From Rhizobiaceae bacterium (lineage in GTDB: Bacteria; Pseudomonadota; Alphaproteobacteria; Rhizobiales; Rhizobiaceae), in assembly GCA_026981655.1 (NCBI GenBank), contig JALSIJ010000267.1:1-36687 (forward strand): a stretch of 36,687 nucleotides of DNA, given 5' to 3'. Below are positions 1 through 36,687 of this stretch, piece by piece. The first letter of the stretch is position 1, and every line of letters begins with the position of its first letter. Both the position numbers and the translations under genes were made by a program. Below the pieces are notes generated by a model that saw nothing but the letters and a program-made list of their open reading frames with translations, ran no database searches and was not told the origin of the DNA.

Positions 1-1
1 G

Positions 2-634
2 ATAAAAGGCGAAAGTCCGGCCGGGCATTATTTGCGTGATCATCAGGTACGTCCGGTTGATTTCAATTCCTATGGTTCGCGTCGCGGTAATCATCAGGTG
101 ATGATGCGCGGCACATTTGCTAATATCCGTATTAAAAACCAGATGCTGGACGATGTTGAAGGTGGCTATTCGCGCCATTGGCCATCGGGTGATCAGGGTG
201 CCATTTATGATGTGGCCATGCGTTATGCCGAAGAGGGTGTGCCGCTGGTTGTATTTGCCGGTAAGGAATATGGCACCGGTTCTTCGCGTGACTGGGCAGC
301 AAAAGGCACCCGGCTTTTGGGTGTTCGGGCAGTAATTGCCGGAAGTTTTGAGCGCATTCACCGCTCCAATCTGGTGGGCATGGGCGTGTTGCCGCTGGTC
401 TTTACCGGCGATGACAGTTGGGAATCACTGGGCATGACAGGCAAGGAACAGGTATCCATTGCCGGCCTTGATGATTTAACCCCGCGCCAAAACCTTGAGG
501 CTCACATCACCTATGAGGGTGGTTCAACTAAAACCATCACCTTGCTTTCACGCATTGATACGGAAGATGAGCTTGATTATTACCGTAATGGCGGCATCCT
601 GCATTACGTGCTGCGCAATTTGAACCGGGGTTAG
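2..634 (+). CDS. acnA: Aconitate hydratase, C-terminal part (cut by window start)
   Basis: This is the C-terminal 210 or so residues of aconitase A, which interconverts citrate and isocitrate in the TCA cycle using a 4Fe-4S cluster. The reading frame is open to the left window edge, so the true start lies outside. The part seen is the swivel domain: it has the SYGSRRGNH motif with the MRGTFANIR stretch just after it, and further on the [16 protein letters not shown] block and [14 protein letters not shown], which supply substrate-binding Ser and Arg residues in this family. The cluster-binding cysteines belong to the missing part. The C-terminus ends normally. No clear terminator follows; the next 400 bases are made of palindromic repeats. 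Identification is based on strong motif recall. Confidence 0.97.
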
Positions 635-652
635 TTGAGGGATACAGCTCGG

Positions 653-918
653 ATTGTGAGTGTGGAGAGTGATAGTTGTCTCACGGCTAACCCTCGCCAT
701 GCTCGGACCTGCGACGGCGCGCCTTTTTTAGTAGCTCAAGTTTTGCGCTTCCCCCGAATCAAGTCCGGGGTCAACGTGCAACTTGAGCTTTCGGGCGGCT
801 CGCTGTTTGCTTTGTTTGTCGTTCACGCCAGATGTGCAAGCACATCGCCTCCACGAGGGCGCCCTGTTCGGGCAGCTCGCTAGTCAGCTTGCTATACGGT
901 GAGATTAGCACTCACAAT
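653..918. repeat. Gap bounded by a 10-bp inverted repeat
   Basis: The gap between acnA and the DUF302 gene (635-1052) holds no convincing gene. It contains ATTGTGAGTG at 653-662 and its exact reverse complement CACTCACAAT at 909-918. A TCTCAC / GTGAGA pair lies just inside. This gives a long interrupted palindrome of about 266 bp. Within it sits the separate CTCAAGTT palindrome (724-790). The 82-codon open frame at 635-883 runs through these repeats and is not believed to be a gene. Confidence 0.5.
724..790 (+). repeat. CTCAAGTT palindromic repeat, copy 1
   Basis: The arms GCTCAAGTT (734-742) and AACTTGAGC (780-788) are inverted repeats. The same element recurs at about 25284-25337, with matching flanks (TAGTRGCTCAAG, then CAACGTGCAACTTGAGC). 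The loops differ. Here the loop carries an extra hairpin with CCCCG and CGGGG arms, absent from the other copy. The element is intergenic and the open frames through it in both places are repeat-driven. Confidence 0.75.
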
Positions 919-976
919 ACGCATATTGCGCTGTTTGGGTTTACTTAAACTTTCCGTGTAGTGAGCGGACCGCGAA

Positions 977-1038
977 CCGCTGCTTATGCAGCGCCCCCGC
1001 GGAGGCCGGGCGGAAGCCCGAATAGCCGTGAGCGAAAG
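977..1038 (-). repeat. GCTCACGGC palindromic repeat, unoccupied copy
   Basis: Read on the minus strand, this 62-bp block starts with CTTTCGCTCACGGC, has a compact GGGC-TTCC-GCCC hairpin, and ends with GGCGCTGCATAAGCAGCGG. The same order of blocks occurs on the plus strand at 25259-25372. There the small hairpin loop is interrupted by the CTCAAGTT element. This copy therefore looks like the form without the insertion. It lies just downstream of the DUF302 gene stop on the minus strand. Confidence 0.75.
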
Positions 1039-1052
1039 CCTATAATCTCAAT

Positions 1053-1517
1053 TCACTCACCAGCGGCTGCGCCCATCAGCTTATTGAGCGCACCATTCAT
1101 TTTGGCAAACGGTTTTTCAACGCCCTCAATAGCGTAACGTGCTTTCAAGGCTGAAGGCTTCAGTGCGCCCAATTTGGTCTGGCCGTTCTCGCTCCAGATC
1201 AAAACCTTAATCGGCAGGTCAATTGCGGCGCGCGGGTTGGCCTTCATGATCGGGGTGCCAAGCTTGGGGTTGCCAAACAGAACAACAGTGGCGGGTTGCA
1301 TTTCCAGGCCCGCATCCATCGCACCTTTTTGATGGTCAATACGGGCAAATACTGTAGCGCCCGCCTTGATGATTGTGGCAACCAGCCGATCTGTGGTTGT
1401 TTTTACATTATCCGGGCTTTTTTTGATGATCCAATCTTCCATCGCATTGGATGGCAGGGCGGAAATCATCAGCATTGCGGCAGCTGTAGCCAATAGGGGT
1501 AATTTGTTTAAGCGCAT
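1053..1517 (-). CDS. Exported DUF302 protein
   Basis: A 154-residue protein of the DUF302 family, whose biochemical role is not established. Residues 1-25 form a signal peptide (basic start, hydrophobic core, cut likely after SNA), so the protein should act in the periplasm. Family hallmarks are the VFARIDH segment near residues 56-62 and the FGNPKLGTP segment near 81-89, followed by IDLPIKVLIW. The ATG at 1517 is preferred over an upstream in-frame TTG (1529) because a GGAGAG ribosome site sits five bases before it. It lies 18 bp after msrA on the same strand, so the two probably form one operon, which hints at a shared link to oxidative stress in the cell envelope. That link is inference from position only. 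Confidence 0.88.
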   Translation of the reverse strand: MRLNKLPLLATAAAMLMISALPSNAMEDWIIKKSPDNVKTTTDRLVATIIKAGATVFARIDHQKGAMDAGLEMQPATVVLFGNPKLGTPIMKANPRAAIDLPIKVLIWSENGQTKLGALKPSALKARYAIEGVEKPFAKMNGALNKLMGAAAGE

Positions 1518-1535
1518 TTTTCTCTCCAATATTAT

Positions 1536-2165
1536 TTATGTTCTGTAATTAACGCCAATATAGGCCTCTTTTCCCCACAGTTTTTTTACGGCTTTGTTGC
1601 GCCCACACGAATAGCGATAATATTTATAGCGCACCGGATTTTTCTTGTAATAATTCTGGTGGTATTCTTCAGATGGATAAAATCTTGATGCTTTATATAT
1701 CGGGGTAACAATTTTTCCCTTTAACCGGCCAGATTTTTGCAGCGCGGCCTTTGAGGCCTTGGCAATTTTTATTTGTTCTTTTGATGTGGCGTAGATGGCG
1801 GTTGTATAGGAAAGGCCACGGTCACAAAACTGGCCTCCGGCATCGGTGGGGTTTACCGTGCGCCAGAAAATATGAAGCAGCTGTTTATATGAGATTTTTT
1901 TTGGGTCATAGGTAATTTGCACCGCTTCGAGATGTCGACCTGCTGAATGATTCTTATAGGTGGGGTTGGGTGTTGTGCCACCGGTATAGCCGGAGATAAC
2001 GTCGATGACACCTTTCACATGCTCAAAGTCTTTTTCAATGCACCAAAAGCACCCGCCAGCCAATATGGCTCTGGCGCTTTCTGCCGATGCCTGATTGATG
2101 AATGTGGTGTTGATGCCCGCAAGCGCAATTATTGCGACGGTTGCATGAGAAATTGTTTTGATCAT
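1536..2165 (-). CDS. msrA: Exported peptide-methionine (S)-S-oxide reductase
   Basis: MsrA reduces S-epimers of methionine sulfoxide in damaged proteins. The catalytic motif GGCFWC (Cys39 nucleophile) and E44 are present, and the GYTGG, HLEAVQITYDP and EEYHQNYYKKNP segments match the family. A cysteine in the C-terminal YSCGR segment could act in disulfide recycling. Residues 1-28 look like a signal peptide ending QASA, so this is a periplasmic form rather than the usual cytoplasmic one. An unusual detail is DRGLSY in place of the common DRGTQY. The ATG is preceded by CGGAG at a suitable distance. The gene leads an apparent two-gene operon with the DUF302 gene. The gap upstream (2166-2358) is AT-rich and should hold its promoter, which I could not place. 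Confidence 0.94.
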   Translation of the reverse strand: MIKTISHATVAIIALAGINTTFINQASAESARAILAGGCFWCIEKDFEHVKGVIDVISGYTGGTTPNPTYKNHSAGRHLEAVQITYDPKKISYKQLLHIFWRTVNPTDAGGQFCDRGLSYTTAIYATSKEQIKIAKASKAALQKSGRLKGKIVTPIYKASRFYPSEEYHQNYYKKNPVRYKYYRYSCGRNKAVKKLWGKEAYIGVNYRT

Positions 2166-2358
2166 GTATTTACTCCGTTGTTGGCATCAATTTGATTATT
2201 CCGCCAACATATACAATTCAATCTCGTACACAGATATGTGAGAATTGAAGCGAGCGTCTCAAATGGATGCCTTGGATTTGTTCCGTGGGCGAGTTTCGGG
2301 CCTTCGAATAAAGTCTGCATTATGTTTTTGTGAAAAAAATTGCAGGAATATTTGACTC

Positions 2359-2388
2359 TTGATTGAGAACAAAATAGGAACATATACT
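2359..2388 (+). promoter_or_regulatory. imuA promoter with LexA (SOS) box
   Basis: GAAC at 2367-2370 and GAAC at 2378-2381 are spaced by exactly seven bases, the alphaproteobacterial LexA direct-repeat box (read as GTTC-N7-GTTC on the other strand). It falls inside the spacer between a -35-like TTGATT (2359-2364) and a -10-like TATACT (2383-2388), which are 18 bp apart. LexA bound here would directly block RNA polymerase. The genes downstream are the classical SOS mutasome genes, which supports the call. The start codon of imuA lies about 120 bp further on. Confidence 0.87.
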
Positions 2389-2400
2389 CATTTATGCTTT

Positions 2401-2478
2401 CTGTCAGGCCATCCGGCCCGACATCCGTTCACGGGCTTGCAATTTGGTAAAACCAATTTTGCCCTGCCACGGAGGGGC
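2401..2478 (-). repeat. CCTCCGTGGCAGGGC palindromic repeat in the imuA leader
   Basis: On the minus strand this block reads CCTCCGTGGCAGGGC, then a small hairpin (AATTGG...CCAAATT), then an AGCCCGTGAACGGA segment and a GGCCGGA tail. The same outer blocks, in the same order, occur on the plus strand at 8236-8343, where the central hairpin is different and much larger. Twelve bases matching the 3' half of the 36-bp repeat (GCAAGCGAACGA) overlap its end at 2477-2488. It lies in the untranslated leader of imuA. Confidence 0.7.
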
Positions 2479-2508
2479 AAGCGAACGATAAACAAATAGT
2501 AATAATCA

Positions 2509-3342
2509 ATGCAACTGGAACAATTACGACAGAAGATTGCCAGGATCGAGCGGCGCAATATTACCTTTAAACCGTCGAACAATGGGCACAAGGGGGTAGC
2601 CGATCGTGGCTGGCAATCGGGCTGTGCGGCGATTGATGATGTTTTGCCGCAAGGTCGGCTGGCGTATGACGCTTTGCATGATTTTTCGACCTTTCGCAGC
2701 CGTGATACACCGGCAATGGATCATTTTGTTTTGGCTTTATTGCAACGGTTTTTGCAGACAAAGGAAGCGGGCGAAATTATCTGGTGTCAGAGCCATTTAA
2801 ACATGCGTGAACATGGGCACCCCTATGGGCCGGGGCTGAAGGCACTGGGGCTTGCGCCGGAACGGCTATTGTTTGTTTCTCTGCGCAAGGAGCATGATCT
2901 GGCTTTTGCTATGGAGGAAAGCCTGCGTTCGGGGGCGGTGGCGGCCGTTATTGGCGAGGGTGCACCAATTGGCTTTACCGCTTCACGAAGGCTTTCGATT
3001 GCCTGTCAGGAAATGGCAATTCCGTGCCTTTTTCTTAATAATACCAATACTTATGAGGCAAGTGCGGCGGCAACCCGCTGGCGCATTGCACCGGCAATTG
3101 GCCCGCCAAATGCGGCTGATCTCGATGGTCCGGGCATGGCTGCATGGTCGGTATCATTGTTACGCGCACGCGGTGGGTGCGCTCATCCGGGTAATCCTCC
3201 ATCGACGGTTTTTTGGAATGATGCGACGTATTCTTTCGATCTGGTTTCCACGGCTGGCAATCGAGCGCTGGCAGATAGGGCGCAAACGCGCCCGACGGTT
3301 CGCTCCGCTTACCCGGCAGGACGAATTGGAAAGGCAGTATAA
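2509..3342 (+). CDS. imuA: ImuA, mutasome accessory protein
   Basis: ImuA (277 residues) is the RecA/SulA-like member of the ImuA-ImuB-DnaE2 mutasome, which performs error-prone translesion synthesis after DNA damage. Family features are the N-terminal LRQKIARIE helix, the GCAAIDDVLPQGRLAYDALHDF segment, the WCQSHLNMREHGHPYGPGL region and the C-terminal RWRIAPA...WNDATYSFDL stretch. A clean Walker A motif is not visible in the place where RecA has it. No good Shine-Dalgarno sequence precedes the ATG. The last 122 bp overlap the start of imuB in another frame, but the C-terminus still resembles family members, so the overlap appears real. Transcription should come from the SOS promoter at 2359-2388. 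Confidence 0.92.
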   Translation: MQLEQLRQKIARIERRNITFKPSNNGHKGVADRGWQSGCAAIDDVLPQGRLAYDALHDFSTFRSRDTPAMDHFVLALLQRFLQTKEAGEIIWCQSHLNMREHGHPYGPGLKALGLAPERLLFVSLRKEHDLAFAMEESLRSGAVAAVIGEGAPIGFTASRRLSIACQEMAIPCLFLNNTNTYEASAAATRWRIAPAIGPPNAADLDGPGMAAWSVSLLRARGGCAHPGNPPSTVFWNDATYSFDLVSTAGNRALADRAQTRPTVRSAYPAGRIGKAV

Positions 3343-4849
3343 CAATGAGCCGATCGTGCTGGTGCATTCCGGTGTTAAAGGCACGCGGATTACGGCAACC
3401 AATAGGATGGCTGAAAAAGCCGGTGCGGTAATTGGCCAGATGCTGAATGATGCACGTGCTGCCTGCCCCGAAATTCATGTGGAACAGGGCAATGAAGAGG
3501 CAGACCGGGATTATCTTACCCGACTTGGCCATTGGGGTATGCGCTACAGTCCGATGGTTGCCATAGACGGGATTGATGGACTGCTGGTCGATATTGCCGG
3601 ATGCGATCATCTGTTTGGCGGCGAACAGGCTCTAATTACTGATTTTATGTTGCGGGTTGAGGCGATTGGTTTGAGCGCGCGCGCGGGTCTTGCTGACACG
3701 CCGGGGGCCGCATGGGCGTTGGCGCGATATGGCAGGGGGCAAGATTTGATCGCTCCGCCTAATCAATCTCTAGAGGCAACTATAGATTTACCAATAGAGG
3801 CGATGCGGCTGGAGGAGAAAGTTTTGCTGCTTTTGCGCCGGTTGGGACTAAAACAGATCGACCAATTGCACACTATTCCCCGTGCTGCGCTTGAGCGGCG
3901 GTTTCGTTCGCGCGAGGCGGCATCCTCGGTGCAATTGCGGCTCGATCAATTGGTCGGCTTCATTCGTGAACCGCTTGTGCCTCTAAAGGAGGTTGCCCCT
4001 TATCGCGAGGTTTTATCCTGCGCGGAGCCAGCGATTGAGGCGGCGGCGATTGCTATGGCGCTGGACCATTTGTTGTTGCGGTTGGAGCATCGGCTTGAAT
4101 GTGAAGGGCTTGGCGCACGAGCGCTTACACTCACCGCCTGCCACAGCGATGGCGGCTATGATGGGGTGAGTATTGTGCTTGGGCGTGCGGCGCGTGAACC
4201 CGATTATATCGCGCGGCTTTTTAGTGAACGATTGGAGGGCATCAATCCGGGCTTTGGCATTGATCTTTTCATTCTTTCTGCCGATCGGGTGGAAAAAATG
4301 AGTGAGGCCCAGCAAAGCCTTGCGGCCAATTCTCTGCCTAAGGATGTGATCCCGCTGATTGACCGGTTGATGAACCGGCTGGGGGTTGAACATATTACTC
4401 GCCTTGCGCCAGTTGCAAGCCATGTGCCGGAGCGGGCGCAAAGAAGCGTTCCAGCGATAGGGGGGCAGGTGATGGGCGGGCAGGCGCCCGCATGGGAAAT
4501 TATGGTATCGCGGCCATTTCGGCTGTTTGAGAGGCCGGAACTGATTGAAACCATTGCCGAGGTGCCGGACGGGCCGCCCTTGCGGTTTGTCTGGCGCAGG
4601 CTAACGCGCAAAATCATCCGCTCGCGAGGGCCGGAGCGCATTGCGCCGGAATGGTGGCGCGAGATCGGCAATGGAGGGCAAGGCTCATATGACAATCGTC
4701 AATCCCTGCTGTTGCGCACCAATGCGCGGGATTATTATGAGGTGGAGGATGAGGAAGGTACCCGCTACTGGCTTTTTCGCGCCGGGCTTTATGGGCTGAC
4801 GCGCAACGGTGATGCGCCGCAATGGTTTATTCACGGGCTGTTCGGGTGA
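3221..4849 (+). CDS. imuB: ImuB, Y-family polymerase-like mutasome hub
   Basis: ImuB (542 residues) is a Y-family DNA polymerase homologue that is not expected to polymerise. In characterised systems it links the replication clamp with ImuA and DnaE2. The N-terminus MRRILSIWFPRLAIERW lacks the metal-binding aspartate of active Y-family enzymes at the expected place. The body has the GIDGLLVDIAGCDHLFGGE segment, and the C-terminal tail RDYYEVEDEEGTRYWLFR...WFIHGLFG is typical of the family. The frame is open further upstream inside imuA, but homologues start at this point. Two ATGs occur side by side (3218 and 3221); GGA at 3215-3217 favours the second. It overlaps imuA and ends one base before dnaE2, so translation is probably coupled. 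Confidence 0.93.
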   Translation: MRRILSIWFPRLAIERWQIGRKRARRFAPLTRQDELERQYNNEPIVLVHSGVKGTRITATNRMAEKAGAVIGQMLNDARAACPEIHVEQGNEEADRDYLTRLGHWGMRYSPMVAIDGIDGLLVDIAGCDHLFGGEQALITDFMLRVEAIGLSARAGLADTPGAAWALARYGRGQDLIAPPNQSLEATIDLPIEAMRLEEKVLLLLRRLGLKQIDQLHTIPRAALERRFRSREAASSVQLRLDQLVGFIREPLVPLKEVAPYREVLSCAEPAIEAAAIAMALDHLLLRLEHRLECEGLGARALTLTACHSDGGYDGVSIVLGRAAREPDYIARLFSERLEGINPGFGIDLFILSADRVEKMSEAQQSLAANSLPKDVIPLIDRLMNRLGVEHITRLAPVASHVPERAQRSVPAIGGQVMGGQAPAWEIMVSRPFRLFERPELIETIAEVPDGPPLRFVWRRLTRKIIRSRGPERIAPEWWREIGNGGQGSYDNRQSLLLRTNARDYYEVEDEEGTRYWLFRAGLYGLTRNGDAPQWFIHGLFG

Positions 4850-4850
4850 T

Positions 4851-7800
4851 ATGATGGTGCATGAAATTCCCTATGCGGAATTACAATGTGTGACAAATTT
4901 TTCCTTTTTGCGCGGGGCATCACATCCGCACGAACTGGTGGAAGAGGCGCACCGGCTGGGCCACCGGGCCATCGGCATTGCTGATCATAATTCCTTTGCA
5001 GGCATAGTGCGCACCCACATTGCGGCAAAGAAAATTGGACTAAAATTGCTGGTTGGCTGCCGGATAAACACGCTGGAGGGGATGAGCTTTATTTGCTATC
5101 CGCATGATCGTGCCGCCTATGGGCGTCTTTCAAAATTGTTGAGCAAAGGAAAACTCGCCGCGCCAAAAGGCGCGTGCTATCTGGGTTTTGATGAGGTGCT
5201 GCCAGCGCTTGCCGGTTGCTGTGTGATTGGGCTTGTGGGGAGATCAAATTTTGAGCCAGCCTTCCTTGCCAAATTAAAAGCCGCGGTGCCTGATAATTTG
5301 TGGATTGCCGCACACTATCTTTATCGTGGTGATGATCGCCGCCGCATGCAGCAACTTGCAGAACTATCGAGGGAAATGGGTATTCCACTGATTGCCACCA
5401 ATGATGTGCATTATCATATTCCCGAGCGCCGCCCCTTGCAGGATGTGGTGACGTGTATTCGCGAGAAATGCACCATTGAAAAAGCCGGTTATCTGCTTGC
5501 GGCCAATAGCGAGCGGCATTTGAAACCGCCTGAGGAAATGGCGCGGTTGTTTGAAAAATATCCGCAGGCTCTGGCCGGTATAGCTATCATCATTGAGCGC
5601 TGTAGCTTTAGTCTGGATGATCTTTCCTATAATTATCCCAATGAGCCGGTGCCAAACGGCAAAACCCCGCAGCAGCAATTGGAGAATCTTACCTGGGAGG
5701 GGGCGAAGTTTTATTACCCCGATGGATTGCCGGACCGGGTGCGGGTACTTTTGTTAAAGGAATTTGCCCTGATCAAAAAACTGAAATATGCGCCCTATTT
5801 CCTTACCGTTTATGACATTGTAGCCTTTGCCCGGCGCGAGGAGATTTTATGTCAGGGGCGGGGGTCGGCGGCCAATTCCGCAGTTTGCTATTGCCTTGGT
5901 ATTACGGCGGTGGATCCGGCTACCTCGTCTTTATTGTTCGAGCGCTTTTTGTCGGAATCGCGCAAGGAGCCGCCCGATATTGATGTGGATTTTGAACATG
6001 AACGGCGCGAGGAGGTTATTCAATATATCTACCGGCGCTATGGCCGCCACCGGGCGGGGATTGCCGCAACGGTGATTTCCTACCGCCCGCGCAGTGCGGT
6101 GCGTGAGGTGGGCAAGGTGATGGGCTTGAGTGAGGATGTAACCTCGTCGCTGGCCTCATCCGTCTGGGGCTCATGGGGGGCGGATATGCCGGAAAGTCAG
6201 GTGAAGGAAGCAGGCCTTGATATTGATGACCCGCATTTGCGCCGCACGATTATATTAACGCGGCAATTGCTCGGTTTTCCGCGCCATCTTTCCCAGCATG
6301 TGGGCGGGTTTGTTTTAACCGAAGACCCGCTGGAGGAAATGATGCCGATTGGCAATGCGGCGATGGAGGAGCGCACCTTTATTGAGTGGGACAAGGATGA
6401 TATCGACGCGCTGAAAATCCTTAAAATTGATGTGCTGGCGCTTGGCATGTTGACCTGTATCCGCAAATGCTTTGATTTTATTGATGTCCATTACGGCAAG
6501 AAATATACGCTCGCCTCAATGCCGAAGGAAGATCCTGAAACCTATCAGATGTTGCAAAGGGCCGATGCTATTGGTGTATTTCAGGTGGAAAGCCGGGCGC
6601 AGTTAAACATGTTACCTCGGCTGAAGCCGTCGAGGTTTTACGATCTGGTAATTGAAGTGGCGATCGTGCGCCCCGGCCCCATTCAGGGCGATATGGTGCA
6701 CCCCTATCTGCGTCGCCGTGACGGAATTGACAAGGTTGAATATCCATCTCCCTCTCCAGAACATGGGCATCCAGATGAGCTAAAACGTATTCTCGGGCGC
6801 ACATTGGGGGTGCCCCTGTTTCAGGAACAGGCGATGCAGATTGCCATTGATGCGGCGAAATTTTCGCCCGATGAGGCGAATGACTTGCGCCGGGCAATGG
6901 CGACTTTCCGCCGGATGGGGACAATCCATAAGCTGGAGAAAAAGATGGTTAGCCGGATGATTGCCCGTGGTTATGAGCCGGAGTTTGCCCAGCGCTGTTT
7001 TAACCAGATCAAGGGCTTTGGTGAATATGGGTTTCCCGAAAGCCATGCGGCAAGTTTCGCGCTTTTGGTTTATGCCTCATCGTGGATTAAATGCCACTAC
7101 CCGGATGTGTTTTGTGCAGGGCTTTTGAATTCCCAGCCGATGGGTTTTTATGCCCCGGCGCAGATTGTTCGTGATGCGCGGGAACATAATATCGAGGTGC
7201 GGCCGGTGGACGTTAATTTCAGTGATTGGGATAATAAGCTGGAGGTGGTTGAGGGAAAATTTCATGCGGTGCGGTTGGGTTTTCGTCAGGTGGATGGCTT
7301 GCGCCGTGAGGTGATGGAGGCGTTTATGGAAGTGCGGAATGAATATAAAGTGCCCCTCACCTCAATCGAGCAAATTCGCCACAAGACGAGCCTTTCAATC
7401 GCGGTGCTGGAACGGCTGGCGGCGGCAGATTGTTTTCGTTCGCTCGATGTTGACCGTCGGCAGGCATTGTGGAAAGTGCGCGGTCTGGTGAGTGATGCGC
7501 AATTGCCGCTGTTTGAAGTAAGTAATACTGATGCATTGGGGCAAGACCACAAGGTCGAATTACCAAAAATGCCACTTTCAGAACATGTGGTTGCTGATTA
7601 TCAAACCCATAGGCTTTCGCTCAAGGCCCATCCAATGAGCTTTTTGCGTGAAGATTATTCAAGCCGCCGGATTATTTCAGCGCGGGATCTCTTGAAAACC
7701 CGTAACGGGCAATATGTGCAAATTGCCGGTGTGGTGCTGGTGCGGCAAAAGCCCGGCACGGCCAAGGGTGTGGTGTTCATGACGCTGGAAGACGAAGGCG

Positions 7801-8123
7801 GGGTTGCCAATATCATTGTCTGGAGCAAGATGATGCAGCGCTATCGCAAGGTGGTTATGCGCGCTCGACTGGTGCTGGTGAAAGGCATTGTTCAACGGCA
7901 GGGGGCGATTATTCATGTTATTGCACGCAATCTGGTGGATCTTTCTGACGATCTGGCGCGGTTATCGGATGAAAATCTGCCGCCGGTATTGGCGCGGGCG
8001 GATGAAGTTGCATCCCAGGTGATTGAGCGACCCTTTTTGGGCCGTGCGGCGAGGGCTGGCCACACCCAGCGAAGCCATCCGCGTAATGTGCGGATTATCC
8101 CCAAGAGCCGGGATTTTCACTGA
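4851..8123 (+). CDS. dnaE2: Error-prone DNA polymerase III alpha-like, DnaE2
   Basis: DnaE2 (1,090 residues, normal length) is the polymerase of the SOS mutasome, carrying out translesion synthesis with ImuA and ImuB. From the N-terminus: a PHP domain (TNFSFLRGASHPHELVEEA, IGIADHNSFAG); the palm with PDIDVDF near residues 374-380, holding the catalytic aspartates; the GRGSAANS block; the fingers and helix-hairpin region; and an OB fold near residues 955-1035 (VQIAGVVLVRQKP...). It ends with the family signature HPRNVRIIPKSRDFH. The frame is open upstream to a GTG at 4809, but the ATG at 4851 begins MMVHEIPYAEL, the normal family start, one base after the imuB stop. No frameshift was seen. A palindrome follows the stop within a few bases. 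Confidence 0.96.
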   Translation: MMVHEIPYAELQCVTNFSFLRGASHPHELVEEAHRLGHRAIGIADHNSFAGIVRTHIAAKKIGLKLLVGCRINTLEGMSFICYPHDRAAYGRLSKLLSKGKLAAPKGACYLGFDEVLPALAGCCVIGLVGRSNFEPAFLAKLKAAVPDNLWIAAHYLYRGDDRRRMQQLAELSREMGIPLIATNDVHYHIPERRPLQDVVTCIREKCTIEKAGYLLAANSERHLKPPEEMARLFEKYPQALAGIAIIIERCSFSLDDLSYNYPNEPVPNGKTPQQQLENLTWEGAKFYYPDGLPDRVRVLLLKEFALIKKLKYAPYFLTVYDIVAFARREEILCQGRGSAANSAVCYCLGITAVDPATSSLLFERFLSESRKEPPDIDVDFEHERREEVIQYIYRRYGRHRAGIAATVISYRPRSAVREVGKVMGLSEDVTSSLASSVWGSWGADMPESQVKEAGLDIDDPHLRRTIILTRQLLGFPRHLSQHVGGFVLTEDPLEEMMPIGNAAMEERTFIEWDKDDIDALKILKIDVLALGMLTCIRKCFDFIDVHYGKKYTLASMPKEDPETYQMLQRADAIGVFQVESRAQLNMLPRLKPSRFYDLVIEVAIVRPGPIQGDMVHPYLRRRDGIDKVEYPSPSPEHGHPDELKRILGRTLGVPLFQEQAMQIAIDAAKFSPDEANDLRRAMATFRRMGTIHKLEKKMVSRMIARGYEPEFAQRCFNQIKGFGEYGFPESHAASFALLVYASSWIKCHYPDVFCAGLLNSQPMGFYAPAQIVRDAREHNIEVRPVDVNFSDWDNKLEVVEGKFHAVRLGFRQVDGLRREVMEAFMEVRNEYKVPLTSIEQIRHKTSLSIAVLERLAAADCFRSLDVDRRQALWKVRGLVSDAQLPLFEVSNTDALGQDHKVELPKMPLSEHVVADYQTHRLSLKAHPMSFLREDYSSRRIISARDLLKTRNGQYVQIAGVVLVRQKPGTAKGVVFMTLEDEGGVANIIVWSKMMQRYRKVVMRARLVLVKGIVQRQGAIIHVIARNLVDLSDDLARLSDENLPPVLARADEVASQVIERPFLGRAARAGHTQRSHPRNVRIIPKSRDFH

Positions 8124-8128
8124 TAGCA

Positions 8129-8161
8129 CTCACGCCAATCGCTTTGCGATGGCTCCGTGAG
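8129..8161 (+). repeat. Hairpin just after dnaE2
   Basis: CTCACG (8129-8134) pairs with CGTGAG (8156-8161), with an inner CCAATCGC / GCGATGG pairing around a TTT loop. It begins a few bases after the dnaE2 stop. There is no T run after it, so it is not a classical intrinsic terminator, though it could slow or protect the 3' end of the transcript. The gap 8124-8403 holds only this and the next repeats, no gene. Confidence 0.5.
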
Positions 8162-8235
8162 GGCGCTTCGTGCTTCGCCTATTGGCTCAGTTGGTGGGTG
8201 ACAGAAGTGCAGCGGAACAATATTTTGGGCGCGCT

Positions 8236-8343
8236 CCCTCCGTGGCAGGGCAAGCATTGCGTTTAGTGAGCGCACGTGTTTACGCGCAAGCGAACGACTA
8301 GGAAGCAATGTGCCAGCCAGTGAACGGACGGACGGCCGGAGGG
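8236..8343 (+). repeat. CCTCCGTGGCAGGGC palindromic repeat, occupied copy
   Basis: This 108-bp block is bounded by CCCTCCG (8236-8242) and CGGAGGG (8337-8343). It shares outer blocks with the minus-strand copy at 2401-2478: CCTCCGTGGCAGGGC at one side, and AGCCAGTGAACGGA with a CGGCCGGA tail at the other. The centre is a hairpin with GCATTGC and GCAATG arms. A complete 36-bp repeat (8265-8300) sits in its loop. The other copy has only a short loop at this place. Confidence 0.7.
8265..8300 (+). repeat. 36-bp repeat, copy 1 (nested)
   Basis: AGTGAGCGCACGTGTTTACG is followed by 16 more bases ending GAACGACTA. It matches 9656-9691 at 35 of 36 positions. A diverged reverse copy is at 10568-10599. 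Here it lies in the loop of another palindrome. Confidence 0.8.
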
Positions 8344-8403
8344 TTGAGCGGAAAAGAATACTCCCATATTGTCGACCATCGTATCATCAGATAGCATTGC
8401 CGC

Positions 8404-9660
8404 ATGCAAGATAAGGAAATATCGACAAAAAATACTAACTGGCCCGCAAATCACCCGCCGGAAGCCATTTCGCTTGAAGAACAGCGCAAGCTATGGCGGA
8501 TGAAATATGCCCAAAAAGATGTCGAGGCCGGCATCGAGGTTGATGATGATTTTGAGCCATTCAACCAGATCAATGATATGTTCACCCGTGCATTTTGGGA
8601 TGACACTATTCGCTCCAAAAAAACTGATGCGTTTTTCAACGGACACCGGGTTGCGGCAAATCCTCGAAAGGTGGAAGGTTTCCGCCAGCGTGATCTGGCC
8701 CTGCGCAATGCGGCATGGGCTGTTTCCAATGTGATTTCCTCACGCGGTATGAGCGAGGGTAAGCGTGAAGGTTTTCAGGCCCCTATTGAAGAGGGCGGCC
8801 CGATTGCGCCAGAAAAAATCGAGATTGAAGATCTTGACCGTCATACCGGTGAGATCAAGCGGATTGCAAAATTATTCGGTGCAGACCTTGTCGGCGTTAC
8901 TGATTATGACGAGCGCTGGCACTATTCCAAGCGGGTGGACACAAGAGATTTTAGTGAGGCGGATAGCGAACTGCCCGAAGGATTGAGTAGCGTTATCGTT
9001 ATGGGCCATGCGATGGACCATGATCTGGTCGCGACCTACCCGTCGGCGCTTGCCGGGGCCGCAACCGGTATGGAATATTCTCATGAGGTGGCAATCGTTG
9101 TGCAGCTGGTCACCTATATTCGCAATCTTGGCTATAACGCTGTTGGTTCGATGAATGATACGGCATTGGTTATACCCTATGCGGTGAAAGCCGGGCTTGG
9201 GGAATATGGCCGCAATCAAATGGTGATTACGCCTGAATTTGGCCCGCGTGTGCGGTTTTCAAAAATATTTACCGATATGCCGATAGCGCATGATCGCCCG
9301 CAGCCAAAAGGCGCGCGGGCGTTTTGTGATATTTGTACAAAATGTGCTGATGCCTGTCCGCCAAAAGCACTGCCCTTTGGTCCGCCTGAAAGCGGTGGAG
9401 AAAATCAATCCACCATCAGCGGAGTCAAAAAATGGTCGGCCAATTGTGAAAAATGCTTTGGCTATTGGGCAGCGATGGGAACTGATTGCGCTATTTGTAT
9501 GCGGGTTTGCCCGTTTAACCGGCCCTATGATGGCTGGAAGGATCAGCTGTTTTTGAAGCTTGCCTATAGTCGTTTTAGAAGGTTGGCGCTTTGGTGGGAC
9601 GATAAAAGTAGCCGGGCCGAGCGGGTTAAACCAAAAGCCTGGTGGGGGAATTTCAAGTGA
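8404..9660 (+). CDS. RdhA/QueG-like cobalamin iron-sulfur protein
   Basis: A 418-residue protein resembling the catalytic domain of reductive dehalogenases and the related epoxyqueuosine reductase QueG, enzymes that use corrinoid and two 4Fe-4S clusters. The first cluster motif is Cys308-x2-Cys311-x2-Cys314-x3-Cys318-Pro. The second is Cys348, Cys351, Cys362, Cys365 and Cys369-Pro, with the long inserted loop typical of RdhA. The AGLGEYGRNQMVITPEFGPRVR segment matches the cobalamin-binding region of both families. There is no twin-arginine signal peptide and no membrane anchor gene beside it, so it is probably a cytoplasmic protein and its substrate is unknown. No strong ribosome site precedes the ATG; the gene stands alone. 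Its TGA stop lies inside a 36-bp repeat. A QueG role is less likely because of the long N-terminal extension and RdhA-type second motif. Confidence 0.8.
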   Translation: MQDKEISTKNTNWPANHPPEAISLEEQRKLWRMKYAQKDVEAGIEVDDDFEPFNQINDMFTRAFWDDTIRSKKTDAFFNGHRVAANPRKVEGFRQRDLALRNAAWAVSNVISSRGMSEGKREGFQAPIEEGGPIAPEKIEIEDLDRHTGEIKRIAKLFGADLVGVTDYDERWHYSKRVDTRDFSEADSELPEGLSSVIVMGHAMDHDLVATYPSALAGAATGMEYSHEVAIVVQLVTYIRNLGYNAVGSMNDTALVIPYAVKAGLGEYGRNQMVITPEFGPRVRFSKIFTDMPIAHDRPQPKGARAFCDICTKCADACPPKALPFGPPESGGENQSTISGVKKWSANCEKCFGYWAAMGTDCAICMRVCPFNRPYDGWKDQLFLKLAYSRFRRLALWWDDKSSRAERVKPKAWWGNFK

Positions 9661-9691
9661 GCGCACGCGTTTACGCGCAAGCGAACGACTA
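9656..9691 (+). repeat. 36-bp repeat, copy 2 (supplies a stop codon)
   Basis: This copy is identical to 8265-8300 except for one base. The TGA stop codon of the RdhA-like gene (9658-9660) is formed by bases 3-5 of the element, so the reading frame ends inside the repeat. Confidence 0.8.
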
Positions 9692-9714
9692 AAAAGGGGA
9701 GTGAAATTTTGGAC

Positions 9715-9751
9715 AAAAAAAGACCGGCCTTTACGCAATACATGGCCGGTC
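9715..9751 (-). terminator. Intrinsic terminator, minus strand
   Basis: GACCGGCC (9722-9729) and GGCCGGTC (9744-9751) form a perfect 8-bp stem with a 14-base loop. On the minus strand it is followed by seven T residues (A run at 9715-9721). On the plus strand no T run follows, so the signal points to minus-strand transcription. No minus-strand protein gene lies close upstream. The nearest, the Bax-inhibitor gene, ends at 10736 and has its own terminator. Confidence 0.8.
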
Positions 9752-9905
9752 AATAGGTTCTTGTAAGAGACTATTTTGTCTCTAAATAAGATGTAACCTT
9801 TAAAGAGTTGGTCCGGTTCAACAAAGCACCTTGAGGGGCTGGGGGGCTGTGATACAAGGTGTGGTTAAACCGGACCGTCTGAGGCAACAAACACAGAATG
9901 ACGAT
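9715..9905 (-). ncRNA. Candidate small RNA with C-rich loop
   Basis: In the gap 9692-10094 the minus strand shows three hairpins in a row. The first is long: outer stem GGTCCGGTT / AACCGGACC (9868-9876 with 9810-9818), inner stem CACCTTG / CAAGGTG (9855-9861 with 9827-9833), and a terminal loop rich in C (CCCCCCAGCCCCTC). The second is small, AGAGAC / GTCTCT (9766-9783). The third is the intrinsic terminator. This order is typical of a bacterial regulatory RNA, and the C-rich loop could pair with Shine-Dalgarno sequences. A -35-like CTTGTC lies upstream but the -10 is weak, so the 5' end is uncertain. I did not recognise a known family. Open frames across it are short and show no protein features. 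Confidence 0.55.
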
Positions 9906-10094
9906 TAAAGGTGACCGCACCGAGACAAGATTGCGGCAACAATGTGATAAGTTTGAAATATTTATCACGCATTACAACGAATTTGTAAAAATCCGTGATA
10001 ACGCAAGTAGGTGCTTCAATGGCACATAGCCACTTGCATTGGTGGCGCTTGCGCGACACTATACACTAAAAGTGGCCTTATCTAAAGGGAATAT

Positions 10095-10562
10095 ATGTCT
10101 GAAATCGCGGAAAACAAGGCTCAATATTATAAAACCGGGAAACTAATTTCGTTTAAACGACGTGTCGCTGAAAATAATATTTCTTCGCAAGCACATTCAT
10201 CCGCCAAAAGGGTTGTTATCCAAACCTCAAATGCGCAAGTGGCAGCCCATACAGAGCAGCCTTCTCAAATTATGTTTGATCGGCGTGAGCTTAATGAAAT
10301 TCTGCGGATATACGGGTTTAAAGTTATAGCCGGAGAATGGCGGGATTACGCGATTGATCATTTGAAAGACAAGGCGGTTTTTTCAGTATTCAGAAAATCA
10401 AGTGAAGTCGCCCTTTACCGGATCGAAAAATGTCCAAAGCTTTCGCGCAAACAGGGGACTTATAGTGTGCTTACTGTTGCTGGCGTGGTGCTAAAGCGCG
10501 GCTCAGATCTACGCCAGGTATTGCGGGTATTTGAGAAGAAAACCAAATTGCGGATACTTTAG
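10095..10562 (+). CDS. DUF2794 protein
   Basis: A 155-residue protein of the DUF2794 family, which is widespread in alphaproteobacteria and has no assigned function. The first 60 or so residues are low in conserved features. The conserved domain starts at IMFDRRELNEILRIYG and includes GEWRDYAIDHLKDKAVFSVFR, LYRIEKCPKLSRKQGTYSV and the closing LKRGSDLRQVLRVFEKK. No signal peptide or membrane segment is seen, so it is probably cytoplasmic. AAAGGGA precedes the ATG as ribosome site, and a -10-like TATACA is present at 10060-10065. It stands alone between the candidate small RNA and a diverged copy of the 36-bp repeat, which begins about five bases after its stop. Confidence 0.88.
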   Translation: MSEIAENKAQYYKTGKLISFKRRVAENNISSQAHSSAKRVVIQTSNAQVAAHTEQPSQIMFDRRELNEILRIYGFKVIAGEWRDYAIDHLKDKAVFSVFRKSSEVALYRIEKCPKLSRKQGTYSVLTVAGVVLKRGSDLRQVLRVFEKKTKLRIL

Positions 10563-10567
10563 TTCCC

Positions 10568-10599
10568 CGTTTGCTTGCGCGTATACACGTGGGCTTACT
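10568..10599 (-). repeat. 36-bp repeat, diverged copy 3
   Basis: The reverse complement reads AGTAAGCCCACGTGTATACG, then CGCAAGCAAACG, and aligns with the two other copies with a few changes. It lies between the DUF2794 stop and the shared terminator. Confidence 0.6.
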
Positions 10600-10681
10600 T
10601 GATGCCCTACGCGCGATTGCTTTTTAGGTGATCCAAATCTTGCGAGACTTCGCCACGTGCGATTTGAATTGATAAATACAA

Positions 10682-10711
10682 AAACGGCGCCCTTTAAAAA
10701 GAGCGCCGTTT
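10682..10711. terminator. Bidirectional terminator
   Basis: AAACGGCGC (10682-10690) and GCGCCGTTT (10703-10711) form a 9-bp stem. The hairpin is flanked by A and T runs on both sides, so it can end the minus-strand Bax-inhibitor transcript (stop at 10736) and the plus-strand DUF2794 transcript. Confidence 0.8.
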
Positions 10712-10735
10712 GGATTTTCATATCGTCATTAATTG

Positions 10736-11473
10736 TTAGTCGCGATTGCCCATGAAGCTGAGCAGGAACAAGAACAGATTGACGAAATCCAGATAGAGGC
10801 TCAATGCACCCATAATGGTTGCACGGGCCATCATTTCTCCGTCGTGAGAAACCTGATCATACATGTTTTTGATGCGCTGTGTATCATAGGCCACAAGACC
10901 GGCGAAAATCAGAACGCCAATCACGTTAATGGCAAATGCCATTGCGCTTGAAGCCAAGAAGATGTTGACCACGGATGCAATGATTATGCCGAACAGGCCC
11001 ATCATCAGGAATGATCCCATCGCAGACAGGCTGCGCTTGGTTGTGTAGCCATATAGGCTAAGGGATGCGAATGATGCAGCGGTTACAAAGAATGTCTGCG
11101 CGATGCTGCCGCCGGTATAAACCAGAAAGATGGATGAAAGAGATATACCCATTACGGCAGCAAATGCCCAGAAAACCATTTGCGCGGTGCTGGTTCTAAG
11201 CTTGTTGATGCCAAATGACAGTACAAGGATAAATGCCAAAGGCGCCAGCATGACAACCCATTTTACCGGAGTGTTGTAAAGCATATTGGCAAAAGATGGA
11301 TTGCTCATTGCATAATTAGCGGTGAACAATGCTGTTACGCCGGTTAGGCCGACAGCCAGTGCCATATAGTTGTAGATACGCAACATATAGGAGCGCAGGC
11401 CCTCGTCGATTTCGACTTGTGAGCGACCAGCGGCCATACCTCGTTGTGTATTAATATTTTGATAGTCAGCCAT
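10736..11473 (-). CDS. Bax inhibitor-1/YccA family membrane protein
   Basis: A 245-residue inner-membrane protein with about seven hydrophobic segments, starting near residue 35 after a soluble N-terminus. Its length and pattern match the bacterial BI-1/YccA family. Members act as calcium or proton leak proteins or modulate membrane proteases, and the role here is not known. The segment FAGLVAYDTQRIKNMYDQ in the last third is a family signature, and its Asp residues form part of the pH-sensing pair in characterised members. GAGAGGG precedes the ATG. The gene is transcribed alone, ends before a strong terminator, and has a promoter-like TTGTTA-N17-CATATT upstream on its own strand (11555-11583). 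Confidence 0.92.
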   Translation of the reverse strand: MADYQNINTQRGMAAGRSQVEIDEGLRSYMLRIYNYMALAVGLTGVTALFTANYAMSNPSFANMLYNTPVKWVVMLAPLAFILVLSFGINKLRTSTAQMVFWAFAAVMGISLSSIFLVYTGGSIAQTFFVTAASFASLSLYGYTTKRSLSAMGSFLMMGLFGIIIASVVNIFLASSAMAFAINVIGVLIFAGLVAYDTQRIKNMYDQVSHDGEMMARATIMGALSLYLDFVNLFLFLLSFMGNRD

Positions 11474-11516
11474 TAGACCCTCTCGTTACGTTGATCGCAA
11501 TTATTAAGTTTATTGG

Positions 11517-11541
11517 TTGTAATCCACGTTTTGGATCACAA
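11517..11541. promoter_or_regulatory. Palindrome upstream of the Bax-inhibitor gene
   Basis: TTGTAATCCA (11517-11526) and TGGATCACAA (11532-11541) are inverted repeats with one mismatch and a five-base spacer. The site lies between the promoter-like hexamers (11555-11583) and the start codon of the Bax-inhibitor gene, where an operator or leader hairpin could act. Confidence 0.35.
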
Positions 11542-11673
11542 TCCACTTGCACTCAATATGAGGATTAATTCTGCCAGTAACAAGACCCTTATATTAAAGG
11601 TTGTTAATTTTGGCTTATTTTATCGCGGTTTAACGCAATTTTTTGCCAGTTTGGGCCTGATACCGTCGAAATT

Positions 11674-14259
11674 TTAAAGATTTCGCAGCACGGGTGCTGC
11701 TTTTTGTCCCAATATGCGCCAGGTGCCAATCAGCCCAAACCCAACGGTTAGAACCAGCGCTATGACAACGGTTCCAATGGCAACTTCGGGCAGGAACATT
11801 GCGGTGAATCCCATAATCTTTGAGATAACAAACCAGCTGGCAAGCGCGCCGGTCAGGATGGCAAAAATTGCGGTGGCCATTCCCAAAATCAGATATTCCA
11901 GGGTGAAGGCGGAAATCAACATTTTGCGGGTGGCACCGAGAGTTTTTAACACAATCGAATCGTGAACTCGGGCAGTATTGCCGGCGGCAAGCGCGCCCCC
12001 AAGCACAAGAACCGATGCCACCAGTGCGAGCGCTGCAGCGGCACGAATAGCGGTTGCCAACTGGCCGATCAGCCCGTTGATGGTGTTTAGGGCATCTCGA
12101 ACCCGGACAGTGGTGACGGTCGGAAACTTGTTGGTGACAATACGAAGAATTTCCGCATCGCGTTTACTGGTTTGTTCAATTGTCTGGTTTTTATCTTTCA
12201 GCTGCATGGTGGCCAAATGGGCGTGCGGAGCACCGGCAAAGGTGTTGGGAGAAAATACCATGACAAAGTTGATCGACAGGCTTTGCCATTCCACATTGCG
12301 CAGATTGGCAATGCGAGCGGTAATATTGCGCCCCAGCACATTAACGGTTACCCGGTCACCAACTTTTAAATAAAGTTCGCCTGCTTCCTCAGCTGAAAAT
12401 GAAACCAGCGGTTCACCGCTATAATTTTCATCCCACCATTTACCATCGGCAATCGACGAATTCACTGGTAATTCGGCGGAATAGGTTAGGCCGCGATCAC
12501 CACGTAGAACCCACCTGCCACTTTCTTTAACATCGGCTTTTTCGGCCGGGGTTTCATTGAGGGTGATAATGCGGCCGCGCAACATTGGCACGGTTTGAAT
12601 ATCAGCCTCCGGTATATTGGTTTTCATAAACTGGCTGAATGCATCAAGTTCAGTATTTTGAATATCAACAAAGAAAAAATCCGGGGCTTTTTCCGGGATG
12701 TTTCCTGATATCTGTTGGCGAAGATTGCCGTCGATCAGGGCAAGGGCAACCAGCAGCGCAAGGCCCAACCCAAGCGATAAAACCACCGATTGAGTAAGCG
12801 AGCCGGGTCGATGGATGTTGCCAAGAGCCATGCGCAGACCGGGCGACTTTACCCGTGGTGCCCGTTTGGCAAGCCATTGAATGAGCATGGCGACCAGTCG
12901 TAACATAATAAATGCAAACAGGATGGCACCAACAAATACCATTGCAATCATTCGCTGTTCGGCAAAATATATGGCAAGGCCAGCCAGTGCCAATATCAGT
13001 GAAAGCATGATCAGAATATAGATCGGGCGGGGCCAAATTCCGCTGCTGCGCTCATTTTCGCGAAAAAGTGCCGTTGCCGGAATATCGCGGGCCTGCGCCA
13101 GCGGCCAGATTGCAAATGCGAGCGATGCCAACAACCCGTAAACGGCCCCAAGCGCCAAAGCATCTGGATAGAATGCAGCACTGCTGCCAACCGGAATAAT
13201 GCCCGCAAGGGCGACCTTGGCAATAAAGGGCATGGCAGCCCCGATGATCAGGCCTATAAATATGCCGACAAAGGCAAGCAGCATGATTTGTAAAAGATAG
13301 ACGGCGAACACAAATTTTGCCGGTGCGCCGAGAGATTTAAATGAGGCGATGACCTGGCGTTTGCCATCGAGATAGGCGCGAATAGCATTGGCGACGCCAA
13401 CCCCGCCGACGATTAAAGCGGTTAGGCCAACAAGGGTGAGAAATTGTGAAAATCGATCTATGCTGCGTGATAGGGCTGGAGCCGCATTTGAGCGCGAGCG
13501 AATGCGCCAGCCGGCATCAGGAAAATCTTTACGGGCGTTATCAATGATCCGGGTGAGGTTTTCGTCCGATGGCTCATTGAGTAATAACCGGTATGACCAG
13601 CCAATCAGGCTGCCCGGCTGTACCAGCCCGCTTTGTTTTAAGGCCGCATGGCTGATGAGGATTTTTGGGCCAAAGCCAACACCATCTCCAACCCGATCGG
13701 GTTCGTTTTCGATTGTGCCGGTAATGGAAATCTCACGCGATCCAAGCTTGATTTTGTCACCGATTTTCAGGCCCAGTCGATCCAGCAGCAAGGGGTCGAC
13801 GATGGCCTGATTATCGTTTGCTGTAAGTGCTGTTGCCGCTTCAGGCGGGTTTGAAATGAGTGAACCATGCAATGGATAGGCTTTATCCACGGCCTTGACC
13901 TCAACCAAAACCTGGTCGGAGCCATCGGGCAATCTTGCCATAGCGCGCATTTTGCCGATGGTTGAGGTCGCGCCAAAGCTCTTGATAAAGGCAATTTCAT
14001 CCGAGCTGAATTGGCGCTGATTTAGGGAAAAGGCAATGTCGCCGCCCAAAATTCCCTTACCCTCTGCCGCGATGCCGCTGGTGATCGAGCGAGCGACCGA
14101 GTTCACACCAGAAATTGCGCCAACGCCAAGCGCAATACAGGCAAGAAAAATATAAAAGCCACGAAGCCCGGCGCGCAATTCGCGCAATGCAAAGCGTAAG
14201 GCAAGTGACAGGTTTGCACCGTTGGAGCTAAAAAATGTGTGGTTGTTTGCGGCACTCAT
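11674..14259 (-). CDS. YbbP-type ABC transporter permease
   Basis: An 861-residue permease of the FtsX/MacB superfamily, YbbP type. After a short cytoplasmic N-terminus (LRFALRELRAGLRGFYIFLACIALGVGAI) comes the first membrane segment and a large periplasmic domain, then a membrane bundle around residues 275-470, a second periplasmic domain, and a final three-segment FtsX domain near the C-terminus. In E. coli the equivalent pair lies beside tesA, as here; the transported substrate is unproven, with lipid-like or lysophospholipid substrates suggested by the esterase neighbour. The ATG overlaps the stop of the ATPase gene by four bases (ATGA), so the two are co-translated. Length and domain order are normal. 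Confidence 0.92.
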   Translation of the reverse strand: MSAANNHTFFSSNGANLSLALRFALRELRAGLRGFYIFLACIALGVGAISGVNSVARSITSGIAAEGKGILGGDIAFSLNQRQFSSDEIAFIKSFGATSTIGKMRAMARLPDGSDQVLVEVKAVDKAYPLHGSLISNPPEAATALTANDNQAIVDPLLLDRLGLKIGDKIKLGSREISITGTIENEPDRVGDGVGFGPKILISHAALKQSGLVQPGSLIGWSYRLLLNEPSDENLTRIIDNARKDFPDAGWRIRSRSNAAPALSRSIDRFSQFLTLVGLTALIVGGVGVANAIRAYLDGKRQVIASFKSLGAPAKFVFAVYLLQIMLLAFVGIFIGLIIGAAMPFIAKVALAGIIPVGSSAAFYPDALALGAVYGLLASLAFAIWPLAQARDIPATALFRENERSSGIWPRPIYILIMLSLILALAGLAIYFAEQRMIAMVFVGAILFAFIMLRLVAMLIQWLAKRAPRVKSPGLRMALGNIHRPGSLTQSVVLSLGLGLALLVALALIDGNLRQQISGNIPEKAPDFFFVDIQNTELDAFSQFMKTNIPEADIQTVPMLRGRIITLNETPAEKADVKESGRWVLRGDRGLTYSAELPVNSSIADGKWWDENYSGEPLVSFSAEEAGELYLKVGDRVTVNVLGRNITARIANLRNVEWQSLSINFVMVFSPNTFAGAPHAHLATMQLKDKNQTIEQTSKRDAEILRIVTNKFPTVTTVRVRDALNTINGLIGQLATAIRAAAALALVASVLVLGGALAAGNTARVHDSIVLKTLGATRKMLISAFTLEYLILGMATAIFAILTGALASWFVISKIMGFTAMFLPEVAIGTVVIALVLTVGFGLIGTWRILGQKAAPVLRNL

Positions 14260-14972
14260 TGGGCAGCCTGGGATTTGGATTCAGCCAGCGGCGCAGCGTT
14301 TTCAATCTCGCCCGAGCGCACCTGCAACACCCGCTCGCAGCGAGAAGCCAGACCACTATCGTGGGTAACCAAGACCAGGGTCATGCCGCGCTGTTTTTGT
14401 TCCTGAAACAACAGATCTGCAATTTGCCCACCGGTGGTTTCATCCAGATTACCGGTCGGTTCATCGGCAATCAGAATTTTGGGCTGTGGGGCAAGCGCCC
14501 TTGCCATTGCCACCCGTTGTTGCTCGCCACCTGACATTTGCGCTGGATAATGGGACAGGCGCTCGCCAAGTCCAACGGCATTCAATTCAAATTCAGCGCG
14601 TTCAAACGCATCATCTCTTCCAGCAAGTTCTAGCGGTACGGCAACATTTTCAAGCGCGGTCATATTGGGAATGAGATGGAAGGATTGAAATACGATGCCA
14701 ATATTCTTGCCGCGAAAGGCTGCCAGATCATCTTCGTTGAGATTGGAGAAATTTTCGCCTGCAAGCGAAATTGAGCCCTCGTCGATGCGTTCAAGCCCGG
14801 CCATCACCATTAATAGCGTCGATTTACCAGACCCGGAAGGCCCGACAATGCCAACCGATTCCCCCTCTTCAATTGCAAGGCTGACGCCTTTCAAAACGTG
14901 CACTTTTGAGGCACCGTTGCCAAGAGTCAGGTGGACCTGATCAAGTTTAATTGCGGGAATGTTTGCTTGCAT
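14256..14972 (-). CDS. YbbA-type ABC transporter ATPase
   Basis: A 238-residue ATP-binding subunit of the LolD/MacB-like group. It has Walker [10 protein letters not shown] (residues 44-52), a Q-loop (VFQSF), the signature MSGGEQQR (M in place of the usual L), Walker [13 protein letters not shown] and the switch histidine in LVTHD. It powers the YbbP-type permease encoded next, with which it overlaps by four bases. The start codon is only 30 bp from the annotated start of the divergent esterase gene, so promoters for the two directions must lie in or near each other's leader. The last 20 residues are an unremarkable tail. Confidence 0.94.
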
Positions 14973-15002
14973 ATTGATCTATCTCGGCGCATCTAAATCG
15001 AA

Positions 15003-15728
15003 ATGCACCCTTTAGAGGGATATTCATCACCATATGGTCATGGTCACACAGGATTCAATTCGGGAATAGCCACATTGTTGTTAAGAAATGTAAAGTTAAA
15101 CCTAATTTCAATCGGGTTCGCACAGATTGTTGGCCTTTTTTTTGTTTTGGCAGCCTATGCTGAAACGCCAAAAATTGTGGTGCTGGGCGATAGTCTGGTG
15201 GCGGGTTATCAATTGCCGCCGGGGGAAGGGTTTCCCGAGCAATTGCAACTGGCCCTGACTGCCCGCAATATTGATGTGAAAATTATCGGGGCCGGTGTTT
15301 CGGGTGATACAACAAGCGGCGGGCTGGCGCGGCTCGATTGGTCGGTGCCGGAAGATGTTGACGGTGTCATTTTGGAGCTTGGTGCCAATGATGCAATGCG
15401 TGGCCTGCCTTTTGCATTGGCCGGAAAAAACCTTGATACGATGATTGCCCGACTGAAGGCACGTAAAATTGCGGTGTTTCTGGCTGGAATGCGCGCACCG
15501 CCCAATATGGGTGAGGATTATCAAAAGGGTTTTGATGCGATCTATCCGGCTTTGGCAAAAAAGCACAATGTGATGCTTTATCCGTTTTTTCTTGACGGGG
15601 TTGCGGCCAATCCGGCGCTTAATTTGAGTGATGGAATTCACCCCAATAAAAAGGGCATCGCCATGATGATTGAGCGGATTTTACCCCATGTGGAGCGGTT
15701 TATTAAGGGCCTGAAAATTCGGAATTAG
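15003..15728 (+). CDS. tesA: TesA-type SGNH esterase (arylesterase/lysophospholipase)
   Basis: An exported SGNH hydrolase of the TesA group, which cleaves thioesters, aryl esters and lysophospholipids in the periplasm. The four blocks are present: GDSL with the nucleophile Ser64, the GVSGDTT glycine block, GAND, and DGIHPN with the catalytic Asp and His. The hydrophobic signal sequence runs to about residue 53 (LAAYA then ETP). From the ATG the n-region is unusually long (about 30 residues) and has no ribosome site; an in-frame TTG at 15075 with CGGGA upstream would give a normal signal peptide and may be the true start. The neighbouring ABC pair matches the E. coli tesA-ybbAB arrangement. 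Its stop overlaps the convergent phosphatase gene by three bases of shared end. Confidence 0.9.
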   Translation: MHPLEGYSSPYGHGHTGFNSGIATLLLRNVKLNLISIGFAQIVGLFFVLAAYAETPKIVVLGDSLVAGYQLPPGEGFPEQLQLALTARNIDVKIIGAGVSGDTTSGGLARLDWSVPEDVDGVILELGANDAMRGLPFALAGKNLDTMIARLKARKIAVFLAGMRAPPNMGEDYQKGFDAIYPALAKKHNVMLYPFFLDGVAANPALNLSDGIHPNKKGIAMMIERILPHVERFIKGLKIRN

Positions 15729-16213
15729 CCATTCAATTTTGCGAGTAGCGCGTTGGAGGCCCTAAATACCATTTGATATACCTGCTCAAACCCATCCGCG
15801 GCTTCCATATAATAGGGGTCTGGCACTTCGATATTCTGGCCAAGTGCATAGTCCATGAACATCACTATTTTAGCGTCGGCATCATTTGGCATAATCGCTT
15901 CCACGTTTCGAACATTGGAATGATCCATGCAGATGATCAGGTCGAAAGTGTAAAAATCATCTGGTGAGATTTGGCGACAGCGCTGGGCGGAAATATCTGT
16001 TCCGTGGTGATTTGCTGTCTCAATCATGCGGGCATCAGGTGGGTTGCCAATATGCCATGAACCGGTGGCGGCTGAATCAATTTGGAATTTATCTGACTTG
16101 CCTGATGTTTCAACAACATGGCGAAATACCCCTTCAGCCAGTGGAGAGCGGCAGATATTACCCAAACATACAAATAATATTGCAGTCTTTGAATTTGCTG
16201 CGGTCGTAGGCAT
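15725..16213 (-). CDS. Low-molecular-weight protein tyrosine phosphatase
   Basis: A 162-residue cytoplasmic phosphatase of the LMW-PTP family. The phosphate loop CLGNICRS spans Cys16 (nucleophile) to Arg22 and Ser23, and the general acid lies in the VPDPYY segment near residue 135. The DSAATGSWHIG and PDARM segments also match. In many bacteria such enzymes act on tyrosine kinases of polysaccharide export, but arsenate-reductase or general phosphatase roles are possible and no kinase gene is in view. GGAAATCAA before the ATG is a fair ribosome site and is part of an inverted repeat with the next divergent gene. Its 3' end overlaps the esterase gene tail to tail. Confidence 0.92.
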   Translation of the reverse strand: MPTTAANSKTAILFVCLGNICRSPLAEGVFRHVVETSGKSDKFQIDSAATGSWHIGNPPDARMIETANHHGTDISAQRCRQISPDDFYTFDLIICMDHSNVRNVEAIMPNDADAKIVMFMDYALGQNIEVPDPYYMEAADGFEQVYQMVFRASNALLAKLNG

Positions 16214-16216
16214 TTG

Positions 16217-16269
16217 ATTTCCAATCTATGATTTAACAATCTATTGTATGATTGAGGCTGATTGGAAAT
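16217..16269. promoter_or_regulatory. Inverted repeat between divergent genes
   Basis: ATTTCCAATC (16217-16226) and GATTGGAAAT (16260-16269) are perfect inverted repeats 33 bases apart, and with one bulge they extend to 13 bases (TTGATTTCCAATC / GATTGGAAATTCAA). One arm covers the ribosome site of the phosphatase gene, the other lies before the pterin dehydratase gene. The AT-rich middle could hold both promoters. An operator is possible but unproven. Confidence 0.4.
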
Positions 16270-16312
16270 TCAATGAATAATAATGGGCCTGGCAATTTCG
16301 ATTGGAGTGGAA

Positions 16313-16603
16313 ATGGCGAAAAGACTGGACGATGATCAAATTCAAGAAATGCTTAGTGAGCTTCCAGATTGGAAAATTGTTGAAGGACGCAGTGCAATTT
16401 TCAGGCAGTTTAAATTCAAGAACTTCAATGAGGCCTTTGGTTTTATGACCCGTGCAGCACTTGTTGCAGAAAAAATGAACCACCATCCTGAATGGTCGAA
16501 CGTCTATGGCGTAGTAAAAGTGATACTTGCTACTCATGATGCAGGCGGCATTACTGATCTGGATTTTACGCTGGCAAAGGCAATGGATAGGTTTGCCGCT
16601 TAA
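16313..16603 (+). CDS. phhB: 4a-hydroxytetrahydrobiopterin dehydratase
   Basis: A 96-residue pterin-4a-carbinolamine dehydratase, which regenerates pterin cofactor after aromatic amino acid hydroxylation and is also found where no hydroxylase is known. The diagnostic [14 protein letters not shown] block is intact, with the paired histidines and Trp of the active site. The protein begins [10 protein letters not shown]; the ATG at 16313 has GGAG five bases before it and gives the usual family length, so I prefer it to an upstream in-frame start at 16283. No hydroxylase gene is in the window. A TPR gene follows after 12 bases, probably in the same transcript. Confidence 0.92.
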
Positions 16604-16615
16604 AAGGAGAGATAG

Positions 16616-17197
16616 ATGCGAAATAAATTTCAGTTGGTTCTTATATTCATTGCCGGGCTCAATTTCGTTGTTTACCCCGCATATCCAGAAGTGATTCAAC
16701 CGCTAATTATTAGTTCGGAGCAAAAGAGTGGTGCGTTTGATCAGGACCGGTTGTTTGAATTGCTTGCCCTTGCAGCCAGCGAAAAACGTGGCCGCGAAGT
16801 GGAAAACAAAATCTGGCAGAACTGGATGGTCGCACCGAATAAAGAAATTCAGACTCTATTGAAAAAAGCGCTTGAGGCGCGGCGCTGGTATGATTTTGAA
16901 AAGGCGCGAAAACTGCTCAATCAGATCGTTGAAAAGGCGCCCGATTATGCGGAAGGCTGGAACCAGCGGGCGTTTATTTTGTTTTTACAGGGAAAATTTG
17001 ACGAGGCTTTGAGCGATGCGGAAAAAGCGCTTGAACTGGAGCCCCGGCATTTTGGTGCGATGGCGGGACAGGCTCAGATTTTAATGCGACAGGGCCGTTT
17101 TGCAACTGCGCAAAAAATCCTTAAACAGGCGGTTAAAATCCACCCGTTTTTACGCGAACGCTCGATGATTGTTAAAACCCAAGGACAGGATTTGTAA
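16616..17197 (+). CDS. Exported TPR-repeat protein
   Basis: A 193-residue protein with an N-terminal signal sequence (basic MRNK, hydrophobic core to about residue 23) and about three tetratricopeptide-like helical repeats from residue 80 onward (for example AEGWNQRAFILFLQGKFDEALSDAEKALELEPRH). TPRs bind other proteins, so this is probably a periplasmic adaptor; partners are unknown. A good AGGAGAG ribosome site precedes the ATG, and the gene lies 12 bp after phhB. No enzymatic domain is visible. The C-terminus ends with LRERSMIVKTQGQDL. Confidence 0.85.
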   Translation: MRNKFQLVLIFIAGLNFVVYPAYPEVIQPLIISSEQKSGAFDQDRLFELLALAASEKRGREVENKIWQNWMVAPNKEIQTLLKKALEARRWYDFEKARKLLNQIVEKAPDYAEGWNQRAFILFLQGKFDEALSDAEKALELEPRHFGAMAGQAQILMRQGRFATAQKILKQAVKIHPFLRERSMIVKTQGQDL

Positions 17198-17222
17198 TCC
17201 CGTTCCTGGGTCAAGATTAATT

Positions 17223-18008
17223 CTATTTCGGTGCCATGCGAATAGCTCCGTCAAGGCGGATCGCTTCGCCGTTGAGCATTCCATTTTCGCAGATATGCTG
17301 AACCAGACTTGCATATTCTGATGGTTCACCAAGCCTCGCTGGAAAAGGCACGCTTGCGCCAAGTTTCTGCATGGCTTCCTGCGGCAGGCCTTCCACCATC
17401 GGGGTGCGAAACAGGCCGGGTAAAATGGTGCAAACACGAATTCCATCGCGGGAAAGATCGCGGGCGATGGGAAGTGTCATGCCGAGAACCCCGCCTTTGG
17501 AGGCGGAATAGGCCGCCTGACCGATTTGTCCGTCGGTTGCTGCAACCGAGGCCGTATTGACAATGACACCGCGCTCGCCGTCATCGGTAATCGGGTCAAC
17601 ATCCAGCATGCCCACCGCGCATTGGGTGATCATATTGAATGTGCCGATTAAATTGACCTTCAATACGGTTGAAAATGATGCAAGGTCGTGGCCGCGCACG
17701 GTCCCGGTTTCCCGGTCGCGTGATACGGTTTTGCGGGCAACAGCAATACCGGCGCAATTGACCAGAATATTTTCCTGACCAAGGGCGGCGCGGGCTTTTG
17801 TTAGTCCGTCAGCAACACTTGTCTCATCGCTCACATCCACATGGGCAAATATGCCGCCAATGTCATCGGCAACTTTTTGGCCGCGCTCGGCATTCATATC
17901 AAAGATTGAGACTTTGACACCCATTTTGGCCAATTGGCGTGCGCTTGCCTCACCAAGGCCGGAAGCCCCACCGGTTACAACGGCGGAAATATCTGATCCG
18001 AGTTTCAC
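17223..18008 (-). CDS. SDR dehydrogenase, 3-hydroxyacyl-CoA dehydrogenase type II-like
   Basis: A 261-residue short-chain dehydrogenase with NAD(P)-binding TGGASGLG (residues 12-19), the acidic residue after the second strand (IFDMNAE) that favours NAD, NCAG, and the catalytic Ser and YSASK motif. The pattern GTVRGHDLASFSTVLKVNLIGTFN and ILPGLFRTPMVEGLP resembles the HSD10-type 3-hydroxyacyl-CoA dehydrogenases that act in fatty acid or branched-chain amino acid breakdown. The substrate is inferred from this resemblance. The start is a GTG with AGGAG six bases before it; the nearby ATG is out of frame and followed at once by TGA. It is convergent with the TPR gene. Confidence 0.9.
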   Translation of the reverse strand: MKLGSDISAVVTGGASGLGEASARQLAKMGVKVSIFDMNAERGQKVADDIGGIFAHVDVSDETSVADGLTKARAALGQENILVNCAGIAVARKTVSRDRETGTVRGHDLASFSTVLKVNLIGTFNMITQCAVGMLDVDPITDDGERGVIVNTASVAATDGQIGQAAYSASKGGVLGMTLPIARDLSRDGIRVCTILPGLFRTPMVEGLPQEAMQKLGASVPFPARLGEPSEYASLVQHICENGMLNGEAIRLDGAIRMAPK

Positions 18009-18125
18009 ATTATTCTCCTGAATGGTTGAAATTTTTGCTGAAATAAACCTATCGATTTTCAGGTGCAGAACAAGAGATACTTGAATTCACTGCACTATAT
18101 ATCCATATTTTAAGAGGGAGGTTCC

Positions 18126-18536
18126 ATGTCCAGCAATTCTGATGAAGTAAAGTTTGGTGAAATTCAGCCGCCAGAAGGCCGCTCTTTTCAAGATGCACGC
18201 GAGCGTTCTGTGCGTGATAAATTCTGGAACAAGGCGCGCAAAGCGGCCAATAAAATACCGATGATGGATGATGTGGTTGCCGCATATTTCTGCGCAATGG
18301 ACCCCAATACGCCGACAAAGGTGCGGGGCACTTTGCTCGGCGCTTTGGCCTATTTTATCATGCCGATTGATATGATCCCGGATTTTTTGGCGCTGGTTGG
18401 CTTTGGCGATGATATTGCTGTTTTAAGTCTGGCGATTTCGACCGTCAGCGCCCATATCACCGACGCTCATAAGCAGGCGGCAAAAAATGCGCTCGCAGAT
18501 CCAGCAAACGCCGATTTGCGTGATGAAAATGAGTAG
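18126..18536 (+). CDS. DUF1232 (YkvA-like) membrane-associated protein
   Basis: A 136-residue protein of the YkvA/DUF1232 family, function unknown. The diagnostic segment is GALAYFIMPIDMIPDFLALVGFGDDIAVL (about residues 75-103), one hydrophobic hairpin with the Pro-Asp pairs typical of the domain. The N-terminal 50 residues are polar. GAGGGAGG before the ATG is a strong ribosome site. The stop is two bases from the stop of the convergent oxidoreductase gene, leaving no room for a separate terminator between them. Confidence 0.88.
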   Translation: MSSNSDEVKFGEIQPPEGRSFQDARERSVRDKFWNKARKAANKIPMMDDVVAAYFCAMDPNTPTKVRGTLLGALAYFIMPIDMIPDFLALVGFGDDIAVLSLAISTVSAHITDAHKQAAKNALADPANADLRDENE

Positions 18537-18538
18537 GA

Positions 18539-19513
18539 CTAAATTTGTATCAGCACCTTGCCTTTGACATCACGGGCAGTAATTTTTTCTATTGCTGCTG
18601 CTGTTTCAGCTAATGGAAAAATACTGTCCATATGCGGTTTCAATGTGCCATCGGCGAGCCATGCCAGCAATTGGCTGATATTTTCCTGATTGCCTTTTAT
18701 GTCGCGCGCGGTGAATGCGCCCCAGAACACCCCACGGATATCTGCGGATTTTAGCAATGGCAGATTAAGCGGAATTTTTGGAATTTCCCCAATCGCAAAT
18801 CCGATCACCAAAAACCTTCCCAAATAGCCTATGGCTCGAAATGCTGCTTCAGAAAGCCGCCCTCCCACGGGGTCGTAAATTACATCAACGCCATTGCCGC
18901 CAGTGAGTTCTTTCAATCGGTTTTTCAAATCTTCCTTTGAATAATTTACCACCTCATCGGCACCGCATTCCCGGCAAAATTCGAGTTTATCATCGGTGGA
19001 AGCGCAGGCAATTACCTTTGCTCCCATCAGCTTTCCAAGTTCGACGGCGGCTTGCCCAACACCACCGGAAGCGCCCAAAACAGCGAGCGTTTCGCCGGGC
19101 TTCAGGTTGCCGCGATCTTTCAGGGCATGTAAACTGGTTCCATAGGTGACCATGATTGAGGCCGCCTGTTCATCGCTAACGCCTTGGGGAATGGGTGACA
19201 ATGCATCGGGCCGAATGGTAATATATTCCCGGGCGCAACCGCTGGTATTATAGCCGCAGACCCTGTCGCCGGGCTTAAAAGCACTTACCTCTGAGCCGAC
19301 ACTTTCAATCGTGCCAGCCATTTCAGCGGCGGGAGAAAACGGCCGTGGCGGCTTGAACTGATAAAGGTCTTCAATGATCAGGCTGTCGAAGAAATTTAGT
19401 GCAGCAATGTTGATTTTTACCAGCACATCTTTGGGGCCGGGAATGGGTTTATCGATATTTTCCAATTTCAATGTCGAAGGTGGGCCAGGTGTGTGGGACA
19501 ATATTGCTTTCAT
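18539..19513 (-). CDS. NADPH:quinone oxidoreductase-like MDR protein
   Basis: A 324-residue zinc-free medium-chain reductase of the quinone oxidoreductase group. The N-terminal GroES-like half has ALNFFDSLIIEDLYQ and PAAEMAGTIESVGSEV; the Rossmann half has LGASGGVGQAAVELGKLMGAKVIA, which binds NADPH. The zinc-ligand cysteines of alcohol dehydrogenases are absent. Members reduce quinones, enones or act as enoyl reductases; which applies here cannot be told. A GAAAGA stretch precedes the ATG. The gene stands alone and is convergent with the DUF1232 gene. Confidence 0.88.
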   Translation of the reverse strand: MKAILSHTPGPPSTLKLENIDKPIPGPKDVLVKINIAALNFFDSLIIEDLYQFKPPRPFSPAAEMAGTIESVGSEVSAFKPGDRVCGYNTSGCAREYITIRPDALSPIPQGVSDEQAASIMVTYGTSLHALKDRGNLKPGETLAVLGASGGVGQAAVELGKLMGAKVIACASTDDKLEFCRECGADEVVNYSKEDLKNRLKELTGGNGVDVIYDPVGGRLSEAAFRAIGYLGRFLVIGFAIGEIPKIPLNLPLLKSADIRGVFWGAFTARDIKGNQENISQLLAWLADGTLKPHMDSIFPLAETAAAIEKITARDVKGKVLIQI

Positions 19514-19628
19514 GAAATTCTTTCAGTTGAATTGAATTTTTGACAGGGGCTGATGTGGAAATTGGACATTTCTTGCGTTAGCCATTATTCAACCACGGAA
19601 AATCGGCGTGATCAATTGGAGAATTAAT

Positions 19629-20198
19629 GTGCGAGCGCGAGGCTATTTTGGCATTGGGGTTGAGGGCATATCAAAACCAATGAATTTTGGTAATTTGTCG
19701 CGCTCGGCATTTGGCTTTGGTGCGAGCTTTGTGTTCACCGTGTCGCCCGGAAAATATATAGGCAAACCACCATCTGATACCACCCGCAGTCAGGACCATA
19801 TGCCCTGGTACACTTTTGATACGGTCGCAGACATGCGCTTGCCGGATGATTGCCGTCTGGTGGGTATTGAGCTGGTTGATGATGCGATTGATTTGCCGAG
19901 TTTTCGTCATCCGTTAAAGGCTGCATATATTCTTGGGCCGGAAGGCGGCTCGCTGTCACCAGATATGATGGAACTATGTGAATTCATTGTAAAAATTCCA
20001 ACCCATTTCTGCGTGAACGTGGCAACGGCAGGGGCAATTATTATGTATGATCGGGTGCAATCCCTTGGGCGATTTGCTGAGCGCCCGGTAAGGGCAGGGG
20101 GGCCAGTTGAACCTATGGCCGATCATAATGACGGGAAGCCAACCTATGCCGGTGGCAAACGTATTGAGGGTACTAAATTACGCAATCGTAAAATCTGA
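19629..20198 (+). CDS. SpoU/TrmH-family RNA methyltransferase
   Basis: A 189-residue SPOUT methyltransferase that would transfer a methyl group from S-adenosylmethionine to an RNA ribose. The start of the fold is GYFGIGVEGISKPMNFGNLSRSAFGFGASFVF. The knot that binds the cofactor is formed by YILGPEGGSLSPDM and the NVATAGAIIMYDR segment. The target nucleotide is unknown, and there is no RNA-binding extension at the N-terminus. GGAG lies seven bases before the GTG at 19629, and homologues start at this place; the frame is open from 19608. Gap 20199-20472 after it holds a small CTAGGG / CCCTAG hairpin (20214-20231) and AT-rich sequence, no gene. Confidence 0.88.
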   Translation: MRARGYFGIGVEGISKPMNFGNLSRSAFGFGASFVFTVSPGKYIGKPPSDTTRSQDHMPWYTFDTVADMRLPDDCRLVGIELVDDAIDLPSFRHPLKAAYILGPEGGSLSPDMMELCEFIVKIPTHFCVNVATAGAIIMYDRVQSLGRFAERPVRAGGPVEPMADHNDGKPTYAGGKRIEGTKLRNRKI

Positions 20199-20472
20199 AT
20201 TTGAACAAGCTGGCTAGGGTCCTGTCCCTAGGATAAATATACGAAATATGTCAAAATATTGCCGCTTTTGATGTTACAATATCGAGAGAATCAGCTAGCA
20301 ATCTATGTGGCATTTTATCGGGTTTGATTGATTTTTAGTAATTCTGTTCATAATATAGTAACCGATATTAAGGCACAATTACAGGTAAGCACTGCTTTGG
20401 CTGGATTTGGGTAAAGAAACGCAAATTGAGCGTTTTGGTGCAGATGATAACCGGTATGACTGGTAGGAAAAT

Positions 20473-20988
20473 ATGCAGTTCGAAAAATTGATCAAACCAG
20501 TATTGGCTGGTATCGTAACATGCGCATTAGCCGCAAGCGTGGCAGTGGCGCAAACGCCAACAAAGATTAGCCAGTTTAACGCCTGGGGAGCCTATAGCTA
20601 CAAAGACAGTGGCAACCGGGTGTGTTATGTTTTGTCTGTTCCAACAAAAAAGGAACCGGCGGATCGTGATCATGGTGATATATTCTTTTTAGTGAGTCAG
20701 AAGCCTGGGCAAAATGTATCCTACGAGCCTCAGGTCGAGGTTGGCTATCCCTTTAAGGAAGGCTCTAATGTGATTGTCGACATTGATGGCAAGACTTTCT
20801 CGATGTTTACCAAGGGCCGCAATGCCTGGGTGGAAAATGCAGCGCAGGAACCAGCATTGGTACGCGCAATGCGGGCCGGTCGTTCGATGAATGTTTCTGG
20901 TAAGTCGCGCCGTGGAACCGGTACATCTTATACCTATTCGCTTTCTGGTATTACGGCTGCCCTGAAAGAAATCGGCAAGTGCAAGTAA
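20473..20988 (+). CDS. IalB-family exported protein
   Basis: A 171-residue protein of the invasion-associated locus B family. A signal peptide covers about residues 1-26 (ending SVAVAQ). The mature part has FNAWGAYSYKDSGNRVCYVLS, RDHGDIFFLVSQKPG, GYPFKEGSNV, the DIDGKTFSMFT segment and ALVRAMRAGRSM, which match family members in rhizobia and Brucella relatives. The name comes from Bartonella; in free-living bacteria the role is unknown and no link with invasion should be assumed. AGGAAAA before the ATG serves as ribosome site. It lies upstream of rlmN, an order common in this group. Confidence 0.88.
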   Translation: MQFEKLIKPVLAGIVTCALAASVAVAQTPTKISQFNAWGAYSYKDSGNRVCYVLSVPTKKEPADRDHGDIFFLVSQKPGQNVSYEPQVEVGYPFKEGSNVIVDIDGKTFSMFTKGRNAWVENAAQEPALVRAMRAGRSMNVSGKSRRGTGTSYTYSLSGITAALKEIGKCK

Positions 20989-21164
20989 ACGGTCATTGAT
21001 ACTTATTCAGCATTCGAAATTCAATTATTTGGCCTGATTGACCCTAGATATACCGTCATTTGAAATTGTCCGGTATTTAAACAATTGTATATTTCGCACA
21101 GACTTGCCATATGGTGACATCAGCGCGCAGGATATTCCTGTGCGCATTAGGCTGGCTTTTATAA

Positions 21165-22379
21165 ATGTCCGTATCTCTTGACCTTCGATCCAACAATTCT
21201 GAGACGTCCTTGGTGCGTTCTGATTTTGCTGCCACGGATAAACCCAATCTCATTGGTATGGATAGGGCAGAATTATCCGCGGCGCTTGAGAAAGCCGGTA
21301 TCCCACAAAAACAATTGCGTATGCGGGTAAGCCAGATCTGGCAGTGGATTTATGTTCGCGGGATTACTGAATTTTCCCAGATGAGTAATATCAGCAAGGA
21401 TTTACGCGCAATATTGGCCGAGCACTTTACCGTATCGCGGCCTGAAATTGTTGAGGAACAGGTCTCTACCGACGGAACCCGGAAATGGTTGTTTCGTTTT
21501 CCTTCTCGCGGAGCTGGCAAGCCGGTTGAGGTGGAAACGGTTTATATTCCTGAAGAAAATCGCGGTACGCTGTGCATTTCCAGTCAGGTTGGGTGTACGC
21601 TCAATTGCACTTTTTGTCATACTGGCACCCAAAAGCTGGTGCGAAACCTGACCGCAGAAGAAATATTGATGCAGCTTATTGTAGCGCGTGACCGTTTGGG
21701 AGATTTTGCAGCGGTTAATGCGCCGGCTCAAAAAAACTCTGACAATGATGGGGCAAACCGCAAGGTCACTAATATTGTCATGATGGGTATGGGTGAGCCA
21801 TTATATAATTTTGACAATGTCAAGAAAGCGCTGCTGATCGCCATTGATGGCGATGGTTTGGCGCTTTCGCGCCGGCGCGTCACACTTTCCACCTCTGGTG
21901 TGGTGCCTGAAATTGTTCGTACCGGGGAAGAAATCGGCGTGATGCTGGCCATATCGCTGCACGCCACAAGAGATGAATTGCGCGATGAACTTGTACCGAT
22001 CAATAAAAAATATCCGTTGAATGTACTTATGGATGCCTGCCGCAATTATAAAGGGCTTTCCAATGCGCGCCGCATTACTTTTGAATATGTCATGCTGAAG
22101 GGCATCAATGATAGTTTGAATGACGCAAAGCAATTGGTTTCATTGCTGAAAGGTATTCCGGCAAAGATCAACCTCATTCCGTTCAATCCCTGGCCAGGTT
22201 CGGGCTATGAGTGTTCTGACTGGGAGCAGATTGAGAAATTCTCGGATTTTATCAATCAGTGTGGCTATGCCTCACCCATTCGCACACCGCGCGGGCGCGA
22301 TATTCTGGCGGCATGCGGTCAATTGAAATCTGAATCGGAACGATTGCGGATTAAGGAGCGAAAGGCGCTAGAAAGTTAG
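21165..22379 (+). CDS. rlmN: Dual-specificity 23S rRNA/tRNA C2-adenosine methyltransferase
   Basis: RlmN is a radical-SAM enzyme that methylates C2 of A2503 in 23S rRNA and of A37 in some tRNAs. The cluster motif is Cys144-x3-Cys148-x2-Cys151 (CTLNCTFC) and it is preceded by LCISSQVG with the conserved Cys137. The C-terminal Cys of the AACGQL segment (near residue 384) is the one methylated during catalysis. [11 protein letters not shown] and [10 protein letters not shown] are also typical. Length (404) is normal. An insert near residues 185-200 ([18 protein letters not shown]) is variable in the family. No clear Shine-Dalgarno precedes the ATG. Gap 22380-22646 after it shows no gene. Confidence 0.96.
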
Positions 22380-22646
22380 GGCTCAGTTGTATCCGGGGAT
22401 GATGTGCAAAAGTAATTGCAAAAGCAGACTTTGGGGATTACGCCTGATTCAGGGAATTTTAACCGGACAATGTTAGGTTGTATCATATAATATTGTTAAA
22501 TTAGCCCAACAGTTGACCAAGCCTATAGTAAAATTGTAGTGTTTGTCTTGAGTTTGGCTGTTGTTCATGCCTCGCACGATGACGGGCGTTAGTTGGATTT
22601 TACCTTAAGTAGCATTTGTGGGCACAAAATTTCAGGAGTTTTTTTA

Positions 22647-23171
22647 ATGGATAAGTTGAAAGTTGCAGTTGCTGCAGCCCTTATTAACGGGTTGATTGTT
22701 GCAAGTGGTGTATCGGGTGAGTTGACCAAATATGCTTGTGCTGCAGGCTCGGTTTCTTCATTAGGCGTAATTGGAAAAATTATTCAGTCTTCCGGCGATG
22801 TGCTTTATTCTGGCTCCAAAGGTTATACCGAAGCTAAGGTTGGCGCGAATCTTGTTTCGGGTTCACAGATTTCAGTCGGTGATGGTGGCTCCGCCAAAAT
22901 TTCCGTTGGTTCAAATTGTAATTTACCAATTGGTTCCAATTCAATTGCCACGGTTATTCAAAAAAATGGTTCGGGTGATGTGTATGTGAGTATCGCCAAT
23001 CAGCTGAATACATCGTCCGAACTTGTGCAGGAAGGCACTTCTACGCAGGCTCTTTTCGGCGGGTTAGCTGGCTTAGGCGGTTTAGGTGCTGGCGCAGTAG
23101 TGGGCGGCATTGTTGGCGGTATTGCGATTGGAACGGTTGTGCAAGCCGTTTCTACTCCAGCCAGCCCGTAA
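22647..23171 (+). CDS. Exported FecR-like protein with glycine-zipper tail
   Basis: A 174-residue protein with a signal-like N-terminus (MDKLKVAVAAALINGLIVAS) and a central beta-rich part that resembles FecR-type domains (GDVLYSGSKGYTEAKVGANLVSG, then QISVGDGGSAKISVGSNC...PIGSNS). The C-terminus is a glycine-zipper-like stretch (GGLAGLGGLGAGAVVGGIVGG and onward) that could insert in a membrane. Function is unknown. The ATG at 22647 has CAGGAG upstream and gives a proper signal peptide, so I prefer it to the in-frame start at 22593. It precedes the PHP phosphatase and the Wza-type gene on the same strand, which may tie it to surface polysaccharide. That tie is inference. Confidence 0.7.
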   Translation: MDKLKVAVAAALINGLIVASGVSGELTKYACAAGSVSSLGVIGKIIQSSGDVLYSGSKGYTEAKVGANLVSGSQISVGDGGSAKISVGSNCNLPIGSNSIATVIQKNGSGDVYVSIANQLNTSSELVQEGTSTQALFGGLAGLGGLGAGAVVGGIVGGIAIGTVVQAVSTPASP

Positions 23172-23303
23172 ATGATTTAATTGCCCTTTTTAAGAAGGCA
23201 AAATTTAATAGAAATTTGTTGCAATTTACTTGCCTGCTTGAACTCATGCCCGCGCCGAAAATTTTGCGCGTTGGAGACGCATCCAACAGCAATTGGATGA
23301 ACC

Positions 23304-24095
23304 TTGATTGATCTGCACTCACATATTTTGCCGGGTATTGATGATGGTGCCAAAGATATTGAAATGTCTTTGGCAATGGCGCGGTTGGCGATTGCCGATG
23401 GCACAACACATATTGCCTGTACACCACATTTCATGCCCGGTGTTTATGAAAACAACCTACCGGTAATAACCAAACTTATTGCAGCACTAGAAATTGCATT
23501 TCTTGAAAACAACATCAACCTGACCTTGATTCGCGGTGGTGATATTCACATCGCGCCAGATATTGCTGAAAAGCTGTCAAACGGCACTTTACCAACCCTT
23601 GGAACAAGCAAATATTTTCTGTTTGAACCGCCCCACCATGTGGTGCCGCCGGGAATCAAACAATTGTGCAAGGGTATAATAAATGCTGGATATATGCCTG
23701 TGCTTACCCATCCTGAGCGGCTGACATGGATCGAAAATAATTATCAACTCATCTGTGCTCTGGATGAATTGGGGGTTGTGGTGCAAATAACCGCTGGTTC
23801 AATTACCGGAACCTTTGGCAAACGGGCTCAATATTGGTCGGAACGTATGCTGGATGAGGGGCGGGTGGATATTATTGCCAGTGATGCACACAACACCGGG
23901 TCGCGACCACCGGGTCTTTCGCGTGCACGTGATGCTATCACCAAACGGTTGAGTGAAGAGGCCGCAACATTGATGGTGCAGGTGAACCCCGAATGTATTT
24001 TACAAAACCTACTTGTTTCGTCAAAACCAGAAAAACATGTGATCAAATCGAAGCCGGAAAAGAAGGGCTTACTTAAAAGAATGGGGTTTGAATAG
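23304..24095 (+). CDS. CpsB/YwqE-type PHP phosphotyrosine phosphatase
   Basis: A 263-residue metal-dependent phosphatase of the PHP class that removes phosphate from tyrosine kinases of capsule and exopolysaccharide export. The metal ligands are seen in DLHSHILPGIDDG (His5, His7), CTPHF, the LTHPER block and SDAHN. The start is a TTG with GGATGAA upstream; homologues begin at MIDLHSH, and no ATG is available in frame. The C-terminal tail is rich in Lys and Pro (residues 240-263). Finding it next to a Wza-type lipoprotein supports the role in polysaccharide. Its expected tyrosine-kinase partner is not in the window. A histidinol phosphatase is a less likely alternative. Confidence 0.88.
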   Translation: MIDLHSHILPGIDDGAKDIEMSLAMARLAIADGTTHIACTPHFMPGVYENNLPVITKLIAALEIAFLENNINLTLIRGGDIHIAPDIAEKLSNGTLPTLGTSKYFLFEPPHHVVPPGIKQLCKGIINAGYMPVLTHPERLTWIENNYQLICALDELGVVVQITAGSITGTFGKRAQYWSERMLDEGRVDIIASDAHNTGSRPPGLSRARDAITKRLSEEAATLMVQVNPECILQNLLVSSKPEKHVIKSKPEKKGLLKRMGFE

Positions 24096-24306
24096 GGACT
24101 TGGATACTGAACCCCAGGGCTTGAACCAGGTGTAAATATACATACTCGTTTGGCTCAATAATCCTATATATGATATGAATATACTTATAATTGTATTATA
24201 GGTAAGTCGGGCTCTGTTTCTTGGACATATGCTGGATAAATATTTAGGCAAATGGCTTCCAGCTAGGTGTTGGGTGTTATTTTGCGAACTGGATGCGAGA
24301 AAGCTG

Positions 24307-25062
24307 ATGGATTGGGGAATTCACAAATTGGCAAAGATTTTTACGCTGTTGATATTTTCAACGGTTTTTCTTTCAAGCTGCAACAGTACCACCGGAGCGC
24401 TGAAAGTATCCGATACGGCTTCTGCAAATGCAGGCGCGCGCGCAGGAAACCTGCGGGTCGTTGCGGTATTGCCGCCACCACAAAATACCAGACAGGGTGC
24501 GGACCAGCTAATTTCTGAAAATGACCTTTTGGAGGTCGACGTATTTCAGGTTGATGATCTTGATCGAACGGTGCGGGTTGACTCAAATGGCCGTATTTCA
24601 ATGCCGCTCATTGGTGTTATACAGGCTGCAGGCAAGACTATTCCGGCAGTTGAAGCTGAATTAGAGCGCAAATATGGAGCAAATTATTTGCAGTCGCCGG
24701 AAATTACCGTATTCATGAAAGAGTCTTCCGGCCAGCGGATGACTCTGGACGGCCAGTTTTCAAGACCGGGCATTTATCCGACGACTACGAGCAGCAGCCT
24801 TGTGCAAGCTGTGGCACAGGCGGGTGGTTTCACCAAATTGGCTGACGAATCAAAAATATACGTATTTCGCCAATTCGGTGAAACCAAGCTTGTGGCTAAT
24901 TACAGTATGAAAGAAATTCGCAACGGCAAAAAACCCGATCCCCGGCTTTTTGGCGGAGATGTGGTAGTTGCTTTTACATCGAGCTCCAAGGTTGCCATCA
25001 ATAATTTAAAAAGTGCACTTGGTCTGGCGTCCTCTGCTGCGCGCATTGCTGTGCCGTTCTAA
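24307..25062 (+). CDS. Wza-type polysaccharide export lipoprotein
   Basis: An outer-membrane polysaccharide export protein (251 residues from the ATG at 24307). The signal sequence ends in a lipobox LSSC (Cys25), so the protein is a lipoprotein. The Poly_export domain begins near ISENDLLEVDVFQVDDLDRTVRVDSNGRISMPLIG, followed by an SLBB-like part (MTLDGQFSRPGIYP...LVQAVAQAGGF). The transmembrane helix of E. coli Wza is not evident and the protein is shorter, as in many rhizobial homologues. The frame is open to an ATG at 24229, but the shorter form gives a normal signal peptide. Its TAA stop is formed with the first bases of a tandem repeat. The AT-rich gap 24096-24306 probably holds a promoter. 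Confidence 0.9.
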   Translation: MDWGIHKLAKIFTLLIFSTVFLSSCNSTTGALKVSDTASANAGARAGNLRVVAVLPPPQNTRQGADQLISENDLLEVDVFQVDDLDRTVRVDSNGRISMPLIGVIQAAGKTIPAVEAELERKYGANYLQSPEITVFMKESSGQRMTLDGQFSRPGIYPTTTSSSLVQAVAQAGGFTKLADESKIYVFRQFGETKLVANYSMKEIRNGKKPDPRLFGGDVVVAFTSSSKVAINNLKSALGLASSAARIAVPF

Positions 25063-25170
25063 AGCTTGTCTCCTAAAAGTGGTCACCGGTTTTAGGAATA
25101 AAGACATGCGATAGCAAACAAAGCTTGTCTCCTAAAAGTGGTCACCGGTTTTAGGAATAAAGACATGCGA
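25061..25170. repeat. Tandem copies of a rhizobial-type intergenic repeat
   Basis: A 50-base block beginning AAAGCTTGTCTCCTAAAAGT occurs at 25061 and again at 25120, identical and 59 bases apart. Its AAGTGGTCACCGGTTTT...ATAAAGACATGCG core resembles an intergenic palindrome frequent in rhizobial and Brucella-like genomes (recalled pattern). A related copy on the other strand is at 29649-29749. The rest of the gap to 25452 contains the nested repeats below and no credible gene. Confidence 0.8.
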
Positions 25171-25258
25171 AAACAGATAGATAAAGCATGTTGAGTGAAT
25201 GCTAGTGAACGCGAAATGCTATAGAGCGTATCCGTCTTTGACGGAATCACCCTATTTT

Positions 25259-25372
25259 CTTTCGCTCACGGCCATTCGGGCTTTTCTAGTGGCTCAAGTT
25301 TTGCGCTTCGCGTTGCTCAACGTGCAACTTGAGCTATGCCCGGCCTTCGCTAGGGCGGTGCATAAGCAGCGG
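25259..25372 (+). repeat. GCTCACGGC palindromic repeat, copy interrupted by another repeat
   Basis: The outer blocks match the reverse complement of 977-1038: CTTTCGCTCACGGC and ATTCGGGCTT (25259-25283), then GCCCGGCCT and GGCGGTGCATAAGCAGCGG (25338-25372). In the other copy GGGC and GCCC are separated by a four-base loop. Here a CTCAAGTT element of about 54 bases (25284-25337) occupies that place, with arms GCTCAAGTT (25292-25300) and AACTTGAGC (25326-25334). Confidence 0.75.
25284..25337 (+). repeat. CTCAAGTT palindromic repeat, copy 2 (nested)
   Basis: This is the second copy of the element at 724-790, with the same arms and flanks and a shorter loop. It is inserted in the hairpin loop of the GCTCACGGC repeat. 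Confidence 0.75.
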
Positions 25373-25452
25373 GCCACAATTCGTGGCCTGACATGCTTCT
25401 ATGTAAACATGACGCAGTTTAGAAAAGCGCAAGCGCCAAAGAGCTGCGCAAT

Positions 25453-26871
25453 TTAACTGTCTGAATTGCGATTATAGACATCTTCCAGGCGAATAATATC
25501 GTCCTCGCCAAGATAGTCTCCGGTTTGAACTTCAATCAGCACCACCGGCTCCTTTCCGTGGTTTGCCAACCGGTGCACAGCGCCAAGCGGCACATAGACA
25601 GACTGGTTTGGCTCCAGAATTCGTACATCATCATTAATTGTTACCTCCGGATTGCCGCTAACAACCACCCAATGTTCTGAACGGTGCCGGTGTTTTTGTA
25701 GAGATAAAACGCCCCCAGGAGTAATGACAATACGTTTGACCTGATATTGATCATCCATATCCAGACGCTCGTAATTTCCCCAGGGGCGGAATATTTTCAG
25801 AGCCTCATTGGCCTCGACCCGACCGTTGTCTTGTAAACTAGTGACCAGCTTTTTGACATTTTCTGCCTGAGATTTTGATGTCACAAGCACCGCATCACTG
25901 GTGGTGATTACCGCCACATCATCAACACCGACAAGGGTTGTTAATTTGCCGACCGAATGCACAATATTGTTGCGGCCATCGACAATTTCCGCATCACCAA
26001 TTATGACATTGCCTGCATCGGACTTGTCTGAGACCTCCCAAACGGCTTCCCATGATCCGACATCCGACCATAGATAGTCGACAGGGAATACGGCCGCCTT
26101 TTTAGTTTGCTCCATAATTGCATAATCGACAGAAATTGATGGCGAACGCTCAAATGCTCCCTTCTCCAGACGCAGAAAATCAAGATCAGATTCAGCATTT
26201 TCGTGAGCTTCTTTCACCGTATCCAAAATTTCTGGGGCAAGAATAATCATCTCGTCAATAAAGGATTGTGCCTTGAATAGAAAATTACCGCTGTTCCACA
26301 AATAGCCGTCCTGTATATATTGTTCAGCCGTTTTTTGATCTGGTTTTTCGACGAATTTATCCACCTTGTAACAGCCGCCACGGCTTATCTCATCACCGGG
26401 CAAAATATAGCCATAGCCGGTTGCAGGTTTGATTGGCTTAATACCAAATGTGGTAAGGTGTCCGGTGTCAGCATCTTTTACTGCTTGGGATACAGCTTTT
26501 GAAAATGCAGCAATATCGGGTATCTGGTGGTCTGCCGCCAGGATTAAAACAACGGCTTCCGGGTTGCGGGCAATTGCGCTTAAACAGCCAGCTGTAATTG
26601 CGGCACAGGAATTGCGACGGGCCGGCTCTAGCAATATGTCGGCAGTAACGCCGATATTTCGCAAATCTTCGGCGATTAAAAACCGATGGCTCTCGGCACA
26701 GACAAAAATTGGCCTGGGGTCAAATATCTCTGACTGGCATCTCAATGCGGTTTCCTGAATGAGCGAATGCTCGCTCCCAAAGCTTAAAAACTGCTTTGGT
26801 TTGGAGTCTCTCGATAATGGCCAAAGGCGAGTGCCCGAACCGCCACTTAATATGACTGGAATTATTGCCAT
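25453..26871 (-). CDS. manC: Mannose-1-phosphate guanylyltransferase / mannose-6-phosphate isomerase
   Basis: A 472-residue bifunctional enzyme (AlgA/XanB/ManC type) that makes GDP-mannose for surface polysaccharide. The N-terminal nucleotidyltransferase has SGGSGTRLWPLSR near residues 9-21, AADHQI, and FVEKPD. The C-terminal type II isomerase cupin has RPWGNYERLD, the histidine cluster LQKHRHRSEHW and the YVPLGAVHRLAN segment. GAAGG lies seven bases before the ATG. It is convergent with the polysaccharide export gene and divergent from the MscS gene, so it forms its own transcription unit. The repeat cluster lies just after its 3' end. Confidence 0.95.
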   Translation of the reverse strand: MAIIPVILSGGSGTRLWPLSRDSKPKQFLSFGSEHSLIQETALRCQSEIFDPRPIFVCAESHRFLIAEDLRNIGVTADILLEPARRNSCAAITAGCLSAIARNPEAVVLILAADHQIPDIAAFSKAVSQAVKDADTGHLTTFGIKPIKPATGYGYILPGDEISRGGCYKVDKFVEKPDQKTAEQYIQDGYLWNSGNFLFKAQSFIDEMIILAPEILDTVKEAHENAESDLDFLRLEKGAFERSPSISVDYAIMEQTKKAAVFPVDYLWSDVGSWEAVWEVSDKSDAGNVIIGDAEIVDGRNNIVHSVGKLTTLVGVDDVAVITTSDAVLVTSKSQAENVKKLVTSLQDNGRVEANEALKIFRPWGNYERLDMDDQYQVKRIVITPGGVLSLQKHRHRSEHWVVVSGNPEVTINDDVRILEPNQSVYVPLGAVHRLANHGKEPVVLIEVQTGDYLGEDDIIRLEDVYNRNSDS

Positions 26872-27029
26872 TTTGAAACCTTCAATAACTGTTATTTGCA
26901 GGTGATTTTTAGTATTGAATAGTGGATTTTGCTAAAATTGTCATTAACAAGATGGGTTGCCCCGCCAAGTAATCTATCGTACCGAAACAATTGAATTTAG
27001 CGGACAAGCTCGGGAGCCGATGTGTAATT

Positions 27030-29618
27030 ATGAAGAATAGATCTAACAGCAATTTTTCTTTTTCTGCGTTTTTTGTTTTGGTCGCCACCATTCTCGGTGT
27101 TGTGATGGTTGCCGTCATGCTTTTTGGTTTTTCTATCAATCCGGTTTTCTCCCAGACCAGCGAAAGCTCTACCCCGCAGGTAAATATCCAAGCGCCTGCC
27201 GCGGCGGCTGCAGCTACGCCGCAAGTTATCAAAGAAAAACTATCGCAGAAGAATATTGATGGGTGGAATATAGAGCTTGAGCGTATGTCCAAAGCTCTGG
27301 CGCGAAAAGGAATTCGCGATGAAGATTTTGAGAAGATTCACCAAGAGGCACTAGAAATTCAAACCAGCGGTACAAAGCTGATTAATGAGATTTCACCGAA
27401 ACTAAAATCATTGCGCGAGCGTTTTTCCGAATTGGGTCCACCACCGGCAGATGGTCAGCCCGATGAAAGTGAAGCTATTGCCAAGAAACGCAAAGCACTT
27501 TCTAAAGAAATTGGCGATGCAGACGGGATTGTGAAAGCAACCCAGTTAATCATCGTCAAGGCCCGCCAGATACGAGACCAGATTGTTGAAGCGCGGCGGT
27601 CTCGATTTGTAGAATCGGTCACTTCTAAAAGTTATTCAATTCTTGATCCGGACCTCTGGCAGCCTTTCCTCAATGAAATTGGGTTTTTCGGCAAAGGATT
27701 TCAAATTCTGATCTCCAATATATACACTGCCAATACGAAAATCCTGGCTGAGTCTCCCCAAAAAATTGGGGCGTTTATTGGTAGCTTGCTGATTTTGATT
27801 ATTCTTTTTGCACTGGCTCGGAATTCTCTCAAAAGAGCAAAAACAAGGCTGGGTAATATTGAAACGGACCGTTCGTTGCGTGCCATGAATGCGCTGATTT
27901 ATATCTTTCAGTTTGGTGTTTTGCCCGCGATATTTGTTTTGGGGATTTTAGCCATTTTGAATGGTTTTGAAATGCTGACCGGCAATACGGTTTTCTTTGT
28001 TAATGGTGTTGCGTTTTCGCTGGCGGTGGCGATTAAGTCGCGGGCCATAGCCTATGCGTTTATTCGCCCAAGCAGTCCAGAAATGCGCATCGTCGGATTG
28101 AGTGATAATGCAGCAAGCCGGGTAAGCAAAGTAATCTCGCTGGCAATAGCTGTTTTTATAATTTCCTGGTTTATCTATGATGCGGGCCGCGCGATGGTTT
28201 CTTCGCTGGAATTCGGCATTGTTGTGAAAGCGCTATTTTCATTGATCATAGCAGTTTTAACTGGTGCTGTACTTCGCATGATCAATCTTGATCGCAGAGA
28301 AGAAGATCAGCAAAGTTCTGGTGTTGGATTGAGCATATTGCTCAATTGGGTCGTCCTTCGTGCGGCGGTTTCGTTTGGTGTATTCGTAATTCTGGTTGCT
28401 CTCCTAATGGGCTATATTGCGCTGGCAGAGTTTGCAGCTTATCAAATTATCTTGTCCTCTGGTATATTGGCCATGCTGTGGTTGGTACTGAAAGTCATTG
28501 ATGAGGTGGTTGTTGGCTGTTTTCAAACCGGTCATCGGATTAACAATCAAATTAGCAGCTATCTCGGTTGGAAACGTAAATTCACCGAACAAATCGGTGT
28601 GGTTCTTATTGGTTTGCTACGCATGAGTGTAATCGTACTGTCGGTTCTTGGCCTGCTCATTCCCTGGGGGTTTCGCGCAAGCGATTGGTTTGAATGGATT
28701 TCTGCGGCATTTTTTGGCTTCAAAGTCGGCGACATTACAATTTCACTATCGGTAATCTTGTCGGCTATCGTGGTGTTTTTCATCGGCCTTATTATTACCC
28801 GTTCCATGCGCCGGTGGTTGTCGATGCGGTTTTTGCCGACGACCAGGCTGGATGCAGGCATTCAAAATTCCATATCAACGGTATTTGGTTATATTGGCTT
28901 TACGATCGCTGCTGCGGTAACTGTTTCCTATGCGGGCTTTGACCTCACGAGCCTTGCATTTGTTGCCGGTGCTTTGTCAGTCGGCATTGGTTTTGGTTTG
29001 CAGAGTGTTGTCAGCAATTTTGTTTCGGGACTGATATTGCTTGTAGAGCGGCCGATTAAAGCCGGCGACTGGGTGGTGACCTCCGGTGGTGAAGGCACGG
29101 TTCGTAAAATAAGTGTACGTTCCACCGAAATTCAAACATTTGATCGCTCGACAGTTATATTGCCGAACTCAACCCTGATTACGGATTCTGTTGTTAATTG
29201 GAACCATAAAAGCAGCATGGGTCGGATAAAACTACCTATCGGTGTTGGCTATGATTCTGACCCGGAACGGGTGCGTGAAATTCTGTTTGAGTGTTCAAAT
29301 GCCCATGATGGTATATTGAACGAACCTGCGCCAATCGTATATTTCATGGAATTTGGTGCCAGTTCGCTTGATTTTGAATTACGTTGCTACCTTGCCGATG
29401 TTGGTAATGGCATGAGCGTTAAGAGCGACCTGCGTTATGCTATTTTTGCCGCTTTGAACAAGGAAGGGATTTCCATTCCGTTTCCTCAGCGCGATGTTCA
29501 TATAAAGGGCTATGAACAGATTTCTGAAAATATTGCCGCAGTTGCTGCACCAAAGGAAAAGTCTCAGGCTGAAAAGGCCAAAGCAAAGCCTGTTAAAAGT
29601 GAACGAGATGACGAATAG
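27030..29618 (+). CDS. Large MscS-family mechanosensitive channel with DUF3772 domain
   Basis: An 862-residue inner-membrane channel that opens on membrane tension and releases solutes in osmotic downshock. The N-terminal signal or anchor (about residues 1-43) is followed by a coiled-coil-like periplasmic DUF3772 domain (ELERMSKALARKGIRDEDFEKI...), then about eleven hydrophobic segments. The MscS core has the pore helix and beta domain (LSVGIGFGLQSVVSNFVSGLILLVERPIKAGDWV, GTVRKISVRSTEIQTFD, VILPNS). The C-terminal tail is Lys-rich (SQAEKAKAKPVKSERDDE). The ATG at 27030 has its best ribosome-like GGAG rather far upstream. The gene stands alone; the next gene is convergent across a repeat. Confidence 0.92.
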   Translation: MKNRSNSNFSFSAFFVLVATILGVVMVAVMLFGFSINPVFSQTSESSTPQVNIQAPAAAAAATPQVIKEKLSQKNIDGWNIELERMSKALARKGIRDEDFEKIHQEALEIQTSGTKLINEISPKLKSLRERFSELGPPPADGQPDESEAIAKKRKALSKEIGDADGIVKATQLIIVKARQIRDQIVEARRSRFVESVTSKSYSILDPDLWQPFLNEIGFFGKGFQILISNIYTANTKILAESPQKIGAFIGSLLILIILFALARNSLKRAKTRLGNIETDRSLRAMNALIYIFQFGVLPAIFVLGILAILNGFEMLTGNTVFFVNGVAFSLAVAIKSRAIAYAFIRPSSPEMRIVGLSDNAASRVSKVISLAIAVFIISWFIYDAGRAMVSSLEFGIVVKALFSLIIAVLTGAVLRMINLDRREEDQQSSGVGLSILLNWVVLRAAVSFGVFVILVALLMGYIALAEFAAYQIILSSGILAMLWLVLKVIDEVVVGCFQTGHRINNQISSYLGWKRKFTEQIGVVLIGLLRMSVIVLSVLGLLIPWGFRASDWFEWISAAFFGFKVGDITISLSVILSAIVVFFIGLIITRSMRRWLSMRFLPTTRLDAGIQNSISTVFGYIGFTIAAAVTVSYAGFDLTSLAFVAGALSVGIGFGLQSVVSNFVSGLILLVERPIKAGDWVVTSGGEGTVRKISVRSTEIQTFDRSTVILPNSTLITDSVVNWNHKSSMGRIKLPIGVGYDSDPERVREILFECSNAHDGILNEPAPIVYFMEFGASSLDFELRCYLADVGNGMSVKSDLRYAIFAALNKEGISIPFPQRDVHIKGYEQISENIAAVAAPKEKSQAEKAKAKPVKSERDDE

Positions 29619-29648
29619 GAATTTAGGGGCAGGACCCCAATCTGACCG

Positions 29649-29749
29649 TTAGAGCACTTTTGCGGTTATCTGAATCGCTCCAGCGCTCTAACTATTTGTT
29701 TCTACGTCTTATTCAAATACCGGCTACCACTTCTCGGGAAGCGCTCTAG
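29649..29749 (-). repeat. Rhizobial-type intergenic palindrome
   Basis: The block is bounded by inverted ends (TTAGAGCAC and GCGCTCTAG) with another GCGCTCTA inside. On the minus strand it reads AGCGCTTCCCGAGAAGTGGT, then an AGCCGGTATTTGAATAAGACG-like core, which matches the tandem repeat at 25061-25170. The TAG stop of the acyltransferase gene (29746-29748) lies within its last bases. Confidence 0.75.
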
Positions 29750-31026
29750 ATGATACGCTTCAACCGGCTGAGGGCGGACTTGGCTAGTGCTTTTGTATTG
29801 TCATATCGTTCAAGTGCATCGGCCACTTTGCCAATCTGACCGGATTTACCGGTATCAATTAACAGGGTCCCTAAATCTATCCGCTCGCGCCAAAGATGGT
29901 CGATCATTTTATGATCGGCTGATGCAAGAGAGTCTGCATTTGTAAAGCTCTTTTGAGAAAGCCAGTTTGTTGATGCATTCAGCATTAACTGTACGCCGGG
30001 GGAATAGGTATCGTAGTCTTCGTCAAAGGCAATTTTCCAGGTGAAATATTCGCCTTTGGTTTTAAAGCAAACCAGGCTTGCGATGATTTTGTTATTCAGC
30101 TTCAGCGTATGAATTTCGCTGCGTTTTGATTTTGCCAGTGTTGAGACGGCCTGTCTGGAAAATGCAGCGATTTGCTTCAACGAATACAGCGCTGTGCCAC
30201 GGCGACCTTTCCAGCCACCTGCCTCTAAAGTCAGGAAGCCCTCGAGGGCATCTAGAACTTCGTCATTTGTTCGAGCAATTTCGAATTTTACAATACCATG
30301 ATCGCTTAATCGACGTAGCAGGCGGGCATATTCTTTTTGTCTTTTTTTGCCAATTGACTGCCGTATGAAGGTTTGAGGGTCGATAGAGCTGCTATCAATG
30401 GCGCAAAGCTGGGCGCGTTGATAGGTGAGTGCGGTTTTGTGTTTTAGCCCAAGGTTTTCAGCCGCCTTTTTAAAAATTTCAACAGTTGGTCCGTTCAGGC
30501 GCTGTTGGTCAAATGCAATCGTTGTCGGGATTTCCAGCAGCGGATCACCCAACAGCCGAAGCAGAACTTCAGCAGCTTCTGACGCGTGGTTTTTGTGCAG
30601 CAAAGGTGTTCCAAGCGGGGCAAAATGATGAGTAAAGCTGTGCATAATACGATGGCGCGGAATGCCGGCTTTTCTAGCCACCAGCGGCATCATAAATTGA
30701 AGCGTTTGGGCGCCGGGATTGCCCTCGAACAGGCATGCCAACATAACACCTTTATCTTCAATACGGTGAATGCCCGCCTGAAGAAACTGTGGCTCAAAGA
30801 AAATGTTGCTTTCAAGTGAATGGCTTGCGAGATCGGCGATCTCATCGGCCAGAAGATCATAATCTTTCAGTTCCAAAAAACTTAAATTCCAGCTGGTGCT
30901 TGTCAGGCTTGAGACAGATTGTTTAATTGGGACCAACGATTTGGGCTTGCTAACTTCCGGCCAAAATGGCGCATAGTCGGAGAGCTGTTGTCCGGATTTG
31001 GTCAATAAATCTTCCAGAATACCCAT
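29746..31026 (-). CDS. GNAT (CelD/BioF2-like) acyltransferase
   Basis: A 426-residue protein of the GNAT superfamily with two GNAT-like halves, the type named after CelD of cellulose synthesis clusters. Visible family features are SNIFFEPQFLQAG in the N-terminal half and FLTLEAGGWKGRRGTAL, LKLNNKIIASLVCFKTKGEYFTWKIAFDEDYDTYSPGVQLML in the C-terminal half. Members are thought to acylate polysaccharides or transfer aminoacyl groups, and the donor here is unknown. The ATG follows the stop of the flippase gene with no gap, so the two are coupled and probably act on the same polymer. The stop codon lies in an intergenic repeat. Confidence 0.85.
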   Translation of the reverse strand: MGILEDLLTKSGQQLSDYAPFWPEVSKPKSLVPIKQSVSSLTSTSWNLSFLELKDYDLLADEIADLASHSLESNIFFEPQFLQAGIHRIEDKGVMLACLFEGNPGAQTLQFMMPLVARKAGIPRHRIMHSFTHHFAPLGTPLLHKNHASEAAEVLLRLLGDPLLEIPTTIAFDQQRLNGPTVEIFKKAAENLGLKHKTALTYQRAQLCAIDSSSIDPQTFIRQSIGKKRQKEYARLLRRLSDHGIVKFEIARTNDEVLDALEGFLTLEAGGWKGRRGTALYSLKQIAAFSRQAVSTLAKSKRSEIHTLKLNNKIIASLVCFKTKGEYFTWKIAFDEDYDTYSPGVQLMLNASTNWLSQKSFTNADSLASADHKMIDHLWRERIDLGTLLIDTGKSGQIGKVADALERYDNTKALAKSALSRLKRII

Positions 31027-32460
31027 TTATTTAACCCCTTGAGTGCGGGGTGTTCTGGGTTTTGCCGGTATGATGAACATATGGATGCCGAGTCTGCGCA
31101 ATGTGGTTGCATAAAGTGCGATGGCCTCAAATATCAAAGCAATTGTGGTGGCGGTTGCTGCACCCGCCAGCCCATATTTCGGTATCAGGGTGAAATTCAA
31201 TACGATATTGATGATCAATGTGATGGCGTAAACCAGCGCGCAGGCCTTTTGCTCACCAGACATCGTCAGCACGCTTTCTGCAGGACCAACGGATGCTCGC
31301 GCGATCAAGCCGATTACCAATATGAACAGGAGCGGATAGCCCTCGGTAAATGTTGATCCAAACAGCATCAATAAATATTTGCCAGTAATCAGCAATAGCA
31401 GGCACATTGCCAATGAAGGCCAGAATGTCCATTTGATTGTATCGTTGATAAAGGCTTCATATTTGGATTGATCACCGGCGGATTTGTATTGTGAATAGCG
31501 ATGTGCCGCTCCGGCTTTTACGGCAAAATAGACAAAATGCACCAGTGCCAGGGTTTTCACAGATGCAAAATACACAGCGGTTTTTTCTGGAGCCATGAAG
31601 TGGCCGACAACCAGAATATCAACATTGGTCAAAAGGTTGAAAAACCCCTCCACCAGAAAAATTGGAATTGCGATGGCAATCCATGTCATCGTGTTGGTCG
31701 AAGAGGGACCTGCGGGCAGTTCTGTTTTCAGGTTTCTGTTTAAGGAAAGTAATTGTCCAACAGAGGCTAACCAGGTGGCGATAATCGTGGCTGACAATGC
31801 CGTTGCCGCATTAATGTCAAAACCAATGAGTACGGCGATTGCCATAAAAAACAGAATTAGAACGGGCCGCAACAAAAAGGTGGGCGACAAGGCAATTGAT
31901 GGCCAATTAAAGGCGCGTGCGATACCATCCTGCACTTCGGATAGTGCAAGCATGGGAAGGCAAATTGCACCCAGATAGAATGGCAATATGTAGTAGTTTT
32001 GTATGACTTCTTCGAACAGGTAAACGCCCGCAACGCCAAATACGGCCAGGAGGGTAGCCGCTGATACGGACCATGCACGGCTGGTAAACAAAAGGCCACG
32101 CAGGGCTGCGAAATCTTTTGTTGATTGATATTCCGGGATCAACCGTACCACGGCGCTTTGGAGCCCCAGGCAGGATATTCCGCCCAATATTACAGCGGTT
32201 ACCCAAACAACGACAAAAATTCCATATTCATAGCTGCCCATCCAGCGGGCAAGCAATACCTGAGAAATATAGGCGATCAATGCGCTGAATATGCGAATTG
32301 TGAAGGCGAACAGGGCGGTTCGTTGCGAGATTGCCCGGTCATCTTTGCCTTCGATGATGGTGTCGGCTTGTTCAATAAATGGGTCAATCAGGTGGGCATA
32401 CCGCTCGCGCATGCGGCGGGGAATAGCCTTTTCCACCTTGTCTAGCACCGGATGAGACAC
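31027..32460 (-). CDS. Wzx-like polysaccharide flippase
   Basis: A 477-residue membrane protein of the MATE/MVF (MOP) superfamily, polysaccharide flippase type, which moves lipid-linked sugar units across the inner membrane. After a polar N-terminus of about 45 residues there are about 14 hydrophobic segments. QVLLARWMGSYEYGIFVVVW is a family feature of the first loop, and the last third has the FGSTFTEGYPLLFILVIG and IPKYGLAGAATATTIALI segments. It is coupled directly to the acyltransferase gene (TAA then ATG). The gap 32461-32636 upstream is where its promoter should be. Confidence 0.88.
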   Translation of the reverse strand: MSHPVLDKVEKAIPRRMRERYAHLIDPFIEQADTIIEGKDDRAISQRTALFAFTIRIFSALIAYISQVLLARWMGSYEYGIFVVVWVTAVILGGISCLGLQSAVVRLIPEYQSTKDFAALRGLLFTSRAWSVSAATLLAVFGVAGVYLFEEVIQNYYILPFYLGAICLPMLALSEVQDGIARAFNWPSIALSPTFLLRPVLILFFMAIAVLIGFDINAATALSATIIATWLASVGQLLSLNRNLKTELPAGPSSTNTMTWIAIAIPIFLVEGFFNLLTNVDILVVGHFMAPEKTAVYFASVKTLALVHFVYFAVKAGAAHRYSQYKSAGDQSKYEAFINDTIKWTFWPSLAMCLLLLITGKYLLMLFGSTFTEGYPLLFILVIGLIARASVGPAESVLTMSGEQKACALVYAITLIINIVLNFTLIPKYGLAGAATATTIALIFEAIALYATTLRRLGIHMFIIPAKPRTPRTQGVK

Positions 32461-32636
32461 TTGCCGGCTCCCCTGAAATTAAAATACTTCGCCCTTGATT
32501 ACGGATATAAGCACATAGGGCTTAATATTCCGTTGGAGGAAGATCGTGGAGGTTCTTGCAGCTATAGGATTAAAGAGTTGATTTTATTGAACTATTTTTG
32601 GTGTAAAATTTGATAAATAAGGATTGATTCACCATG

Positions 32637-33176
32637 TCAGCCAGAAAATCCGCCGCCATCCAAAAAAGCCTGTTCGGCGGAAGACGTGGCACGTCCCAAT
32701 AGGGAATTGCGATGGGGAAAATGGCCAAACCGTTCTATGATGTCTCGATGCAGAATTGCAAATTTAAGATTATCCGGCATATTGACCGCATGAAACAGAG
32801 CCACGCACCGGCGTTGGTCATGGATAGATTCTGAATGCATTAACGGCATTAAAAAAAACTGTCGCAATTGAGGCTCTACCCGCAGATCAAAGCCTTTTTC
32901 CAGTGCAGATTTTGCGATTCCAAGACAAAGTGAATCTTGTGCAAATGCGCGTGCGTCATTTCGAAAAAGATTGCGGGAAAACTGATCCAACACGATAACC
33001 AAGGCAAGGGCGCTGTCTGGTTCGTCCTCCCAGCTTTTCAGTTCTTTGGCCGCTGCTCTTTCAAGCAGGGGGCCAAATTTTTCATTTAGGCTTGCATCAA
33101 AAATATCACTGCGTGAAAACCAGGCTTTTGGCCCGGCATTCAGCCAGAATTCGAGTACATCGTTTGAGCTATGCAT
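32637..33176 (-). CDS. DUF924 family protein
   Basis: A 179-residue protein of the DUF924 family, helical and TPR-like, function not established. The signature ALALVIVLDQFSRNLFRNDARAFAQD is clear, as are the opening VLEFWLNAGPKAWFSR and the FFLMPLMHSES segment. No export signal is seen. It begins six bases after the stop of the acyl-CoA ligase gene on the same strand, so both are probably on one transcript, although no good Shine-Dalgarno is visible before its ATG. The link with fatty acid metabolism is positional only. Confidence 0.88.
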   Translation of the reverse strand: MHSSNDVLEFWLNAGPKAWFSRSDIFDASLNEKFGPLLERAAAKELKSWEDEPDSALALVIVLDQFSRNLFRNDARAFAQDSLCLGIAKSALEKGFDLRVEPQLRQFFLMPLMHSESIHDQRRCVALFHAVNMPDNLKFAILHRDIIERFGHFPHRNSLLGRATSSAEQAFLDGGGFSG

Positions 33177-33182
33177 AATGTT

Positions 33183-34886
33183 TTAATTGTCACGTAGTTC
33201 GCGCCGAAGAATTTTGCCAACATTGGTTTTTGGCAATTCATCACGAAATTCGACATATTTAGGGCGCTTGTAATTGGTAAGATTTTCAGCGCACCATTTA
33301 CGCACGTCATCCTCTGTCAGGTTTTTGTCGTTCTTCACGACAAATAGTTTCACGGTTTCGCCTGATTTTTCATCAGGAACGCCAACCGCAGCAGCCTCAA
33401 GAATACCCTCATGGGAGGCGGCGACCTCCTCGATTTCATTCGGATATACGTTAAAGCCAGATACCAGGATCATGTCCTTCTTGCGATCGACAATTTTGGT
33501 TTCACCTGCCTCGTTCATGAAGCCCATGTCGCCTGATTTGAAGAACCCGTCACCGCTCATGACTTTAGCTGTTTCGTCCGGACGGTTCCAATAGCCTGCC
33601 ATTACCTGCGGGCCACGGATGCATATTTCTCCAACTTCGCCAAGTGGCACATCATTGCCATCGTCATCGCGAATGACAATGTCTGTTGATGGCATTGGAT
33701 AGCCAATTGTGCCGGAAAATTCTGCGACATCAAACCGGTTTGTGGTTGCCACTGGCGATGTTTCAGAAAGGCCATAGCCCTCGGAAATATTACTGCCAGT
33801 CAGTTTTTTCCAGCGTTCTGCTACTGGTTGTTGAACAGCCATTCCGCCGCCAAGTGTCAGTACCAGATTGCTGAAATCCAATTGTCGGAAATTCTCGTCA
33901 TTCAACAGGGCGTTGAATAACGTGTTCAGGCCTGGAAATACGTGAAATTCCCATTTGCCAAGCTCTTTGACAAATCCGGGAATATCGCGCGGGTTTGGAA
34001 TAAGTACATTGGTTGCACCAAGGTCCATACCCATGATTGCATTTACGGTAAGCGCGAAAATATGATAAAGTGGCAGGGCGCAAATATAGGTAAGTTCATC
34101 GCCCGGGCCCTTGCCGTCATTGATTGATTGCAGCCAAAGATTGATTTGGGCAGCGTTTGAAAGCACATTGGCATTGGTGAGGGCAGCGCCTTTTGAAACA
34201 CCAGTTGTTCCGCCGGTATATTGTAAAAATGCATAGTCATTGTGAAAGGATTCAACCGGTGCAAACCCGCTTGCTGCTCCCTCTGCCATTGCATTTTTGA
34301 ATGTGGTGTGGCCGGGAATTGACCAGGCGGGGACCATTTTTTTAACATGCTTGACCACGAGATTGACAATTGTGCCTTTTAATCCTCCCAGCAAATCGCC
34401 CATTTGAGTTACGATTACATGTTCGGTTGGAACCTTGCCGCGCACTTTTTCAAAAGTGTTTGCAAAATTTTCCAGTACAAATATAGCCTTTGCGCCACTG
34501 TCTTTTAACTGGTGCTCAAGCTCGCGCGGTGTGTAAAGTGGATTGACATTTACGACCACCAGACCGGCCCGTAAAATGCCCGCCAGCACTATGGGATATT
34601 GCAGAATATTTGGTAACATAATGGCAACGCGATCGCCTTTAACCAGACCCTTTGACTGCAAATAGGCGGCGATATTTTTCGATTTTTCAAGAACTTCGCT
34701 ATAGGTCAGGTTTTTCCCCATGCAGGAAAAAGCGATCCGGCTGGAATATTTATTGCACGCGTCTTCTATAAGGCCTGCAACGGACAAATGTTTTAGATCG
34801 GAAATTTCATGCGGAACATTTTCGGGATAAGATTTAAGCCACGGTCGCTGAATGTCAGATTTTTTCTTTGTCGTTGATTTCGCCAT
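33183..34886 (-). CDS. fadD: Long-chain fatty acid CoA ligase
   Basis: A 567-residue AMP-forming acyl-CoA synthetase that activates fatty acids for beta-oxidation or lipid synthesis. The ATP motif YTGGTTGVSKGA, the GYGLSETSP block, GDMGFMNEAGETKIVDRKKDMI hinge and the catalytic Lys region at the C-terminus (LPKTNVGKILRREL) are intact. The N-terminal basic stretch (MAKSTTKKKSD) is not a signal sequence. GGGAGAA precedes the ATG. The overall size and motifs match FadD rather than shorter-chain ligases, though chain length cannot be told from motifs alone. It leads a probable two-gene unit with the DUF924 gene. Confidence 0.92.
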   Translation of the reverse strand: MAKSTTKKKSDIQRPWLKSYPENVPHEISDLKHLSVAGLIEDACNKYSSRIAFSCMGKNLTYSEVLEKSKNIAAYLQSKGLVKGDRVAIMLPNILQYPIVLAGILRAGLVVVNVNPLYTPRELEHQLKDSGAKAIFVLENFANTFEKVRGKVPTEHVIVTQMGDLLGGLKGTIVNLVVKHVKKMVPAWSIPGHTTFKNAMAEGAASGFAPVESFHNDYAFLQYTGGTTGVSKGAALTNANVLSNAAQINLWLQSINDGKGPGDELTYICALPLYHIFALTVNAIMGMDLGATNVLIPNPRDIPGFVKELGKWEFHVFPGLNTLFNALLNDENFRQLDFSNLVLTLGGGMAVQQPVAERWKKLTGSNISEGYGLSETSPVATTNRFDVAEFSGTIGYPMPSTDIVIRDDDGNDVPLGEVGEICIRGPQVMAGYWNRPDETAKVMSGDGFFKSGDMGFMNEAGETKIVDRKKDMILVSGFNVYPNEIEEVAASHEGILEAAAVGVPDEKSGETVKLFVVKNDKNLTEDDVRKWCAENLTNYKRPKYVEFRDELPKTNVGKILRRELRDN

Positions 34887-35026
34887 TATTTTCTCCCGGC
34901 AATAGATGAATTTATAGATCGCGTGTATTATTTTTTGTTTATTTTATACAGCAACCAGTCTCAGCTTTAACGATATACTGGAATTGGCCATAAACCAACC
35001 GGTAATTGAAAACCGGGTTTCTGGGT

Positions 35027-36136
35027 TTATTTTGCAGTATGGCCCGGAATTGCCAGTGGGTTATGTTCCATCGCCTGTCTGTCTGGCGTATCTGGTGCAA
35101 CTTTGCCGATAAAGGCATTGAACAATCGCTCGACAAATTCCGGTGCAAGGTTTTTTGTGATAAGCACCATACGGGTTCGGTGATCATCATCAGGCCATTC
35201 CGAAAGGGTTGCCGGTGGATGAAAGAGATGTTGTACCGCATGAATGACTACCGGGTTTTCCGGGTTTTCTGCTGTTTGAATAATACCCTTGAGCCGCAAC
35301 AGGTTTGGGCCGTGGGCGGAACGCAGCAGGTCAAGAAAAGCCTGAATGGCCGAGGCCTCTATGGGAATGTCGTGGGTCAGGGTGAATGCCCGGATGGATG
35401 CATCATGACGGTTTACATCATGATGGTGGTGATCGTGGGAGTTCTCATTTATTGCTTCATCGCGAAGCCAGCGGGCAACATCAACTGATTTGCTTGCCGG
35501 ATCATAGAGTCCGCAATTGAAAAGCTTTTCAAATAATGTGTTGGTTGTTATGTTCAGCGAGGTCAGATCAATTACAGGTGCTGCCGGGTTTAGCCTTGCG
35601 ATGCGTCGCAGCAGTAATTCTGCCTCAGAGAGACTTGGTTGCAGCTGACTTTTGGTGAGCACAAGCCGGTCTGCCACTGCCACTTGTTTGGCGGCCTCTT
35701 CGTGCGCCTCAAGTGTGTTGCTGCCGTTTACAGCGTCGACCAGGGTGATCACCCCATCAAGTCGCATTTGTTCGCTCAAAACGGGATGGGACATGATTGT
35801 GTGTAATATCGGTGCCGGGTCAGCAAGGCCGGTGGTTTCGACAATTATTCTGCTTATTTGGACATTGGGCACATCGAGGCGCTTTAACAGCCGCAATAGT
35901 GTATCAACAAGTTCGCCTCGAACGGTGCAGCACAGGCAGCCATCTGATAGTTCGATAATTCCCTCATCGGCGGTTTCCACCAGTAGGTGGTCAATGCCGA
36001 TGTCACCAAATTCGTTGATGATAATGGCCGTATTGGCCATTTGTGTTTCCTGCAGCAATTTATTCAACAAGGTTGTTTTACCGCTGCCCAAAAAGCCGGT
36101 GATTACGCTGAGCGGTATAGGGTTTTCCCGGGTCAT
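35027..36136 (-). CDS. CobW/COG0523-family GTPase
   Basis: A 369-residue P-loop GTPase of the G3E/COG0523 group, whose members deliver or insert metals such as zinc or cobalt. Walker A is GFLGSGKTT (residues 14-22), the metal-binding CLCC is at residues 67-70 after NEFGD, and ETTGLADPAPI follows. A His-rich loop (HDHHHHDVNRHD) links to the C-terminal CobW_C domain. The guanine-recognition motif, normally TKxD, reads TKSQ here, an odd change. No Zur-type site was recognised. The ATG overlaps the stop of the upstream carboxypeptidase gene by four bases, so the two are co-translated. A weak CCGGT / ACCGG hairpin lies after the stop. Confidence 0.9.
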   Translation of the reverse strand: MTRENPIPLSVITGFLGSGKTTLLNKLLQETQMANTAIIINEFGDIGIDHLLVETADEGIIELSDGCLCCTVRGELVDTLLRLLKRLDVPNVQISRIIVETTGLADPAPILHTIMSHPVLSEQMRLDGVITLVDAVNGSNTLEAHEEAAKQVAVADRLVLTKSQLQPSLSEAELLLRRIARLNPAAPVIDLTSLNITTNTLFEKLFNCGLYDPASKSVDVARWLRDEAINENSHDHHHHDVNRHDASIRAFTLTHDIPIEASAIQAFLDLLRSAHGPNLLRLKGIIQTAENPENPVVIHAVQHLFHPPATLSEWPDDDHRTRMVLITKNLAPEFVERLFNAFIGKVAPDTPDRQAMEHNPLAIPGHTAK

Positions 36137-36687
36137 TGATTAATTGCTGATGCGCGATAGGTCGGTAGCGGAATAGAGCCGCGCAATTTGCTTTTGGTGA
36201 ACGGAGGAAGATCATCAATACGGGCCATCTGGAATTCCGGCCTTTTCTTTGGAACCGGAATATAGGGCGGCGGCGCGTGGCCATCGACGGTTTTAATGCC
36301 CGTTGGGCTTGGACCAAATGCATTTCCGAGGATTACCACAACCGGTTCAACTGGTTTTGGTGGGGTGAAATAAATCAGATTCTCGGCTTCTCGTTTAATT
36401 GCTTCCGCCTTCCAGCGGGCTCTTCGTTGTTTTCTTGTTTCTTTTTTTGCCTGCTTTTTTCGTTTGCAAATCTCATCACGTATATTGTTTGCGACATAAC
36501 GCGACGTTCCATAGGGGCGCAGGTTTTCAATCAATCCGCCACTTTTGCCGGTTTTTCCTTCAAACCCTGCATTCAGCAATTTTGCCGTGCGAATTCCACG
36601 TTCATGAGAGCTTGCCGCGCCAAGTACAATGGCAATCAGCCGCTTACCGGAACGGGTTGCACTGGCAGCGATATTGAATCCCGAAGC
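36133..36687 (-). CDS. D-alanyl-D-alanine carboxypeptidase, C-terminal part (cut by window end)
   Basis: The frame is open to the right window edge and encodes the C-terminal 184 or so residues of an S11-family penicillin-binding protein (DacA/DacF group), which trims peptidoglycan stem peptides in the periplasm. The leading residues ASGFNIAASATRSGKRLIAIVLGA and RTAKLLNAGF are what follows the KTG motif in this family; the catalytic SxxK and SxN motifs lie outside. After the enzyme domain there is a tail rich in Lys and Arg (about 40 residues after NNIRDEIC) and then Pro-rich sequence (YFTPPKPVEPVV, HAPPPYIPVPKKRP). The usual second domain is not recognisable. The stop overlaps the CobW start. 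Confidence 0.88.
   Translation of the reverse strand, partial: ASGFNIAASATRSGKRLIAIVLGAASSHERGIRTAKLLNAGFEGKTGKSGGLIENLRPYGTSRYVANNIRDEICKRKKQAKKETRKQRRARWKAEAIKREAENLIYFTPPKPVEPVVVILGNAFGPSPTGIKTVDGHAPPPYIPVPKKRPEFQMARIDDLPPFTKSKLRGSIPLPTYRASAINQ

Follow-up and report, generated by a model that had tools for sequence, protein, structure and literature searches.

At 25259-25372 of the window (the whole stretch of 36,687 nucleotides that was analysed, from a Rhizobiaceae genome of 3.43 Mb in 273 contigs, G000, within a group of uncultured alphaproteobacteria) one hairpin repeat lies inside another, which raises the question of whether palindromic repeats enter the loops of other palindromes. 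The anatomy of the locus can be read directly from the DNA. The left arm of the outer hairpin, GGGC (25278-25281, + strand), and its right arm, GCCC (25338-25341, +), enclose 56 bases, as the original prediction had described; its "about 54" extra bases correspond to a net gain of 52 when the 56-base loop is compared with a four-base loop. The inner unit, hereafter the guest, fills this loop (25282-25337, +; match to the guest model R2 at 25280-25339, E = 3.4e-16). It consists of a foot TTTTCTAGTGG, a stem CTCAAGTT, the cap TTGCGC..GTGC, a stem AACTTGAG and a short right foot. The insert is thus more than the palindrome originally proposed, since the asymmetric foot TTTTCTAGTGG comes along with it.

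The outer hairpin belongs to a larger repeat, the host, of ~148 nt with about six hairpins, the second of which (H2) owns the GGGC/GCCC arms in the G000 copies. A covariance model of 148 positions (R1), built from 19 empty host copies, placed the full occupied element with its insert at 25221-25422 (+; E = 1.8e-21), in the order terminal H1, loop-bearing H2, H3, H4, H5 and terminal H6. H1 and H6 were read by eye; the consensus fold of alignment A1 gives H2, H4 and H5, not a separate H1 or H6. The copy at 977-1038 (- strand) comprises the host core (H2-H4) with an empty H2, whose loop TTCC lies at 1012-1015, and H2 is empty there in the relative G003 as well. Judged by eye, the flanks of this copy are without both terminal hairpins, which identifies it as a core fragment. 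The two copies had been described as having the same outer blocks. This is correct for the core and incorrect beyond it, where a full element is compared with a fragment. Each copy lies between convergent predicted reading frames. The full element is preceded by a 56-nt repeat (AAAGCTTGTCTCCTAAAAGTGGTCACCGGTTTTAGG..) in two head-to-tail copies (25061-25175; 59-nt spacing, 96% alike), and similar sequence was noticed at further G003 loci.

The guest was also thought to occur alone at 724-790. Its flanks there, GGCGCGCC and CGGGCGGCTCGCT, form the two arms of another palindrome, and a free-standing inner palindrome was therefore ruled out: the unit occupies the loop of a second host. This occupied second palindrome spans 716-804 (+), with the left arm at ~716-723, the guest at ~724-791 and the right arm CGGGCGGCTCGCT reaching 804; the site is occupied in G003 too. 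An empty copy of the second palindrome, GAGGGCGCCC-TGTT-CGGGCAGCTCGCT, is located at 855-881 (+). The guest at 724 itself carries a third-layer palindrome, CCCCGAATCAAGTCCGGGG, in its loop (752-770, approximate limits, +; pattern match 753-769). Another repeat that forms a hairpin, reading CGTTCGCTTGCGCGTAAACACGTGCGCTCACT on one of the strands, was seen at 8265-8305, 9656-9696 and 10568-10602; it shares the TTGCGC..ACGTGC cap with the guest superfamily and has a short loop.

Are host and guest two repeats or parts of one? Chance similarity was excluded for the host by its outer 24-mer, which has 52 matches in G000 at ≤3 mismatches against 0 for the control. R1 matches to the host were obtained in all four genomes of the genus (G000-G003) and in G004 of the same family, among 11 of 61 searched genomes. 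In a wider draw under strict filters, R1 matched 37 of 297 genomes of the order, from 20 of 123 genera. The guest, a REP-like hairpin unit of ~55-70 nt that has a conserved cap and a 5' foot of its own, is distributed differently. A broad guest pattern (GTTTTGCGC..GTGCAAC) gave 47 matches in G000, 62 in G003, 0 in G001 (a genome only 72% complete) and 3 in G002. One of the three G002 matches seems plausible, and none is convincing in G001 or G002, both of which carry the host. Read backwards, the pattern had no match in G000-G003, which shows that the 47 copies are not due to chance. The exact guest pattern was present in G000 and G003 only among the 61 genomes. A stricter CTCAAGTT pattern was run against one genome per species (84,980 genomes, a set that may lack entries for the genome the window comes from) and retrieved the MAG Alphaproteobacteria Dive100_bin10.37, corresponding to G003, together with one Nostoc match; the latter was rejected as a guest member, as it is without the CAACGTGC part. 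R2 matched 6 of the 297 order genomes under strict filters, including G102 and G138, both without a host match. At the guest loci of these two genomes the cap is kept, and the stems differ in sequence yet stay complementary. Pair counts in the guest alignment itself are inflated, because its units were chosen by a pattern demanding TTGCGC..GTGC and complementary arms. Because their genome distributions differ, a direct observation, guest and host are two distinct families, which come together in G000 and G003, as the original prediction of two different repeats had supposed. Tandem arrays of the guest were also noticed, one in G003 (L222, C22:16395-16796; about eight units, 53-nt spacing) and one in G102, a genome of another family (L348; several units, ~50-nt spacing).

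We then asked where guests lie with respect to hairpins. Among 109 guest copies, 16 were classed as tandem; the other 93, which still hold at least one tandem copy (L222:1765), were sorted by their flanking arms. Arms of recognised host palindromes flank the guest on both sides in 63 of the 93. Both H2 arms were found in 48 (random positions of the same stretches pass at 2.7%), and five guests lie in the second palindrome (GGGCGCCC..CGGGCGGCTCGCT; random 0.01%), which was called by its right arm and has a stem of 4-5 bp in all five copies. Ten are enclosed by both arms of a guest-type hairpin (random 0.26%) and are thus self-nested. A further 16 meet only a lax rule for the H2 left arm, and 14 fit no host rule. 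The lax rule is passed by 64 copies and by 11% of random positions, and a stricter form keeps 58 (random 0.8%). Inspection by eye found four of the 64, all from the 16 with the left arm only, to be wrong: L267 has a guest-type host, L275 is coding, L280 is unclear and L222:1765 is tandem. Another four of these copies each open a tandem array in H2. In L275 (G003, 3137-3196) the guest apparently lies within a coding region with internal repeats, outside any hairpin loop.

The orientation of the guest in H2 is constant. G000 and G003 together gave 48 long parsed H2 loops; the guest is forward in 47 of them, and none is truly reversed in H2. The 48th loop is a parsing artefact (L071/L134), where by eye the guest lies past H3, within the H4 region, and points in the opposite direction to the host. 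Insertion into a hairpin loop in one orientation was thus borne out, and other hosts show the same mode of entry. Nor do the two blocks always occur together, since host and guest are also found apart, and the insertion points are not scattered regardless of loops. All 20 parsed host copies of G002 have a four-base H2 loop; the G002 stretches were picked by R1 matches, which favour empty copies, and the whole-genome guest pattern is the unbiased test. Among the alignments listed, alternative loops are also present in H3 and H5 of the host.

The arms of H2, in stems of several different sequences, still match each other across the insert. The left arm pairs with its own partner over 4.19 bp, compared to 3.33 bp (sd 0.14) for shuffled partners (0 of 500 shuffles, n = 59). 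In a position-limited test an H2 stem of at least 5 bp was present in 24 of 64 copies, a modest excess over random positions (7.6%), and the duplex energy of the guest flanks separated poorly from the control, 37 of 108 copies lying past the control's 5% line. In predicted minimum-energy folds of the occupied element, the H2 stem is not closed around the insert.

The third layer shows a similar preference for loops. Whole genomes were scanned with the palindrome pattern CCCGGATCAAGTCCGGG (≤2 mismatches), because counts within the fetched stretches are biased by the choice of stretches. The pattern was found 20 times in G000, 24 times in G003, not in G001 and twice in G002, where both sites lie elsewhere than in guest loops. 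In the best 28 of 44 contexts (14 each from G000 and G003, one of them ending at a contig end) the palindrome lies within a guest-type loop in 28 of 28, and a CGTC tag beside it was found in none of these best 28. A relative of the third palindrome sits directly in host H2 at C35:33152 of G003 (L122).

How does the host itself spread? Whole-element empty sites were observed, and they are compatible with TA duplication. Twelve filled/empty junctions were printed, of which four are readable. Only L060/L139 has TA at both ends, and TA once when empty; the other three have one changed base at one end each, TG in L121:12311/L197, AA in L122:7068/L196 and CA in L272/L165. The host probably duplicates TA on insertion. 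By eye, its ends appear to carry imperfect TAGANNNTTTCAT-like terminal inverted repeats on both sides, which are clearer in the relative L354, and the best reading of the host from its sequence is a MITE-like element. Small repeats ending in TA, such as ERIC, Correia/NEMIS and RUP, are linked to IS630. Genes of the IS630-type DDE_3 family are present in G000, in G002 and, in two pieces, in G003, and these candidates could serve the mobility of the host. Matches of both flanks of an item between genomes are rare: 0 of 105 from G000 to G002, 0 of 126 from G003 to G002 and 1 of 20 from G002 to G003.

The presence of one occupied and one empty site in the same window had been taken to suggest repeated insertion. 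To weigh this, occupancy was mapped on a host tree. A single clade of occupied hosts was rejected (AU p = 0.0004), and at least 30 changes of the H2 state are required for 129 copies (47 occupied; 129 of 132 parsed copies of G000 and G003), compared to a mean of 38.5 and a minimum of 29 after shuffling; this count is rough, as the tree rests on ~134 columns and copies possibly recombine. In 30 of 123 cases a host copy and its nearest neighbour disagree in state, where shuffling gives a mean of 55; for 17 of the 41 occupied copies the nearest one is empty. Since nearest copies differ less often than shuffled ones, H2 occupancy is partly passed on together with the host, a number of changes having also taken place.

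Such partial inheritance would be expected if the guest had inserted once or twice by chance and was then only co-amplified with the host and exchanged by gene conversion, with no targeting of loops. The constant orientation in H2 fits this explanation, and so does the limited set of feet: TTTTCTARNGG in 38 of 48 long loops, and a second main type in 7 of 48. GTAG beside the stem is not the usual foot, and by eye it is present before the stem in the copy at 724 of the window. We nevertheless regard co-amplification without loop targeting as unlikely. The guest with its foot occupies the loops of at least three unrelated hosts, as is directly seen, and the third palindrome always lies in a guest-type loop in the best 28 of 44 contexts, both of which speak against co-amplification alone.

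Further evidence on this alternative comes from matching sites in G003, the nearest comparison relative (median identity 90% over 111 aligned blocks of ≥300 bases). The second-host hairpin at 855-881 is empty in G000, and its matching G003 loop, with a nearly identical left arm, is filled with a long-loop guest. This one filled/empty pair of matching loops is a direct observation that speaks against co-amplification only. No target duplication is visible at the filled G003 site. For the first host the picture is different. Fifteen rows of shared host loci were printed; five were dropped as neighbours or look-alikes and ten kept. At six of the ten, H2 agrees between the two genomes, being empty at four loci and occupied at two, and the host halves there are 83-99% identical except for one right half (67%). 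Among the alignments listed, L001/L152 is occupied in both genomes, and the nearly identical elements at C48:15289 of G000 and in C126 of G003 differ in two loops: that of the guest itself (short in G000, 16 nt in G003) and that of H5 (~42 nt longer in G003). The low value of 67% arises because this H5 difference upset the parse. The other four loci are discordant, with host halves 65-82% identical and one host inverted. Random host copies are 58-84% (left half) and 56-88% (right half) identical between the 5th and 95th percentiles. Since the discordant halves are as divergent as random copies, these sites hold another host copy rather than a simple loop gain, and the coexistence of occupied and empty sites is not in itself proof of repeated insertion. 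Gain or loss of an H2 guest within the same host copy was found at none of the ten shared loci, in line with co-amplification. One array also differs in size: G003 has about eight of its 53-nt units, G000 two. At the matching site L179/L160 (G000/G003) the host is in opposite orientation and a different copy, which points to independent insertion or replacement. In L154 (~6790-6990) we noticed that the right half of the host is replaced by an inverted piece of the host left arm, forming a fold-back around the guest.

If guests are inserted into loops, by what route? The guest's traits recall REP units and Y1-type logic. An unrecognised structure-specific transposase might place single-stranded REP-like units into extruded loops without target duplication. 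The discrete unit with its asymmetric foot, the constant H2 orientation and the filled second-host site free of a visible duplication would fit such an enzyme. The search for a gene points the other way, and we consider the transposase route quite doubtful. Y1_Tnp (PF01797, E 0.001) was not found in six of seven genomes with a guest match (G003, G102, G138, G197, G078 and G129), one of which is 58% complete and one of which has a single weak guest match. By eye, the Y1_Tnp gene of G000 resembles an ordinary IS200-type gene flanked by hairpins of its own. These absences and the IS200-like gene ruled out Y1/RAYT as the guest driver; an IS110-type enzyme (PF02371) was ruled out as well, none being found in G000-G003. 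No candidate for a guest transposase emerged from the families searched (Y1_Tnp, PF02371 and DDE_3).

The genomic location of the host brings in a further explanation, namely that the elements are retained for a role as RNA devices, either as terminators or as stability elements, and that the loop modules are selected functional variants. Of 152 parsed host copies, 15 overlap a called frame, 25 lie at the edge of a stretch, and the other 112 fall into called gaps, of which 58 are convergent, 53 tandem and 1 divergent. The 660 background gaps comprise 149 convergent, 402 tandem and 109 divergent ones; this background is local, with stretches chosen around repeats and frames called by a simple rule. 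Stems with compensated variants would also suit an RNA function, as would an excess of A.C over G.T mismatches, which would indicate a structure on one strand. Avoidance of promoters alone accounts for the location, and where both neighbouring genes share a strand the orientation of the host is even (32 to 29). Sites moreover differ between relatives. In Rfam, no match was found in the window at the gathering threshold, nor for 25200-25480 at E up to 10, and a known RNA family was ruled out on this ground. Retention as RNA devices is a highly improbable explanation. The mismatch counts derive from 114 distinct host stem variants (G000, G002 and G003 on A1), with A.C 61 versus G.T 20 on the displayed strand. 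The excess of A.C looks as if structure mattered on the undisplayed strand; the G.T pair of the guest, which was fixed by the pattern used for choosing units, points to the displayed strand.

Taken together, we lean slightly towards an explanation by stacked palindromic repeats, in which a MITE-like host received a few loop insertions of a REP-like guest and the composite then spread. The host would move as one unit, likely into TA sites, and take the contents of its loops along. The guest would have entered apical loops a few separate times, namely in host H2, in the second palindrome and in hairpins of its own kind, and the guest loop would in turn have taken up the third palindrome. Most present copies would have arisen by composite spread and exchange between copies rather than by fresh insertion. 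Loops may tolerate insertion because the stem stays intact around the insert. We infer that loops are entered rather than vacated, since relatives without the guest support gain over loss. Insertion might proceed by template switching during replication or by recombination at extruded hairpins. Such a route appears somewhat likelier than an enzyme, given that the families searched yielded no candidate for a guest transposase and given the presence of compensated stems, a fold-back and tandem arrays. Template switching is reported to create and maintain hairpins (PMC8794818). Several observations count against the explanation by stacked repeats: the lack of any H2 gain or loss within the same host copy at the shared loci, the clustering of occupancy with host similarity, the unclosed H2 in predicted folds, the 14 of 93 guests without a host together with the four wrong calls among the 16 left-arm copies, TA at both ends in only one of four readable junctions, and the strand asymmetry of stem mismatches.

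A bolder version is that loops act as sockets, which unrelated palindromic modules repeatedly enter and leave in constant orientation and in several layers, by template switching free of any transposase. We hold this to be possible, if somewhat unlikely; if true, composite mobile repeats would be assembled combinatorially. Under either reading the case bears on how short bacterial palindromic repeats pick their landing places, travel together and gain complexity. G000 and G003 (~90% identical in shared stretches) carry the guest, and close relatives the host only. Each matching loop can be scored as filled or empty straight from the sequence, so that strain-level data from this lineage could separate loop insertion from co-amplification.

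The insertion at the centre of symmetry had been called a targeting habit not recognised for known repeat families. Precedents do exist, in T. roseum REPs, in ISPsy8 and in Volvox organelles. REPs inside palindromes are described for T. roseum GTAG-23, A. variabilis GTAG-15 and H. neapolitanus CGTC-1 (PMC3733652). The T. roseum case resembles ours in that a REP lies within a host palindrome, and its target palindrome is given there as having hundreds of copies (PMC3733652). In contrast to those REPs, the guest is generally without a GTAG or CGTC tag, and here three layers and self-nesting are found. ISPsy8, IS1397 and IS621 insert into REPs, in the case of ISPsy8 on the axis of symmetry of a hairpin that is predicted to form (PMC1525189); the guest differs from them in being a geneless hairpin of 55-70 nt and not an IS. 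The host, with apparent imperfect terminal inverted repeats, TA-compatible sites and hairpins, is similar to ERIC, Correia/NEMIS and RUP as portrayed in PMC2229807, where Correia elements are noted to occur with and without a 50-bp internal sequence. Unlike these, it is an array of about six hairpins.

Compared by architecture alone, pneumococcal BOX elements (boxA-boxB(n)-boxC) also have outer modules around an optional, sometimes tandem inner module, whose folding barely affects the outer structure according to PMC3049150, and BOX, RUP and SPRITE are sometimes inserted into each other (PMC3049150). Unlike boxB, the guest also lies in unrelated and own-kind loops, differs from its host in taxonomic range and holds a third palindrome. 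Palindromes inserted in palindromes give rise to larger elements in Volvox organelle DNA (PMC2670323). That case is organellar and, as far as PMC2670323 shows, without filled/empty loop pairs. Within the literature searched, the new features of the present system are its three layers, self-nesting, a single guest across unrelated hosts, separate ranges of host and guest, and a filled/empty pair of matching loops.
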